The position numbers and the translations under genes are program-made. Shown here in pieces: positions 1 to 64,000 of a DNA stretch of 64,000 nucleotides. Origin of the DNA: Cellulomonas sp. KRMCY2. Lineage in GTDB: Bacteria > Actinomycetota > Actinomycetes > Actinomycetales > Cellulomonadaceae. Every line of letters begins with the position of its first letter. The first letter of the stretch is position 1. The notes beneath the pieces were generated by a model, which was not told the origin of the DNA, searched no databases, and saw nothing but the letters and a program-made list of their open reading frames with translations. The stretch is taken from positions 682,001 to 746,000 of the forward strand of contig NZ_JAGF01000001.1 of NCBI RefSeq assembly GCF_000526515.1. Direction: 5' to 3'.

Positions 1-958
1 CCTGCAGGGTGTCGGCCGCGTACTCGAGCATCGAGCGGTAGTGCACGGCCGTGAGCGCATAGCGCAGCACGACCGGCCGGGTGCTCTCGAGGATCGTCGC
101 CACCATGAGCGAGTTGCCGAGCGACTTGCTCATCTTCGCGCCGCTCTGGGTGACCCAGGCGCTGTGCATCCAGAGCTGGGCGAAGCCGCTGCCGGCCGCG
201 CGGGACTGGGCCTGCTCGTTCTCGTGGTGCGGGAAGCGCAGGTCGAGACCGCCGCCGTGGATGTCGAAGGTGTCACCGAGGTAGCGCTCGGCCATCGCCG
301 AGCACTCCAGGTGCCAGCCGGGCCGCCCCCGACCGAACGGCGTGGGCCAGGACGCCGTGTCGGGATCGGTGGCCCGGGGCGCCTTCCACAGGGCGAAGTC
401 CCGGAGATCGCGCTTGACCACGGCCGTCCCGGAGTCCTCCTCCTCGGCCTCGTCGGCTGCCGGGGGGAGGTCGTCCGGCCGCTGGTTGGTCAGCGCGCCG
501 TACTCGGCGAACGAGCGGACGTCGAACCACACGTCCCCCTCACCGGTGGCGTAGGCGTGACCACGCTCGACCAACCGCTCCATGAGCTGGACCATGTCGG
601 GGACGTGCGCGGTCGCGCGGGGCTCGTAGGTCGGCGGCAGCACGCCGAGCACGTCGTACGCCGCGGTGAAGTCCCGCTCGTGCCGCTGCGCCCAGGCCCA
701 CCACGGCACGCCGGCCGCGGCCGACCTGGTCAGGATCTTGTCGTCGATGTCGGTGACGTTACGGATCAGCGTGACCCGGTACCCGCTGCGCCGCAGCCAG
801 CGGACCAGGATGTCGAAGGCCAGGGCCATCCGCATGTGCCCGATGTGCGGGGGCGCCTGCACCGTCGCACCGCACACGTAGATGCCGACCTCGCCTGCAC
901 GCAGCGGGACGAACTCGCGCGCACGGCGCGTCGCAGTGTCGAACAGGTGCAGGCTCAC
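1..958 (-). CDS. cysS: Cysteinyl-tRNA synthetase, C-terminal part beyond the window edge
   Basis: Class I aminoacyl-tRNA synthetase charging tRNA-Cys in the cytoplasm. About 319 codons are present from a GTG start at 958; the C-terminus is cut off at base 1. The zinc-ligand Cys29 (VCGATV) and the signature PPHIGHM (HIGH at residues 38-41) are visible at the N-terminus. The adenylate loop KMSKS occupies residues 275-279 (bases 136-122). The first residues ([16 protein letters not shown]) match the usual bacterial CysRS start, which decided the GTG. The related mycothiol ligase MshC has similar signatures, but the length before KMSKS and the N-terminus fit CysRS. In actinobacteria cysS commonly follows ispD-ispF; here other genes separate them. 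Confidence 0.93.
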
Positions 959-1059
959 CGCGCAAGGGTACCGGCGCGGCCGCACCGCTGCTGTCGGCCG
1001 CCGTCGGCCGATCGGTGCGGGCCCTGGACCTTCGGCACGGCGCGGGACATGATCGGGGT

Positions 1060-2109
1060 ATGGCTCGGGTAGTGGTGGCAACGGCGTACGGCGGACCTGA
1101 GGTCCTGCACCTGATCGACGTCGACCCGGGCCCACCCGGTCCTGGCCAGGTGCTCCTCGAGGTCCGGGCTGCCGGCGTCAACCCGGCGGACTGGAAGCGG
1201 TACTCGGGCGCGTGGGGCACGGACCCGGCGAAGCTGCCGATGCGGCTCGGCTTCGAGGCTTCCGGCGTGGTGCGCGCGGTCGGTCCCGGTGTCGCGGACG
1301 TCTCGGTCGGCGACGAGGTCATCGCCTACCCCGTGGACGGCGCATACGCCGAGCAGGTCCTGGTGCCGGCGACCTCGCTCGTTCCGAAGCCACCCCTGCT
1401 GTCGTGGGAGAAGGCGGCCGGTCTGCTGCTGGCCGGCGCGACCGCGGCACATGCGCTCAAGGCCACCGCGGTCGGCGCCGGCGACACCGTCCTGGTGCAC
1501 GGTGCGAGTGGCGGCGTCGGTGCGATGGCGGTGCGCCTCGCCCACCTCAAGGGCGCGCGCGTGATCGGGACCGCGAGCCCCGCCAACCACGAGTACGTGC
1601 TCGACCTCGGGGCCACCCCGATCGCCTACGGGCCCGGCCTCGAGCGCCGCGTGCGTGAGGCCGCGCCGGCCGGCGTCCACGCCGTGGTCGACACCGCCGG
1701 CACGGACGAGGCCCTCGAGACCTCGATCGCGGTGGTCTCCGACCTGCGCCGGGTCGCGACGCTGGCCGGCTTCGCCCGCGGGACCCAGCTCGGTATCCAG
1801 GTGCTCGGTGGGGTGACCGCCAAGGAGATCGCCATCCGCGCGCAGGCACGGCACCGGCTCGTCGAGCTCGCGGCCGCAGGGCGGCTGGACGTCCGCATCG
1901 CCGCGAAGTACCACCTGTCCGACGCCGCCAAGGCGCACCGGCTCGGCATGGGCGGCCGGACCCCCGGGAAGATCATCCTGGTGCCGGACAGCGTGGCCGC
2001 GCGCGGCCACGAGCACGGGAGCGCGGGCAAGGCGGTCGCCGCCGACTCGGAGCCCAAGACCGACGGTCGCGGTCGGCCGGGACGGCGGCGACGCATCACT
2101 CGCCACTGA
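1060..2109 (+). CDS. Zinc-free NADP-dependent quinone oxidoreductase (MDR superfamily)
   Basis: A 349-residue medium-chain dehydrogenase/reductase. The N-terminal GroES-like part (residues 1-120, with [15 protein letters not shown]) lacks the catalytic-zinc cysteines of alcohol dehydrogenases. The Rossmann part has [11 protein letters not shown] at residues 144-154. Such proteins reduce quinones or enones with NADPH; the substrate cannot be read here. The ATG at 1060 aligns with the family start ([16 protein letters not shown]); no strong Shine-Dalgarno is visible. The last about 30 residues are a basic low-complexity tail ([14 protein letters not shown]) outside the fold. It is divergent from cysS and convergent with the lysR remnant. 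Confidence 0.85.
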
Positions 2110-2120
2110 CCGACCCGACC

Positions 2121-2185
2121 CGTCGAGGACGCTGCACGCCCGAGCCGGTCGACGTCGAGGACGCTGCACGGCCTCAGCCGGTCGC
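2121..2185. repeat. 32-bp imperfect tandem duplication over the lysR 3' end
   Basis: Two copies of a 32-bp unit (2121-2152 and 2153-2185) share an identical 18-bp core, CGTCGAGGACGCTGCACG, and a second shared block AGCCGGTCG. The second copy contains the TGA stop of the minus-strand lysR remnant (plus-strand TCA at 2174-2176). It fills the gap between two convergent genes. One of several stop-codon duplications in this window. Confidence 0.85.
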
Positions 2186-3074
2186 GGCGCCGCCCACCAG
2201 CGCCGCCTCAGCCCGCAGGGCGTCCAGCACCCGCCCGACGACCAGCCGCTCGGCCCGGTCCGGCCGGACGAGGGCATCGATCTCCCGGGACGCCGGGACG
2301 CCGTCGAGCGGGACGAGGCGGAAGCGGCTCCCGTCGCGGTGGTCCGCGGTGAAACGCGGCAGCAGCGAGATGCCGTGCCCGGCGGCCACGAGCGCCTCGA
2401 CCACGTGGAAGTCGTTGATCCGCTGCACCACCCTGGGCGCGGCCCCGGCGCTCCGACCGATCGCGTCGAGGACGGCCGCCAGCGGGAAGCCCACGCGCAC
2501 GGCGATCCACGACTCGTCCAGGAGGTCGGCCGGCCGCAGGCGCACGCGATCGGCGAGCCGGTGACCGACCGGCAACGCGACGTCGAGGGGCTCACGGAGC
2601 AGGGGGAGGACGAGCACCGAGGCTGCCCACCCGTGGGTCAGGTCCGGCCGGTGCGCCACGACGATGTCGTGATCCGCTGCCAGCGCGGGGAAGTCCTCCT
2701 GGGCGACGTCCTGGTCGTGCACCTCGACGACGATCGCGGGCTCGGCCGCGAGGCGGCGGAGCACACCAGGGAAGAGCATCTGCGCTGCGCTCTGGAACGC
2801 GGCGACGCTCACGGTGCCCGTCGGCCGCGCACGGAACACGTCGCACGCCGCCTCGGCCCGGCGCATCGCCACCGCGACGTCGACCGCGCGCTCCGCGAGC
2901 TCGGCGCCGACCGGTGTGAGCCTGAGCCCACGACCGACCCGCTCGGTCAGCGGGAGCCCGACCTCGTGCTGCAGGGCCTTGAGCTGCTGGGAGACCGCGG
3001 ACGGCGTGCAGTGCAGCGCGCGGGCCGCCGCGCTCACCCCGCCGCGCTCCTGGACGGCGCGGAGGGTGGCTAGG
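2174..3074 (-). pseudogene. LysR-family regulator, body of a gene interrupted by IS481
   Basis: Encodes nearly all of a LysR-type DNA-binding regulator: the helix-turn-helix (VSAAARALHCTPSAVSQQL) followed by a substrate-binding domain to the C-terminus. Reading upstream, the frame runs LATLRAVQERGGVSAAA and then meets the insertion sequence at 3075. Removing the IS and one copy of the 6-bp duplication joins it to ATG at 4165 and restores MDHRHLATLRAVQERGG, a 304-residue protein of normal LysR length. An internal GTG at 3037 could give a 287-residue product, but it would lose the first helix. It lies divergent from an EamA exporter, a classic LysR-target arrangement, so it probably controlled that gene. 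Best regarded as inactivated. Confidence 0.88.
3069..3074. repeat. Target-site duplication, left copy (GCTAGG)
   Basis: Direct repeat GCTAGG immediately left of the IS481 left end; the identical right copy is at 4146-4151. It corresponds to codons 6-7 of the interrupted lysR. Confidence 0.93.
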
Positions 3075-4145
3075 TGTAGTTCCTCGGGACGTTGTGATCA
3101 GCGTGGCGTGAGCGGGGAGGCGAGGACCTCCGGTATCGAAGGGGTTACCAGACCGTCTTCGAACACCCGGAGGTCCTCGTGACTCACGCTAACGCCCCGT
3201 TGACCCCGACCGGCAGGTTGCGGTTGGCCAAGGTGATCGTCGAGGACGGGTGGGCGGTGCGCCGCGCAGCCGAACGGTTCCAGTGCTCCCCGGCAACAGC
3301 GAGCAAGTGGGCCAGGCGGTATCGAGCTGGGCAGCCGCTGACGGACCGGTCCTGCCGGCCGCGCCGGTCCCCGAGCCGGTGCCCGCGCCGCACGGAACGG
3401 CGGATCGTGGCGTTGCGGTTCACCCGCCGGTGGGGCCCGCACCGCATCGCCTACCACCTGCACGTCCCGCGCTCGACGGTCGGCAGGGTCCTGGCCCGCT
3501 ACCAGATGCCCTTGCTGGCCCACCTGGACCAGGCCACCGGGCTCCCGGTGCGCAAGGCCGCCGCGGTCCGCTACGAGGCCAGCGCGCCCGGGGATCTGGT
3601 GCACGTGGACATCAAGAAGCTCGGCCGGATCCCCGACGGCGGCGGACACCGCGTGCTGGGCCGCCTGGCCGGCAAGAAGAACAGCCCGGGCCACGGCCGC
3701 GGTCCGGGCTATGCGTTTCTGCACCACGCCGTCGACGATCACTCCCGTCTGGCCTATTCCGAGATCCTGGCCGACGAACGCAAGGAGACCGCGGCGGGGT
3801 TCTGGAGCAGGGCCAACGCGTTCTTCGCCGGGATCGGGGTCACGGTGACCGCGGTGATGACCGACAACGGCTCCTGCTACCGGTCTCGAGCGTTCGCCGC
3901 GGCCCTCGGCGAGGGTGTCAAGCACCGGCGCACCCGCCCCTACCGGCCCCAGACCAACGGCAAGGTCGAGAGGTTCAACCGCACCCTGGCCACCGAGTGG
4001 GCCTACGCCGCCACCTACACCTCCGAGGCGGCCCGCGCCGCGACCTACGATGCCTGGCTGCACCACTACAACCACCACCGACCCCACACCGGCATCGGCG
4101 GCGCCGTCCCCTCAGACCGCGTTCACAACCTCACGGGGAACTACA
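3075..4145 (+). mobile_element. IS481-family insertion sequence, complete, 1071 bp
   Basis: Terminal inverted repeats of about 25 bp: the left end TGTAGTTCCTCGGGACGTTG (continuing to 3099) matches the reverse complement of 4121-4145 at 21 of 25 positions. The element begins TGT, as usual for IS481. It is flanked by the direct repeat GCTAGG (3069-3074 and 4146-4151), a 6-bp target duplication fitting the NCTAGN preference known for IS481. One DDE transposase gene fills the element. The perfect duplication and intact ends suggest a recent insertion. Confidence 0.95.
3106..3189 (+). promoter_or_regulatory. Long hairpin burying the transposase ribosome-binding site and start codon
   Basis: Bases 3121-3133 (CGAGGACCTCCGG) are a perfect reverse complement of 3167-3179, which contains the Shine-Dalgarno GGAGG (3169-3173) and the first base of the GTG start (3179). 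An outer arm GCGTGAG (3106-3112) pairs with CTCACGC (3183-3189), and an inner arm TCGAAG (3136-3141) pairs with CTTCGA (3157-3162). Transcripts reading in from outside the element would fold this and block translation. Such protection is known from other IS families; its use here is inferred. Confidence 0.7.
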
Positions 4146-4150
4146 GCTAG
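3179..4150 (+). CDS. IS481-family transposase
   Basis: A 323-residue DDE transposase. An N-terminal helix-turn-helix region (residues about 10-50, TGRLRLAKVIVEDGWAVRRA) is followed by an rve-type integrase core. The acidic triad is visible as D144 (HVDIKKLG), D229 (MTDNGS) and E264 (NGKVERFNRTL). The end HHYNHHRPHTGIGGAVPSDR is typical of IS481. GTG at 3179 is preceded by CCGGAGG. The TAG stop (4148-4150) lies outside the right inverted repeat, inside the target duplication. Confidence 0.95.
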   Translation: MTHANAPLTPTGRLRLAKVIVEDGWAVRRAAERFQCSPATASKWARRYRAGQPLTDRSCRPRRSPSRCPRRTERRIVALRFTRRWGPHRIAYHLHVPRSTVGRVLARYQMPLLAHLDQATGLPVRKAAAVRYEASAPGDLVHVDIKKLGRIPDGGGHRVLGRLAGKKNSPGHGRGPGYAFLHHAVDDHSRLAYSEILADERKETAAGFWSRANAFFAGIGVTVTAVMTDNGSCYRSRAFAAALGEGVKHRRTRPYRPQTNGKVERFNRTLATEWAYAATYTSEAARAATYDAWLHHYNHHRPHTGIGGAVPSDRVHNLTGNYS

Positions 4151-4165
4151 GTGTCGATGGTCCAT
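4146..4165 (-). pseudogene. 5' stub of the interrupted lysR (codons 1-6)
   Basis: Reverse strand reads ATG GAC CAT CGA CAC CTA (MDHRHL) from 4165 and then enters the IS481 target duplication GCTAGG (4146-4151). It joins in frame to the lysR body ending at 3074 when the element and one duplication copy are removed. Confidence 0.88.
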
Positions 4166-4236
4166 TCAGCAATGCTAAAGGGATAGTTCACGAACATTCG
4201 CTGGTGCTACAGCGTGGTCACCGCGAGACTCGGCAG
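4166..4236. promoter_or_regulatory. Divergent lysR-eamA promoter region
   Basis: A 71-bp spacer, more AT-rich than its surroundings, between the true lysR ATG (4165) and the eamA ATG (4237). It contains dyad-like sequence (AGCAATGCT; TTCACGAACATTCGC) in the place where a LysR regulator would bind. No exact box was assigned. Confidence 0.45.
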
Positions 4237-5234
4237 ATGGATCGCCGTGATCGAGCCCTCGCCATCCTCGTCGCGGTGTGCTGGGGGCTGAACTTCCCCG
4301 CCATCCACGTCTCGCTGGCACACTTCCCGCCGTTCTTCCTCGTGGCGCTGCGCTTCGCCGTCATCGCCGTACCGACCCTGCTGCTGGTGCCCCGCCCCCG
4401 GGTGCAGCTCCGGTGGCTCATCGGGTACGGGCTCGGCTTCGGCGTCCTGCAGTTCACGTTCCTGTACGCCGCGATGGACGCCGGCATGCCCGCCGGGCTC
4501 AGCTCGCTCGTCCTGCAGTCCTCGGCACCGTTCACCGTGGTCCTGGGCGCCGCGCTGCTCGGAGAACGGCTGACCGGCCGCCAGATGGCCGGCTCCGCCG
4601 CGGCGGTCGTGGGGCTGGCCGGCATCGCCACGCACCGCGCCGGCCTCGCCGGGGCGCCACCGCACTGCCCGTGGTCCTGACCCTGTGTGGCGGCCTCGGC
4701 TGGGCGCTCGGCAACCTGGCCTCGCGCAAGGCAGCGGCCGACAGCCCGCTCCGGCTGACGCTCTGGATGTCCGTCGTCCCGCCGATACCGATGCTCGCGC
4801 TCTCGTTCGCCCTGGACGGGCCCGCGGCGATCACGACGTCCCTGTCGACCCTCGGCACCCCGACGGCGCTCCTGGCCGTCGGTGGGCTGGCCTACACGGT
4901 CGTCGTGGCAACCCTGCTCGGCTCAGGCACCTGGACCACCCTCATGGCGCGCCACCCGTCCAGCACCGTCGCCCCGTTCTCGATGCTGGTGCCCGTGGTC
5001 GGCTTCGCCAGCTCATGGCTGCTGCTGCACGAGCAGCCGTCAGCGCTCGAGCTGGCCCTGGGTGGCCTGGTCGTCGGCGGGGTGCTGGTCGGCAGCACGC
5101 GGCCGCGAACCGCCGACGGACCCGGGCCCGGGCGACGGGATCGAGTCGGGCTCAGACCGCGCGACCGACGATCAGCCGACGATCAGCGCCGTCGCGATCG
5201 CCGCGACGCCCTCGCCCCGGCCGGTCAGGCCTAG
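4237..5234 (+). pseudogene. EamA/DMT-family exporter with a frameshift
   Basis: An inner-membrane drug/metabolite transporter of two five-helix EamA repeats. The first half runs in one frame from ATG 4237 (MDRRDRALAILVAVCWGLNF) to about 4655, then meets TGA at 4678-4680. The second half continues in the next frame (ATALPVVLTLCGGLGWALGN onward) to 5234. One missing base in the GC-rich stretch about 4645-4665 explains the break. The C-terminal tail after GGVLVGSTRPR is charged, not membrane-like, and overlaps the ispF 3' end. It faces the IS-disrupted lysR. A sequencing error cannot be excluded. Confidence 0.8.
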
Positions 5235-5654
5235 GCCGTCCGTCGTGGTCGCGGAGACCGACACCGGCGCCCCGCAGGCCTGTGACAGGGCCTCCTGCGC
5301 CTCCGCGCGACGCGGCCCCACCGCCGGCCGGTTGCCGATCACCTGGACCGCCACGTTTCCGATCTCGAAGCCCGCCGCACGCACCAGACGCGCGGCCTCG
5401 GCCAGCAGGGCGGTTCCCGATGCGCCGGCCCACCGCGGATCGGCGGTGCCGAAGGTCGCGCCGAGATCCCCGAGCCCGGCCGCGGAGAGCAGCGCGTCGG
5501 CTGCCGCATGCGCGGCCACGTCGGCGTCGGAGTGCCCGGCGAGGCCCACCTGTCCCGGCCAGTGCAGCCCGGCCAGCCAGAGCTCACGTCCGACCGCCGG
5601 GTCCGCGAAGGCGTGCACGTCGACGCCGATGCCGGTGCGTGGCAGACCTGTCAT
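5172..5654 (-). CDS. ispF: 2-C-methyl-D-erythritol 2,4-cyclodiphosphate synthase
   Basis: MEP-pathway enzyme converting CDP-ME 2-phosphate to MEcPP with release of CMP. The product has 160 residues, the usual trimer-subunit size. The metal site is seen as DVH (residues 12-14) and the HSDADVAAH stretch (residues 41-49). The end [19 protein letters not shown] is characteristic. The ATG at 5654 lies in an ATGA overlap with the upstream ispD stop, so translation is coupled. The 3' end overlaps the degraded eamA tail on the other strand. Confidence 0.97.
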
Positions 5655-6352
5655 GACGCCTCCTGGCCGAGCAGCACCTCGGCGACCGCCAGGTCCAGCG
5701 CGGTCGTGATCTTGAACGCGGCCGCGGCACCGGGGACGACCGTCAGGGGTTCGCCCAGGGCCGCGCACAGGGATGCGTCGTCGGTCGCGGCGGCGCGTTC
5801 GTCACCGGCACGGTGGCCTGCGGCGGCGTGCGCACGGTCGAGCAGCGCCCGGTCGAAGCCCTGAGGCGTCTGCACGACGCGCAACGTCGACCGGTCGACC
5901 GGTCGGACCTCGTGGTCGGCCACGTCGACCAGCGAGTCGGTCACCGGCAGGCACGGCACGACCGCACGTCCGCCGCCACGCACGGCGTCGACGACCTGTC
6001 CGACCAGCGACGGCGGGGTCAGGGCACGCGCGGCGTCGTGCACCAGGACGACGTCGACGTCCGGGCCGAGACCGGCCAGTGCAGCGGCGACCGAGGCCTG
6101 CCGGGTCGCACCGCCGACGACGAGGGTGACCGTGACCCCGGACAGGTCGGCCGTGCCCAGCGCGTCGGCGAAGGCGGGCCGGTGATCGGCCGGGACGGTG
6201 ACGACGATCTCGTCGACAGCCCCGGACGCAGCAAGTCCCCGGGCGGCGTGGACCACGAGGGTCACGCCGGCCACGGGGACCAGGGCCTTGGGCAGGGCGT
6301 GCCCGAGCCGTCGGCCGCTTCCGGCGGCGGTCAGGATCGCGGCGACACGCAC
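5651..6352 (-). CDS. ispD: 2-C-methyl-D-erythritol 4-phosphate cytidylyltransferase
   Basis: Transfers CMP from CTP to MEP in isoprenoid precursor synthesis. The 233-residue protein opens with the nucleotide-binding motif [14 protein letters not shown]; it also has VLVHDAAR (catalytic-site loop) and TPQGF near residue 160. It overlaps ispF by 4 bp and follows carD after a 24-bp gap, giving carD-ispD-ispF, the order also found around Mycobacterium Rv3583c-Rv3581c. Confidence 0.97.
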
Positions 6353-6376
6353 CTGCTCAGGATGCTGCAGCGGAGG

Positions 6377-6859
6377 TCAGGACGCGAGGACCTCGTCGAG
6401 GATGGCCTCGGCCTTCTCCTCCTCGGTGTGCTCGGCCAGGGCCAGCTCCGAGACGAGGATCTGACGAGCCTTGGCCAGCATGCGCTTCTCGCCGGCGGAC
6501 AGCCCGCGGTCGGCGTCGCGACGCGACAGGTCGCGCACGACCTCGGCCACCTTGATGACGTCGCCGGAGGCGAGCTTCTCGAGGTTGGCCTTGTACCGGC
6601 GGGACCAGTTGGTCGGCTCTTCGGTGTACGGCGCACGCAGGACGTCGAAGACCTTCTCGAGACCCTCCTGCCCGACGACGTCACGCACTCCGACCAGGTC
6701 GACATTCTCGGCGGGGACCTCGATGGTCAGATCACCCTGGGCGACCTTGAGCTTGAGGTACAGCTTGTCCTCGCCGCGGATGGTCCGGGTCTTGATCTCC
6801 TCGATCAGTGCTGCGCCGTGGTGCGGATAGACAACTGTCTCGCCTACGGTGAAGGTCAT
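6377..6859 (-). CDS. carD: CarD-family RNA polymerase-binding transcription factor
   Basis: CarD binds the RNA polymerase beta subunit and stabilises open promoter complexes, notably at rRNA promoters; it is essential in mycobacteria. The 160-residue product starts [17 protein letters not shown], the RNAP-interacting Tudor-like domain, followed by the helical DNA-binding half ([12 protein letters not shown], the conserved Trp wedge region). ATG 6859 was chosen over the in-frame codon at 6889 because the family starts there and AAAGGGG precedes it. First gene of carD-ispD-ispF. Confidence 0.96.
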
Positions 6860-7030
6860 GTGGAGGTGTCCCCTTTCGCGGATGCCCATCTTACCACGGC
6901 ATTTGGCGCGCCCGACGGCCGTCGACGCACGTTTGCCCAGGTCAGGGGCGCAGGCTGCGACCGGGCGCCCACCGGCCGATATGGTGGGGCCACGCTTTGT
7001 GCCCTCCTCGTCGCGACCCTGGAGCTCTCA
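6860..7030. other. Divergent intergenic region carD / lipoprotein
   Basis: A 171-bp spacer holding the promoters of carD (minus) and the LpqE-like gene (plus). A short AT-rich patch (ATCTTACCACGGCATTTGG, about 6888-6906) is the likeliest carD promoter area. No operator or terminator was recognised. Confidence 0.4.
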
Positions 7031-7537
7031 GTGGCCAGCTCGATCCGCCTTCGCCACGCACCGCACCCGTCAGCCCGCGTCCGACGCGCCGTCGTCGGGT
7101 CGATCACGATCGGCATCGCCCTGGCCGTCGGCGGGTGCTCGACGACCAACCCGATGAGCACGACCCGGAGCTACGCCGCGTCCGACGGCGTCGCCGTCGA
7201 GCTGGGCGACCTGCGGATCGGCAACCTGCTCGTGCTCAGCGCCGCGGAGGGCGGCGCCGGCACCGTGCTGGCGGCACTGTCCAACGACGGGACCGCCGAC
7301 ATCGTGGTGACCATCGGCCTCGCCGACGGTGTCGCCGGCTCGCCCATCGACGTGCCGGCCGGTCAGACCGTCCTGGTCGGGCCCGACGCCGCGGCGACCG
7401 TCGACCTGGACGCGGTGCCCGTAGCGCCCGGCGCTCTCGTCGACCTCACGATCACGTCGGACCAGGGCGGGACGGCCACCCGACGCGCGCCCGTGCTGGA
7501 CGGTTCGCAGCCCGAGTACGCCGAGCTGGTGCCGTAG
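7031..7537 (+). CDS. LpqE-like exported lipoprotein
   Basis: A 168-residue protein with a twin-basic signal peptide, a hydrophobic run (VGSITIGIALAVGG) and the lipobox AVGGC at about residues 32-36, so it should be lipid-anchored outside the membrane. The mature domain is beta-rich (VELGDLRIGNLLVLSAAEGG, then repeated V/T-rich strands). Its place beside carD-ispD-ispF matches lpqE (Rv3584) of Mycobacterium. Function is unknown. GTG 7031 was chosen because GGAG lies at 7021-7024 and the signal peptide begins directly after it. Confidence 0.75.
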   Translation: MASSIRLRHAPHPSARVRRAVVGSITIGIALAVGGCSTTNPMSTTRSYAASDGVAVELGDLRIGNLLVLSAAEGGAGTVLAALSNDGTADIVVTIGLADGVAGSPIDVPAGQTVLVGPDAAATVDLDAVPVAPGALVDLTITSDQGGTATRRAPVLDGSQPEYAELVP

Positions 7538-7609
7538 GCCGCTCGGGACGGGACACGCCCGCAGGGGCGCGCAGCAACGGGGCCGTGTAGGCCGCGGGGC
7601 AGCGTGGGC

Positions 7610-8473
7610 TCAGCCGAAGCGACCGGAGATGTAGTCCTCCGTGCGCTGGTCCGACGGGGTCGAGAAGATCGTGCTCGTCAGGTCGAACTCGACCAGCAGG
7701 CCGGTGCGGTCCCCGGTGCCCTCGGCAGCCTGCGCCGTGAAGAACGCCGTGCGATCGGCGACCCGCGCGGCCTGCTGCATGTTGTGGGTCACGATGACGA
7801 TCGTGTAGTCCTCACGCAGCTCGATCATCAGGTCCTCGATCCGGCCCGTGGCGATCGGGTCGAGGGCCGAGCACGGCTCGTCCATCAGGATCACCTCGGG
7901 GCTGACCGCGATCGTCCGCGCGATGCACAGCCGTTGCTGCTGACCGCCGGACAGGCCGAAGGCGGACTGCTTGAGCTTGTCCTTGACCTCGTCCCACAGC
8001 GCCGCGCTGCGCAGCGACTGCTCGACGAGGTCGTCCATCGAGTCGACCTTCATCCCGGTGACCTTCGGGCCGTAGGCGACGTTCTCGTAGATCGACTTGG
8101 GGAACGGGTTGGGCTTCTGGAAGACCATGCCGATCCGGCGCCGCACCTCGATCGGGTCGACGTCCTTGGCGTAGATGTCCTGGCCGTGGTACGTGATCGA
8201 CCCCTCGACCCGGGCGCCGACGATGAGGTCGTTCATCCGGTTGAGACTGCGCAGCACCGTCGACTTGCCGCAGCCGGACGGTCCGATGAGGGCCGTGATC
8301 TCGTTGCGGGCGATCGGCAGCGAGACGTCGTGCACGGCCCGGAACGACCCATAGAAGAGGTCGACCCCGGACATCTCGATCACCGGCAGGATGTCCGGCT
8401 TCGCGTGCCGCTCGGCGTGCGAGGCGGCGGAGAAGTGCACCGGGGTCGGCGTCGGCCGGCTGTCGCTCGTCAT
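7610..8473 (-). CDS. pstB: Phosphate ABC transporter ATP-binding protein
   Basis: ATPase of the high-affinity PstSCAB phosphate importer. The 287-residue form carries Walker [10 protein letters not shown] (about residues 64-72), Q-loop [16 protein letters not shown], signature LSGGQQQR and Walker B VILMDEP, followed by SALDP. ATG 8473 is preceded by AGGAG at ideal spacing; an in-frame upstream codon at 8515 would add 14 residues but has no ribosome-binding site. Last gene of pstSCAB, just downstream of pstA. Confidence 0.97.
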
Positions 8474-8519
8474 CGGCGCTCCTGGGGTGGTGGCAGCGGT
8501 CGTGGTGGGGTTCATGGTG

Positions 8520-9425
8520 TCACCAGCGCTTCTGGTAGCGGTTTCGGATGACGATCGCGATGGCGTTCATCAGCAGCAGCATCCCGAGCAGCACGATGAT
8601 CGCTGCCGAGGCGAGCGTCTTGAACTCGACCTGCGAACGACCGGCCCAGTCGTAGATCTGGATCGGCATGGTCGTGAAGCCGGAGAACAGGCCGTCCGGG
8701 TCGTAGGTCACGAACACCAGCCCGCCGAGCAGGAGGAGGGGCGCGGCCTCGCCGAGCGCACGGGACAGGGCCAGGATCGTCCCGGTGGCGATCCCCGGGA
8801 TCGCCGAGGGCAGGGTCTGGTACCAGACCGTCTTCAGCGGCGTCGCACCCAGGGCGAGCGATCCCTGCCGGATCTCCGCCGGCACCGCACGCAGCGCCTC
8901 GCGCGCCGAGATGATGACGACCGGCAGGATCAGCAGCGCCAGGGCGATGCCGCCCGCGAGCACCACGCCCCTGCGCATCCCGATCGCCAGGGCGAAGCCC
9001 GCCGTGAGCATGCCGTAGATGATGGCCGGCACGGCTGCCAGGTTCTGCAGGTTGACCTCGATCAGCCGGTTGTACCAGCGCAGCGGGTTGGCGAACTCCT
9101 CGAGGTACACGGCCGCCGCCAGGCCGAGCGGGATCGCCATCACGGCTGTCGTGCCGATGACCCAGAACGAGCCGAGGATCGCCGCCCGCGCGCCACCCGT
9201 CTCCGGGAAGATCTGCGAGGAGTAGTGGGTGAAGAGGTTGCCGTCGACGCGCGAGATGCCGTCGACGACGGCCGTGACGAGCAGCGCGAGGAGAGCGAGG
9301 ATCGCGAACGCCACGACCGCCCACAGCGAGACGAGGAAGAGGATCGACGGCGCGCTGCGGTCACCGTGCCGCGCGGCCCGCAGCCGCGGCGTGTCGACGG
9401 CCACCAGGGCTCCGATGGTCGCCAT
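8520..9425 (-). CDS. pstA: Phosphate ABC transporter permease PstA
   Basis: Inner-membrane permease subunit of 301 residues with about six hydrophobic helices and the ABC-permease coupling motif [20 protein letters not shown]. The start ATG (9425) overlaps the pstC stop by one base (TGATG), so the two permease genes are translationally coupled, as expected for a PstC-PstA heterodimer. Confidence 0.96.
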
Positions 9426-10399
9426 CAGTAGGCCTCCCGGAATCGTCGGACGAGTCGGATGCTGATCACGTTGATGATCAGCGTCATGACGAAGAGGAGC
9501 AGGCCCACCGCGTACAACGAGTCGAAGCCCAGCGTCCCGGGGGTGCTCTCGCCGGTCGCGGTCTGGGCGATGAAGCCGGTCATCGTCTGCCCGAGCTCGG
9601 TGGCCCCGGTGACCATGCGCGGCTGGGTCCCGGCGGCGAGCGCGACGATCATCGTCTCGCCGACCGCCCGGGACAGGCCCAGGACGACCGATGCCGCGAT
9701 CCCGGAGATCGCCGCGGGGACGACGACCCGCAGCGTCGTGCGCATCCGGTTCGCCCCCAGGGCGAGCGACCCCTGCCGCAGCGAGTCGGGCACGGCGCTC
9801 ATCGCGTCCTCGGACAGCGAGGCGACAGTGGGGATGATCATGATGCCGAGCGCGATGCCCGCGGCGAGCACGCTGAACGTCCCGACCTCCAGGTGGAGCA
9901 GACCCTTGAGGACCGTCGGCGTGATGAAGGTCAGCGCGAAGAAGCCGTAGACGACCGAGGGGATCCCCGCGAGGAGCTCGAGCACCGGCTTGAGGACCTT
10001 GCGCACCCGCGCGGGTGCGTACTCGGAGAGGTAGACCGCGGCGCCGAGCCCGAACGGGATCGCGATGAGCAGGGCGATCGCTGTCGTCCACGCCGTGCCC
10101 GTCACGAGCGGCAGCACGCCGTAGGACTCCTGCCCGGCGAACCGCGGCGCCCAGCGCGTCCCGGTGAGGAAGTCGACGACGCTGACCTCGCGGAAGAACT
10201 CCAGCGCCGGGCTCACCAGGGCGACCACGATGCCGAGGGTGATGAGCACCGAGAGCATGGCGGCACCGAAGAGTCCTCCCATCACGACGCGTTCGCCGTT
10301 GCGGGAGGACTGCTTCTTGAGGGACGTGGGCCGCTGGACGCGGCCGGCGCGAGGTCCCGACCCGAAGGTCGGGACCTCGCGCTGGTCTGTGGTGCTCAC
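9425..10399 (-). CDS. pstC: Phosphate ABC transporter permease PstC
   Basis: Permease partner of PstA, 324 residues, with a cytoplasmic N-terminal extension (residues 1-35) and six predicted helices starting at GGLFGAAMLSVLITLGIVVA. The coupling helix is [23 protein letters not shown] start at 10399, preceded by a GGAAGGCAGAAG stretch. It sits 58 bp after pstS, a spacing that often allows more PstS than permease to be made. Confidence 0.96.
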   Translation of the reverse strand: MSTTDQREVPTFGSGPRAGRVQRPTSLKKQSSRNGERVVMGGLFGAAMLSVLITLGIVVALVSPALEFFREVSVVDFLTGTRWAPRFAGQESYGVLPLVTGTAWTTAIALLIAIPFGLGAAVYLSEYAPARVRKVLKPVLELLAGIPSVVYGFFALTFITPTVLKGLLHLEVGTFSVLAAGIALGIMIIPTVASLSEDAMSAVPDSLRQGSLALGANRMRTTLRVVVPAAISGIAASVVLGLSRAVGETMIVALAAGTQPRMVTGATELGQTMTGFIAQTATGESTPGTLGFDSLYAVGLLLFVMTLIINVISIRLVRRFREAY

Positions 10400-10457
10400 G
10401 ACGTTGCTTCTGCCTTCCGTCGGCCCTGGGGCCAGTGCTGGATCGGGAGGAGCCCGA

Positions 10458-11435
10458 TCAGCCCAGCGCGTCGACGGCGGCGACGAGCTCGCCCGCCATC
10501 TCCTCGTTGAGCGGGATGAACTGGGCCGCCTCGGCGATCGTGCCGTCGTTCTCGGCGTAGTACTTGACGAACTCGGCGACGTACGGCTTGTCGGCGAAGG
10601 AGGCGTTGTTCACGTAGATGAACAGCGGTCGGGCCAGCGGGCTGTACGAGCCGTCGGCAGCCGTCTCGGCGCTCGGAGCGACGCAGCCGGCACCCGAGTC
10701 GATCTCGACCGCCTTGAGGCTGTCGGCGTTCTCCTCGTAGTAGGTGTAGCCGAAGTAGCCGAGGGCGTTGGGCGAGCCCTGGACGCCCTGCACGATGACG
10801 TTGTCGTCCTCGGAGGCGTTGTAGTCGGTGCGGCTCGCGCCGGTCTCCCCGCCGATCTCCTCGGTGAAGTAGTCGAACGTGCCCGAGTCCGTCCCGGGCC
10901 CGTACAGCTCGATCGGCTCGGCCGCGAACTCCGGGTTGACCTGGTCCCAGGTCATGACGGTGCCCTCCGCCTCGGGCTTCCACAGGGTCGCCAGCTCGTC
11001 AGTGGTCAGGCAGGTGAGGAAGTCGTTGTCGGCCGAGACGACGACCGTCAGCGCGTCCGTCGCGACGCGGAGCTCGGTGTACTCGATCCCGGCGTCGGCG
11101 CAGGCCTGCGCCTCCTCGTCCTTGATCGGCCGTGAGGCGTCGGAGATGTCGGTGCTGCCCTGGCAGAAGACCTCGAAGCCACCACCGGTGCCCGAGGTGG
11201 CCACCGAGACGTTGACACCGGGCTCGATCTGCTTGAACAGCTCACCGGCGGCGGCGGTCAGGGGCTGGACCGTCGAGGAGCCGTCGATCAGGACCTCGCC
11301 CGAGAGGCCCGAGGCCCCGTCGGTGGTCGTCTCGCCGTCCGGGGTGGCCGCGTCCTCGTTGGCCCCGCCACAGGCGGTCAGGGCAAGAAGCAGGAGCGCT
11401 GCGGGGGCGGCAGCGCGATACAGAGTGCGGTTCAC
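10458..11435 (-). CDS. pstS: Phosphate-binding lipoprotein PstS
   Basis: Extracytoplasmic phosphate receptor of the Pst system, 325 residues. The signal peptide ends in lipobox LTACGG (about residues 19-24), so it is membrane-anchored by lipid. Phosphate-binding signatures DGSSTVQPLT and SGTGGGFEVFCQG are visible, as is GTDSGTFDYF later. First gene of pstSCAB and directly behind an 11-nt periodic PHO box, so it should be induced on phosphate starvation by PhoP. Confidence 0.97.
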   Translation of the reverse strand: MNRTLYRAAAPAALLLLALTACGGANEDAATPDGETTTDGASGLSGEVLIDGSSTVQPLTAAAGELFKQIEPGVNVSVATSGTGGGFEVFCQGSTDISDASRPIKDEEAQACADAGIEYTELRVATDALTVVVSADNDFLTCLTTDELATLWKPEAEGTVMTWDQVNPEFAAEPIELYGPGTDSGTFDYFTEEIGGETGASRTDYNASEDDNVIVQGVQGSPNALGYFGYTYYEENADSLKAVEIDSGAGCVAPSAETAADGSYSPLARPLFIYVNNASFADKPYVAEFVKYYAENDGTIAEAAQFIPLNEEMAGELVAAVDALG

Positions 11436-11506
11436 GTGTTCGTGCCTCTCTCAGGGCCCGTCGGGGCTCGTTCCGTTCGTTGTCGTCTCGAACGCTAGAG
11501 AGCCGG

Positions 11507-11546
11507 TGTGAACCCGTTCCCGCCCGTTGGTGAACGCCGGATGAAC
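11507..11546 (-). promoter_or_regulatory. PHO box array upstream of pstS
   Basis: On the minus strand GTTCATC begins at 11546, GTTCACC at 11535 and GTTCACA at 11513, all on an 11-nt register; the unit at 11524 is degenerate. This is the GTTCACC direct-repeat type recognised by actinobacterial PhoP. A possible -10 (TAGCGT, 11497-11492) follows 9 nt later. Confidence 0.85.
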
Positions 11547-11598
11547 AACCGCGGACGGCTTGTGGCGGCCGTCGCCCGGCGGGCTGCCCGGACCGCCG

Positions 11599-12285
11599 TC
11601 ACTCGGCGTCGGCCAGCTTGTAGCCCAGGCCCCGGACCGTCAGCAGGCGGACGGGGTTGGCCGGGTCCGCCTCGATCTTCGCGCGGATCCGCTTCACGTG
11701 GACGTCGAGGGTCTTGGTGTCGCCCACGTAGTCGGACCCCCACACCCGGTCGATCAGCTGACCACGGGTCAGCACCCGGCCGGCGTTGCGCAGGAGCAGC
11801 TCGAGCAGCTCGAACTCCTTGAGCGGGAACGCCGTCAGCTCGCCGTCGATCTCGACCGTGTGCCGGTCCGCGTCCAGCGCGATGCCGCCGACCTGGAGGG
11901 CCTCGTCGTCCGCCGGCTCGGGCTCGGTCCGCCGGCGCAGGATCGCCCGGATCCGTGCGAGGAGCTCGCGCGAGGAGTAGGGCTTGGTCACGTAGTCGTC
12001 GGCGCCGAGCTCGAGGCCCACCACCTTGTCGATCTCGCTGTCCTTCGCCGTGAGCATGATCACCGGAACGTTCCCGCGCTGGCGGAGCTGGCGGCAGACC
12101 TCCGTCCCGCTGATCCCCGGCAGCATCAGGTCGAGCAGCACCAGGTCCGCTCCCCCGCGGTCGAACTCCGCGAGCGCCTCGGGGCCGGTGGCCGCGAGGG
12201 ACACCTCGTACCCCTCCTTGCGCAGCAGGTAGGACAACGGGTCGCGGTACGACTCCTCGTCCTCGACCACGAGGATGCGCGTCAT
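11599..12285 (-). CDS. phoP: Phosphate-responsive response regulator (PhoP/RegX3 type)
   Basis: OmpR-class regulator of 228 residues. The receiver domain has the phosphoacceptor D52 (LVLLDLMLPG), acidic pocket EDE near residue 8 and the conserved Lys in VTKPYSSREL. The C-terminal winged helix contains FPLKEFELLELLLRNAGRVLTR and the recognition region TLDVHVKRIRAKIE. ATG 12285 overlaps the phoR stop by 4 bp. Neighbouring phoU, pstSCAB and two PHO boxes identify the phosphate system; mycobacterial naming would be RegX3. Confidence 0.93.
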   Translation of the reverse strand: MTRILVVEDEESYRDPLSYLLRKEGYEVSLAATGPEALAEFDRGGADLVLLDLMLPGISGTEVCRQLRQRGNVPVIMLTAKDSEIDKVVGLELGADDYVTKPYSSRELLARIRAILRRRTEPEPADDEALQVGGIALDADRHTVEIDGELTAFPLKEFELLELLLRNAGRVLTRGQLIDRVWGSDYVGDTKTLDVHVKRIRAKIEADPANPVRLLTVRGLGYKLADAE

Positions 12286-13466
12286 GACTCGACTCCTTCT
12301 GGGGTGTGGCGACTCGCCGGTGCCGCGGCACGGTTGGCCACATGGGCCAGGGGAAGACGGATGGTGAAGGTCGAGCCGCGTCCCGGCTCCGACCACACGA
12401 CGACGTCGCCGCCGTGGTCGGCCGCGACATGCTTGACGATGCTCAGACCGAGGCCGGTGCCACCCGTGTCGCGCGACCGCGCCGGGTCCACCCGGTAGAA
12501 CCGCTCGAACAGCCGCGGCTGCAGGTGGGCGGGGATGCCGATGCCCTGGTCGACGACGGCGATCTCGACGAGCCCGGCCTCGCCACGCACCTCGACCCCC
12601 ACCGCGACCCGCGTCCCGGCGTCGGAGTACGCGACGGCGTTGTCGAGCAGGTTGCGCACGGCTGTCACGAGCAGGTCGTGGTTCCCCCACACCGTCGCGC
12701 CGTGTGCGCCACCGGCCTCGATCGTGATCTCCTTGCCGACCGCGGACGTCCGGGCGCGGTCGACAGCCTCGGCGACCACGCCGTCGACGTCCACCGGCCG
12801 GGCCATCCCGAGCGGGTCGGTGACCTGGAGGCGGGACAGCTCGATGATCTCCTGGACCAGACGGGACAACCGGGTCGCCTCGGTCTGGATCCGGCCGGCG
12901 AACCGTCGGACCGCCTCCGGGTCGTCGGCGGCCTGCTCGACCGTCTCGGCCAGCAACGAGAGAGCACCCACGGGTGTCTTGAGCTCGTGCGAGACGTTGA
13001 CGACGAAGTCGCGGCGGATCGCCTCGATGCGCCGCGACTCGGTGCGGTCGTCGGCCAGCAGGAGCAGGTGGCGGATGCCGAGCGGGGCGACCCGGATCTG
13101 CAGCGGCATCGTGCCGGCTCCCAGCGGGCCTCGAGGGAGGTCGAGCTCCGCGTCGCGGATCTCGCCGTCGCGCGCGACACCGGCCAGGACCGATCGGACC
13201 GCCTCATGGACCACCCGGTCGTCGCGCACCAGGCCGTACGCGTGGGCCGACGCGCTGGCCCGGACCACCCGGCCGTCGGTCGACGTGACGACCGTGGCCG
13301 AGCGCAGGACGGCGAGCACCTCGAGGACGCCCTCCTCGAGCTCGGGCTCGGGTTCCGGCGGCGCGGCCAGCTGCTCCCGCTCGCTCGCCCGGAAGGCGAT
13401 GGCGGCAGCGAGGCCCACCACCAGGCCGAGGAGCCCTGCGGTCAGGGCGACGAGTCCGTCGATCAC
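12282..13466 (-). CDS. phoR: Phosphate sensor histidine kinase (PhoR/SenX3 type)
   Basis: Membrane histidine kinase of 394 residues: one clear N-terminal hydrophobic segment (VALTAGLLGLVVGLAAAIAF), a PAS-like sensor region, a HisKA helix with the phosphorylated His in FVVNVSHELKTPVG (about residue 160), and an ATPase domain with NLLDNAVAYS, DQGIGIP and GTGLGLSIVKH. GTG 13466 was chosen because a -10-like TACGAT (13519-13514) lies between it and the next upstream ATG (13544), which would fall inside the PHO box. It overlaps phoP by 4 bp. Confidence 0.92.
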   Translation of the reverse strand: MIDGLVALTAGLLGLVVGLAAAIAFRASEREQLAAPPEPEPELEEGVLEVLAVLRSATVVTSTDGRVVRASASAHAYGLVRDDRVVHEAVRSVLAGVARDGEIRDAELDLPRGPLGAGTMPLQIRVAPLGIRHLLLLADDRTESRRIEAIRRDFVVNVSHELKTPVGALSLLAETVEQAADDPEAVRRFAGRIQTEATRLSRLVQEIIELSRLQVTDPLGMARPVDVDGVVAEAVDRARTSAVGKEITIEAGGAHGATVWGNHDLLVTAVRNLLDNAVAYSDAGTRVAVGVEVRGEAGLVEIAVVDQGIGIPAHLQPRLFERFYRVDPARSRDTGGTGLGLSIVKHVAADHGGDVVVWSEPGRGSTFTIRLPLAHVANRAAAPASRHTPEGVES

Positions 13467-13538
13467 GTTCTCAGAGTACGGTCGACATGAACGGCCGGTG
13501 CCGGGCTGGAGTGATCGTACGGTCGGCGTCAGGCAGAT

Positions 13539-13567
13539 GTTCACCTGCGCGAGTGCCGTCGTTCACC
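13539..13567 (+). promoter_or_regulatory. PHO box between divergent phoRP and phoU
   Basis: Two perfect GTTCACC units begin at 13539 and 13561, exactly 22 nt (two 11-nt repeats) apart. The site lies between phoR (minus) and phoU (plus) and can serve autoregulation of phoRP and control of phoU. Confidence 0.8.
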
Positions 13568-13610
13568 TCGCGCTGCGACCGTGACCTGTCGGACGAACGG
13601 AAGGCACCTG

Positions 13611-14273
13611 ATGCGGGACATCTTCACCGCCGAGCTCACTGCGCTCGGTGAGGACCTCACGGCCATGAGCCGGCTGGTCGAGGCGGCGATCGCCTCCGCC
13701 GGGACGGCGCTGCTGACGGCAGACCTGGCGCTGGCCGAGACCGTGATCGCCGACGACCACACCATCGACGCGGTCGAGCGCGACCTGGACGAGCGGTGCG
13801 TGCTGCTGATCGCCCAGCAGCAGCCCGTCGCCCGGGACCTGCGCGTGGTCGTCTCGGCCCTGCGGATGAGCTCGTCGCTCGAGCGGATGGGTGACCTTGC
13901 GCGGCACATCGCCGCCATCGCACGCCTGCGGTACCCGGCGACGGCGGTCCCGGCCGAGCTCGTCGGGACCTTCACCGACATGCACCAGGGCGCCATCCGG
14001 GTCGCCCAGCAGGTCACCTCGGTGCTCGAGTCCCACGACCTCGAGCTCGCCGAGGCGATCGAGCGCGACGACGACCTGCTCGATCGGCTGCACTCCGAGA
14101 CCTTCGGCGCGACTCTCGGCGGGACCCATCGGCTCACCGCCCAGGAGACCGTCGACGTGACCCTCGCCGCGCGTTACTTCGAGCGCTTCGGCGACCACGG
14201 CGTGTCCATCGCGCGCCGCGTGGTGTACCTGGTGACCGGGGACTTCGCGGACGAGCGCGGCCACCCGCTCTGA
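13611..14273 (+). CDS. phoU: Phosphate signalling regulator PhoU
   Basis: Helical-bundle protein of 220 residues that links the Pst transporter to the sensor kinase and represses the pho response under phosphate excess. Two repeats of the PhoU metal-binding fold are visible: ERDLDERCVLL with ALRMSSSLERMGDLARHIA, then ERDDDLLDRLH with ARYFERFGDHGVSIARRVVYL. ATG 13611 has GGAAGG (13599-13604). It is transcribed divergently from phoRP with the PHO box between. Confidence 0.95.
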   Translation: MRDIFTAELTALGEDLTAMSRLVEAAIASAGTALLTADLALAETVIADDHTIDAVERDLDERCVLLIAQQQPVARDLRVVVSALRMSSSLERMGDLARHIAAIARLRYPATAVPAELVGTFTDMHQGAIRVAQQVTSVLESHDLELAEAIERDDDLLDRLHSETFGATLGGTHRLTAQETVDVTLAARYFERFGDHGVSIARRVVYLVTGDFADERGHPL

Positions 14274-14337
14274 CCACCGGCGCGCGGCATGGCGTCCGGC
14301 GCCGGAATCGTCACGGTGCTCCCGGCGTTGCACCGGC

Positions 14338-14751
14338 ATGACGGACCAGACGCAGGCTGCCGACGTCCGCGAGCTCCGGCTCGTGGTGACGGCGCAGGAC
14401 TACGACGCAGCGGTGGCCTTCTACCGGGACGCTCTCGGGCTGCCCGAGCGGGCGGCGTACGAGAGCACCGACGGTCGGGTGACGATCCTCGAGGCCGGTC
14501 GGGCGACGCTCGAGATCGCCGACCCGGCTCAGGCCGACTTCATCGACCGGGTCGAGGTCGGCAGACGCGTCGCCGGGCACCTGCGGGTCGCCTTCGAGGT
14601 GCCCGATGCGCAGACGGCGACGGACCGGCTGCGGGCCGGCGGTGCCCGCGTGCTCGCCGAGCCGACCCGCACACCGTGGGACTCGCTCAACGCGCGGCTC
14701 GAGGCACCGGCGGGCCTTCAGCTCACGCTCTTCGAGGAGCTCGGGGACTGA
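14338..14751 (+). CDS. VOC-superfamily (glyoxalase-like) protein
   Basis: A 137-residue single protein of the vicinal-oxygen-chelate fold. The start ELRLVVTAQDYDAAVAFYRDALGL is the typical first beta-alpha unit, with a second unit from GHLRVAFEVPDAQTATDRL and the end GLQLTLFEEL. Members include glyoxalase I, dioxygenases and resistance proteins; the substrate here is not recognisable. It stands alone after phoU, convergent with gpmA. Confidence 0.8.
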   Translation: MTDQTQAADVRELRLVVTAQDYDAAVAFYRDALGLPERAAYESTDGRVTILEAGRATLEIADPAQADFIDRVEVGRRVAGHLRVAFEVPDAQTATDRLRAGGARVLAEPTRTPWDSLNARLEAPAGLQLTLFEELGD

Positions 14752-14801
14752 CCCTGGCCGGGTGCCCGGGCTCCGACCCGCCGTCGCCGCGGACGACGCG
14801 C

Positions 14802-14829
14802 GGCCCGTCGCCCCGAAGGGTGACGGGCC
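14802..14829. terminator. Bidirectional terminator between the VOC gene and gpmA
   Basis: GGCCCGTC (14802-14809) pairs with GACGGGCC (14822-14829), and the inside contains CCC-CGAA-GGG, giving a strong GC hairpin between convergent genes. No long T tract, as is usual in high-GC actinobacteria. Confidence 0.75.
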
Positions 14830-14853
14830 GGGCGGGCGTCTCGGGCGGGTCGG

Positions 14854-15594
14854 TCAGCGACCCTGGTTCGCCACAGCCTTGATCGCCTCGGCGGCGGCCT
14901 CGGGGTCGAGGTAGGTGCCGCCACGGGTCACGGGCTTGAGGGTCTCCTCGTCCAGCTCGTAGAGCAGCGGGATGCCGGTCGGGATGTTGATCCCGGCGAT
15001 CGTGTCGTCGTCGATGTCGTCCAGGTACTTGACGATCGCGCGGATCGAGTTCCCGTGCGCGGCGACCAGGACGGTCTTGCGCGCCTGGAGGTCGGGGACG
15101 ATGTCGCTGATCCAGTAGGGCAGCGCACGCACGAGCACATCCTTGAGGCACTCGGCCCGGACGACCGGCTCGCCGGCGTAGCGCGGGTCGGCGTCCTGCG
15201 AGAACTCCGAGCCCAGCGCGATGTCCGGCGGCGGGACGTCGTAGGACCGGCGCCAGAGCATGAACTGCTCCTCGCCGAACTCCGCGAGCGTCTGCTTCTT
15301 GTCCTTGCCCTGGAGGGCGCCGTAGTGGCGCTCGTTCAGGCGCCAGCTGCGCTTGACGGGGATCCAGTGCCGGTCCGCGACGTCGAGCGCCAGGTTCGCC
15401 GTCGTGATCGCGCGGCGCAGCAGGGAGGTGTGCACGACGTCGGGGAGCACGCCGGCGTCGGTGAGCAGGGTGCCGCCACGGGTCGCCTCGGCGACCCCCT
15501 TCTCGGACAGCGGGACGTCGACCCAGCCGGTGAACAGGTTCTTCGCGTTCCACTCGCTCTCGCCATGGCGGAGCAGCACAAGGGTGTAGGTCAT
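14854..15594 (-). CDS. gpmA: 2,3-bisphosphoglycerate-dependent phosphoglycerate mutase
   Basis: Glycolytic enzyme interconverting 3- and 2-phosphoglycerate through a phosphohistidine. The 246-residue protein has the catalytic RHGE at residues 9-12 ([11 protein letters not shown]), substrate loop [22 protein letters not shown] and the second histidine in [11 protein letters not shown]. The length is that of the dPGM family. It sits downstream of mshA on the same strand with a 115-bp gap. Confidence 0.97.
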
Positions 15595-15681
15595 GCGCCC
15601 ATCCTGCCCCATCTCGAGCGGGTGACCGCAGGGACTTCGGACCCCGCAGGGCGCGTGAGCCGCCCGGGGCGGCCCGCCGGT

Positions 15682-15729
15682 GGGGTCGGTGCCGGGGTCA
15701 GTTCCGGTGTCAGTGCCGGCGTCGGTGCG
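15682..15729. repeat. 12-bp tandem repeat (4 units) spanning the mshA stop codon
   Basis: Units GGGGTCGGTGCC, GGGGTCAGTTCC, GGTGTCAGTGCC, GGCGTCGGTGCG follow each other without spacers. The mshA stop (plus-strand TCA at 15710-15712) is in unit 3, and unit 2 repeats an in-frame TCA at 15698-15700, giving a backup stop. Confidence 0.8.
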
Positions 15730-16963
15730 TCGCGGCGACGTCGTAGACCTTGAGCACCTGGTCCGCTGCCGCCGCCCAGCTGAACCCCTCGGCGAACCGC
15801 CGGGCACCGCCGGCCAGGCGCAGCCGGAACGGCTCGTCGGTCAGCACCGAGAGCAGCCCGTCGGCCCAGTCCTGCGGCTCGTGGCCGGCGACCAGGACGC
15901 CGGAGTGACCCGGGGAGACCGCCCGGCGCAGCCCGCCCACGGCACTGGCCACGACCGGGGTCCCGGACGCCTGCGCCTCGAGCGCGACGAGCCCGAAGGA
16001 CTCCGACCTCGAGGGCATCGCGACCACGTCGACAGCCCGGTACCACTGCGCCAGCTCGGCGCGCGGGACGGCCGGCCGGTACAGCACGTGCTGCCCGACG
16101 CCGCTGACCTCGGCGATCGCCTGGAGCTCGCGCAGCGCGGTCGGCCGCCCGCTCGGGCCGCCGAGGATGACCAGGAGCGGCACCGGCAGACCACGGGCGG
16201 CGATCTCGGCGAGCGCCCCGACCAGGACGTCGGGTCCCTTGAGCGGCTGGACGCGGCCCGCGAACAGGACGACGGCGCGGTCCGGCGGCAGCCCGAGGCC
16301 GGCTCGCGCCGCGGCACGGGCCGCCGGGTCCGGTGGGGAGAACAGGCCCAGGTCGACGCCCGGTGCCACGACGTGCACGCGCGCCGGGTCGGCGTCGTAC
16401 AGCGAGATGAGGTCGCAACGCTCCTCCGCCGTGCTGGCGACCATGGCGTCCGCCTCGGCGACGACCTGCTCCTCGCCGATCACCCGGCCCATCGGCTCGG
16501 GCGCGTCGCCGGGGGCGAGGGCCGCGTTCTTGACCTTCGCCATGGTGTGCATGGTGTGCACGAGCGGGACGTCCCAGCGGTCTGCGGTCAGCCAGCCGAC
16601 CTGCCCCGAGAGCCAGTAGTGCGAGTGCACGACGTCGTACCAGCCCGTCGCACGCGCCGCCTCGGTCCGCAGGACCCCGGCCGTGAAGGCGCACAGCTGA
16701 CCGGGCAGGTCGTTCTTGTCGAGGCCCTCGTAGGGTCCGGCCGGGATGTGCCGCACGAGCACGCCGTCCGAGACCTCGACCACGTCGGCCTGGGAGGACG
16801 CCGTCGCGCGCGTGAAGATCTCGACCTGGGCGCCGCGGTCGGCAAGCCCTTGGGCGAGCTCGGTGACGTAGACGTTCAGCCCGCCGGCGTCACCGGTCCC
16901 CGGCTGGTCCAGCGGCGAGGTGTGCACCGAGAGCATGGCGATGCGCAGGGTGTCGTCGGCCAT
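15710..16963 (-). CDS. mshA: D-inositol-3-phosphate glycosyltransferase
   Basis: First committed enzyme of mycothiol synthesis: it joins GlcNAc from UDP-GlcNAc to inositol 3-phosphate. The 417-residue GT-B glycosyltransferase starts [22 protein letters not shown], the MshA acceptor-site sequence. It also has [21 protein letters not shown], the donor-site [13 protein letters not shown] and the GT4 motif [17 protein letters not shown]. Presence of mshA marks an actinobacterium using mycothiol instead of glutathione. Confidence 0.95.
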
Positions 16964-17031
16964 CAGCGCTCCTCTCCTCGGCCGACCATTATCCGTCGGC
17001 CCGGCCGATGGTGCGCTCGGGGTCCATGGTC

Positions 17032-17095
17032 GGCCGCCGGTCGGCCGGTCGGGCCGGGTCTGGCCGGGCCGGGTCGGCCGCCGGTCGGACCCTGT
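17032..17095. repeat. GC-rich direct repeats between lactonase and mshA
   Basis: The stretch is built from GGTCGGCC/GGTCGGGCC blocks; the 16-mer GTCGGCCGCCGGTCGG occurs twice about 45 bp apart. It fills the gap between two minus-strand genes. No function is assigned. Confidence 0.55.
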
Positions 17096-17105
17096 CGGGC
17101 GTCGC

Positions 17106-18266
17106 TCAGCCCTGCACGACGCAGGCCGGGAACGGGACGCGCAGGCCCGGGCCCACCGCGCTGCCGGCCGCGCCGAGCACTGTCACGACCCCGGACTCCT
17201 GCGCCGCGACGACGGTCAGGGCGCCGGGGCCGTCGGCACGGCCGGGGCCGCCGTCGACGACCGCGAAGTGCCGCGGCCACGCGCCACCGACCGGGACGTC
17301 ACCCAGGTGCTCGAGCCGGGCGCCGCCGTCGTGCACCGCGAACCGGGCGAGCACGTCCGCACCGCGGACGCTGACCAGGACGTGACGGTCGTGCACGACG
17401 ATGTGCGCCGGGTAGACGACGTCACCCGAGACCCGCGGGCTCCGGCAGGCCGGGAGCACCTGCACCTGACGGGCGGTGCCGGTCCCCGGGTCCCAGGCCA
17501 GGACGTGCACCGTCACGCTCAGCTCCCCCACGGCGTAGAGGTGACCGCCGGGGCCGACCGCGAGGTGTCGTGGCCCGGTGCCCGGCGCGAACCTGAACCC
17601 GACGCCCTCGTCGACGAGCAGACCGTCGGCGAGCACCCCGAACAGGCGCAGCTCGTCGCTGCCGAGGTCGGCGACCAGGAGGTGCGCCCCGTCGGGGGTG
17701 AGGATCGAGGAGTGCGCGTGCGGTCCGTCCTGGCGGCGGGCAACCGGACCGCTGCCCCGGCCGGGAAGCACCTGCACGGGGCCGCCGGCTGCGAGGACGT
17801 CGGCGCCGAAGCCGCCGTCCGGCGCCAGCGTCAGCACGCCGACCGACCCGTCGCCGTAGTTGGTCACGTACAGCGCCCGCCCGGCCGGGTCGAGGAGCAG
17901 GTGGCACGGTGCGTCGCCGCCGCCGGCGACGCGCTGCCGCAGCGCGAGGGCGCCGTCCGGCCCGACGGCGAAGCACGAGACGGTGCCCGGTGTCGTCTCC
18001 CCCACGGCGTAGAGGGTCGCGCCGTCGGCGCTCAGAGCGAGGAACGACGGCGCCGCGCAGGCCGCAGCCAGGACCCCGCTCAGGGTGCCGGTCGCCGGGT
18101 CGAGGTCGAGGCGCCAGATGCCCTCGCCGCGGTCGGCGGCTCCGTCGGGTCCGTCCGGCGGGTAGGTGCCGAGCCACAGCCGGGTCCGGTCTGCCGGCTG
18201 ACTGCTCGGGGGCACGGCTCCCGGTGCGACGCTCACGGCAGGCGACTCTACGGGAGACGCCGGCAC
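17106..18266 (-). CDS. Lactonase-family seven-bladed beta-propeller (Pgl/YbhE type)
   Basis: A 386-residue PF10282-type lactonase. Repeated propeller-blade motifs are visible: [99 protein letters not shown] and [11 protein letters not shown]. Bacterial members hydrolyse 6-phosphogluconolactone or other sugar lactones. An operator shared with the xylose genes lies 76-97 bp upstream, so a role in pentose-lactone hydrolysis is possible but unproven. A GTG at 18233 is an alternative start. No export signal is evident. Confidence 0.82.
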
Positions 18267-18341
18267 CCGAAGCCCGTGTCCGAGCGGTGGTCCGGTTCAG
18301 CGGGTGCCGGCGTCGAGCAACACTCACGCGGTGCGCAGCGA

Positions 18342-18363
18342 TTTGTTGCTGCGATGAACATAT
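18342..18363 (+). promoter_or_regulatory. XylR-type operator, lactonase promoter copy
   Basis: TTTGTTG-N6-TGAACATAT on the plus strand, matching the site upstream of chvE (22557-22578) at every conserved position and the xylA site at all but one. It lies between the mmsB stop and the lactonase start, in the same orientation relative to its gene as the other two. Assignment to the ROK repressor is inferred. Confidence 0.75.
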
Positions 18364-18429
18364 TCGTTCACCTGCGCTGCGTCCACCGCGTGTCCCCCAT
18401 GACTCACCCTCTCGGGTGACTCATGAAGC

Positions 18430-19602
18430 TCATTGGGTACCGGCCCGCCGCTTGTTGACCAGGTCGAAGGCGACCGCGAGCAGGAGAACCAGGCCCTTGA
18501 TCGCCTGCTGCCAGGCAGCATCCACCGCCATGATCGACAGGCCCATGTTCAGCACACCCATGATGAGCGCGCCGACGATCGCCCCGGAGACCCGCCCGAT
18601 GCCGCCCGTGACGGCGGTGCCGCCGATGAAGCACGCGGCGATCGCGTCGAGCTCGTAGTTCTGACCCGCGGCCGCCACCGCGGCACCGGCCTTGGACGTG
18701 GTCACCAGCGCCGCCACCCCGGCGAGCATGCCGATGTTGACGAAGATCCAGAAGTTCACCCGCCGCGTGTTGACCCCGGAGAGGATCGCCGCGTGCAGGT
18801 TGCCACCCATCGCGTACACGTGCCGACCGAAGACCGTCCGGCCCATCAGGAAGCTGTAGGCGACGATGAGCACCCCCACGATCACCAGGACGATCGGCGA
18901 CCCGCCACGGCTGCCGGCCAGGATCCAGGCCAGCCCGCCGATCAGCGCGGCCGAGACGACGATCTTGCCGATGTACGCCCCGACCGGGTCCCGCCGCAGG
19001 TCGTTCTGGGTCAGTGAGCGTCGCGCCCGTATGCGACTGACGACCAGGGCCGCGATGGTCACGGCGCCGATCAGCAGCGTCACCATGTCGTGGTTGGCCA
19101 GATAGCCGAGCTTGTTCGGCAGGTAGCCGTTCGAGATGGCGACGAACGGAGCAGGCAGGCCGGCCACCGTCTGGCCGACGATCACGATCGCCAGGCCGCG
19201 GAAGATGAGCATGCCGCCGAGGGTCACGATGAAGGCCGGTATGCCGACGTAGGCCACCCAGAAGCCCTGCCACGCCCCGACGACCGCGCCCAGAGCCAGG
19301 CCGATGAGGATCGCGACGAGCCAGGGCAGGCCCGCGTCCTTCATGGACAGGGCCACCACGCCACCGACGAACGCGACCACCGAGCCGACCGACAGGTCGA
19401 TGTGACCGGCCACGATGACGATGACCATGCCGATCGCCAGGATCATCACGTAGGCGTTCTGCTGGACCAGGCTCGCCACGTTGTTGGACAGCAGCAGCTT
19501 GCCGTCGGTCAGGACCTGGAAGAGCAGGACGATCATGACGAGGGCGAAGATGATCCCGTACTGGCGGACGTCGCCGCCCAGCCGCTCCTTCAGAGTGCTC
19601 AT
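18430..19602 (-). CDS. mmsB: Multiple-monosaccharide ABC transporter permease (XylH/GguB type)
   Basis: Inner-membrane permease of 390 residues with about ten hydrophobic helices. Family signatures include [16 protein letters not shown] near residue 70, [18 protein letters not shown], and [25 protein letters not shown] near the end. ATG 19602 overlaps the mmsA stop by 4 bp. With mmsA and chvE it forms a CUT2-class importer for xylose or related sugars. A weak hairpin (TCACCC-TCTC-GGGTGA, about 18404-18419) follows the gene. Confidence 0.93.
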
Positions 19603-21146
19603 CGTGATGCTTCCCTCTCCATGGTCATGTAGCGCATGAGCGACTCCTGGGTGGCGTCGGCGCGGGCGACCTCGCCCGTCACCCGCCCTTGGCTCAGTGC
19701 GTAGATCCGGTCGCACAGCCCGAGCAGCTCCGGCAGCTCGGACGAGATGACGATCACTGCCTTCCCGGACTCGGCGAGGCGGTTGATGATCGTGTAGATC
19801 TCGAACTTGGCGCCGACGTCGATGCCCCGGGTGGGCTCGTCGAGGATGAGCACGTCCGGATCGGCGAAGATCCACTTGCTCAGGACGACCTTCTGCTGGT
19901 TGCCCCCGGACAGGTTGCCCACCACGACGTCGACGGACGGCGCCTTGATGTTCAGATCCGTCCGGAAGCGCCCGGCGATCTTCGTCTCCCCGTTCGCGTC
20001 CATGACCCCCCAGCGGGAGACCTTGCCCAGGGCGGACGCCGTGATGTTCCGCTTGATGTCGTTGATGAGGTTGAGCCCGAACCGCTTGCGGTCCTCGGTC
20101 GTGTAGGCGATCCCGGCCCGGATGGCGTCGCGCACGCTGTGCAGGTGCACCTCGACCCCGTCCTTGAGGACCCGCCCCGAGATGTTGCTCCCGTACGAGC
20201 GGCCGAACACGCTCATCGCCAGCTCGGTGCGCCCGGCACCCATCAGCCCGGCCAGGCCGACGACCTCGCCGCGGCGCACGTGCAGGTTGGCCTCGTGCAC
20301 GACGACGCGCTCGTGCTGGACGGGGTGGTGCACCGTCCAGTTCTCGATCCGCAGCGCCTCCTCGCCGATCGTCGCGTCGCGGTCGGGGAAGCGGTGGTCG
20401 AGCGAGCGTCCGACCATCCCGCGGATCAGCCGTTCCTCGGTGACCTTCTCGGTACCACGCATGTCGAGCGTCTCGATGGTCTGGCCGTCCCGCAGCACCG
20501 TCGTCGAGTCCGCGATCGCCGCGAGCTCGTTGAGCTTGTGACTGATGATGATCGCCGTGATGCCCTGGTCGCGCAGGGTGCGGATCAGGTCGAGCAGGTG
20601 CGCGCTGTCCTCGTCGTTGAGGGCGGCGGTGGGCTCGTCCAGGATGAGGAGCTTGACCTCCTTGGACAGGGCCTTGGCGATCTCGACGAGCTGCTGCTTG
20701 CCGACGCCGATGTCGATGATCTTGGTGTCCGGTCGCTCGGACAGGCCGACGCGGGCGAGCAGCGCGGCCGCGTCGACGTTGGTCTTGGTCCAGTCGATGA
20801 CGCCGCGGGTCTGCCGCTCGTTGCCGAGGAAGATGTTCTCGGCGATCGAGAGGTAGGGGCTCAGGGCGAGCTCCTGATGGATGATCACGATCCCGTGCTT
20901 CTCGCTGTCCCGGATCGTCCGGAAGGCGCACGGCTCACCCTCGAAGAGGATGTCGCCGGTGTACGTCCCGTGCGGGTAGATCCCCGAGAGCACGTTCATC
21001 AGGGTCGACTTGCCGGCCCCGTTCTCGCCGCAGATCGCGTGCACGGCGCCGCGCTCGACGCGCAGGGTGACGTCCTGGAGCGCCATCACCCCGGGGAAGG
21101 TCTTGGTGATGCCTCGCATCTCGAGGATCGGGCTCTCGCTCGACAT
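19599..21146 (-). CDS. mmsA: Multiple-monosaccharide ABC transporter ATP-binding protein (XylG/GguA type)
   Basis: Fused double ATPase of 515 residues powering the importer. The first cassette has Walker [10 protein letters not shown] (about 39-47), signature [15 protein letters not shown] and Walker [12 protein letters not shown]. The second has [11 protein letters not shown] in place of a canonical Walker [15 protein letters not shown] and [16 protein letters not shown], the usual CUT2 pattern in which one half is degenerate. It is separated from chvE by 128 bp containing a strong hairpin. Confidence 0.95.
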
Positions 21147-21217
21147 GTCTGCTCACAGTCCTGTGGGTGGGATGGTTCGGCCGGCCGGGCGACGGCTGCG
21201 CCCCGCGTCCGGCGGAC

Positions 21218-21254
21218 GGCCTGCTCGGCGGCTGGGGGGCTCGCCGAGCAGGCC
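21218..21254 (-). promoter_or_regulatory. Strong hairpin between chvE and mmsA
   Basis: GGCCTGCTCGGCG (21218-21230) is a perfect 13-bp complement of CGCCGAGCAGGCC (21242-21254), with an 11-nt loop. It lies in the mRNA after the binding-protein gene. Such elements stabilise the upstream message or partly terminate transcription, giving more binding protein than transporter. Confidence 0.7.
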
Positions 21255-21274
21255 GGGTACCGCGTCAGGCCGGC

Positions 21275-22435
21275 TCAGAGGTCGAGGTCGCCCTCGGCGT
21301 AGAAGCCGGAGTCGATGAGGTCGACCACGATCGTGTCGGGCGTGACCACCTTCGGCGGGATCAGGTAGGTCGGGACGACCTTGATGCCGTTGTCGTAGGT
21401 CTCCTCGTCGTTGACCTCGACCGGCTCGCCCTTGACGATCTGGTCCACCATCGTCGCGACCTGGGCAGCCAGGGTGCGGGTGTCCTTCCACACGGTCATC
21501 GACTGCTTGCCCGCGATCATGTTGTTGACGTTGGCCTGGTCGCCGTCCTGACCGGTCAGCAGCGGCCAGTCCTCGCCGACGACGTAGCCCGAGCCCTCGA
21601 GCGCCTGGGCGATGCCCAGCGCGAGCGAGTCGTTCGGCGAGAGCACGACGTCGACCTTCGCCTCACCGCTGTAGAAGGAGTTGAGACGGTTCTGCATCTC
21701 CGACTGGGCGGTCTCTGACGTCCAGCCCTGGATGCCGATGCTCGCCCAGTCCTCGTTGCTGGCCGGGGACTTGCCCGACGGCACGACGAGCTGGCCGGAC
21801 TCGACGTACGGCAGCAGGATGTCCCAGGCGCCGCTGAAGAAGAACTTGGCGTTGTTGTCGTCCGGGGAGCCCGCGAACGGCTCGAGGTTGAACGGGCCCG
21901 CGCCGTCGGCGAGGCCGAGCTGCTCCTCGATGAACGTGCCCTGGAGCTGTCCGACCTCGTAGTTGTCGAAGGTCGCGTAGTAGTCGACGTCCTCGGTGCC
22001 GTTGATCAGACGGTCGTAGGCGATGACCTTGATGTCCTTGCTCGCCGCGTCGGCGAGCACCGGGCCGAGCGCCGTGCCGTCGATCGATGCCACGACCAGG
22101 ATGTCGACGTCCTGGTTGATCATGTTCTGCAGCTGCGTGATCTGCTGGTCGACCTTGTTGTCCGCGTACTGCAGCGTCGTCTCGTAACCGGCTTCCTGGA
22201 GCAGGCCCTCGAGGTGCGAGCCGTCCCGGTTCCACCGCTCGAGGCTCTTGGTCGGCATCGCGATGCCGATCAGGCCACCCGCGGCGACCTCCTCCGGCGC
22301 CGCCGTCTCCCCGGCGTCGACAGTCGGTTCCGCCATCGGCTCCTCGGTCCGCTCGGAGCTGCAGGCCCCGAGCCCGCCGAGCAGGACCGCTGCACCGGCA
22401 AACGCAGCTACCACCTTCATTGTCCGCAACGACAT
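21275..22435 (-). CDS. chvE: Multiple-monosaccharide-binding lipoprotein (ChvE/XylF type)
   Basis: Extracytoplasmic sugar receptor. The signal peptide ends in lipobox LGGLGAC, followed by an acidic linker. The mature protein is ChvE-like: IGIAMPTKSLERWNRDG, ADNKVDQQITQLQNMINQ, VIAYDRLI and DVVLSPNDSLALGIAQAL. ATG 22435 (MSLRTMKVV, 386 residues) is preceded by GAAGGGGAC at good spacing; a GTG at 22450 would add five residues. First gene of the transporter operon, with a XylR-type operator 122-143 bp upstream. Confidence 0.94.
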   Translation of the reverse strand: MSLRTMKVVAAFAGAAVLLGGLGACSSERTEEPMAEPTVDAGETAAPEEVAAGGLIGIAMPTKSLERWNRDGSHLEGLLQEAGYETTLQYADNKVDQQITQLQNMINQDVDILVVASIDGTALGPVLADAASKDIKVIAYDRLINGTEDVDYYATFDNYEVGQLQGTFIEEQLGLADGAGPFNLEPFAGSPDDNNAKFFFSGAWDILLPYVESGQLVVPSGKSPASNEDWASIGIQGWTSETAQSEMQNRLNSFYSGEAKVDVVLSPNDSLALGIAQALEGSGYVVGEDWPLLTGQDGDQANVNNMIAGKQSMTVWKDTRTLAAQVATMVDQIVKGEPVEVNDEETYDNGIKVVPTYLIPPKVVTPDTIVVDLIDSGFYAEGDLDL

Positions 22436-22556
22436 CGTTGTCCCCTTCACAGTCCGGTTCGCGGCCGGTCAGTCCGGCCCGCACCCACGTACCTGCATCG
22501 GCCGCCGTGCACCGGGTCCCACGAGCCGGCAGACCGGCGGCGTCGACGGTCAGGCG

Positions 22557-22578
22557 TTTGTTGGTTCATTGAACATAT
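22557..22578 (+). promoter_or_regulatory. XylR-type operator, transporter promoter copy
   Basis: TTTGTTG-GTTCAT-TGAACATAT upstream of chvE. It also contains the small palindrome GTTCATTGAAC. Same consensus and same orientation relative to the gene as the sites upstream of the lactonase and xylA. Confidence 0.78.
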
Positions 22579-22620
22579 TGATCAGACAGATCGCAGCGCA
22601 AGGGTTCGAACCGCCCGGAA

Positions 22621-22681
22621 GGTCACGATGTGGTCACGGCACGGTGATCGTGGCCCAGCGGTCACGGCACGGTGGTGACAG
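22621..22681. repeat. 11-bp direct repeats of the GGTCAC type
   Basis: GGTCACGATGT, GGTCACGGCAC and GGTGATCGTGG follow on an 11-bp register from 22621; GGTCACGGCAC recurs at 22660-22670, followed by GGTGGTGACAG. They lie between xylR and chvE, upstream of the chvE operator. Possibly a second regulator site or a partial array; not recognised. Confidence 0.6.
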
Positions 22682-22689
22682 CCGGGTCG

Positions 22690-23991
22690 TCACGGCCGGG
22701 TGACGACGCCGGTCCATCCCGCAGGGTCCTCGACGAGGGTCTCGAGAACCTCGAGCGCGGCGCCGGTCATGGCCGGGTACCGCCCCGCGAGCGAGACGCT
22801 GAGCTCGACGCTGGCCCAGGGCGCCGTGATCACCCTGCGCTGCAGCTGCTCGAGCACCGGACCACGCAGCGCCCCGGCGAGCTCGGCATAGATCCCGCCG
22901 AGGACCACGTGCTCCACGTCCACGACGTTGACCACGTTGGCCAACGTGACCCCGAGCGCGGCACCGGCCCTGACCAGGGCGGACCGCGCTCGGACGTCAC
23001 CGGCGTCGGCGGCCGCGACGAGGCGGCGGACCGGCGTCGTGCGCGGCAGGCCCGCGTGGTCGAGGATCGCGTCCTGGCCCGCGTAGGACTCCAGGGTGCC
23101 GCCCTCGGCGAAGGAGCCGCTGGTGCCCAGGACGGTGTGCCCGATCTCTCCGCTCCAGCCGTGCCGGCCGGCGAAGATCTGCCCGTCCAGGACGATCGCC
23201 CCACCGACGCCCACCTCGCCGGAGACGTACACGAAGCTCGACGGGCCGGTCCGGCGCCGGACGTGCGCCTCCGCCCGCGCGGCCAGGTTGGCCTCGTTCG
23301 CCAGGCGCGGCGGCAGGCCGGCGAGCACGGGATGGGCCGTGAGCAGGCCCACGACGTCGACGTCGCGCCAGCCGAGGTTGGGGGCGATCCGCAGCGGGCC
23401 CGTCACGCTGTCGACCAGCCCGGGCAGGGCCAGGGCCGTGCCGGCGAGCAGCACACCGTCCGCGGAGAGCAGCGCGACGACGGCGCCGGCGAGCGCGGCG
23501 ATGCGATCGAGGACGGAGCCCGGGTCGCTGCCGCGGAAGTCGCCGAGCTCGACCCGCTCGCTGAGCACCTGGCCGGACAGGTCGATCGCCCGCACGCCGA
23601 GGTAGTCGACGTTGACCTCCATGCCCACCGCGGCGACGGTGCCCCGCGCGGGGACGAGGGGGACGGCCGGTCGGCCGGCTCGCTGGGCCGCGACCGGTTC
23701 GAGCTCGGTGACCAGACCGGCCCCGACGAGGTGGTCGACGAGCGCCGAGACGGTCGCCCTGGTCAGACCCGTCGCGATGGCGATGTCCGCGCGCGAGATC
23801 GGACCCGGCGCGTCCAGCACGTGACGCAGGGCCAGTCCGAGGTTGTGGTGGCGCAGGTTCTCCTGGCGGGCGGCCCGATCCCCGCTGCGCGGCCCGACCC
23901 GGCCGCTGTCACGACCCGCGGTGCGGACCCTCGGCCCGGACGGCCGGACCGCCCATGAGGCGCCCTCGTCGGCAGGCTCCCGGTCGCTCAT
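22690..23991 (-). CDS. xylR: ROK-family transcriptional repressor of the xylose genes
   Basis: A 433-residue ROK regulator. After a charged 40-residue N-terminus comes a winged helix ([30 protein letters not shown], residues about 65-95), then the ROK sugar-kinase fold with [12 protein letters not shown], the glycine-rich [12 protein letters not shown] and the motif GWSGEIGH. The zinc-binding Cys cluster of many ROK proteins is not seen. It is divergent from xylA with an operator between them. It should release DNA when xylose is bound; this is inferred from family and context. Confidence 0.9.
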
Positions 23992-24016
23992 GCCTTGACC
24001 CTACCCGCGTCGTGGC

Positions 24017-24038
24017 ATAAGTTCATCCATACAACAAA
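24017..24038 (-). promoter_or_regulatory. XylR-type operator, xylA-xylR copy
   Basis: On the minus strand TTTGTTG-TATGGA-TGAACTTAT, one substitution from the other two copies in the conserved positions. It lies in the divergent xylR/xylA spacer, 77-98 bp before the xylA ATG. Confidence 0.78.
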
Positions 24039-24114
24039 TGACCTCAGCCGCGCAGTCCGGCCCCGGGCCGCGCTGCGCGCAGGTGCACGCCGCTCTCACC
24101 GAGGAGATCCCGTC

Positions 24115-25302
24115 ATGGTCCGCAAGCCCACCCCGCAGGACAAGTTCTCGTTCGGTCTGTGGACCGTCGGCTGGAACGCCCAGGACCAGTTCGGGGCGGC
24201 GAGCCGCCCCTGGCTCGACCCGGTCGAGTCCGTGCACCGCCTCGCCGAGCTCGGCGCATCCTTCGTGACCTTCCACGACGACGACGTCGTCCCGTCCGGC
24301 TCCGACGCCGCGACCCGCGACCGCATCCTCGGCGGGTTCAAGGCCGCGCTCGACGAGACCGGGATCAAGGTCGAGATGGTCACGACCAACACGTTCTCGC
24401 ACCCCATCTTCAAGGACGGCGCCTTCACGTCCAACGACCGCCGGGTGCGTCGCTACGGGCTGCGCAAGGTCATCCGGAACGTCGACCTGGCCGCTGAGCT
24501 CGGCGCGCAGACCTTCGTCATGTGGGGCGGGCGCGAGGGCGCCGAGTACGACTCGGCCAAGGACCTCAAGGCAGCCCACGACAGGTACCGCGAGGGCATC
24601 GACACGGTCGCGGGCTACATCAAGGACAAGGGCTACGACCTGCGGATCGCCATCGAGCCCAAGCCGAACGAGCCGCGCGGCGACATCCTGCTCCCGACGG
24701 TCGGCCACGCGCTCGCCTTCATCGCCCAGCTCGAGCACGGCGACATCGTCGGCCTCAACCCGGAGACCGGCCACGAGCAGATGGCCGGCCTGAACTACAC
24801 CGGCGGCATCGCCCAGGCGCTGTGGGCCGAGAAGCTGTTCCACATCGACCTCAACGGACAGAAGTCCATCAAGTACGACCAGGACCTCGTGTTCGGCCAC
24901 GGTGACCTGTTCTCCGCCTTCGGCACCGTCGACCTGCTGGTCAACGGCTTCCCGAGCGGCGGCCCGCGGTACGACGGCCCGGTGCACTTCGACTACAAGC
25001 CGTCGCGCACCGAGGACTTCGAGGGCGTGTGGGCCTCAGCCGCGGCGAACATGTCGACGTACATCCTGCTCGCCGAGCGCGCGAAGGCGTTCCGCGCCGA
25101 CCCCGAGGTGCAGGCAGCCCTCGAGGCGTCCGGCGTCTACGAGCTGGCGACGCCGACCCTCGGCGAGGGCGAGACGCTCACCGACCTGCTCGCCGACCCG
25201 TCGGCCTACGAGGAGCTCGACATCGAGGCGGTCGCCCAGCGAGGCTTCCACTTCGTGCGGCTCAACCAGCTCGCGCTCGAGCACGCCCTGGGCGCCCGCT
25301 GA
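24115..25302 (+). CDS. xylA: Xylose isomerase
   Basis: Converts D-xylose to D-xylulose (and glucose to fructose). The 395-residue group I enzyme shows the catalytic FHDDD (H54, D57), the metal ligands in [27 protein letters not shown] and HIDLNGQ. ATG 24115 has GAGGAG at 24101-24106. It is divergent from xylR and followed by xylB after a 119-bp gap carrying a hairpin. Confidence 0.98.
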
Positions 25303-25317
25303 CCCAGGTCGACCGCC

Positions 25318-25347
25318 CGCCCCGCCCGGCTCGCCCCGGGCGGGGCG
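25318..25347 (+). promoter_or_regulatory. Strong hairpin between xylA and xylB
   Basis: CGCCCCGCCCGG (25318-25329) pairs perfectly with CCGGGCGGGGCG (25336-25347), with a 6-nt loop. Likely a partial terminator or message-stabilising element that favours xylA over xylB expression. Confidence 0.7.
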
Positions 25348-25421
25348 AACCACGGTGAGCACGCGGACAGCACGCACAGCACGCACAGGCACGTCGTGAG
25401 CACGGCAGACAAGGAGAAGCG

Positions 25422-26879
25422 ATGACACTGGTCGCAGGGGTGGACTCCTCCACCCAGTCCTGCAAGGTCGTCATCCGCGATGCCGCGACGGGTGCGCTGG
25501 TCCGCTCAGGGCGGGCCGCGCACCCGGACGGCACCGAGGTCGCGCCCCGGCACTGGTGGGACGCGCTGCAGACGGCCATCGCCGACGCCGGCGGGCTCGA
25601 CGACGTCGCAGCCCTCGCTGTCGGTGGTCAGCAGCACGGCATGGTGACCCTCGACGCTGCCGGCGAGATCGTGCGGGACGCCCTGCTGTGGAACGACACC
25701 CGCTCGGCCGACGCCGCCAGGGCCCTGGTCGCCGAGCTCGGCGACGGTGACGTGGCGGCGGGTGCGGCGGCCTGGGCCCGCGCGATCGGCTCCGTGCCGG
25801 TCGCCTCGCTCACGGTCACCAAGCTGCGCTGGCTGCGCGACGCCGAGCCCGCCGCTGCGGCCCGGGTGGCGGCCGTGTGCCTGCCGCACGACTGGCTGAC
25901 CTGGCGCCTGGCCGGCTACGGCCCCGGCCGGGGCGGCCTCGACCGGCTGACGACCGACCGGTCCGACGTCTCGGGCACCGGCTACTGGTCGCCGGAGACC
26001 GAGGACTACCGCCTCGACCTGCTCCGGATGGCACTGGGGCGCGAGGTCGCGCTCCCCCGCGTCCTCGGCCCGGCCGACATCGCGCACACGGTCGAGCGAC
26101 CCGGGGGCACGCCCCTGCTGCTGGGCCCGGGCGCGGGCGACAACGCGGCTGCCGCCCTCGGCCTCGGCATGCGGACCGGTGACGTCGCGATCTCGATCGG
26201 CACCTCGGGTGTCGTCTCGGCCATCTCCGCGGCACCGACGGCCGACGCGTCAGGCCTGGTCACCGGCTTCGCCGACGCGACCGGTGCCTTCCTGCCGCTG
26301 GCCTGCACCCTGAACGCGTCGCGCGTCCTGGACGCCGCCGCCCGCATGCTCGGCGTCGACCATGCCGGCCTTTCGGAGCTCGCGCTGGCCGCACCGGCGG
26401 GCGCGGACGGACTGGTGCTCGTGCCCTATCTCGAGGGTGAGCGGACCCCCAACAAGCCCGATGCCACCGGTGCGCTGCACGGGCTCCGGCTGGCCAACAC
26501 CACCCCCGCCCACCTGGCACGGGCCGCTGTCGAGGGCATGCTCTGCGCCCTGGCCGACGGCCTCGACGCGCTGCGGGCCCAGGGGGTCCCGGTCGAGCGG
26601 GTCCAGCTCATCGGCGGCGGCGCGCAGTCCGAGGCGGTCCGCCGGATCGCGCCGGTGGTCCTGGGTCTGGACGTGAGCGTCCCCGAGCCGGGCGAGTACG
26701 TGGCGGACGGCGCCGCGCGCCAGGCGGCCTGGGTGCTCGCCCGCAGCACCGGCGACGGCGAGACGCCGCCGGCATGGGCGGCATCCTCGACCCGGACCTA
26801 CTCCGCCGCGGCGGCTCCCGCGGTGCGCGAGCAGTACGCAGCGGTCCGCGAGCTCACCGGGACCCGGCCGCCGGCCTGA
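25422..26879 (+). CDS. xylB: Xylulokinase
   Basis: Phosphorylates D-xylulose to xylulose 5-phosphate, feeding the pentose phosphate pathway. The 485-residue FGGY kinase begins [19 protein letters not shown] (ATP-phosphate loop). It also has [11 protein letters not shown], the second phosphate motif [13 protein letters not shown], and [19 protein letters not shown] near the adenosine site. AAGGAG precedes ATG 25422. The stop codon lies in a 28-bp-period duplication. Confidence 0.96.
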
Positions 26880-26908
26880 GACGTACGGGACCGGGCCGCC
26901 CGCCTGAG
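26859..26908. repeat. Duplication of the xylB 3' end including its stop codon
   Basis: 26859-26880 and 26887-26908 are 22-mers identical at 20 positions, both reading GGGACC-GGCCGCC-GCCTGAG apart from one base in each spacer. The xylB TGA (26877-26879) is in the first copy. Period 28 bp. Confidence 0.75.
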
Positions 26909-26992
26909 CCTCCTGACCCGACCCGACCACCGCACGACGAAGGGCCCTGCACCTGGGCGGGTTCCAGGGGTCGCTGCAACACCGCTGGTTGG

Positions 26993-28381
26993 TTAGGCGG
27001 ACAGTAGTTCACCGAGGCGCTCGGCTGGGTTCTTCCAGCCGAGCGTCTTGCGTGGGCGGCCGTTGAGCTCCTGGGCGACGTGCTCGAGGTCCTCGGGCCC
27101 GAAGACCGACAGGTCGGTGCCTTTGGGGAAGTACTGGCGCAGCAGGCCGTTGGTGTTCTCGTTCGAGCCGCGCTGCCAGGGGCTGGCCGGGTCGCAGAAG
27201 TAGACCTGGATGTCGGTGGCTAGGGAGAACGAGCGGTGGGCGGCCATCTCGGCACCCTGGTCCCAGGTCAGCGAACCGCGCAGGTGCGCGGGCAGGGTCG
27301 CCATGGTCGTGACCAGCCCGTCGCGGACCTGCTCGGCGGTGCGCCCATGGGGCAGGTGGACCAGCATCACGTAGCGGGTGGTCCGCTCGACCAGGGTCCC
27401 GATCGCCGAGCCGCCGTCCGCGCCGATGATCAGGTCACCTTCCCAGTGCCCAGGGACCGCCCGGTCGGCGACCTCGGACGGGCGCTCGGAGATCATGACC
27501 ATCGGGTCAACGAACCGGCTGGTGCGCGTGTTCGGGTCACGTCGGGGGCGCCGACGCGCCCGCCCGGTGCGCAGCGCGGCCGCGACCTCGCGGCGCAACC
27601 CGCCGCGGGCCTGCAGGTAGAGCGCCTGGTAGATCGTTTCGTGACTCACGCGCATCTCGAGATCGTCAGGGAAGTCGGTCACCAGAGCGTGGCAGATCTG
27701 CTCCGGTGACCACCGCAACGCGAGCTTGCCGCGCAGGTAGGCGCGCAACGGCCCGTCAACGGTCAACTTGGCGGTCTTGGGGCGGGGTCGACGAGCCGCC
27801 GCAGCCCGGTGCGCAGCGAACGGCGCATAGCGTCCATCAGCGCAGGCGTTGCGGCGGATCTCCCGGCTGACGGTCGAGGGCGCCCGACCCAGCCGGGCCG
27901 CGACCGCCCGCACCGACAGCCCCGATCGACGCAGGTCCGCGATCTGCTCACGCTCGCTCAGCGACACGAACCGAGCGTCGAGCACCCGCTCGACGTGTAC
28001 GAGGTTCAGCGGCGTCGCAACATCGATGATCGTGGTCACGCCCCGTGCATAGTCGACCAACCGACCATCGGGATACAGGCGTCGACCATTGCTCTTGCGC
28101 ACCCCGCGGTCCCAGTCCCTCGCGGTGCGCCCGCTCACCCCGACGATCTCGGACGCACGACCACGCGACACGCCCTCTGCTCGCAGCCTGTCGTACTCCG
28201 CCCGACCCGGGTGCGGCGCCCGGCCCGGGCGAGCCGGCACAACCGAACGTCGCCCCGCCGCCCGCGCCCAGCCGAACGCCGTGTTCGGGTTCACCCCGAC
28301 CGCACGCGCGGCCAACGTCACCGAACCCACACGATCCAGCTCGACGAAGAACAGATCCCGCAGATGCCCAGAAACGACCAC
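26993..28381 (-). CDS. IS30-family transposase
   Basis: A 462-residue DDE transposase. Two helix-turn-helix regions are visible: an N-terminal one (VTLAARAVGVNPNTAFGWARAAG) and the IS30-type LSEREQIADLRRSGLSVRAVAARLGRAPSTVSREIRRN. The catalytic core has GHWEGDLIIG (first Asp), LTWDQGAEM (second Asp) and DPASPWQRGSNENTNGLLRQYFPKGTDLS (Glu), followed by NGRPRKTLGWKNPAE. GTG start at 28381. Same direction as lsr2. Confidence 0.95.
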   Translation of the reverse strand: MVVSGHLRDLFFVELDRVGSVTLAARAVGVNPNTAFGWARAAGRRSVVPARPGRAPHPGRAEYDRLRAEGVSRGRASEIVGVSGRTARDWDRGVRKSNGRRLYPDGRLVDYARGVTTIIDVATPLNLVHVERVLDARFVSLSEREQIADLRRSGLSVRAVAARLGRAPSTVSREIRRNACADGRYAPFAAHRAAAARRPRPKTAKLTVDGPLRAYLRGKLALRWSPEQICHALVTDFPDDLEMRVSHETIYQALYLQARGGLRREVAAALRTGRARRRPRRDPNTRTSRFVDPMVMISERPSEVADRAVPGHWEGDLIIGADGGSAIGTLVERTTRYVMLVHLPHGRTAEQVRDGLVTTMATLPAHLRGSLTWDQGAEMAAHRSFSLATDIQVYFCDPASPWQRGSNENTNGLLRQYFPKGTDLSVFGPEDLEHVAQELNGRPRKTLGWKNPAERLGELLSA

Positions 28382-28421
28382 GGTCGCTGCAACTCCTCAG
28401 ATCGAGGTGTTGCACCGACCG
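28379..28421 (-). promoter_or_regulatory. Hairpin at the IS30 transposase start codon
   Basis: 28381-28393 (CGGTCGCTGCAAC) and 28409-28421 (GTTGCACCGACCG) pair at 12 of 13 positions, and inside them CCTC pairs with GAGG. On the minus strand the 3' arm ends at the GTG start codon, so the folded message hides the initiation region. Confidence 0.6.
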
Positions 28422-28450
28422 CGTGAACCCGCCCAGGTGCAGGGCCCTTC

Positions 28451-28478
28451 GTCGTGAGCGTGCTGTCGTGAGCGTGCT
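28451..28478. repeat. 14-bp tandem duplication GTCGTGAGCGTGCT
   Basis: Two perfect adjacent copies (28451-28464, 28465-28478) at the right edge of the IS30 element, between it and lsr2. The first copy overlaps the outer end of the inverted repeat. Confidence 0.8.
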
Positions 28479-28515
28479 CTGGTGCGCGCGTCGGACCGCG
28501 CGCGGGTGCTGCGCG

Positions 28516-28845
28516 TCAGCGAGCGTCGAACGCAGCCTTGACCTCGGCCGGGATGCGACCGCGCTCGTTGACCGTGAAGCCGTTCGCCCGGGCCCACTCG
28601 CGGATCGTCGCGCTCTGGCCGCCGGCGGCACGAGCCGTGCCGGTGCCGCGACGGACCGTCCGGGTGCGGCCGCCGACGCGACGGGCGTGTCCCACCCAGG
28701 CCGCAAAGGCCTCACGCAGCTGCGCGGCATTCGCTGTGCTGAGATCGATCTCGTACGAGACGCCGTCGACGGCGAACGTGATCGTCTCGTCGGCCTTGCC
28801 ACCATCAAGATCATCCACCAGGACGACCTGGACCTTCTGAGCCAT
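28516..28845 (-). CDS. lsr2: Lsr2 nucleoid-associated protein
   Basis: H-NS-like DNA-bridging protein of 109 residues that silences AT-rich and foreign DNA in actinobacteria. The N-terminal dimerisation strands start MAQKVQVVLVDDLDGGKADE. The C-terminal DNA-binding domain contains IREWARANGFTVNERGRIPAEV, with the minor-groove-binding RGR. Its normal terminator with xylB appears to have been split by the IS30 element. Confidence 0.97.
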   Translation of the reverse strand: MAQKVQVVLVDDLDGGKADETITFAVDGVSYEIDLSTANAAQLREAFAAWVGHARRVGGRTRTVRRGTGTARAAGGQSATIREWARANGFTVNERGRIPAEVKAAFDAR

Positions 28846-28940
28846 TGCATTCTTCTTTCAGCCGGAGAGCCGGGGCTGGACAAGGCACAAGAGTACAGCC
28901 GGATTCGGCCCGGTGCGCACCGCAATGCGATTCCTGGGGA

Positions 28941-29120
28941 TTACGGGGATTCCGTGGACGTCGCCGGACCGGCGCGTACCGAATCCTGCGCATCGAGCCG
29001 CGCAAGGGCAATGCGCTCGCGCCGGTCCGCCTGGATGATCGATCGCAGGGCGAGCCAGAACAGCAGCCCGACGCCGACGGACGGCACGAGGGCGGCCAGG
29101 GCCTGGACGAGAGGATGCAC
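28941..29120 (-). CDS. Small single-pass membrane protein between lysS and lsr2
   Basis: GTG at 29120 opens a 59-residue frame ending at TAA (28943-28941). It reads MHPLVQALAALVPSVGVG, then LLFWLALRSIIQADRRER, with one hydrophobic helix (residues about 6-26) followed by a basic helical tail (RERIALARLDAQD). The hydrophobic-then-basic pattern and the position between lysS and lsr2 support a real gene; I recall similar small proteins at this place in related genera but cannot check. Function unknown. Confidence 0.72.
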   Translation of the reverse strand: MHPLVQALAALVPSVGVGLLFWLALRSIIQADRRERIALARLDAQDSVRAGPATSTESP

Positions 29121-29182
29121 AGCCCGATCCTACGTCCGCCGCCCGGGTGCTCCGTGGCGCCGGACGACGGACGTCGCACGGC

Positions 29183-30706
29183 TCAGGAGAGCGGCTTGAC
29201 CAGCGGGAAGAGAATGGTCTCGCGAATACCGAGGCCGGTGAGCGCCATGAGCAGCCGGTCGATGCCCATTCCCATGCCACCGGCCGGCGGCATGGCGTGC
29301 TCCATCGCCACGAGAAAGTCCTCGTCCACATGCATGGCCTCGTCGTCGCCGGCCGCAATGAGCGCGGCCTGTGCCTCGAACCGCTGCCGCTGGATCACCG
29401 GGTCGACGAGCTCCGAATAGGCGGTGCCGAGCTCGAGGCCCCGGATGTAGAGGTCCCACTTCTCGACCACGCCGGGAACCGTGCGGTGGTCGCGGGTCAG
29501 CGGGCTCGTGTCGACCGGGAAGTCCCGCACGAATGTCGGGGCGACCAGGTGGTCACCGACGTGGTGCTCCCACAGCTCCTCGACGAGCTTGCCGTGGTTC
29601 TGCTTCTTCGCGTCGACCGTGAGGTCGAACCGCTCGACGAGCGCCATGAGCCGCTCGAACGGCGTCTGCGGGGTGATCTCCTCGCCGAGCGCCTCGGAGA
29701 GCGACCCGTACAGGCTGAGCGAGGTCCACTGCCCGCCCACGTCGTACCGGGAGCCGTCCACCAGGGTCACCGTGGTCGAGCCGAGCGCCTCGACAGCGGC
29801 GGTCTGCACGAGATCCTGGGTCAGGGCCGCCATGGTGTCGTAGTCGCCGTAGGCCTCATAGGCCTCGAGCGTCGCGAACTCCGGTGAGTGCGTGGAGTCG
29901 ACCCCCTCGTTGCGGAAGCTCCGGTTGATCTCGAAGACCCGCTCGACACCGCCGACCACCGCCCGCTTGAGGAACAGCTCCGGCGCGATCCGCAGGTACA
30001 GCTCGAGGTCGAAGGCGTTCATGTGGGTCGTGAAGGGGCGCGCCGTCGCACCGCCGTGCTGGGTCTGCAGCATCGGCGTCTCGACCTCGAGGTAGCCGCG
30101 CCGGTGGAAGTTGTCCCGCAACGAGCGCACGACGGCGGCCCGCAGCCGCACCGCGTCCCGGGCCGCCGGGCGCACGATCAGGTCGACGTACCGCTGGCGG
30201 ACACGCGCCTCCTCGGAGAGCTCGCTGCCCTCGAAGATGTTCGGCAGCGGTCGCAGGGCCTTGGCTGCCATCCGCCACTCGTCGGCGAGCACGCTCAGCT
30301 CGCCGCGGCGCGAGCTGATCACGGTGCCGTGCGCGAAGAGGTGGTCGCCCAGGTCGACGTCGGCCTTGAAGCTGCTCAGCGACTCCTCGCCGACCGCCGC
30401 CAGGCTGAGCATCACCTGGAGCCGGTGGCCCTCGCCGTCCTGCAGGGTCACGAAGCAGAGCTTGCCGGTGTTGCGCAGGTGGATGACCCGGCCGGCGATC
30501 CCGACCACGACCTCGGTCTCCTGCCCGGCGACCAGATCGGCGTGGTCGGCGCGGACCTGGGCGATCGCATGCGTCACCGGAACCCCGACGGGGTAGGCCC
30601 CGCGGCCGTCGGCGATCAGCCGGTCGCGCTTCTCCCGGCGGACCCGGATCTGCTCGGGCAGGTCATCGGTCACCTGGTCAGCGGCGGGGGTCTGCGGGGA
30701 GCTCAC
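29183..30706 (-). CDS. lysS: Lysyl-tRNA synthetase, class II
   Basis: Charges tRNA-Lys. The 507-residue protein has an N-terminal OB fold ([25 protein letters not shown]) and the class II motifs: motif 1 with [15 protein letters not shown], motif 2 [20 protein letters not shown] and motif 3 [15 protein letters not shown]. The end [14 protein letters not shown] is typical. Length is that of a stand-alone LysS, not the LysX fusion with a membrane domain. It follows nadC by 27 bp. Confidence 0.97.
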
Positions 30707-30733
30707 CGCGCGATCCTACCGAGGCCGTGCGGG

Positions 30734-31654
30734 TCAGCCGCGCTCGACGAGGTCGAGGGCGAGGTCGAGCACCGGCGAGGAGTGCGTCAGCGCTCCGACC
30801 GACAGGTAGTCCACCCCGGTGGCCGCCACCTCCGCGGCCCGCTCGAGGGTCAGGTTGCCGGTCGCCTCGAGCTCGACCCTGCCGCTGACCGGCTCCCGGG
30901 CCCGCACCGCGCGCACCACCTCGCGCAGCACCGTCGGGGCCATGTTGTCCAGGAGCAGGAAGCGCGCGCCGGCGTCGACCGCCTCGAGCGCCTGCTCCGC
31001 GGTGTCCGCCTCGACCTGGATCGGGACCTCCGGGAAGCGGCTCATGACCGCGTGCACGGCCGCCGTCACCGAGCCCGCGGCAACCACGTGGTTGTCCTTG
31101 ACCATCGCGACGTCGTACAGACCCATCCGCTTGTTGGTCCCGCCGCCGCAGCGGACCGCGTACTTCTCCAGGTCCCGCAGACCGGGGGTCGTCTTGCGGG
31201 TGTCGAGCACCGTCGCACCGGTGCCGGCCAGGGCATCGGCCCAGCGACGGGTGTGCGTGGCGACCCCCGAGGCGCGACCGGTCAGGTTGAGCAGGGTCCG
31301 TTCGGCCATCAGGATGACCTGAAGCGGGCCGGCGAGCACCGCGAGCACCTGGCCCCGCGTCACTGCTGCCCCGTCGGTCACGCGCTGCTCGATCGCCACG
31401 TGCCCGAGTCCGGTGCGCTCGGCGACCTGGTCGAGGACCTCGCCGACCACGACGAGCCCGGCCACCACGCCGTCCTGCCGCGCGACCAGGTCGGCCCGTC
31501 CGGTGGCGTCGACCGGGATCGTGGCCTGCGTGGTGACGTCCCGCCCCGGTGCGCGGCCCAGGTCCTCGTCGAGCGCTGTCGCCACGACGCGCCGGACGGC
31601 GTCCCGGTCAGGTCCGGTGACAGTGGCCGGCAAGGGCAGAGCTGAGGCGTCCAT
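30734..31654 (-). CDS. nadC: Nicotinate-nucleotide diphosphorylase (carboxylating)
   Basis: Quinolinate phosphoribosyltransferase, last step of de novo nicotinate mononucleotide synthesis. The 306-residue protein shows EDLGRAPGRDVTTQATIP, MAERTLLNLTGRASGVAT, DTRKTTPGLRDLEKYAVRCGGG and ELEATGNLTLERAAEVAATGVDYLSVGALTHS. The ATG at 31654 fits the family start. Normally downstream of nadB in this gene order; here a plus-strand sulfur module of about 3.1 kb separates the two, and a CstR-type operator sits 23 bp upstream of the start. Confidence 0.96.
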   Translation of the reverse strand: MDASALPLPATVTGPDRDAVRRVVATALDEDLGRAPGRDVTTQATIPVDATGRADLVARQDGVVAGLVVVGEVLDQVAERTGLGHVAIEQRVTDGAAVTRGQVLAVLAGPLQVILMAERTLLNLTGRASGVATHTRRWADALAGTGATVLDTRKTTPGLRDLEKYAVRCGGGTNKRMGLYDVAMVKDNHVVAAGSVTAAVHAVMSRFPEVPIQVEADTAEQALEAVDAGARFLLLDNMAPTVLREVVRAVRAREPVSGRVELEATGNLTLERAAEVAATGVDYLSVGALTHSSPVLDLALDLVERG

Positions 31655-31676
31655 CTGCCCAACGGTAGTCGGAGTG

Positions 31677-31692
31677 ATACCCCCTGGGGTAT
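31677..31692. promoter_or_regulatory. CsoR/CstR-type operator 1
   Basis: ATACCCCCTGGGGTAT, a 16-bp near-perfect palindrome of the type bound by CsoR/CstR repressors. It lies between divergent nadC and the rhodanese gene. A second copy is at 33005-33020. Confidence 0.88.
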
Positions 31693-31717
31693 CCTGAGGG
31701 TCGACGAGAGGACCACC

Positions 31718-32083
31718 ATGCCCACCGCTTCGCTCCGCGCCGTGATCGACCGCCTCCTGCACCGCGATCCGGACGCCCTGCCCAAGTCGGTGCGCGTCGA
31801 CCGCGCGCTGAGCCTGCTCGAGGGCGGCGCCGTGCTGGTCGACGTCCGGGAGCCCGCCGAGTGGCGCACCGGTCACGCCCGCCGCGCGAAGCACATCCCC
31901 CTCGGCCGCCTCGAGAACGAGGCCCGGCGCCTGCCCAAGGACGCGACGGTCGTGGTCATGTGCGCCTCGGGCATGCGGTCACGTGGCGCCGCCGCGCAGC
32001 TGCGTGCGCAGGGATTCCGTGCCACCAGCCTGTCCGGTGGGCTAGCCTCATGGCGATCGGCCGGCGGGGACGTGACCCGATGA
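31718..32083 (+). CDS. Single-domain rhodanese sulfurtransferase
   Basis: A 121-residue rhodanese that can carry sulfane sulfur as a cysteine persulfide. The core reads VLVDVREPAEWRTGHARRAKHIPLG; the active-site loop is CASGMRSRG. It has no signal peptide, so it is cytoplasmic. GAGAGGA (31706-31712) precedes ATG 31718. It is the first gene behind operator 1 and overlaps the frame of the next gene at its stop (ATGA at 32080). Confidence 0.9.
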   Translation: MPTASLRAVIDRLLHRDPDALPKSVRVDRALSLLEGGAVLVDVREPAEWRTGHARRAKHIPLGRLENEARRLPKDATVVVMCASGMRSRGAAAQLRAQGFRATSLSGGLASWRSAGGDVTR

Positions 32084-32112
32084 GCACGCCGACGGACGGC
32101 AGGAGGCCCGCC

Positions 32113-32376
32113 ATGCAGCTCGACCCCCAGGAGATGACGGCCGTCATCAACCGGCTGCGGCGCGCCCAGGGACAGATCGGCGGCGTGCTCAAGATGCTCG
32201 AGGCAGGTGCCGACTGCGCCGACGTCGTGACCCAGCTCTCCGCCGCGTCCAAGGCGCTCGACCGGGCCGGCTTCGCGATCATCGCCACCGGCCTCGAGCA
32301 GTGCATCACGCAGGGCGAGGACGCGGCCGGGATCGACCGCGCGAAGCTGCAGAAGCTCTTCCTGTCCCTGGCCTGA
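32113..32376 (+). CDS. cstR: CsoR-family repressor, probably a CstR-type persulfide sensor
   Basis: An 87-residue all-helical repressor (INRLRRAQGQIGGVLKMLEAG, then CADVVTQLSAASKALDRAG). Cys35 and Cys64 are 29 residues apart as in the family, but the copper-ligand histidine four residues before the second Cys (position 60) is Gly. That pattern points to CstR, which senses persulfides, not copper-sensing CsoR. ATG 32113 has CAGGAGG at ideal spacing; an ATG at 32080 overlapping the rhodanese stop would add 11 residues. Two matching operators flank the unit. Confidence 0.85.
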   Translation: MQLDPQEMTAVINRLRRAQGQIGGVLKMLEAGADCADVVTQLSAASKALDRAGFAIIATGLEQCITQGEDAAGIDRAKLQKLFLSLA

Positions 32377-32377
32377 G

Positions 32378-33004
32378 ATGGCGTCCGACGCCCGTGAGTG
32401 GGACGCGCGCTACGCCGGGTCGGACCCGTGGGGCAGCGAGCCGAACCGCTGGATCCGTGAGCACACCGAGAGCCTGACACCTGGCCGCGCGCTCGACGTC
32501 GCGGCGGGTGACGGCCGGCACGCCCTGTGGCTGGCCGCCCGCGGCTGGCAGGTCGACGCGGTCGACTTCTCGGCCGTCGCCGTCGAGCACGGACGCGAGG
32601 CGGGCACCCGGCTGCCCGCCGGCAGCGGGGCGGTCGACTGGCACGTCGCCGACGCCACGACGTTCGAGCCACGACCGGGCGGTGCCGACCTGGTGGTCGT
32701 CGCCTACCTCCAGCTCCCCACGCCGCAGCTGGCGCGTGCGCTGACCCTGTCGGCGACGGCCCTGGCACCGGGCGGCACGTTCGTGCTCGTCGGGCACGAC
32801 CGGACCAACCTGCACGACGGCGTCGGCGGCCCCCGGGACCCCGACGTGCTCACCGACCTGGCGGCGGTCGAGGCGGTCCTGGTCCGGTCCGGCCTCGAGG
32901 TGCGGCTCGCCGAGGTCGCACGACGACCCGTCGACGGCTCCGCGCGCCCGGCGCTCGACGCGGTCGTCGTGGCCCGGCGGGGACCTTCGTCCGGCCTGGA
33001 ATAG
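32378..33004 (+). CDS. SAM-dependent class I methyltransferase (TehB/thiol-methyltransferase-like)
   Basis: A 208-residue methyltransferase. It starts EWDARYAGSDPWGSEPNRW, resembling tellurite-resistance and thiol methyltransferases. The SAM site is ALDVAAGDGRHALWLAARGW, with DAVDFSAVAVEHG and VADATTF. One base separates its ATG from the cstR stop, so it belongs to the CstR operon. Methylating sulfide or a persulfide would fit the context, but the substrate is not shown by sequence. Confidence 0.85.
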   Translation: MASDAREWDARYAGSDPWGSEPNRWIREHTESLTPGRALDVAAGDGRHALWLAARGWQVDAVDFSAVAVEHGREAGTRLPAGSGAVDWHVADATTFEPRPGGADLVVVAYLQLPTPQLARALTLSATALAPGGTFVLVGHDRTNLHDGVGGPRDPDVLTDLAAVEAVLVRSGLEVRLAEVARRPVDGSARPALDAVVVARRGPSSGLE

Positions 33005-33020
33005 ATACCCCCGGGGGTAT
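33005..33020. promoter_or_regulatory. CsoR/CstR-type operator 2
   Basis: ATACCCCCGGGGGTAT, a perfect 16-bp palindrome directly after the methyltransferase stop codon and 90 bp before the CoA-disulfide reductase gene, which therefore has its own CstR-controlled promoter. Confidence 0.9.
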
Positions 33021-33109
33021 CATTCCGACGACGGACGGGTGCCGACGGAGTCGCCCCACACGGACCGGGTCCAGCTCGGATACGGTCACAACCTGTGAGG
33101 AACGCATCC

Positions 33110-34798
33110 ATGAAGATCGTCATCGTCGGCGGGGTCGCCGGCGGGATGAGCGCCGCGGCCCGCGCGCGCCGTCTCGCCGAGGACGCGCAGATCGTCGTCC
33201 TCGAGCGCGGCGAGTTCGTCTCGTTCGCCAACTGCGGCCTGCCGTACCACCTCGGCGAGGAGATCACGGACCGCTCGGCGCTCCTCGTGCAGACCCCCGA
33301 GTCGCTCGCCGCGGCCCTCGCCCTCGACGTGCGGACGGGCCACGAGGTGACGTCGATCGATCGCGTGGCCCGCACGGTGACCGTCCGCTCGGCCGGCGGG
33401 ACCGAGGTCATCTCCTACGACGCCCTCGTCCTGGCCCCCGGCGCGACGGCGATCCGGCCGCCGATCACGGGCCTCGACCTGCCCCAGGTGCACACCCTGC
33501 GGACGATCCCTGACGTCGACGCGCTCCGCGCACTGGTGACGGACGGGGCCCGTCGAGCCGTCGTGCTCGGCGCCGGCTTCATCGGTCTCGAGGCCGCCGA
33601 GGCGCTGCGCCTGCGTGGCCTGGCGGTCGACCTCGTCGACCTCGCCCCGCACGTCCTGCCGCCGCTGGACGCCGAGCTCGCCCAGCTGCTCGACGACGAG
33701 CTGGTCGCCGCCGGTGTCCGGACCTACGTCGGCGTGGCCGCCACGACCATCGAGCCGACACCAGGTGTGGGGCACGCCGTCGAGGTGACCCTCTCCGACG
33801 GCACCCGCCTGCCGGGCGACATCGTCGTGCTCTCCGTCGGGGTGCGCCCCGACAGCCACCTGGCCACCACCGCCGGGCTCGACCTCGGCCCGGGCGGCTC
33901 GATCATGGTGGACGGCACGCAGCAGACCTCCGACCCGCACATCTGGGCCGTCGGGGACGCGACAGCCGTCCGCCAGGCCGTGACCGGGGCCGTCGCCCCG
34001 GTCCCCCTGGCGGGACCGGCCAACCGGCAGGGCCGCCGTGCCGCCGACGCGATCCTGGGCCACCTCGACACCGGCTCCCCCCGCGCAGCCCGGCCCGTGC
34101 TCGGCACGGCGGTCGTCCGGGTCTTCGGCCTGACGGCAGCCGTCACCGGAGCGAGCCGGCGCACGCTCCAGCAGGCCGGCATCGAGCACCACACCGTGCA
34201 CCTGCACCCCGGCCACCACGCGGGCTACTTCCCCGGTGCCGAACAGCTGCACCTGACCGTCTCCTTCTCCCCCGACGGCCGGCTGCTGGGCGCCCAGGCG
34301 GTGGGTTGCGCCGGTGCCGACAAGCGCATCGACGTGCTCGCGACCGCCCTGTCCGCCGGGCTCACCATGGACGACGTCGCCGAGCTCGAGCTCGCCTACG
34401 CCCCGCCGTACGGATCGGCCAAGGACCCGGTCAACATGGCCGGGTTCATCGCCCAGAACGTCCTGGACGGCACCCTGCGCCTGTGGCACGCCGAGGACGT
34501 CGAGAAGGTCCTGGACACCTGTCTTGTGCTCGACGTGCGCTCGGCGTCCGAGTACGCGCGCGGTCACCTCCCGGGTGCGCTCAACGTCCCGCACACCGAG
34601 CTGCGTGCCCGGCTCGACGAGGTTCGTGCCGCCGCCGGCGACCGGCCCGTCCGGGTGCACTGCGCGAGCGGGTTCCGCTCCTACCTGGCGCACCGGGTGC
34701 TCGACCAGGCCGGCCTGGACTCGGCCCACCTGTCGGGCGGCATGCTCACGCTCGCCGCGGCCCGTCGGGACATCGTCCTGGCGACCGGGCGCGCCTAG
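33110..34798 (+). CDS. CoA-disulfide reductase / rhodanese fusion (CoADR-RHD)
   Basis: A 562-residue flavoprotein. It has an N-terminal FAD site (IVIVGGVAGGMSAAARARR), the single active-site cysteine C42 in SFANCGLPYH, a second dinucleotide site VVLGAGFIGLEAAE for NAD(P)H, and a dimerisation domain with GCAGADKRIDVLATAL. The C-terminal rhodanese domain (residues about 465-560) carries active-site CASGFRS. Such fusions reduce CoA disulfide, CoA persulfide or polysulfide. ATG 33110 was chosen over an in-frame GTG at 33095. Behind operator 2. Confidence 0.93.
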   Translation: MKIVIVGGVAGGMSAAARARRLAEDAQIVVLERGEFVSFANCGLPYHLGEEITDRSALLVQTPESLAAALALDVRTGHEVTSIDRVARTVTVRSAGGTEVISYDALVLAPGATAIRPPITGLDLPQVHTLRTIPDVDALRALVTDGARRAVVLGAGFIGLEAAEALRLRGLAVDLVDLAPHVLPPLDAELAQLLDDELVAAGVRTYVGVAATTIEPTPGVGHAVEVTLSDGTRLPGDIVVLSVGVRPDSHLATTAGLDLGPGGSIMVDGTQQTSDPHIWAVGDATAVRQAVTGAVAPVPLAGPANRQGRRAADAILGHLDTGSPRAARPVLGTAVVRVFGLTAAVTGASRRTLQQAGIEHHTVHLHPGHHAGYFPGAEQLHLTVSFSPDGRLLGAQAVGCAGADKRIDVLATALSAGLTMDDVAELELAYAPPYGSAKDPVNMAGFIAQNVLDGTLRLWHAEDVEKVLDTCLVLDVRSASEYARGHLPGALNVPHTELRARLDEVRAAAGDRPVRVHCASGFRSYLAHRVLDQAGLDSAHLSGGMLTLAAARRDIVLATGRA

Positions 34799-34815
34799 GT
34801 CACCGGCCGCGCGGC

Positions 34816-36537
34816 CTACGCCACCGGCGTCGTCGGCCGGCTCCCCGGACGGCTCGCGCCGACCGGTGTGCGTTCCGGCTCGAGCCGGCCGTCGGGGTCG
34901 AGCCGGACCACCAGACGCTCGCGCCAGGCCTCGTCCTGCTCGGGGAAGTCCTCGCGGAAGTGCCCACCGCGGCTCTCGGCGCGCAGCTGCGCGACGGCCG
35001 TGAGCAGGGTCGCCACCTGGTGCAGGTTCGTGGTCTCCCACTCCGCGGCCTGCGGGGCGGCCACGACGCCCGGCACCAGGTGGGCGCGCGTCGACACGGC
35101 TGCCAGCGCGACCGCGGCATCGGCGAGCCCGTCCGCGTTGCGGATCACACCCGGGCCTCGCTGGGCGATCCGCTGCAGCCGGGTGCGCACCGCGGCGGCG
35201 ACCAGGGCCTGCTCGCCGGGCCGCTCGACGGGGTCCCGGTGCGGCAGGGCGCCGGCTGCGACCCGCGCCGCCAGGTCGTCGGCCGCGAGGTGCGCGAAGA
35301 CGAGACCCTCGAGCAACGAGTTCGAGGCCAGCCGGTTGGCGCCGTGCACACCCGTGCAGGCGACCTCGCCGATCGCGTAGAGACCATCGACGCTCGCCCG
35401 GCCGGCCAGGTCGGTGACCACGCCCCCCGAGTGGTAGTGCTGCGCGGGCGCGACCGGCACCAGGTCGGTCGTCAGGTCGATCCCCTCGCCCATCAGCCGC
35501 TCGTGGATCGTCGGGAAGCGGCGACGCAGGAAGGCCGCGTCCAGGTGACGCGCGTCCAGGTACACGTGGTCCGAGCCGGTCGCGGCCATCCGGCGGACGA
35601 TCGCGTGCGCGACCACGTCCCGCGGCGCGAGCTCGGCCAGCGGGTGCACGTCGGGCATGAACCGCACGCCGTCGGTGTCCAGCAGCATGGCGCCCTCGCC
35701 GCGCACCGCCTCCGACACCAGCGGCAGCTGGCCCTTGACCCCGGAACCGAGCCACAGCACCGTCGGGTGGAACTGCACGAACTCCACGTCCCCGACGTCG
35801 GCACCTGCCCGCAGCGCGGCGGCGAGCCCGTCGCCGGTCGCCTGCGCCGGGTTGGTCGACGACTGGTACACCTGCCCGATGCCGCCGGTGGCGAGCACGA
35901 CCGCCCGGCCGAGCGCAGCGCCGACCCCGTCCCGCGAGCCCTCGCCGATCACGTGCAGGGTCACGCCGCAGACCGGTCCCGGGCGTCCGTCCGGCCCGGG
36001 GGCCGCGGTCAGCAGGTCGAGCACGAGGGCGTGCTCGATGACCTCGATACCGGGGTCGGCGCGCACCGCCTCGAGCTGCGCGACCAGGGCGCGGGAGATC
36101 TCCGCACCGGTGGCGTCCCCGCCGGCGTGCGCGACCCGGTCCGCGCCGTGGCCGCCCTCGCGGGTCAGCGACAGCCGGCCGTCCGGGTCGGTGTCGAACC
36201 GGGCGCCGTGCGCCACCAGCTCGCGGACCCGTCCCGGGCCCTGCGTGACCAGGACCTGGACCGCGGCCGGGTCGCACAGACCCGCCCCGGCGGTCAGCGT
36301 GTCCGCGAGGTGGGCACCCGGGGAGTCCTGCGGGTCGAGCGCTGCCGCGATCCCGCCCTGGGCCCAGACGGTCGAGCCGGAGGCGAGCACCCCCTTGGTC
36401 ACGAGCAGGACCCGTGGGACACGGCTGCGCAGCTGCAGGGCGGCGGTCAGCCCAGCGATGCCCGAGCCGACGACCACGACGTCCGCCTGCACGGTCCAGC
36501 CCGGCACCGGTGCCGCCAGGCGCGGCGCGAGCCTCAT
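34816..36537 (-). CDS. nadB: L-aspartate oxidase
   Basis: Oxidises L-aspartate to iminoaspartate for quinolinate synthesis. The 573-residue flavoprotein has the FAD fold [17 protein letters not shown], the covalent-family signature [27 protein letters not shown], and [12 protein letters not shown] with [11 protein letters not shown] and [17 protein letters not shown]. It overlaps panD by 4 bp, so NAD and pantothenate genes share a message. Its usual partner nadC is on the far side of the sulfur island. No nadA is in the window. Confidence 0.96.
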
Positions 36538-36968
36538 CGGGCCGTCGCCCAGCCGATGGCAGCGGTGCGCAGGCCGTCCGGCGCCGCACCGGGGTCCTCG
36601 ATCGTCCTGGTGATCCGGTTGGCCCCGTCGACGTGCACGACCCTGGGGCGGTACGTCCTGGCGTCCGCGTCGGGCAGCAGGCCGTAGGCGATCACGATCA
36701 CGACGTCACCCGCGTGCACGAGGTGGGCCGCCGCACCGTTGACGCACACGACGCCCGAACCCGCCTCGCCGGCGATCGCGTAGGTCGTCAGTCGGGCCCC
36801 GTTGGTCACGTCCACGACGTCCACCTGCTGCCCGGGCAGCAGGTCGGCCGCTGCCAGCAGCTCCTGGTCGATCGTGATCGACCCGACGTAGTCGAGGTCC
36901 GCGGCGGTCACCGTCGCCCGGTGGATCTTGCCGACCATCATCGGACGAAGCCAGCTGCTCGTGCTCAT
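36534..36968 (-). CDS. panD: Aspartate 1-decarboxylase
   Basis: Makes beta-alanine from aspartate for pantothenate. The proenzyme of 144 residues self-cleaves between G29 and S30 (DYVGSITID) to form the pyruvoyl group. [12 protein letters not shown] and [19 protein letters not shown] are typical. It overlaps panC and nadB by 4 bp on either side. The start at 36968 gives a few extra residues before the usual MRTM-like beginning ([10 protein letters not shown]). Confidence 0.96.
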
Positions 36969-37852
36969 CGGTCCTCCTCGGGAGCCGGTCCGCGAAGATC
37001 CAGCACCACGTTGTCGATCAACCGCGTCGCACCGAGCCGCGCGGCCACTGCCAGGACAGCCGGGCCCTGGTGGTCGTCGGCGACCTCGTCCGCCGTCGAG
37101 GCGTCGACCAGCGCGAGGTAGTCCACCACGACCGCCGGCTCGGCCGCCAGGACGTCCATCGCCGCGGAGCGGATCCGGGGGGCTGCGAGCCCGGCACCGG
37201 CGGCCGCCCGCCCTGCCGCCAGTGCTCTGCTCAACGCGCGCGCGGCAGCGCGTTGTTCCGGGTCGAGATAGGCGTTGCGCGACGAGAGCGCGACACCGTC
37301 GTGGTCACGGACGGTCGGCACGGCGACGATCTCGACGTCGAGGTCGAGGTCGTGGACCATCTGCCGCACGGCCATCAGCTGCTGGGCGTCCTTCTGCCCG
37401 AACAGCGCGACGTCGGGGTGCACCAGGTGCAGGAGCTTGAGCACGACCGTCAGGACGCCGTCGAAGTGGCCGGGTCGGACGGCACCCTCGAGCCGCTCGC
37501 CCAGGACGCCGGCGCTGACCCGGACCACCGGCGGACCGCCCGGGTACACCTCGCCGACCTCGGGCGCGAAGACGATGTCGGCGCCGGCAGCGGCGAGCAG
37601 GTCCACGTCGCGCCCGAGGTCGCGCGGGTACCGGTCGAGGTCCTCACCCGCACCGAACTGCAGCGGGTTCACGAAGATCGTGACGACCACCTGGTCCGCG
37701 TGGTCCCGGGCGGTCCGGACGAGCGCCAGGTGGCCCTCGTGCAGCGCGCCCATGGTCATCACGACAGCGCGACGAACCGTCGTGGTGCCGTGCGGTCCGA
37801 GCGCGGCGGCCAGCTCGACCCGCGTGCGCAGCACCTGGGGGCCGGCCGTCAT
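36965..37852 (-). CDS. panC: Pantothenate synthetase
   Basis: Condenses pantoate and beta-alanine with ATP. The 295-residue protein has the nucleotide-binding [47 protein letters not shown] and SSRNAYL. It overlaps panD and the upstream reductase by 4 bp each. Confidence 0.97.
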
Positions 37853-38847
37853 CGCGACTCCTCGCCGAGAGCCGGACCGGCACCGGGACCGTCACGCCGG
37901 CCGGTGGCGGGGCGCGCGGCATCGAGCACGTCGAGCAGGTCCTGGGCCTGGGCCGCGCTGATCCGGCCACCGGCCAGCGCGCGCGTCGTCGCGGCCCGGG
38001 ACAGGACCCGGTAGGACTCCGGCAGGTCGACGGTCCCGGCGTCACGCGCGGCGAGCCGGGCCAGCTCGGCCAGGTGCGTCGCGACCGTCCCGGCGTCCCC
38101 GCGGACCACCGGCCCGGTCAACCCGGCGACACCGCTCGCACCCGCTGGGGAGCCCGCCGACGAGGCCCTGCTCACCGCACCGTCGAGAGCAGCCGAGAGC
38201 AGCGGCCCGAGCACCTTGTCCGGGCTCGGCACACCGGCGGCGGCGAGCGCCTGCGCGGCCTGGGCGACGAGCACGACCAGGTGGTTCGCGCCATGGGCCA
38301 GCGCCGCGTGGTAGAGCGGACGGGCAGCCTCCTCGACGACGACCGGCTCGCCACCGATCTCGACGACCAGCGCCTGACCGATCGGCAGCACCGGCGTCGG
38401 ACCGGTCACCGCGAACGAGCAGCCGACCAGCCGCGCGACGTCCATGGAGGTGCCGGTGAAGGTCATCGCCGGGTGGATCGCCAACGGGATCGCCCCGGCG
38501 GCCCGCGCCGGGGCCAGGACGTCGGTGCCGAAGGCCCCGGCGGTGTGCACGACGATCTGCCCGGCGTGCCAGGCGCCGATCTGCGCGAGGCCCGCCACCA
38601 GGTCCGCGAGCGCGTCGTCCGGCACCGTCAGGAGCACGAGCTCCGCGCGCTCGACGACCTGCTCGACCTCGAGCGCCGGGACGCCCGGCAGCATCGTGGC
38701 GATGCGCTCGCGGCTCTGCTCGGAGATCCCGCTCGCACCGACGACCGCGTGGCCGGCCGCCCGGAGCGCGCTGCCGAGCGCCGCGCCGACCCGGCCGGCG
38801 CCGACCACCCCGACCCCGAGCCGCCCCGGCTGTGCCGGACCGCTCAC
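37849..38847 (-). CDS. Rossmann-like/DUF2520 reductase, candidate ketopantoate reductase
   Basis: A 332-residue protein with an N-terminal NADP-binding fold (LGVGVVGAGRVGAALGSALRAAGH) and a helical C-terminal domain starting near PLYHAALAHGANHLVVLVAQA, the DUF2520 pattern. Related proteins (PanG) act as ketopantoate reductases in some bacteria. The position directly upstream of panC-panD with 4-bp overlaps fits that role, since no panE is seen here. GTG 38847 overlaps the upstream stop as GTGA, which decided the start. Assignment of the reaction is inference. Confidence 0.8.
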   Translation of the reverse strand: MSGPAQPGRLGVGVVGAGRVGAALGSALRAAGHAVVGASGISEQSRERIATMLPGVPALEVEQVVERAELVLLTVPDDALADLVAGLAQIGAWHAGQIVVHTAGAFGTDVLAPARAAGAIPLAIHPAMTFTGTSMDVARLVGCSFAVTGPTPVLPIGQALVVEIGGEPVVVEEAARPLYHAALAHGANHLVVLVAQAAQALAAAGVPSPDKVLGPLLSAALDGAVSRASSAGSPAGASGVAGLTGPVVRGDAGTVATHLAELARLAARDAGTVDLPESYRVLSRAATTRALAGGRISAAQAQDLLDVLDAARPATGRRDGPGAGPALGEESR

Positions 38848-40295
38848 GAGGACGCTGCCTGGCTGCCGGTCGCGACCCGGCCCGGTCCGGTACGGAGCTC
38901 CTGCATCCACCGCTCGGGCCCGGCGCTCGCGCGGGCGGTCCGGGCCCGTGCCGCCTGCTCGCCGAGGAGGGCTCCCGCGGCCGCCGCGTCCAGGTGGACC
39001 ACCGTCGGCCTGACGGGTCCCGGGGTCGAGTGCAGCACGACGGACGCCAGGCCGAGGCGGCGCTGCAGCGGGCCCTGCCGCAGACCGATGGACTGGGTGC
39101 GCTCGTGCGGGACGACGACCAGCTCACGCAGGAAGCGGCCACGACGCACCAGGAGCGCCCGGCCGGTCAGGGCATAGCCGTTGCGTCGCCAGGCCAGCGG
39201 GTCCAGCCAGCGTGCCCGCCGTGGGCTCGTCACGAAGCTGCCGGAGTCGCCGGCGCCGGACAGGGCGTCGTCGAGCAGGGCGCGCGGGTCGGCCGAGCCG
39301 AGGTCGGGCAGGACGAGCCACAGGGCCAGGAGCGCCTCGTCGCGGTCCCCCACCGGCAGCAGGACGCTCTCGGTCTGCTGCTGGTCGGCCTGACCGTAGC
39401 CTGCGACGTTGATCTGGACACGCCACCAGTCCTTGCCACGCCACAGCACCGCCTGGCTGATCCGGACGGCCTGCACCCGACCGGGCGGAAGGGTCTGCGA
39501 GCGGGCCTCGAGCAGGCCGTGACGGAGCCGGATGCCGTCCGGGGACTGCGCGGCGCGGAAGCCGAACTCCCCGGCGAACCGCTGCCAGAGGTACCCGCCG
39601 GCCCCCAGGACGGCCGGCAGCAGGCCGAAGACCGCCCCGAACTCGCGCGACACGACGACGACCACCACGACGGCGACCAGCCCGAGGAGCAGGACGACGA
39701 CAGTGACCGAGCGCACCAGCGAGCCGATCAGCCGGCCCGGGCTCACCGAGATGAGCTCGCGCTCGGGAGCGACCGGGGCCTCGGGCTGCTCCTGCGTGCC
39801 GAACTCCACACCTGCGGCGCGGGCGAGCAGCTCGTTGCGCAGCCGCTGCGCAGCGTCCTCCTTGAGGTAGGAGAGCCGTACTGCGGAGTCGGTGCCGCCG
39901 GCCACCTCGATCTTCAGCTCGGCCAGGCCGAGGATCCGGGCCAGCAGGGGCTGGACGAGGTCGATCGCCTGCACACGGTCGAGACGCGCGGTGCGCTGCT
40001 GACGGAACAGCACACCGGTCTGCAGGTACACCGCCTCGGCGTCGATCGCGTAGCGCGTCATCCGCCAGGCGATCGCGGCGTACGCGAAGCCGATGACCAG
40101 GGCGGCGGCCGCCACCGCGACCACCGGACCCCAGCCGACCTTCCCGACCATGTCCTGGGCGCTGCTCAGGGAGGTCCCGACCTGCTGCGCCGCGATCGCG
40201 AGCAGCACGGCGAGCACCTTCCAGCCCTTGACCGCCGGGGTGACCGGGTGGACCCGGTTCCAGCGCAGACCGGTGTCCACGACCCCGGTGCTCAC
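38844..40295 (-). CDS. Membrane protein with bacterial PH (bPH2/YdbT-like) domains
   Basis: A 483-residue membrane protein. Two N-terminal hydrophobic helices (WKVLAVLLAIAAQQVG; VVAVAAAALVIGFAYAAIA) precede a bPH2 domain (RMTRYAIDAEAVYLQTGVLFRQQRTARLDRVQAI). A second pair of helices (SVTVVVLLLGLVAVVVVVVV) is followed by further PH-like blocks (SPDGIRLRHGLLEARSQTLPPGRVQAVRIS; NGYALTGRALLVRRGRFLRELVVVPHERTQSI). YdbT-type proteins have this repeated layout; function is unknown. GTG 40295 overlaps the previous stop by 4 bp. Confidence 0.85.
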   Translation of the reverse strand: MSTGVVDTGLRWNRVHPVTPAVKGWKVLAVLLAIAAQQVGTSLSSAQDMVGKVGWGPVVAVAAAALVIGFAYAAIAWRMTRYAIDAEAVYLQTGVLFRQQRTARLDRVQAIDLVQPLLARILGLAELKIEVAGGTDSAVRLSYLKEDAAQRLRNELLARAAGVEFGTQEQPEAPVAPERELISVSPGRLIGSLVRSVTVVVLLLGLVAVVVVVVVSREFGAVFGLLPAVLGAGGYLWQRFAGEFGFRAAQSPDGIRLRHGLLEARSQTLPPGRVQAVRISQAVLWRGKDWWRVQINVAGYGQADQQQTESVLLPVGDRDEALLALWLVLPDLGSADPRALLDDALSGAGDSGSFVTSPRRARWLDPLAWRRNGYALTGRALLVRRGRFLRELVVVPHERTQSIGLRQGPLQRRLGLASVVLHSTPGPVRPTVVHLDAAAAGALLGEQAARARTARASAGPERWMQELRTGPGRVATGSQAASS

Positions 40296-40885
40296 AACCC
40301 CGCCAGCTGGGCCTCGCCGCGCGCCGCGAGGCGGTCCCGCAGCCTGGCGGCCTCGGTCGGCACGAGCCCGGGGATGGCGGCATCGGTGCCCGGCGATGCG
40401 GTGTGCAGCTGGACGCGGGCTATCCCGCCCCACCGGTCGAGCGGACCTGCCCCGACGTCGACGAACTGCATCCGCCCGTAGGGCACGACGACGAGCGAGC
40501 GCATCATGACGCCCTTGCGGATGAGCAGGTCGTCGTCACGCTCCGCATAGCCGATGGCCCGGACCTGCCGCGGGATGACGATCGCGACCCACACGCCGAA
40601 CGCCGCGACGACGGCCGGGATCACCCAGAGCCCGGCCTCGCCGCTGAGCACAGCGGCGACCACGCCACCGGCGAGCGGGGGCAGGAGCCAGAGGCCGACG
40701 GAGATCAGCCGCACCGTCGTCAACCTCGGCGAGACCGGCTGCCAGCGCACACCGGCCGGGTCGAACGGGCCGGCGGCCGTCACGGCTGCGGCAGAGGGGC
40801 CGGCGCCTGCCAGGTCGGGTCGGGGCAGGTCGGGTCGGGACAGGTCTGCGCCGGGCGGGGTGGCGGACGGGCTGAGCTCACTCAT
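40292..40885 (-). CDS. Small bPH2-domain membrane protein
   Basis: A 197-residue partner of the next gene. It has an Asp/Pro-rich N-terminus containing the repeat RPDLPRPDL, two helices (LISVGLWLLPPLAGGVVAAVL; LWVIPAVVAAFGVWVAIVI) and one PH block (GYAERDDDLLIRKGVMMRSLVVVPYGRMQFVDV). ATG 40885 has GGAAGG nine bases upstream; the ATG at 40894 abuts that motif and is less likely. The pair resembles YdbS-YdbT. Function unknown. Confidence 0.85.
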   Translation of the reverse strand: MSELSPSATPPGADLSRPDLPRPDLAGAGPSAAAVTAAGPFDPAGVRWQPVSPRLTTVRLISVGLWLLPPLAGGVVAAVLSGEAGLWVIPAVVAAFGVWVAIVIPRQVRAIGYAERDDDLLIRKGVMMRSLVVVPYGRMQFVDVGAGPLDRWGGIARVQLHTASPGTDAAIPGLVPTEAARLRDRLAARGEAQLAGL

Positions 40886-40902
40886 GGCGCCCATCCTTCC
40901 AC

Positions 40903-41397
40903 TCAGGGCGAGGTGCCCGTTGCCGCCGAGGCGCCCGGCGGGCCGACGTCGTCATCGTCGTCGCCGGGGCGCACCTCGCACCAGCGCTCGACCACCAGGC
41001 CGACGACCGCGAGCAGGACCGTGCCGACGAGGGCTGCTCCGGCGGACACCGCCAGGCCCCGGCGGGCCTCGATGCCGAGGTCACCGAGCACCAGCAGGAC
41101 CTGGCCGGCGTACCAGCCGGAGAGCAGTGCGCCGGTGTAGGCCGACGCGGTCGCCAGCACGACGCTCCGGGCCGCGAGCAGCGGGTCCAGCCCCGGCCGC
41201 TTGCCCTTCGTGTACTGACGGACGGCCCACCCGAGGGTCAGCACGACGGCGGCGATCAGCAGCACCACGAGCGACGACAGGAGCGGGACCGGCAGGAGTG
41301 CAGCACCTCGGCTCTCCGCGATCCGGAAGGCGCCGAACGAGAACCCCGTGCTCAGGACGGCGATCAGCAGCAGACGGGTCCACGGCGTCCGGCGCAT
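40903..41397 (-). CDS. DUF3180 integral membrane protein
   Basis: A 164-residue protein with four hydrophobic helices, beginning MRRTPWTRLLLIAVLSTG and ending in an acidic tail (PGDDDDDVGPPG). DUF3180 proteins sit next to folK in many actinobacteria. ATG 41397 overlaps the folBK stop by one base (TGATG). Function unknown. Confidence 0.88.
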   Translation of the reverse strand: MRRTPWTRLLLIAVLSTGFSFGAFRIAESRGAALLPVPLLSSLVVLLIAAVVLTLGWAVRQYTKGKRPGLDPLLAARSVVLATASAYTGALLSGWYAGQVLLVLGDLGIEARRGLAVSAGAALVGTVLLAVVGLVVERWCEVRPGDDDDDVGPPGASAATGTSP

Positions 41398-42617
41398 CAG
41401 GCTCCGGCCCCCGTCGGGCCCCACCAGTCGAGCGCCATCCACCGGATCCCTTCACGGTCGGGCGCGGTCTGCGCCAGCGCGGCGACCGGGCCACCGCCCA
41501 GACCCGGGAGCTCGGCCAGCGGGTCGACCTGCGCCCACGGCTCGAGCACGAAGGCCCGCTGATGGGCGCGCGGGTGCGGCAGCTCGAGGTCGTCGGCCAC
41601 CGCCTGCAGCGTGCCGTACGTGATCAGGTCGATGTCGACGGTGCGCGGACCCCAGCGCACCTCGCGCTCACGGCCGTGGTCGAGCTCGATCCGCTGGCAG
41701 GCGTGCAGCAGCGCCCGCGGGCTGAGCGAGGTGCGCGCCAGCACGATCGTGTTGAGGTAGTCGGGCTGCTCGGGGCCGCCGACGGCGCCGGTGCGGGCCA
41801 GCGGGGCGACAGCGGTCACCTCCAGCCCGAGCACGGCCCCGAGGTCGAGCACTGTCTGCCGCAAGGTCTCGTGGCTCGCACCGACGTTGGAGCCGATGGC
41901 CAGGACGACGTCGACCGGCTGGTCGGGTCGGAGGTCGAGCCGGTCGCGCGGTTCGGTGACCGTCGGGGCGGTCGACGGTCCGGCTGCGGCGGCGACCGTG
42001 CCGGTGCTCGCGGACCCGGCGGGCCCGGGAGCGGTGACGAGGGCCGGTACCGCCGGCTCCCCCGGGGCGGGCACGGGGAGCGACGGAGCGGCGAGGACGC
42101 TGGCTGCCATCGCGGGCAGCAGGTTCTCGACGGTCGCCGGTCGGCCGTCGGCCACGAGCCGACCCGGTCCTGCGACGACCGGTGCTGCGGCGGCCGGTGC
42201 GACGACCGGTGCGGTGACGACCGGCATCCGCACGAGGTCCCGGTGGATCTCGACGGTGACGTCACCCACCGGCACGGTGACCGGCGCCTGCGGCTTGTGC
42301 ACCGTGACATCGACGGCCAGCACACCGTGGTGGGTCAGCGCGACGGCGGCGATGCGCTCGGCGACCGTCTCGATGAGGTCCGCGGGGGTCCCGGAGAGCA
42401 CACCGGCGACCTGCTCGGCCAGGACGCCGTAGTCCGCCGTGAGGTCGAGGCGGTCGGCCGCGGCCGCCGGCCGGGTGTCGACGTGCAGCACGACGTCGGC
42501 CACGAAGGTCTGCCCGTCGCGTCGCTCGTGCTCGAACACCCCGTGGTGACCTGTCGCCGTGATGCCGGTGACCCGGATCCGATCGGTGGCCCGTTCCGTC
42601 GCGCGTGCCTCAGACAC
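41397..42617 (-). CDS. folK: Bifunctional dihydroneopterin aldolase / HPPK (FolB-FolK fusion)
   Basis: Two consecutive folate enzymes in one 406-residue chain. Residues 1-130 are FolB (RIRVTGITATGHHGVFEHERRDGQ, with VHKPQAPV near the end). A Pro/Ala-rich linker of about 100 residues follows. FolK occupies about 235-406: VVLAIGSNVGASHETLRQTV, NTIVLARTSLSPRALLHACQRIE, WGPRTVDIDLITYG, LELPHPRAHQRAFVLEPW. It overlaps folP by 8 bp. The fusion could channel 6-hydroxymethyl-dihydropterin between active sites. Confidence 0.94.
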   Translation of the reverse strand: MSEARATERATDRIRVTGITATGHHGVFEHERRDGQTFVADVVLHVDTRPAAAADRLDLTADYGVLAEQVAGVLSGTPADLIETVAERIAAVALTHHGVLAVDVTVHKPQAPVTVPVGDVTVEIHRDLVRMPVVTAPVVAPAAAAPVVAGPGRLVADGRPATVENLLPAMAASVLAAPSLPVPAPGEPAVPALVTAPGPAGSASTGTVAAAAGPSTAPTVTEPRDRLDLRPDQPVDVVLAIGSNVGASHETLRQTVLDLGAVLGLEVTAVAPLARTGAVGGPEQPDYLNTIVLARTSLSPRALLHACQRIELDHGREREVRWGPRTVDIDLITYGTLQAVADDLELPHPRAHQRAFVLEPWAQVDPLAELPGLGGGPVAALAQTAPDREGIRWMALDWWGPTGAGA

Positions 42618-43563
42618 CTGGCTCTCCGTCCTGCGTTGTGCTCGTGCTGCTCCTGGCGTCCCGGCCGATCACGTGCGGGCGATCCTCGGGTCGGTGCTCG
42701 GCGCGCGCAGCGGCCCACGCTGCCGCGACCCGGACCGCGTCCGCCGAGCCTGTCACGTCGTGGACCCGCACGCACCAGACCCCCGCGGCCGCGCACAGGG
42801 CGCTGACCGCGGCGGTCGCCAGGTCCCGCCCTGCAGGCGGGACCGGCTCGGCACCCGGCGGGGCGAGCAGGCGACCGAGGAAGCGCTTGCGCGAGGCCCC
42901 GACCAGGACCGGCCGACCGAGGCCCTGCAGCACCTCGAGGTGGGCGAGCAGCGGCCAGTTGTCCGAGCCCGGCTTCGCGAAGCCCAGCCCGGGGTCCAGC
43001 ACGACCTGCTCGGGCCGGCCGCCGGCGGCCAGCACACCGGCCAGCCGCTGCGCCAGCTCGTCCCGGACGTCCGTCACGACGTCGTCGTAGACGGCGAGGG
43101 AGTCCATCACGTCGGCGTGGCCCCGCCAGTGCATCGCCACGTAGACCGCGCCGGTACCTGCCACGACGTCGTACATCGCCGGGTCGGCCAGCCCACCCGA
43201 GACGTCGTTGACGATGTGTGCACCGGCCTCGACCGCCTCGGCGGCGACCACGGCACGGGTCGTGTCGACGCTCACGACCGCACCGGTCGCTGCGAGCTCA
43301 CGGATGACCGGCAGGACCCTGCGGCGTTCCTCGTCGACCGGCACCCGCCGCGCGCCGGGTCGGGTGGACTCCCCGCCGACGTCGAGGATGTCCGCGCCCT
43401 GGGCGACGAGCTCGAGGCCGTGCGCGACCGCGGACCGGGGCTCGAACCATCGGCCGCCGTCGCTGAAGGAGTCAGGGGTCACGTTGACCACGCCCATCAC
43501 CAACGTGCGGTCGAGGGCGGTCAGCGCAGCAGGAAGCGGCTCGGGGTGACGCTGCGGGCTCAC
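42610..43563 (-). CDS. folP: Dihydropteroate synthase
   Basis: Joins pterin diphosphate and p-aminobenzoate; the sulfonamide target. The 317-residue TIM barrel has VMGVVNVTPDSFSDGG, DILDVGGESTRPGA, VNDVSGG, VLDPGLGFAKPGSDNW, VGASRKRFLG and VRVHDV. The ORF continues about 30 residues past the barrel (ARAEHRPEDRPHVIGRD). It is 30 bp downstream of folE. Confidence 0.96.
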   Translation of the reverse strand: MSPQRHPEPLPAALTALDRTLVMGVVNVTPDSFSDGGRWFEPRSAVAHGLELVAQGADILDVGGESTRPGARRVPVDEERRRVLPVIRELAATGAVVSVDTTRAVVAAEAVEAGAHIVNDVSGGLADPAMYDVVAGTGAVYVAMHWRGHADVMDSLAVYDDVVTDVRDELAQRLAGVLAAGGRPEQVVLDPGLGFAKPGSDNWPLLAHLEVLQGLGRPVLVGASRKRFLGRLLAPPGAEPVPPAGRDLATAAVSALCAAAGVWCVRVHDVTGSADAVRVAAAWAAARAEHRPEDRPHVIGRDARSSTSTTQDGEPGV

Positions 43564-43593
43564 GCGGTCAGCCTAGGCCGGTGCCGGTGCCGG

Positions 43594-44217
43594 TCAGCGG
43601 CCGAGGATGAGGCTCATCGCCTCGGCGCGGGTCGTCCCGTCACGCATCTGACCGCGCACCGCAGAGGTGACCGTCCGGGAGCCGGGCTTGCGCACCCCGC
43701 GCATCGACATGCACAGGTGCTCGCACTCGATCACGACCAGGACGCCACGGGGTGCCAGGATCTCCACGAGGGCATCGGCGACCTGCGAGGTGAGCCGCTC
43801 CTGGACCTGGGGGCGCCGGGCGAACAGGTCGACCAGCCGGGCGATCTTGGACAACCCGGTGATCCGCCCGTCGGCGCCCGGGATGTACCCGACGTGCGCG
43901 ACGCCGTGGAAGGGCACGAGGTGGTGCTCGCAGGTGGAGTACACGGCGATGTCCTTGACCAGGATCATCTCCTCGTGGCCCTCGTCGAAGGTCGTCGACA
44001 GCACCTCGCGAGGGTCCTGGTGGAGGCCTGCGAAGGTCTCGGCATAGGCCCGCGCGACCCGCGCCGGCGTCTCCCGCAGACCCTCCCGGTCCGGGTCCTC
44101 CCCCACGGCGATGAGCAGCTCCCGCACGGCACGCTCGGCCCGCGCGTGGTCGTAGGCCACCGCGGGCACCACGAGGTCCTCGTCCACGAACGGGACGTCG
44201 TCGGCCATGTGGGTCAT
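43594..44217 (-). CDS. folE: GTP cyclohydrolase I
   Basis: First folate enzyme: GTP to dihydroneopterin triphosphate. The 207-residue protein has the zinc site [15 protein letters not shown] and [13 protein letters not shown], with [23 protein letters not shown] and [11 protein letters not shown] 44217 lies 1 bp beyond the ftsH stop and uses AGAAGGG within the ftsH end; an ATG at 44208 is an alternative. A GCCGGT triplet repeat abuts the stop codon. Confidence 0.96.
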
Positions 44218-44218
44218 C

Positions 44219-46249
<2,031 letters not shown>

Positions 46250-46362
46250 CGGCGCAGGGCGCGTGCCCCGTCCCTCCTGGTCGTTGTGGCGGGTCTGACG
46301 TGCACGGTACCCGCTGGACCTCGATGTTCCGTCCGGTGTTCGCCCAGGGCGCGAAGCGACCG

Positions 46363-46917
46363 TCAGTCGCCGTAGACGTGCGGGGCCAGCGTCCCGACGA
46401 ACGGCAGGTTGCGGTACTTCTCGGCGTAGTCGAGCCCGTAGCCGACGACGAAGTCGGTCGGGATGTCGAAGCCGACGTAGCGCACGTCGACGTCGACCTT
46501 CGCCGCCTCGGGCTTGCGGAGCATGGTCGCGATCTCGACGGTGGCCGGTCCGCGGCTGCGCAGGTTGGACAGCAGCCAGGACAGGGTCAGGCCCGAGTCG
46601 ATGATGTCCTCGACGATGAGCACGTGGCGGCCGGTCAGATCGGCGTCGAGGTCCTTGAGGATCCGCACCACGCCGGACGACGTCGTGCCGGCCCCGTAGG
46701 AGGACACCGCCATCCAGTCCATCTCGACCGGCGTGTGCAGGCGTCGCGCCAGGTCGGCCATGACCATCACAGCGCCCTTGAGCACGCCGACCATGAGCAG
46801 GTCACGGCCGGCATAGTCGGCGTCGATCCTGGTCGCGAGCTCGTCGAGCCGGCCCTGGAGCTGCTTCTCCGTGAGCAGGACGCGCTCCAGGTCGTCACCC
46901 ATGTCCGAAGGATCCAC
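46363..46917 (-). CDS. hpt: Hypoxanthine phosphoribosyltransferase
   Basis: Purine salvage enzyme making IMP/GMP from hypoxanthine/guanine and PRPP. The 184-residue protein has the PRPP loop [35 protein letters not shown] and [18 protein letters not shown]. The GTG at 46917 (reading [14 protein letters not shown]) matches the usual length; ATG 46902 is an alternative. It overlaps the tilS end by up to 23 bp. Confidence 0.96.
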
Positions 46918-47959
46918 CGCTGCCTGCTCCTCGTTCTCGGTCGTTGATGACCGTCAGCCTGCCATACCGGCGCTGCACCTGGCCGCCGCCCGGGACGGCC
47001 ACCCCGGCCTGACCGTGCCAATCGGTCACCAAGGCGTCGACCGCCTCGATGTGCACCCGGTGCAGCGCTCCGGCGGGCACACCCGCCGCCAGCAGGGCGG
47101 CCCGCAGCACCCGGTGCCGCAGCGCGGGCGGTGCGGCGGCCAGCACGACGACGTCGAGACCGTCGGCCGGATCCGCGCCCGAGTCACCCGCCGGGCCGGC
47201 GCTGCGTGCGGCGAGGAGCACCTGCCCGGCGAGCTCGTCGAGCAGGTCACCGTCCTGGCGCAGCTGCTCGGCGGTGCGTGCGAGGGCCTCGGCCACACCC
47301 GGACCGAGCACCCGCTCGAGCACCGGCAGCACCTCGTGGCGGACCTGGCTGCGCAGCGGCCCGGCCGCGTCCGACACCAGGTTGGTCGGGTCGTGCCACG
47401 GTTCGAGGCCCAGCACCCGGCAGGCCCGCTCGGTCTGGTCCCGGCGCACCGCGAGGAACGGGCGACGCAGCCGCCCGCGCCGGCGCGCCATCCCGGACAG
47501 GGAGCGTGCGCCCGAGCCGCGTGCCAGGCCGAGCAGCACCGACTCGGCCTGGTCGTCGAGCGTGTGCCCGAGCAGGACGACGGCGTCACCGTGCCGGGTC
47601 GCCGCCTCGCGCAGGGCGTCGTAGCGGGCGGTGCGGGCGGCCGCCTCGGGTCCACCACCGGGCCCCGCCGGCCCGACCTCGACCGTGATCACCTCGACCG
47701 GGTCGAGGCCCAGGCCACGGCACTGCTCGGCGGCCCGACGCGCCACCCCGGCGCTGCCCGGCTGCAGACCGTGGTCCACGACGACGGCGCCGGCCAGCAG
47801 CCCGGCCCGCGCGGCGACGAAGGCCGTGGCCGCAGCGAGCGCCAGGGAGTCGGCTCCGCCGGAGCAGGCCACGAGCACGACGACGCCCGGCGGGAGGTCG
47901 GCCAGCTCGGCGCGCACGGCGCTGCGCTGCGCGGCGACCGCGGGGTCAGGGCCGCTCAT
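46895..47959 (-). CDS. tilS: tRNA(Ile)-lysidine synthetase
   Basis: Modifies the wobble C of tRNA-Ile(CAU) to lysidine, so that it reads AUA. The 354-residue protein has the PP-loop [14 protein letters not shown] (SGGADS at residues 33-38), the signature [20 protein letters not shown], and [12 protein letters not shown] with DPTN. Downstream of a stop-start repeat and upstream of hpt, the standard tilS-hpt-ftsH order. Confidence 0.95.
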
Positions 47960-47961
47960 CC

Positions 47962-48012
47962 CGGCTCATCCGTGCACCCGGCTCATCCGTGCACCCGGCT
48001 CATCCGTGCACC
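47962..48012. repeat. 17-bp tandem repeat (3 units) at the metalloprotease-tilS junction
   Basis: Three perfect copies of CGGCTCATCCGTGCACC. On the minus strand each carries ATGA, an overlapping stop/start. The metalloprotease TGA (48002-48000) is in the third copy. The other two give mini-frames MSRVHG-stop, each restarting at the stop of the previous one, leading towards the tilS ATG at 47959. Confidence 0.9.
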
Positions 48013-49127
48013 CGGCGCACCCAGGCCCGGGGATCGGCGATCTCGCGCGGCGTCGGCAGGGCCGCGGGCCCCGACCACACGGCATCGAGCGCGTTCCGGC
48101 CGCCGACCCGGCGCACGGTCCGCACGAACGCCGCACCCCGGCGGTACTGGGCCATCTTCGCGTCCATGCCGAGCAGCCTGCGCAGCACCCGGTCGATGCC
48201 GGTGGCGGTGCGCCGACGGGCCTCGAACCGCGAGCGGAGCCGCTTGACCGACGGGATCACCGACGGCCCCACCGCGTCCATCGAGACGTCCGCATGGCCC
48301 TCGAGCACCGACATCACAGCGGTGATCCGCTCGACGCGGTCGCGCTGCCCGGGATCGAGGAACAGCTCGAGCAGCCCGAGGGCCGCGTCGTCGTCCGCGT
48401 CCAGGTTCGCGTCGTCGCCGGCGCCCCGCGCGCGCAACAGCCGGGTGAGCGCACCGGTGAGCTCGCCGCCCGTCAGCTCGCCGGCCAGGTCACCGACCAG
48501 CGCGGCCACCTCGGCACGCAGGTGGTCGGCGAGCCACGGGGCGGCCGCGAACTGCAGCGCATGGGTCTGCTCGTGCACGCACACCCAGAGCCGGAAGTCC
48601 GACGGCTCGGCCCCGAGCGCCCGTTCGACCTTGAGCACGTTCGGCGCGACGACCAGCAGGCGCCCGGCGGGTGGGGCCTGCGCGGCGAACGGGTCGAACT
48701 GGCCCAGGATCCGCCCCGCGAGCAGTCCCAGCAGCCCTGCCACCTGCGCCGTCGCCGTCGCCGGGCCGGTGCCGGATCGGCCGTCGGTCGGCAGTCCCGT
48801 CATCCCGGCGAAGGACTGCGCCGCGGCCCGGGCCCAGCCGGCGCGGTCGACGACCAGGACCTGGGCGGTCGCCCCCGCCGTCCCGGCCGCCTCGACGGCG
48901 GTACCGAGCCGGGCTGCCCGGAGCGCGAGCGGCACGGCCCGTCGCGCGGCGTCGTGCAGGTCGGCGACGAGGTGATCCAGCTCCGCGCGCGACCCGGCCG
49001 GTCCGGGTGAGGCCAGCCGCCCACCCCAGCGCCCCGCGGCGTCCCAGTCCACGTCGATCGATGCAGCGGACGTCGTCGTCGTGCGCCGATGGCGCAGGAG
49101 GGTTGCCCGAAGGTCGGTGGAGGTCAT
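48000..49127 (-). CDS. Zinc-dependent metalloprotease (DUF2342, F420-associated family)
   Basis: A 375-residue actinobacterial protein of the DUF2342 family, often listed with coenzyme F420 genes. The zinc site is VCVHEQTHALQF (HEXXH, around residue 185). A downstream Glu in SVLEGHADVSMDAVG could complete the site. Substrate unknown. It has no signal peptide, so it is probably cytoplasmic. It follows dacB by 4 bp and precedes tilS, the conserved order. Confidence 0.9.
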   Translation of the reverse strand: MTSTDLRATLLRHRRTTTTSAASIDVDWDAAGRWGGRLASPGPAGSRAELDHLVADLHDAARRAVPLALRAARLGTAVEAAGTAGATAQVLVVDRAGWARAAAQSFAGMTGLPTDGRSGTGPATATAQVAGLLGLLAGRILGQFDPFAAQAPPAGRLLVVAPNVLKVERALGAEPSDFRLWVCVHEQTHALQFAAAPWLADHLRAEVAALVGDLAGELTGGELTGALTRLLRARGAGDDANLDADDDAALGLLELFLDPGQRDRVERITAVMSVLEGHADVSMDAVGPSVIPSVKRLRSRFEARRRTATGIDRVLRRLLGMDAKMAQYRRGAAFVRTVRRVGGRNALDAVWSGPAALPTPREIADPRAWVRRVHG

Positions 49128-49131
49128 CGCC

Positions 49132-50559
49132 TCACGGTACTTGGCAGCCGCACCCGGCGAGACCCTGGACGAACTCGTCGATCGCGGCTCGCGGTCCGAG
49201 CTGGCCCCCGGCCGGCGTGGCGTCGGCCAGCACGGCGAAGACGAGCTGGCGACCGTCCTGGGTCAGCACGGTCCCTGCGAGCGAGGTCACCCCCGGCAGG
49301 CTGCCGGTCTTCGCGCGCACCAGACCGCGGGCGGGCTCGCTCAGGTAGCGGTCCGCGAGGGTGCCCTGCCAGCCGCCGATCGGCAGGTCGGTGACCACCG
49401 GGAGGAGATCGACGTGCGCCGGGTCGGTCGCCATCAGGAGCAGGTCCACCAGCAGCGCGGCGGGCAGCGCCGACCCCGATGCCAGGCCGCTGCAGTCGGC
49501 GAGCGTCGCGCCCGTGGTGGTGGCGCCCTGGGTGGCGACCTCGGCGAGCACTGCCGACGCCGCGCCCTGGAAGCTGCCGGGCAGGCCTCGCTCGATCGCG
49601 ACGAGCCGGCCGAGCACCTCGGTGATCGTGTTGTCGGAGGTGTGCACCGCGTACCGGACGATCTCCTGGACCGGCGCCGACTCGACCCGCGCGAGCTCGA
49701 GCGCCCCGGCCGGCGCGGCCACCCGCACCGGGCTGCCCGTCACCACGACGCCCTGCTCGACGAGCAGCGCGGCGAAGGTCTGCGCCGCGTTCATGGCCGG
49801 GTCGCCGAACCGGGGCGGGTAGGGCTCGTCAGCGGTCTTGGCGACGTTCACGGCGAGCGGTGCGACGGCGGCGACGTAGCCCGCTCCGATGTCGCTCGGC
49901 TTCCAGCCCGGGTGCAGGCCGGGGCCGGAGAACAGGGTGTCGTCCAGGCCGAGGCGCACCTCGTTCGTCCCCGCCAGACGCAGCTCCCGGCCCGTCGCGA
50001 CCGCGAGGTCGGCGAGGCCCGCACGCCCGTTGACCGCGTCCGGCCGGCCGGCGCCGGCCGCGAGCATCATGTCCCCGCCACCGACGAGCACGATCTCGCC
50101 GGGCACCGGCTGGACCACGACGGTCGGCAGGGTCCGGTCGAGGCCGAGGGCCGTGACCGCGGCGAGCGCTGTGATCAGCTTGGCGGTCGACGCCGGCACC
50201 CGGGCGCGCGCGCCGTCGACGTCGGCCAGGACCTCGCCGGTCAGGACGTCGGCGACGACGACGCCGGTCGACCCACCCATCCGCGGGTCGGCGACGAGGG
50301 CCGACGCCGCGGCCGCGATCACCTCCGGTGCAGGCACGGGCGCAGCCGGGTCGGCCTCGGCGACCGCAGGGGCCACCGACGGTGCCGCGACCGCACCGGG
50401 GGCACTGGGGAACGGGCTGGGCGGCGCGGGTTCGGGCTCGAGCGTCAGGATGCCGGGCGCCAGGTCGTACGCGTCCGCGGCGACGTACCCGCCGGCTCCG
50501 AGCAGGAGGGTCGTCACGAGGACGCCGACGAATCGACCCGCCCTGCTGCGCCTGCCCAT
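49132..50559 (-). CDS. dacB: D-alanyl-D-alanine carboxypeptidase (PBP4, S13 family)
   Basis: Cell-wall DD-peptidase of 475 residues, exported by an N-terminal membrane segment (VGVLVTTLLLGAGGYVAADA) followed by a Pro/Ala-rich linker. Penicillin-binding motifs: SxxK S124-TAK127, SDN in HTSDNTITEV and KTGSL in VRAKTGSLPGVTS. The Cys pair CGC near the end is notable. Two GTCACA units nine bases apart (50638-50652) lie upstream, fitting MtrA control. Confidence 0.94.
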   Translation of the reverse strand: MGRRSRAGRFVGVLVTTLLLGAGGYVAADAYDLAPGILTLEPEPAPPSPFPSAPGAVAAPSVAPAVAEADPAAPVPAPEVIAAAASALVADPRMGGSTGVVVADVLTGEVLADVDGARARVPASTAKLITALAAVTALGLDRTLPTVVVQPVPGEIVLVGGGDMMLAAGAGRPDAVNGRAGLADLAVATGRELRLAGTNEVRLGLDDTLFSGPGLHPGWKPSDIGAGYVAAVAPLAVNVAKTADEPYPPRFGDPAMNAAQTFAALLVEQGVVVTGSPVRVAAPAGALELARVESAPVQEIVRYAVHTSDNTITEVLGRLVAIERGLPGSFQGAASAVLAEVATQGATTTGATLADCSGLASGSALPAALLVDLLLMATDPAHVDLLPVVTDLPIGGWQGTLADRYLSEPARGLVRAKTGSLPGVTSLAGTVLTQDGRQLVFAVLADATPAGGQLGPRAAIDEFVQGLAGCGCQVP

Positions 50560-50637
50560 CGGTCCTCTTTCGCCGTTGCCGCCGGCCTCGACGCGGAAGC
50601 CGGATGACGTCGTCGGCTCCGGGTGGGCCGCCGGTGC

Positions 50638-50652
50638 GTCACACTAGTCACA
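50638..50652. promoter_or_regulatory. MtrA-type box between dacB and ppa
   Basis: GTCACA-CTA-GTCACA: two perfect GTCACA hexamers with a 9-bp period, the arrangement reported for mycobacterial MtrA. It lies in the divergent dacB/ppa spacer, 79 bp before dacB and 40 bp before ppa. Confidence 0.7.
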
Positions 50653-50691
50653 GTCCCGCGCGGAATGCCGCCGACCGGCCAAGGGAGAGCT

Positions 50692-51192
50692 GTGGAGTTC
50701 GACGTCACGATCGAGATCCCCAAGGGGCAGCGCAACAAGTACGAGGTCGACCACGCGTCCGGGCGCATCCGCCTGGACCGCATGCTCTTCACCTCGACCC
50801 GCTACCCCGACGACTACGGCTTCATCGAGGGCACCCTCGGCGAGGACGGCGACCCGCTCGACGCGCTCGTCCTGCTCGAGGAGCCGACCTTCCCCGGGTG
50901 CCTGATCCGCTGCCGGGCGCTCGGCATGTTCCGCATGCGCGACGAGGCCGGCGGCGACGACAAGGTGCTGTGCGTGCCGACCGGCGACCAGCGAGCCTCC
51001 TGGCGCCAGGACATCGACGACGTCAGCGAGTTCCACCGCCTGGAGATCCAGCACTTCTTCGAGGTCTACAAGGACCTCGAGCCCGGCAAGTCCGTCGAGG
51101 GCGCCCACTGGGTCGACCGGGTCGCCGCCGAGACCGAGATCCAGACGTCACGCCAGCGCGCGATCGACACCGGCTACTACGACAAGCACTGA
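50692..51192 (+). CDS. ppa: Inorganic pyrophosphatase
   Basis: Soluble family I enzyme hydrolysing pyrophosphate. The 166-residue product begins [20 protein letters not shown] and has [25 protein letters not shown], with the metal-binding D-x-x-x-x-D pattern. GTG 50692 is chosen because AGGGAGAG precedes it. Divergent from dacB, as in many actinobacteria; convergent with the hydrolase gene. Confidence 0.97.
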
Positions 51193-51222
51193 GTCATCGG
51201 TCACCGGGCGCCGGGCGAGGCG

Positions 51223-52602
51223 TCAGGGCCGACCGGCGAACGGCATCGTGCCCGACCACCGGATCGACGTCACACGCACGGCGACGTCCGGCCGCGGCGC
51301 CTCGACCATCTGACCGTTCCCGACGAACATCGCGACGTGCGTGATGCTGCCCGGGTCCGTGCCGACGCTGCCGTAGAAGATCAGGTCGCCGGGGCGCATC
51401 TCGGCATAGGTGATCTTGAGGACCTGGCGGTACTGGTCGCGTGAGGTGCGGTTGATGCCCACGCCGGCGGCCTTCCATGCCTGCGACGTCAGACCCGAGC
51501 AGTCGAAGCTGTCCGGTCCGGTGGCACCGAGCGCATAGGCCTTGCCGACCTGCTGCACGGCCCACGCGACGGCCGCATCACCCTGCGCGGCCGAGCCACG
51601 CTGGGACCCCGTCCCGAGGCCGTACCGGTCGGGGGACGCGGGCGGTGCCGGCGTCGCCTGGACGGCCGTGGGCGTCGTGGGCGCGGGCGGCGGGTCGGCC
51701 GCAGGCGGGGTCGTCGCAGGCGGGTCGGCCGTCACCGGGGTGGTCGGTGGTGTCACGGGCGTCGTCGCGGGTGGCACATCGGGCGGCACAGTGGGCGACG
51801 GCCCGGTGGTCGTCACGCCGGCCTCGGCTGCGGCCGCGGCCTCGGCGCGTGCCGTCCGCTCGGCCTCGAGGGTCGCCTGGCGGGCCCGCTCGACCTCGAT
51901 CGAGGTCTGGCGGTACTCGGCGAGCCGGCTGATCAGCTGCTCGCGCTCGCGTGCGATCTGGGCGACCTTCGCCTCGGCCTGCGCCTGGAGGGCCTCGGCG
52001 TCGGCGAGGGCACCCTCGGCAGCCTCGGCGGTGGTCGCCGCGGTCTGCGCTGCCTCGTCGGCCCGGCGGCCCATCGTCGAGGCGACCAGGTCGGCCGCCT
52101 CGAACTGCTGGACGAGGCGTTCGGCCTGCGAGCCGAGGCGGTCCATGGCGTCGGTGCGGTCGACGAGGTCCTCGAACCCGTCCGCCGAGAGCATCGCGCC
52201 GAGGCCGTCCATCGATCCGCCGGAACGGTAGGCCTGCATCGCGATGGCGCCGAGCTCGGACCGAGCCGCCTCGACCGCCTCTGCCGCCGATGCCTCCCGC
52301 TCCGCTGCATCGGCCGCCTCGAGCGCGGCGGCGTCCCTGGTGACCGTCGCCTGGGCGTAGTCCTCGGCGGCCGCCGCCACGGCACCCCATGCGGTGTCGA
52401 GGGTTGCCGACTGGGCCGCCAGCTCCAGCTCGATCGCGGCGACCTCGGATGCCGTGCCGCGCACTGCCGCCTGGGCGGCGCGCACGTCGTCGTCCGTGAC
52501 ATCCGGCTCGGCATACGAGGCGGTTGACGTCGCCATCGCCCCCACGAGGGCGAGCACGACGACCGCCGAGCAACGCCGACGTCCAGCTCGCCGTGCGGTC
52601 AC
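51223..52602 (-). CDS. Secreted NlpC/P60 peptidoglycan hydrolase (RipA-like)
   Basis: A 459-residue exported cell-wall hydrolase. Signal peptide RRRCSAVVVLALVGAMATSTASYA, then a long coiled coil (about residues 35-260, Ala/Glu-rich), a Pro/Thr linker, and a C-terminal NlpC/P60 domain. The catalytic Cys is in DSFDCSGLTSQAWKAAG and the His in SITHVAMFVGNGQMVEAP. Such enzymes cleave D-Glu-mDAP bonds and separate daughter cells. GTG 52602 has AAGGAGAGG before it. A five-unit MtrA-type array lies 129-170 bp upstream. Confidence 0.92.
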   Translation of the reverse strand: MTARRAGRRRCSAVVVLALVGAMATSTASYAEPDVTDDDVRAAQAAVRGTASEVAAIELELAAQSATLDTAWGAVAAAAEDYAQATVTRDAAALEAADAAEREASAAEAVEAARSELGAIAMQAYRSGGSMDGLGAMLSADGFEDLVDRTDAMDRLGSQAERLVQQFEAADLVASTMGRRADEAAQTAATTAEAAEGALADAEALQAQAEAKVAQIAREREQLISRLAEYRQTSIEVERARQATLEAERTARAEAAAAAEAGVTTTGPSPTVPPDVPPATTPVTPPTTPVTADPPATTPPAADPPPAPTTPTAVQATPAPPASPDRYGLGTGSQRGSAAQGDAAVAWAVQQVGKAYALGATGPDSFDCSGLTSQAWKAAGVGINRTSRDQYRQVLKITYAEMRPGDLIFYGSVGTDPGSITHVAMFVGNGQMVEAPRPDVAVRVTSIRWSGTMPFAGRP

Positions 52603-52730
52603 CGTCGTCCTCTCCTTGCTCACCGGCGCGCACCGGCCCTGAGGCGGCGACACGTCCTGGGCCGGCAGGCTGCTCGGTCCTGGCCCGACCGTACTCACTC
52701 CAGCATCAAAAGGGAACACACGCACCACTG

Positions 52731-52772
52731 TTCACTCACGTCACATGAGTCACAGAGGTCACACGAATCACA
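52731..52772. promoter_or_regulatory. Five-unit MtrA-type box array before the NlpC/P60 gene
   Basis: Units on a strict 9-bp period: TTCACT (52731), GTCACA (52740), GTCACA (52749), GTCACA (52758), ATCACA (52767), with 3-bp spacers. This matches the tandem GTCACA motif of MtrA, the response regulator that controls cell-wall hydrolase genes in related bacteria. Confidence 0.75.
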
Positions 52773-53115
52773 GCCTGCGCCCTCGCACCCCTCGCATCGA
52801 CACCCGGGGCGGCCGCCTTGAGGATGCGGATGGCGTGCCGGGTCAGCACGCTGTCTCACATCGCAAGACCGTCGTATCGCCATGGGGACGGCCGGCCGTA
52901 CGCTCCTGCCATGACCTGCCGAATGTGCCGCTGACCCGAGCACGTTCGGTGGTGTGCCCACTGACCGGTAGGACCGTCTCGCCCTCGCGGCGCTGACCCT
53001 GGCTACCGCTGCGGCACCGAACCCTCCGTGCACACCTGTCCCCAGTCCCTCGCGGGCCGGCCAGGGTCAGTGCGCTGGCAATGGTCGATCCGCGGCACCC
53101 CCAGAGGAGTCCGCC
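52773..53115 (+). promoter_or_regulatory. metYX leader region with candidate attenuator
   Basis: A 343-bp stretch without a large gene. It holds a small hairpin GCGTGC-CGGGTCA-GCACGC (about 52832-52850), a -10-like TACGCT (52899-52904), the leader peptide frame at 52911-52934, and a long stem: 52990-53003 (GCGCTGACCCTGGC) pairs with 53060-53073 (GCCAGGGTCAGTGC). CGCTGACCC also occurs at 52929-52937, overlapping the peptide stop, so two 5' arms compete for one 3' arm. No known SAM riboswitch core was found. Confidence 0.6.
52911..52934 (+). CDS. Putative leader peptide MTCRMCR
   Basis: ATG ACC TGC CGA ATG TGC CGC TGA: seven residues, two Cys and two Met. A -10-like TACGCT ends six bases before the ATG, so the transcript could begin at the A of ATG (leaderless). 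The stop overlaps one arm of a competing stem upstream of metY. Read as a sulfur-amino-acid sensor by analogy with Cys-codon leader peptides of actinobacteria; expression is not proven. Confidence 0.5.
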   Translation: MTCRMCR

Positions 53116-54435
53116 ATGAGCAACGAGAACTGGTCCTTCGAGACCCGCCAGATCCACGCCGGCCAGAGCCCCGACCCGACGACCGGCGCCCGGGCGCTGC
53201 CGATCTACCAGACCACGTCCTTCGTCTTCCCCGACGCCGCCACCGCCGGCGCCCGCTTCGCCCTGCAGGACCTGGGCCCGATCTACACCCGGATCGGCAA
53301 CCCGACCCAGCAGGCCGTCGAGGACCGCATCGCCTCGCTCGAGGGCGGGGTCGGCGCCCTCCTGCTGTCCTCCGGCCAGGCCGCCGAGACCTTCGCCTTC
53401 CTCAACATCGCCGAGGCGGGCGACCACATCGTCGCGAGCCCGAGCCTGTACGGCGGCACCTACAACCTGCTGCACTACACGCTGCCGAAGCTCGGCATCA
53501 CCACGACCTTCGTCACCGACCCGCACGACCCGCAGTCCTGGCGGGACGCCGTGCAGCCCAACACCAAGCTGTTCTTCGGCGAGACCATCCCCAACCCGCA
53601 GGCGGACATCCTCGACATCGAGGCCGTGGCCGCCGTCGCGCACGAGGTCGGGGTCCCGCTCGTCGTCGACAACACGGTGGCCACGCCGTACCTGATCCGC
53701 CCGATCGAGTTCGGCGCGGACATCGTCGTGCACTCGGCGACGAAGTACCTCGGTGGGCACGGCACGGCGATCGGCGGCGTGATCGTGGACGCCGGCACCT
53801 TCGACTACGCCAAGTACCCGGAGCGCTTCCCGAACTACAACACCCCCGACCCGAGCTACAACGGCCTGGTCTACGCCCGCGACCTGGGCGTCGGCGGGCT
53901 CTTCGGGGTCAACCTGTCGTTCATCCTCAAGGCGCGCGTCCAGCTGCTGCGCGACCTCGGATCGGCCATCTCCCCGTTCAACGCGTTCCTCATCGCGCAG
54001 GGCATCGAGACGCTGTCGCTGCGGGTCGAGCGGCACGTGGCGAACGCGCAGACCGTCGCCGCGTGGCTCGAGGCGCGCGAGGACGTCACCACGGTGCACT
54101 ACGCGGGTCTCCCGTCGAGCCGCTGGTACGCCAACGCCCAGAAGTACGCCCCGCGCGGGCCGGGTGCCATCGTGGCGTTCGAGATCGAGGGCGGCGCGGA
54201 GGCCGGCAAGGCGTTCGTCGACGCGCTCGAGCTGCACTCGAACGTCGCGAACATCGGCGACGTCCGGTCCCTGGTCATCCACCCGGCCTCGACCACCCAC
54301 AGCCAGCTCACGCCCGAGGAGCAGCTGCTGTCCGGGATCACGCCCGGGCTGGTGCGCCTGTCGGTCGGGATCGAGCACATCGACGACATCCTGGCCGACC
54401 TGGACGCCGGCTTCCGCGCGGCCAAGGCCGTGTGA
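53116..54435 (+). CDS. metY: O-acetylhomoserine aminocarboxypropyltransferase (sulfhydrylase)
   Basis: Pyridoxal-phosphate enzyme adding sulfide or methanethiol to O-acetylhomoserine, making homocysteine or methionine. The 439-residue protein starts FETRQIHAGQSPDPTTGARA and has YTRIGNPTQQAVEDRIA, the PLP lysine in VHSATKYLGGHGTAIGG and the end VRLSVGIEHIDDILADL. AGAGGAG precedes ATG 53116. It overlaps metX by one base. Controlled by the upstream leader if the attenuator model holds. Confidence 0.97.
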   Translation: MSNENWSFETRQIHAGQSPDPTTGARALPIYQTTSFVFPDAATAGARFALQDLGPIYTRIGNPTQQAVEDRIASLEGGVGALLLSSGQAAETFAFLNIAEAGDHIVASPSLYGGTYNLLHYTLPKLGITTTFVTDPHDPQSWRDAVQPNTKLFFGETIPNPQADILDIEAVAAVAHEVGVPLVVDNTVATPYLIRPIEFGADIVVHSATKYLGGHGTAIGGVIVDAGTFDYAKYPERFPNYNTPDPSYNGLVYARDLGVGGLFGVNLSFILKARVQLLRDLGSAISPFNAFLIAQGIETLSLRVERHVANAQTVAAWLEAREDVTTVHYAGLPSSRWYANAQKYAPRGPGAIVAFEIEGGAEAGKAFVDALELHSNVANIGDVRSLVIHPASTTHSQLTPEEQLLSGITPGLVRLSVGIEHIDDILADLDAGFRAAKAV

Positions 54436-55733
54436 TGCCGACGCCCTCCCGCCTGGACGTGGACATGTCGGGACACGCACGCACCGGGGCCGTAGGTTTG
54501 CACATCGTGCAGACCGACGAGAACGACCCGGCAGCGCGCCCCGGCGTGCCACCGGGCGCGGGCCCTCGGACGTCCCCGTCCGCACCGGGTCCGGCCTGGG
54601 CGACCGCAGGCACCCCGGTGCCCGCGAGCGCTGCCTGGCGGGAGGGCGACCCCGTCGGTCGCCGGCAGTTCTGCGACATCGGCCCGCTCGATCTCGAGGT
54701 GGGGGGTTCGCTCCCCCGGGTCCGCATCGCCTACGAGACCTGGGGCACGCTGTCGCCGAGCGGCGACAACGCCGTCCTGGTGCTGCACGCCCTGACCGGC
54801 GACTCGCACGTGACCGGTCCGGCCGGCCCGGGGCACCCGACGGCCGGCTGGTGGGACTCCCTGGTCGGCACCGGGCGTCCGATCGACACCGACCGCTTCT
54901 TCGTGGTGGCGCCCAACGTGCTCGGCGGCTGTCAGGGCAGCACCGGCCCGTCGTCCACCGCGCCGGACGGTCGACCGTGGGGCGGCCGCTTCCCCTACGT
55001 CACCATCCGGGACCAGGTCCGCGCCGAGCTGGCGCTGACCGACGCGATCGGTGTGCAGAGCTGGGCCCTGGTCATCGGGGCGTCGATGGGCGGGATGCGC
55101 GTGCTCGAGTGGGGCGCGATCGCCCCGGCCCGGGTCCGCGGCCTCGCGCCGATCGCCACCACCGCACGCACCACGGGCGACCAGATCGCCTGGGCGCACG
55201 CGCAGCTCGCTGCCATCCGGGGTGACGCCGCCTGGCGCGGCGGCGACTACTACGACGTCGGCGACGGTCAGGGCCCGCACGTCGGGCTCGGCGTCGCCCG
55301 GCAGATCGCGCACACGACCTACCGCAGCGCGATCGAGCTCGACGAACGCTTCGGCCGTGCGCCGCAGGTCGACGAGGAGCCCCTCGGTGGCGGCGGCCGC
55401 TTCGCCGTGCAGTCCTACCTCGACCACCACGCCGGCAAGCTCGCACGGCGCTTCGACGCCAACTCCTACCTCGTGCTGACCGACTCGATCCTCTCCCACG
55501 ACATCGGGCGCGGTCGCGGCGGGGTCCAGGCTGCCCTGGCCACGATCCCCGGTCGCGCCCTGGTGATCGCCGTGGACAGCGACCGGCTCTACCTGCCGGC
55601 CCAGTCGGCGGAGCTCGCCGCGGGGCTCCCCGGCGCCGACGGCGTGCACCTGGTGCGGTCCGACTTCGGGCACGACGGCTTCCTGATCGAGTCCGACCAG
55701 GTCGGCACCATGGTCCGGGACTTCCTGGCCTGA
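54435..55733 (+). CDS. metX: Homoserine O-acetyltransferase
   Basis: Acetylates homoserine, supplying the MetY substrate. The 432-residue alpha/beta hydrolase has the oxyanion region VLHALTGDSHVTG, the nucleophile in ALVIGASMGGMRVLEW and the catalytic His in RSDFGHDGFLIE. ATG 54435 overlaps the metY stop (TGATG). The N-terminus is about 60 residues longer than usual and Pro-rich, so an internal start such as ATG 54465 is possible. Confidence 0.95.
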   Translation: MPTPSRLDVDMSGHARTGAVGLHIVQTDENDPAARPGVPPGAGPRTSPSAPGPAWATAGTPVPASAAWREGDPVGRRQFCDIGPLDLEVGGSLPRVRIAYETWGTLSPSGDNAVLVLHALTGDSHVTGPAGPGHPTAGWWDSLVGTGRPIDTDRFFVVAPNVLGGCQGSTGPSSTAPDGRPWGGRFPYVTIRDQVRAELALTDAIGVQSWALVIGASMGGMRVLEWGAIAPARVRGLAPIATTARTTGDQIAWAHAQLAAIRGDAAWRGGDYYDVGDGQGPHVGLGVARQIAHTTYRSAIELDERFGRAPQVDEEPLGGGGRFAVQSYLDHHAGKLARRFDANSYLVLTDSILSHDIGRGRGGVQAALATIPGRALVIAVDSDRLYLPAQSAELAAGLPGADGVHLVRSDFGHDGFLIESDQVGTMVRDFLA

Positions 55734-55770
55734 CCGACGGCCGTCCCCTGCCGCTACCTAGGGTGGGCCC

Positions 55771-56496
55771 ATGGGTGGAGCGCAGAGCGCGACCGAGCTG
55801 GGCCGGATCGAGGACGTGCTGCGCGCGCAGTGGCTGCGCCTGCGCCCCTGGGTGCACGGGCTCGAGGAGGACGCCCGCGAGCTGCCGAGCGTGCTGGGTG
55901 GCTGGACCGTCGAGGATCTCGTCGCGCACCTCGGCCGGGCCATGGACGCGCTGACCCATGCCCGACCGAGCGCCCCGGGGACCGTTCCGCTGACCCTCGG
56001 CGAGTACGTGGGCAGCTACCCCGAGCGCGCGGTCGAGATCGCTGCGACCACCCGCGAGCTGGCGGCCGAGATCCGCGACGACCCGCTCCCGGCGGTCGAC
56101 CGGAGGGTCGAGGCCGCCCTGGCGCAGCTCGCGGTGCTGCGCGACCTCGGCCCGGACCCCGTGGTCCAGGCTCGGCGCGGGCCCATCCTGCTCTCGGAGA
56201 TGGTCCTGTCGCGGCTCATCGAGCTCGTCGTGCACGCCGACGACCTCGCCCGTTCCACCCACCGCGACGGCCCGGGACCGGTGCTGCCCGAGGCGCTGGC
56301 CCTCGTCGCCGACGCCCTGCTCGAGATCGCCGTCGACCGCGGCGGCTGGAACCTCGAGATCGTCGACCCGATCGCCTGGGTCCGGCTCGCCTGCGGCCGC
56401 GTCCCGCTGACCGTCGACGCCCTCGCCGCCGCGCTGCAGCCGACGTACGCCTCCGACTCGCTGCCCGACCTCGGTACGGTGCTTCCGCTGCTCTGA
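55771..56496 (+). CDS. Mycothiol-dependent maleylpyruvate isomerase-like (DinB-fold) protein
   Basis: A 241-residue protein with the metal-binding helical N-domain (DLVAHLGRAMDAL, and LIELVVHADDLARS supplying His ligands) and a C-terminal sterol-carrier-like part (IAWVRLACGRVPLTVDALAAAL). Family members include mycothiol-dependent maleylpyruvate isomerase; many are uncharacterised. mshA in this window shows the cell makes the needed thiol. Alone 37 bp after metX. Confidence 0.78.
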   Translation: MGGAQSATELGRIEDVLRAQWLRLRPWVHGLEEDARELPSVLGGWTVEDLVAHLGRAMDALTHARPSAPGTVPLTLGEYVGSYPERAVEIAATTRELAAEIRDDPLPAVDRRVEAALAQLAVLRDLGPDPVVQARRGPILLSEMVLSRLIELVVHADDLARSTHRDGPGPVLPEALALVADALLEIAVDRGGWNLEIVDPIAWVRLACGRVPLTVDALAAALQPTYASDSLPDLGTVLPLL

Positions 56497-56523
56497 CCGA
56501 TCGGCGCGGCCTAGGTTGGTCCC

Positions 56524-57492
56524 ATGCTCGCCGCCTACGCCGCCCGGACGGACCCCGACCATCCGCTCGCGGCCCTCGAGGTCGGTCAGCGGCCCGCGGC
56601 CCGGGCTCCCGACGGACGCCCGGACTGGTCCGTCGTCGACGTGCGGGCCGCGAGCCTCAACCACCACGACCTGTGGTCGCTGCGCGGCGTCGGCCTGTCG
56701 GCCGAGCGGCTGCCGATGATCCTCGGCACCGACGGCGCCGGCGTCACCGCCGACGGCACCGCGGTCGTCCTGCACTCGGTGGTCGGGGCCACCGGTCACG
56801 GCGTCGGGCCCGACGAGGGTCGCTCGCTGCTCTCCGAGCGGTACCAGGGCACCCTCGCCGAGCAGGTCGCCGTACCCACCTGGAACCTGGTGCCCAAGCC
56901 GGCCGAGCTGTCCTTCGAGGCGGCGGCCTGCGTGCCCACCGCGTGGCTCACCGCCTATCGGATGCTCTTCACCACGGCGAGGCTGCGACCCGGCGACCGG
57001 GTCCTCGTCCAGGGCGCGAGCGGTGGCGTGGCGACCGCGGCCGTGCTGCTCGGTGCCGCGACCGGCCTCGAGGTCGTCGTCACGAGCCGTGACGAGGCCA
57101 AGCGCGAACGGGCCGTCGCCCTCGGCGCGGCCCTCGCGGTCGAGCCCGGCACCCGGCTGCCGTTCCGGGTCGACGCCGTCCTGGAGACCGTCGGCGCGGC
57201 CACCTGGGCGCACTCGATCCGCTCGCTGCGCCCGGGCGGCACCGTCGTCGTGGCCGGTGCGACCAGCGGGGACCAGCCCGGTGCGGACCTGACCCGGATG
57301 TTCTTCACCGAGCTGTCGGTGGTGGGCGCGACGATGGGCTCGAAGGAGGATCTCGTGGCGCTGCTCCGGTTCCTGGCACGCAGCGGGGTGCGTCCGGTGA
57401 TCGACCGGGCCTACCCGCTGCGGCATGCTGCGGACGCCGTCGCCAGGATGCTCACCGGAGAGCACTTCGGCAAGATCGTCGTCACGGTCTGA
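56524..57492 (+). CDS. Quinone oxidoreductase-like MDR protein
   Basis: A 322-residue zinc-free medium-chain reductase: ASLNHHDLWSLRGVGL, a GTDGAGVTADG turn, and the cofactor site DRVLVQGASGGVATAAVLLG, with VLETVGAATWAHSIRSLRPGG. It is a different subfamily from the protein at 1060-2109. Starts 27 bp after the previous gene and 17 bp before the next hydrolase, probably one message. Substrate unknown. Confidence 0.85.
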   Translation: MLAAYAARTDPDHPLAALEVGQRPAARAPDGRPDWSVVDVRAASLNHHDLWSLRGVGLSAERLPMILGTDGAGVTADGTAVVLHSVVGATGHGVGPDEGRSLLSERYQGTLAEQVAVPTWNLVPKPAELSFEAAACVPTAWLTAYRMLFTTARLRPGDRVLVQGASGGVATAAVLLGAATGLEVVVTSRDEAKRERAVALGAALAVEPGTRLPFRVDAVLETVGAATWAHSIRSLRPGGTVVVAGATSGDQPGADLTRMFFTELSVVGATMGSKEDLVALLRFLARSGVRPVIDRAYPLRHAADAVARMLTGEHFGKIVVTV

Positions 57493-57509
57493 CGCGGGTC
57501 CGCGCACGC

Positions 57510-58484
57510 ATGGGAGCCAAGCCGGCGTGGCAGACCGACGTCCTCGGTCCCGACTTCCAGGCCCGGACGGTCGACCTGGCCGACGACGACGAGGGCCAGG
57601 TCGTCGCGACCCTCGTCCGGCTCCGCCCGCCGTCCGACGAACCCGTACGGCCGGCGCGCGCCGTGCTCTACGTGCACGGCTGGAACGACTACTTCTTCCA
57701 GACCGGCCTCGCCCGGTACTGGCATGCCCAGGGCGCCGCCTTCTACGCGCTCGACCTGCGCAAGTACGGTCGCAGCCTGCGCCCGCACCAGACCCCGAAC
57801 TACATCGACGACCTGGCGACCTACGACGAGGAGCTCGATGCTGCGGTCGCCCTGATCCGGCGCGACCTCGGCCAGCGCGCACGGATCATGGTGATGGGCC
57901 ACTCCACGGGCGGTCTGATCGGGGTGCTGTGGGCCGAGCGCCGACCGGACGAGGTGTCCGCCCTGGTGCTCAACAGCCCGTGGCTCGAGCTCACCGGCTC
58001 CTCGGTGATGCGGACCTTGAGCACACCGGTCGTCCAGCGGCTCGCGGCGGTCCAGCCGAAGAACCCGATGATCACGATCGACCCGGGCTTCTACACCCGG
58101 ACGATCCTGGCCGGCCAGGGCGGCGAGTGGGAGTACGACACCGCGTGGCGGCCGACGCCGTACTTCCCGATCCGGCCGGGCTGGCTGCGGGCGGTCCTCG
58201 TCGGGCACGCCCACGTCGCCCGGGGCATGAACCTGCCGATGCCGATCCTGATGGCGGCCTCGGCGCGCAGCGTGATCGCCCCGCGCTGGCGCGCCGCGAT
58301 GCTGGAGGCGGACACCGTGCTCGACGTCGACCTGCTGGCCCGGCGGGCCGTTCTCCTCGGCCCGGTCGTGACAGTCGTCCGGATCGAGGGCGGGCTGCAC
58401 GACCTGACCCTGTCCCCCGCACCGGTGCGGGAGCACTTCTACGCCGAGGTCACCCGCTGGACGGCGGCCTACGGCTGGGGCTGA
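57510..58484 (+). CDS. Alpha/beta hydrolase (lysophospholipase/monoacylglycerol lipase type)
   Basis: A 324-residue serine hydrolase: oxyanion region VLYVHGWNDYFFQTGLARYW, nucleophile elbow VMGHSTGGLIGVLW and a probable catalytic His in EGGLHDLTLSPAPVR. The acid is probably in the ILMAASARSV region, where the usual Asp is replaced or shifted. No signal peptide. Third of three closely spaced plus-strand genes. Confidence 0.85.
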   Translation: MGAKPAWQTDVLGPDFQARTVDLADDDEGQVVATLVRLRPPSDEPVRPARAVLYVHGWNDYFFQTGLARYWHAQGAAFYALDLRKYGRSLRPHQTPNYIDDLATYDEELDAAVALIRRDLGQRARIMVMGHSTGGLIGVLWAERRPDEVSALVLNSPWLELTGSSVMRTLSTPVVQRLAAVQPKNPMITIDPGFYTRTILAGQGGEWEYDTAWRPTPYFPIRPGWLRAVLVGHAHVARGMNLPMPILMAASARSVIAPRWRAAMLEADTVLDVDLLARRAVLLGPVVTVVRIEGGLHDLTLSPAPVREHFYAEVTRWTAAYGWG

Positions 58485-58495
58485 CCAGCCGGCCC

Positions 58496-58531
58496 CACCA
58501 GGTGCAGACCCCGGCTCACCAGGTGCAGACC
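58496..58531. repeat. 21-bp-period duplication at the RAMA-protein stop
   Basis: CACCAGGTGCAGACC occurs at 58496-58510 and 58517-58531. The second copy, with the T at 58516, supplies the stop of the minus-strand gene (plus-strand TCA 58516-58518) and its last residues VCTW. Confidence 0.85.
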
Positions 58532-59832
58532 TCGGCCAGCGTCGGTCCGGTCGGCGTGTCGAGGCGCCAGACCTGCCAGCCGTCGACCGGCACCTCGGCG
58601 CCGCACGCCGCCTCGGCCGCGAGGTCGGGGTGGGTGTGCCGGGAACCGTCCGGCAGCTCGATGAACCCGTCCAGGTGCAGCAGGGCCTCGTAGAACTCAC
58701 CGCTGCGCTGCCGGTGCCACACCAGGACGGTCGTCGCGCCGAGCTTGCCGGCCAGGACGACCAGGAGCGGGTCCGGGACGGCCTGGTCGCTCGGGGGGAC
58801 GCCGGTGAACGCGTACGGGAGGCCCGGTGCCGGTCGATCGGTCGGCTCGAGGGACCACACGACCTGGTGCGCGTCGTCGGGCCGGCCGACCTGCTCGTCG
58901 TCCTGCTCGTCAACCGGCCGGGCGCGCGGGGGGTCCTGAGCGGGAGGCGTCCCGAACCGGACGGCGAACGGCGGCGGCGTGATGGCGGGCATCCGGCGGG
59001 TCGCGTCGGCGTCGTCCGACGCGCGCTGCCCGGTGAGGTCACGATGCAGCGCCGACGTCCGCAGGGGTGCGGCGCCGCCGACCGGGCGGGCGCCGGCCGC
59101 GGACATCAGGGGCATCGTGCGCGCGGACGAGAACAGGGGCGTCGGGGAGCCGCCCGGAGGGGTCAGCCGGCCCGGCGTCCCGTGCGGTGGGGTCGGCGGC
59201 GCACCGGGGACGTCGGACGAGCGGACCAGGCGCAGTGACGTCGGTTCCATCGCCCGTCGCGGGGGCGGCGTCCTGGTCAGCGGTGAGACGTCGACGATCC
59301 GGGATCCGTCGGCTCCGGAGCTGACACCGACCTGGAGCACCTCGACCTGCCAGGCCGGCTGCAGCAGGAACTCGACGACGTCGTCCATCCCCTCGTCGAT
59401 CCCGGAGCACACCAGGAGCAGGCGCGAACCTCCGCGCACCGTGGTGGACAGCAGCGAGGTCGCCGGCACGGTCTCCCGGAAGGCCGCGAGGTGGGACGCG
59501 AAACGGTCCGGACCGCCCTGGTACGCGCTGGCGAGGGCCTGCGTGCTGAGCCGGGCGGCTCGGCCCGCGTACCGCAGCGCGCGCAGCACAGCGACCTCGT
59601 CCAGCAGCGCCACGACCTCGACGACCACGGGCTGGCCGGAGGCGTCGACGGCGAGCAGGTACGGCTCGTCCTCGTTGCCGTGGCGGATCCGCAGCGGCAG
59701 GAGGTGCTCACCGAGCAGGGTGTCGAGGTGGTCGGCGACCATGCCCGACGTCTCACCGCCGAACGGTGTGCGGTCAGGGTCGGGCGGGTGCACAGCAACC
59801 GATCGTGCTTCGTCGGCCTGGAACATAGGCAT
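58516..59832 (-). CDS. Nuclease-fold-like protein with C-terminal RAMA domain
   Basis: A 438-residue protein of unknown role. The N-terminal about 160 residues resemble a degenerate PD-(D/E)XK fold (YLLAVDASGQPVVVEVVALL, then VAVLRALRYAGRAARL), like DUF91/NucS relatives. A Pro-rich linker follows. The last about 90 residues (VLVWHRQRSGEFYEALLHLDG, then GSRHTHPDLAAEAACG, then VDGWQVWRL) match the RAMA pattern, a winged domain linked to DNA modification systems. ATG 59832 has GGGAAG; in-frame codons at 59862 and 59865 are alternatives. No methylase or restriction gene is adjacent. Confidence 0.7.
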   Translation of the reverse strand: MPMFQADEARSVAVHPPDPDRTPFGGETSGMVADHLDTLLGEHLLPLRIRHGNEDEPYLLAVDASGQPVVVEVVALLDEVAVLRALRYAGRAARLSTQALASAYQGGPDRFASHLAAFRETVPATSLLSTTVRGGSRLLLVCSGIDEGMDDVVEFLLQPAWQVEVLQVGVSSGADGSRIVDVSPLTRTPPPRRAMEPTSLRLVRSSDVPGAPPTPPHGTPGRLTPPGGSPTPLFSSARTMPLMSAAGARPVGGAAPLRTSALHRDLTGQRASDDADATRRMPAITPPPFAVRFGTPPAQDPPRARPVDEQDDEQVGRPDDAHQVVWSLEPTDRPAPGLPYAFTGVPPSDQAVPDPLLVVLAGKLGATTVLVWHRQRSGEFYEALLHLDGFIELPDGSRHTHPDLAAEAACGAEVPVDGWQVWRLDTPTGPTLAEVCTW

Positions 59833-59959
59833 GGTTCTTCCCAACGCGCTCTGCATCGCCATCAATCGCCATCAACCGTGGACACGCCGAGCCTAGGGGG
59901 TCAGGGTCCTGCCCGGTATGACCCGTTCGGTGGAAAAATGTACCCCGGCCCGTATCCAC

Positions 59960-60001
59960 GGTCAGCCGAGCCGCGCAGCGGGTCAGCCGAGCCTCGCAGC
60001 G
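59960..60001. repeat. 21-bp tandem duplication over the oxidase stop codon
   Basis: 59960-59980 and 59981-60001 are GGTCAGCCGAGCC-N-CGCAGCG, identical at 20 of 21 positions. Both contain TCA in the same frame (59962-59964 and 59983-59985), so the minus-strand oxidase has two in-frame stops. Confidence 0.9.
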
Positions 60002-62949
60002 AGCAGCTGGGCGAGGTGGGTGCCCTGCTCACCGGCGAGCTGGTCGGCCTGGGTCCGGCAGGAGAACCCGTCCGCGAGGAAGACCGTCCCGGGCGCGGCG
60101 TCGCGCAGCGCCGGGAGCAACGCGTGCTCGGCGACGGCGACGGACACCTCGTAGTGGCCCTTCTCCATCCCGAAGTTGCCGGCCAGCCCGCAGCACCCGG
60201 CCAGGAGCGTCACGTGCGCCCCAGCCTGCTCCAGGAGGGCGAGATCGGCCTCGTAGCCCATCACCGAGTGCTGGTGGCAGTGCGGCTGGGCCACGACCGT
60301 CACCCCGTCGAGGCTCGGCGGCGTCCACCCGTCCGGTCCGAGCGGCATCGGTGCCGTGAGCAGCTCGGCGAGCGTGCGGGTCTCGTTGGCGACCGCGACC
60401 GCACGCGGGTCGTCCGGGACCAGGTCGAGCAGGTCCGAGCGCAGCACCGCCGTGCAGGACGGCTCGACCCCGATGATCGGGATGCCGTTCACGGCGTACG
60501 GGCCCAGGACGCCCAGCAGGGCGGTCAACCGCGTGCGCGCGCCGTCGAGCTGGCCGGTGCTGATCCAGGTCAGACCGCAGCAGGCGTCCTCGTCGGGGAC
60601 GATCACCTCGTAGCCGGCGGCCTGCAGCACCTGGATCATCGCGCGCGGGACGTCGGGGTCGAAGGCGTCGCTGAAGGAGTCCGTCCAGAGGACCACCCGG
60701 CGTACCGGATCCGTGTGGCCGGTGGGGTGCGAACCGGCCGACATGGCCTCCCCGACACCCTCGGTGCTGTGCATCGACACGTTCGCACCCTGGTGCGCCC
60801 ACCAGGACCGGAAGGACGTCGTGGCGAACGACGGGATCGAGCGGCGGGTGTCCATGCCGCCGATCCGCAGCACGAGCTTGCCCAGCGGGCGGAAGCCGAG
60901 AGCCGCGTTGGCGAGCCTCGGCAGGTGCAGGGCCGTGACCAGCCGGGTCCAGCGCGGCAGCCAGCCCAGCGCGTAGTGGTTCATCGGGCGCAGGCGGCCC
61001 CGGTACGCGCGGTGCAGGACCTCGGCCTTGAGCTGGGCCATGTCGACGCCGGCCGGGCAGTCGCTCGAGCAGGCCTTGCAGCTCAGGCACAGGTCGAGGA
61101 CCTCGCGGACCTCCGGCGCCCGCCAGCCGCCGGTGACGAGCGTGCCGTTGGCCATCTCCTGGAGCACCCGCGAACGTCCGCGGGTCGAGTCCTTCTCGTC
61201 GCGCGTCGCGAGGTACGACGGGCACATGAACCCGCCGGACTCCGAGGAGTCGGAGCGGCACTTGCCCACGCCGACGCACCGGTGCGCGGCCCTCGTGACG
61301 TCGCCGCCGTCGTGCTCGAACGCGAAACCGGACGACCGGCCGAGCGGGCGGGCGTGCGGCCGGCGCAGGTCCGCGTCGAGCGGACGGGGCTCGACGAGCA
61401 CGCCGGGGTTGAGGATGTCGGCCGGGTCGAAGAGGTGCTTGACCGCCCCGAACAAGCCCATCACCTCGGGCGAGTACATGATCGGGAGCAGCTCGGAGCG
61501 AGCCCGACCGTCACCGTGCTCGCCGGACAGCGAGCCGCCGTGCGCCGCGACCAGGTGGGCCGATGCCGTCATGAACGCCCGGAAGGCCGGGACGTCGGAC
61601 GCGCGCTCGAGCGGGATGCCGATCCGCACGTGCACGCACCCGTCGCCGAAGTGCCCGTAGGGCAGCCCGTCGACACCGTGCTCGGCCATCAGGGCCTCGA
61701 AGTCGCGCAGGTAGGCACCCAGCCGCGCGGGCGGCACCGCGGCATCCTCCCAGCCGGGCCAGGCCTGCGACCCGTCGGGGGTCCGCCCGGCCAGCCCCGC
61801 GCCGTCGGCCCTGATCTGCCACATCGAGGCGGCCTCCGGCCCGGGCGGCACGACGAGCGCAGCCGTCGTCCCCGAGTCCTCGACCATCGCGCGGGCGCGC
61901 TCCAGGGCCTGGTCCCGGGTGTCGCCACCCATCTCGACCATCAGCCAGCCCGCACCAGGCGGCAGCTCCGGGACGTGCGCCGCGCCGCGGTGCCGGCGCA
62001 CGACGTCGACCAGGCGGGCGTCGAGGCCCTCGACGGCCAGCGGGGAGTGGGTCAGCAGAGCAGGCACGGCGTCGGCGGCACTGGGCATGTCCGGGTAGCC
62101 GAGGACGACCAGCACGGCGGCGTCGGCGATCGGCACCAGGGTGACGGTCGCCCCGAGGACCGTCACGAGGGTGCCCTCGGTGCCGACCAGCATCTTGGCG
62201 AGGTCGCCGTCCCGCTCGGGCAGCAGGTGCTCGAGGGAGTAGCCCGAGACCTGGCGACTGAACCGACCGAGGTCGGTGCGCAGCGTGGTCAGGTTCGCCG
62301 CGACGAGCGCCCCGAGCCCCGGCACCGCGTCGAGCGACCCGGCGCCGCGGCTCGCGGTGAACCGGCGGCCCTGACCGTCGACCACGTCGAGGCTCACGAC
62401 GTTGTCGGCGGTCCGGCCGTAGGCGACGGCGTGCGGTCCGCACGCGTTGTTGCCGATCATCCCGCCGAGGGTCGCCCGGTTCTGCGTCGAGGGGTCCGGA
62501 CCGAAGCGGAGCCCGTGCGGGCGCGCGGCGGACTGCAGGTCGCTCATGATCACGCCGGGCTGGACGACGGCGGTGCGGGCCTGCGGGTCGATCACGCCGA
62601 TCCCGCGCAGGTGCTTGGAGGTGTCCACGACGATGCCCGGGCCGACGGCGTTGCCGGCGACCGACGTGCCGCCGCCGCGCATGGTCAGCGGCGTGCCGGT
62701 GGTCCGCGCGACCTCGACGACCGCGAGCACGTCGTCCACGTCCCGCGGGAACACCACGACCTGCGGCACGACGCGGTAGTTCGACGCGTCGGTCGTGTAC
62801 TCGGCCCGGCGCCGCGAGGTGTGGTCGACCTCCCCCGAGACGGCGGCTCTCAGCAGGTGGACGAGGTCCTTCGTCGCGGTCGTCCCGCCGGGTGCGGCGG
62901 GCGCACCGGGCGCAGCGGCGCCGTGGGAGTCTGAGATCGCAGTCGACAC
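59983..62949 (-). CDS. FAD-binding and Fe-S cluster-binding oxidase (GlcD/GlcF-type fusion, D-lactate dehydrogenase-like)
   Basis: A 988-residue fusion. The N-terminal half is a VAO-type FAD oxidase: PRDVDDVLAVVEVARTTGTPLTMRGGGTSVAGNAVG, GGMIGNNACG, GHFGDGCVHVRI and SGEHGDG. The middle carries iron-sulfur cysteines (CVGVGKCR with CPSY; CLSCKACSSDCPAGVD). The C-terminal part has two CCG domains (EDACCGLTW; AGCCGLAGNFGMEKG). Such proteins oxidise D-lactate, glycolate or other 2-hydroxyacids and pass electrons to the quinone pool. GTG 62949 opens VSTAISDSHG; weak start evidence. Confidence 0.9.
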   Translation of the reverse strand: MSTAISDSHGAAAPGAPAAPGGTTATKDLVHLLRAAVSGEVDHTSRRRAEYTTDASNYRVVPQVVVFPRDVDDVLAVVEVARTTGTPLTMRGGGTSVAGNAVGPGIVVDTSKHLRGIGVIDPQARTAVVQPGVIMSDLQSAARPHGLRFGPDPSTQNRATLGGMIGNNACGPHAVAYGRTADNVVSLDVVDGQGRRFTASRGAGSLDAVPGLGALVAANLTTLRTDLGRFSRQVSGYSLEHLLPERDGDLAKMLVGTEGTLVTVLGATVTLVPIADAAVLVVLGYPDMPSAADAVPALLTHSPLAVEGLDARLVDVVRRHRGAAHVPELPPGAGWLMVEMGGDTRDQALERARAMVEDSGTTAALVVPPGPEAASMWQIRADGAGLAGRTPDGSQAWPGWEDAAVPPARLGAYLRDFEALMAEHGVDGLPYGHFGDGCVHVRIGIPLERASDVPAFRAFMTASAHLVAAHGGSLSGEHGDGRARSELLPIMYSPEVMGLFGAVKHLFDPADILNPGVLVEPRPLDADLRRPHARPLGRSSGFAFEHDGGDVTRAAHRCVGVGKCRSDSSESGGFMCPSYLATRDEKDSTRGRSRVLQEMANGTLVTGGWRAPEVREVLDLCLSCKACSSDCPAGVDMAQLKAEVLHRAYRGRLRPMNHYALGWLPRWTRLVTALHLPRLANAALGFRPLGKLVLRIGGMDTRRSIPSFATTSFRSWWAHQGANVSMHSTEGVGEAMSAGSHPTGHTDPVRRVVLWTDSFSDAFDPDVPRAMIQVLQAAGYEVIVPDEDACCGLTWISTGQLDGARTRLTALLGVLGPYAVNGIPIIGVEPSCTAVLRSDLLDLVPDDPRAVAVANETRTLAELLTAPMPLGPDGWTPPSLDGVTVVAQPHCHQHSVMGYEADLALLEQAGAHVTLLAGCCGLAGNFGMEKGHYEVSVAVAEHALLPALRDAAPGTVFLADGFSCRTQADQLAGEQGTHLAQLLAARLG

Positions 62950-62995
62950 GGCCCGATCCTGCCACGCGGGACCCCCGCAGCGACCGGGACGTCCG

Positions 62996-63075
62996 CCCCG
63001 GCGTGCGGAAGCCTGCCCCGGTGTGCGGACCCGCGCCCCGGCGTACGGACCTCTGCCCCGGCGTGCGGACGGCCG
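62996..63075. repeat. 20-bp tandem repeat (4 units) upstream of the oxidase gene
   Basis: Four adjacent units each starting GCCCCGG(C/T)GT(G/A)CGGA, at 62996, 63016, 63036 and 63056, with variable last five bases. They lie 47-126 bp before the oxidase start. The 20-bp period places them on one DNA face. Confidence 0.85.
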
Positions 63076-63144
63076 GTACCGGGTCCAGCCTGGAGGCAGC
63101 AACCGGGAGGAGACCGGTGTGTGCAGGGCCAGCCGGCAGCCGGG

Positions 63145-63582
63145 TCAGACGAGCGCGGCGTCCAGGGAGATCGCCACGCCGGTCAGGGCCTTGCTCACCG
63201 GGCAGGTCTCCTTGGCCGACTGGGCCGCCGCGGCGAAGCCGGCCGCGTCGAGACCCTCGACCTCGGCGCGCACCGTGAGCAGGATCCCGCTCAGGTGGAA
63301 CCCGCCTGCCGGGTCCGGGCCGAACGACACGTCAGCGGTGATCTCGAGGCTGTGCGGCGTACCGCCCGCCTCACCGATCAGGGCGGACAGCTGCATCGCG
63401 AAGCAGGACGAGTGCGCGGCCGCGATGAGCTCCTCGGGGCTCGTGCTGGCGTCGGCGTCCTGGGAGACCCGCTTGGGCCAGGACACGTCGAAGGTGCCGA
63501 GCCTCGAGCTCGACAGCTCGACCTGGCCGCCGCCGTCGGCGAGCGTGCCGTTCCAGGCGGTGCGAGCTGAGCGTGTTGCCAT
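63145..63582 (-). CDS. OsmC/Ohr-family peroxiredoxin-like protein
   Basis: A 145-residue thiol peroxidase-like protein that reduces organic hydroperoxides. The first Cys is in AAAHSSCFAMQLSAL and the second in AKETCPVSKALTGV, the two-Cys pattern of OsmC. It starts MATRSARTAWNGTLADGGG. GGAGG precedes ATG 63582 at ideal spacing. Cytoplasmic. Confidence 0.93.
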   Translation of the reverse strand: MATRSARTAWNGTLADGGGQVELSSSRLGTFDVSWPKRVSQDADASTSPEELIAAAHSSCFAMQLSALIGEAGGTPHSLEITADVSFGPDPAGGFHLSGILLTVRAEVEGLDAAGFAAAAQSAKETCPVSKALTGVAISLDAALV

Positions 63583-63726
63583 GGTGGACCTCCAGGTGGG
63601 CGGCTCGTCCGGGACCGCGGCAGGCGCCGCGGCGGACGTCCCGACGGTATCCCGATGGTCAGCGGACGGCATCCGGGTGCGCTGCGGCCGGGCGGACGGC
63701 GGCCTGGCGGACGGCGGCCGGTCACG

Positions 63727-64000
63727 ATGAGCCGGACGCTGCCGCCCAGGGACCGCGTCGACGAGGCGTTCGACGCCCTGCCGCGGCGGCTGTTCCTGCC
63801 GGCCCGTGAGCGTGCCCACGCGCACGAGGACCGGCCGATCGTCATCGGGCACGGCCAGACGAGCTCCCAGCCGAGCACCGTCGCCACGATGCTCCGGCTG
63901 CTCGACGTGCACCGCGGGGCGAAGGTGCTCGACGTCGGTGCCGGGTCGGGGTGGACGACGGCGCTCCTCGCGCACCTGGTCGGGCCCACGGGCACGGTGC
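63727..64000 (+). CDS. Protein-L-isoaspartate O-methyltransferase-like protein, cut at the window edge
   Basis: Ninety-one codons from ATG 63727 to the window end. The N-terminus (VDEAFDALPRRLFLPARERAHAHEDRPIVIGHGQTSSQPSTVATML) is the PCMT substrate region, and VLDVGAGSGWTTALLAHLVG is the SAM motif. PCMT enzymes repair isoaspartyl residues in damaged proteins. Divergent from osmC. The rest lies outside. Confidence 0.88.
   Translation, partial: MSRTLPPRDRVDEAFDALPRRLFLPARERAHAHEDRPIVIGHGQTSSQPSTVATMLRLLDVHRGAKVLDVGAGSGWTTALLAHLVGPTGTV

Follow-up and report, generated by a model that had tools for sequence, protein, structure and literature searches.

In the window, that is, the whole stretch of 64,000 nucleotides analysed here, the genes metY and metX follow a very short reading frame that has a promoter-like element directly upstream. 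The features of the locus are the following:

52853..52869, no strand assigned: imperfect palindrome GTCTC-N7-AAGAC at -58 relative to the leader ATG, a putative transcription-factor site
52899..52904, + strand: -10 element TACGCT, 6 nt upstream of the leader ATG
52911..52934, + strand: leader-peptide frame MTCRMCR*, ATGACCTGCCGAATGTGCCGCTGA, probably leaderless
52920..52928, + strand: core codons CGA-AUG-UGC (R-M-C), also arm 1 of a local hairpin
52940..52948, + strand: arm 2, GCACGTTCG, just 3' of the stop, able to pair with arm 1 or arm 3
53028..53034, + strand: arm 3, CGTGCAC, alternative partner of arm 2
53042..53060, + strand: genus-level hairpin CCRGYCC...GGGCYGG, found by eye in a 15-sequence alignment
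53066..53079, + strand: genus-level hairpin GTCAGTGCGCTGGC, the 5' part of which is the downstream arm named in a first-pass annotation of this DNA
53103..53109, + strand: Shine-Dalgarno sequence AGAGGAG of metY
53116..54435, + strand: metY, O-acetylhomoserine/O-acetylserine sulfhydrylase (NCBIfam NF005872, 774.6 bits against a cut-off of 703)
54435..55733, + strand: metX, homoserine O-acetyltransferase (NCBIfam NF047917, 521.6 bits against a cut-off of 475)

The start of metX overlaps the end of metY by 1 nt, and the nearest named relatives of the window metY belong to Cellulomonas, Actinotalea, Oerskovia and Sanguibacter. The copy ahead of metYX is the only one of this leader found in the genome. 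One of the seven genomic matches to CGAATGNNNNNNTGA is the leader itself; for each of the other six a single downstream frame was examined, and none of these was recognisable as a methionine gene. The leader reads ATG-ACC-TGC-CGA-ATG-TGC-CGC-TGA, begins 6 nt after TACGCT and is the sole TANNNT-N6-ATG frame of at most 10 codons on either strand of the window. A sigma-70 consensus scan requiring a -35 box found no consensus -35 element at this leader. The first-pass annotation had described the region as a Cys/Met leader peptide with competing stems, and all the elements it named are in place: TACGCT at 52899, ATGACCTGCCGAATGTGCCGCTGA at 52911-52934, CGCTGACCC at 52929 and 52991, CACTGACC at 52959 and GGGTCAGTG at 53064-53072. 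It had also reported no SAM riboswitch, and a scan of the window against Rfam indeed yielded no hit at any family's gathering threshold.

A strict family pattern, ATG-N(3-9)-CGAATGTGYNNCTGA, in which any gap of 3-9 nt is permitted, was matched in 117 of 150 sampled genomes of the window's family, and a reversed-pattern control in 0 of 150. The leader peptide ahead of metYX is conserved across relatives. The gap between ATG and CGA is 6 or 9 nt in all the matches listed, i.e. in-frame lengths only; since no other lengths occur although 3-9 nt were allowed, insertions preserve the reading frame. The pattern gave 120 places; G081 and G019 were left out, L136 and L230 are the same place, and 118 distinct places were retained. 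A TANNNT box lies within 14 nt upstream of the peptide ATG in 116 of these 118 fetched places, at a distance of 6 nt in 52 and of 7 nt in 64 of the 116. By these counts MTCRMCR with its -10 box is beyond chance, because it is unique in 64 kb and recurrent in 117 of 150 genomes. Transcription very probably starts at the peptide ATG, which would make the frame leaderless.

Downstream of the leader, metY is present in 109 of the 118 distinct places. The remaining nine have metX directly downstream in six cases (L194-L197, L210 and L211, where metX, as in L294, was named by eye), metN in two, and an inverted second copy in one; the two metN places are also the two among the 118 with no -10 box at the expected place. 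In L153 (G105:C12:519550-523400) a second, inverted copy of the leader together with the DNA upstream of it lies about 1.2 kb away, beside a metY copy, and this inverted copy precedes an NlpC/P60-like frame (named by eye). In G000:C1, CGAATGTCCTTCTGA occurs three times within 11 kb (near 2360791, 2364690 and 2371673), which suggests a repeated element. Five of the 33 family genomes lacking the strict pattern were read: G024, G029, G032 and G034 carry diverged forms and G022 none. In G004, also among the 33, the contig ends too early to tell.

Cys and CGA counts taken from the strict-pattern matches are conditioned by the pattern itself; the unconditioned counts come from a survey in which a TANNNT box followed by a short frame was sought near metY in 85 metY loci, at least four of them entered twice. 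For this survey 35 (L032-L066) of the 80 metY-relative loci were taken and the 45 more distant ones left out, and 38 frames of 5-12 codons were counted, L028/L286 and L026/L033 being the same loci. Arg-Met is present in 37 of these 38 leaderless frames, and its Arg codon is CGA in 37 of 37, in a survey that was not conditioned on CGA. CGA represents only 7 of 147 Arg codons in six ORFs of the window, and the Arg codon directly before the core Arg is CGA in only 2 of 81 leaders.

Cys follows Met in 35 of the 37 Arg-Met frames; the two exceptions end in RMRS and RMPS. Outside the family, L014 (RMRS) and L063 (RMPS) keep CGA-AUG with the Cys replaced, and a search with CGAATG found further Cys-less relatives: L268, L282 and L288 (RMRR), L269 (RMPF), L279 (RMHH) and L037 (RMTSR). 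Met is therefore more constant than Cys in the sampled leaders, since the Cys-replaced relatives retain CGA-AUG. At the sixth codon from the end, stop counted, Cys is found in 27 and Arg in 81 of 116 leaders. In the leaders sampled, Cys is usual but dispensable, and only a minority have the second Cys; the paired Cys and paired Met codons emphasized in the first pass are present in the window peptide but do not form a conserved core, the Cys at codon 3 recurring in only 27 of 116.

Among the 45 tRNA places found in the window's genome, the Arg anticodons are ACG, CCG, TCT and CCT, and no tRNA-Arg(TCG) is found among them. In bacteria the ACG-anticodon tRNA-Arg carries inosine; in the absence of a TCG anticodon, CGA should therefore be read only by this tRNA. 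An assay of CGA in a his leader was reportedly done in Salmonella. The accessible part of the report on the bacterial his leader assay describes CGA as poorly read and as lifting attenuation when placed there (PMC4046918).

Endings of the R-M-C type are also found elsewhere ahead of metX, metN, metQ and metF. A relaxed order-level pattern was matched in 223 of 396 genomes, mostly by chance outside a few families, controls also matching in some, and it served only to pick places from among the matches listed. Twenty such matches were chosen by hand among those listed: 10 have a MetY-like gene downstream, three metF, one metX and one metQ, four show no methionine gene and one (L289) is undecided. 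The three metF leaders are longer frames with R-M-C twice. The metF, metN and metQ proteins fall below the NCBIfam curated cut-offs, although these are their best-named matches; the metQ protein also passes Pfam Lipoprotein_9, and MetN in L333-L335 was named by eye. The sequence CGN-ATG-TGY-GCN-TTY-TGA is present in 3 of 20 Streptomyces-sized genomes; each time the Arg codon is CGA and a MetN-like protein is encoded downstream. In 296 genomes of the class, the strict core occurs at 26 places in 24 genomes, of which one is the window, 10 are frames of family f19 and 15 are apparently due to chance. A search of the same 296 genomes for M-C-R-R-M-C gave four matches, none a recognisable methionine leader. 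The f19 loci (L308, L309, L311-L317 and L331) carry a frame for some 30 residues, several of them Met, that ends in MCCRMCR or MCCRMCS; these frames resemble the Streptomyces-sized metN leader and precede an orphan winged-helix regulator. In eight of the 10 f19 loci the proteins encoded downstream are alike, and the one that was tested is a Trans_reg_C regulator.

The SAM-IV riboswitch of Rfam was detected in 18 of 40 metY loci scanned (in L039 it is located after metY), whereas the five scanned loci from the window's own family (L283-L287) lack it, as does the window. In six loci (L037, L050, L268, L269, L275 and L282) SAM-IV and metY are separated by a stretch that includes a CGA-AUG frame, starting with ATG or GTG. 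Loci L043 and L045 have short poly-Cys frames (MCCLSCCCQSTST and MCCSICCC) directly 3' of SAM-IV and upstream of metY.

As to RNA structure, the first-pass annotation had proposed that two copies of CGCTGACCC, one over the peptide stop, compete for the same downstream arm. The second copy does pair with the 3' arm in the minimum-energy fold of the window's leader. Among 109 metY-linked leaders, this copy is private to the window's genome: GCTGACCC has a second copy in only one of the 109, that of the window itself, and the third pairing element, ACTGACC/GCTGACCGG, is found in only 6 of 109. GCTGACCC is located at the stop in 41 of 109 leaders, and an RGGTCAG-type 3' arm is present in 21 of 109 and in 14 of 15 members of the window's genus. 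In one genus member, L126, the stop-side CUGACCC is changed to CUGAUCC together with GGGUCAG to GGAUCAG on the 3' side, which lends the stop-to-arm pairing some in-genus support; no such support exists for the second copy. An exact 9-nt direct repeat occurs in 827 of 2553 overlapping 175-nt segments, and with a complement of at least 8 nt in 87 of 2553; taken alone, the repeat with its stems does not clearly exceed what chance would give. In the alignments and pairing counts, other helices are the ones that recur in the family. The observations of the first-pass annotation are thus partly confirmed, and its interpretation is partly supported.

Two potentially competing helices exceed shuffled sequences: CGAAUGUG with GCACGUUCG after the stop (1:2), and the GCACGUUCG arm with a downstream CGUGCGC (2:3). 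Of 108 distinct leaders, 104 have arm 2, scored as GCAC no more than 20 nt past the stop, and 80 have arm 3, spelled CGTGCGC, CGTGCAC or TGTGCGC; dinucleotide shuffles, which ignore kinship, predict 9.75 leaders with arm 3. A run of at least six pairs between arms 1 and 2 can be formed in 67 of 106 leaders, against 17.8 in shuffles (kinship ignored). Between arms 2 and 3 such a run is found in 97 of 106, against 39 shuffled (kinship ignored), but also in 82 of 106 in a reversed-arm control, because the arm is nearly palindromic; consequently, the 2:3 count is weaker than its face value. In our reading of the alignment, compensatory changes in helix 2:3 are limited to three or four lineages (examples are CCGCAC/GTGCGG, GCACAC/GTGTGC and TCGCAC/GTGCGA). 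Hairpin 1:2 is present in the consensus fold of the 15 genus members and in the window's own fold, and carries an A-C mismatch in the GCACGCTCG forms (13 of 108 leaders). The group with MTMRMCC/MTKRMCS peptides largely lacks arm 2. The whole window leader is modestly more stable than its shuffles (z -1.80; 10 of 200 fold at least as well). In the genus alignment of 15 sequences, stretches able to form two hairpins are located close to the metY start. In CCRGYCC...GGGCYGG one pair is A-U in some members and G-C in others, and this hairpin is absent from the consensus fold of the alignment; GTCAGTGCGCTGGC is found in 13 of 15 genus members and 15 of 109 family members.

These features suggest, with moderate confidence, that the element is a leaderless, ribosome-mediated attenuator of metYX, responsive to Met or Cys, gated by the slow CGA codon and possibly acting via Rho. 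The attenuator-like layout seen in the first pass, a leader peptide with alternative helices, is retained here with other helices. The peptide would end in R-M-(C)-x-stop, encoded by CGA-AUG-(UGY), with one hairpin arm just after the stop, and this arm 2 would switch partner between the codons of arm 1 and the segment further downstream, arm 3. When charged Met-tRNA or Cys-tRNA is short, the ribosome would wait at CGA-AUG-UGY and cover arm 1, so that arm 2 is freed, helix 2:3 forms and metYX is expressed. With a good supply, the ribosome would be at the stop, covering arm 2, or gone, leaving arm 2 to be taken by arm 1 in helix 1:2, and expression would be reduced; the layout would thus have three states. 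The single internal Met codon is fewer than expected of a classical sensor, a point against an attenuator; the absence of a consensus -35, the single leader copy in the genome and the G022 metY locus that lacks the leader also weigh against it. However, a slow CGA read by the ACG tRNA and placed beside AUG may form a sensitive sensing point at which a single Met codon would suffice. For this leader we infer both the amino acid sensed and the sign of the response.

Several ways in which the signal could reach the downstream genes were considered. Masking of the Shine-Dalgarno sequence as the switch was modelled with a ribosome at Met, Cys or the stop in 108 leaders and gave no consistent direction; with a stall at Met, the opening energy was lower by more than 0.5 kcal/mol in 44 and higher in 20 of 108, and that of the window leader was unchanged. 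An intrinsic terminator was rejected, as the longest T run is at most 3 in 109 of 109 leaders and none was found on the + strand in 52700-53200. Programmed frameshifting at CGA was examined as well: the other two frames have median open lengths of 67 and 55 codons, and a fusion is not conserved, because these frames close within 20 codons in 13 and 23 of 109 leaders. C exceeds G in 109 of 109 leaders (mean 0.479 against 0.298), and the average C excess is found both inside the 2:3 loop (88 leaders) and beyond it (97 leaders); the window's own leader is mildly C-rich, below the family mean, and 10% of background segments reach its value. Rho-dependent attenuation is discussed for mycobacterial leaders in the available part of one report (PMC11260477). 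The C-rich leaders fit such a mechanism, without showing it, and Rho-dependent termination appears more likely as the output step than an intrinsic terminator or direct masking of the Shine-Dalgarno sequence.

The ribosome might instead stall at Cys codons alone, as in the mycobacterial polycysteine type of leaderless attenuator, an explanation close to the idea of the first-pass annotation. Cys after Met in 35 of 37 Arg-Met frames is in line with it, as are Met-Cys occurring twice in the metF leaders, the family metN leaders and two of the three Streptomyces-sized metN leaders (by eye) and the poly-Cys frames after SAM-IV ahead of metY in L043 and L045. We nevertheless consider it unlikely, given that CGA-AUG is kept with the Cys replaced in eight relatives (L014, L063, L268, L282, L269, L279, L288 and L037), that the second Cys position is Arg in 81 of 116 leaders, and that the downstream genes are methionine genes.

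Constancy of the peptide could also mean that R-M-C-x is itself the sensor, responding inside the ribosome to methionine, S-adenosylmethionine or another small molecule with a stall no later than the stop. What follows Met is variable, however (CR, CC, CS, RS, PS, PF, HH and RR), and a peptide sensor does not need the constant synonymous choice of CGA; even with the short, nearly fixed distance from R-M to the stop and R-M in 37 of 38 frames in its favour, this explanation seems improbable to us. More doubtful still is that CGAAUGUG functions mainly as RNA, either by forming one side of a hairpin or by being bound by a protein or small RNA, with a secondary role of the reading frame. Its pairing with the arm after the stop does exceed shuffles (67 of 106 against 17.8), whereas the in-frame spacing, the stop codon in place and the narrow -10-to-ATG gap speak against it, and CGA-AUG is kept in leaders whose partner arm is missing or decayed (L215, L218, L219 and the Streptomyces-sized metN leaders).

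Known regulators of methionine genes include riboswitches, T-boxes and repressors. Searches of the open-licence literature of PubMed Central turned up a single entry on this leader class, namely metL, the leader peptide that precedes metNIQ in Streptomyces lividans TK24. As far as the accessible part of that report goes, metL is leaderless by RNA-seq, has 29 residues with several Met, ends in CMCRRMCAF and has no typical Rho-independent terminator (PMC8079986). Both peptides are of the leaderless type, that of the window by its predicted start, precede a methionine gene and have R-M-C near the stop, and three Streptomyces-sized genomes share the RMCAF ending with CGA-AUG-UGC; the metL match independently supports the possibility that a peptide of this sort starts at the 5' end of the transcript. 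They differ in length and gene, and metL is listed for one operon of one species, as Met and Thr containing; the accessible entry makes no mention of the CGA-AUG-UGY core, its spread, or metY, metX, metF and metQ (PMC8079986).

The mycobacterial polycysteine leaderless sORF attenuators, as presented in the parts available of two reports, have contiguous Cys codons ahead of sulfur genes (PMC9031893, PMC13236596). A leaderless short frame ahead of sulfur genes and ribosome speed as the signal would be common to both; in contrast, MTCRMCR has no contiguous Cys, and its relatives combine one or two separated Cys with a constant CGA-AUG. Cys-operon leader peptides of Mycobacterium, Propionibacterium and Bifidobacterium, with Cys runs near the stop, appear in the accessible part of a 2005 survey of actinobacteria, where no conserved RNA regulatory structure is reported ahead of methionine operons (PMC1262725); a short frame near sulfur genes, no terminator and a suggested role of Rho are shared with the window leader. 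The SAM-IV riboswitch (RF00634) precedes the same gene in other families and is absent from the window. Classical his/trp attenuators combine a leader peptide with competing helices, a layout proposed here too, and CGA slows the his leader in the part of the report available (PMC4046918). The window leader resembles them in having codons for the product amino acid, AUG and usually UGY, near the stop with metYX downstream, but has no terminator hairpin with a U tract.

More tentatively, the leaders may represent an actinobacterial methionine-regulon class that senses through the single codon pair CGA-AUG, in which the inosine-read CGA would hold the ribosome and one Met codon would report Met-tRNA charging. 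The same element would serve metY, metX, metN, metQ and metF across several families, standing in for SAM-IV in some lineages and acting in tandem with it in others. The conserved CGA-AUG pair would then be a case in which a slow synonymous codon is selected for because the sensor needs it to work. For annotation, a leaderless R-M-x-x-stop frame with CGA-AUG offers a lead that flags methionine genes in several families of Actinomycetota.

Upstream of the promoter, the family form of the palindrome is GTCTC-N7-GAGAC. The best-matching site begins 57 to 59 nt before the ATG in 86 of 109 leaders, and a score of at least 8/10 is reached in 83 of 109 leaders against 2 of 109 shuffled ones. This fixed distance also favours the predicted transcription start. 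The palindrome is perhaps the site of a methionine regulator. In L029 (G022), a metY locus of the family that shows no such leader peptide in the nearest 450 nt, GTCTC-like and GAGAC sequences are present upstream, and the metN leader of L136 is preceded by a longer GTCTC...GAGAC palindrome.
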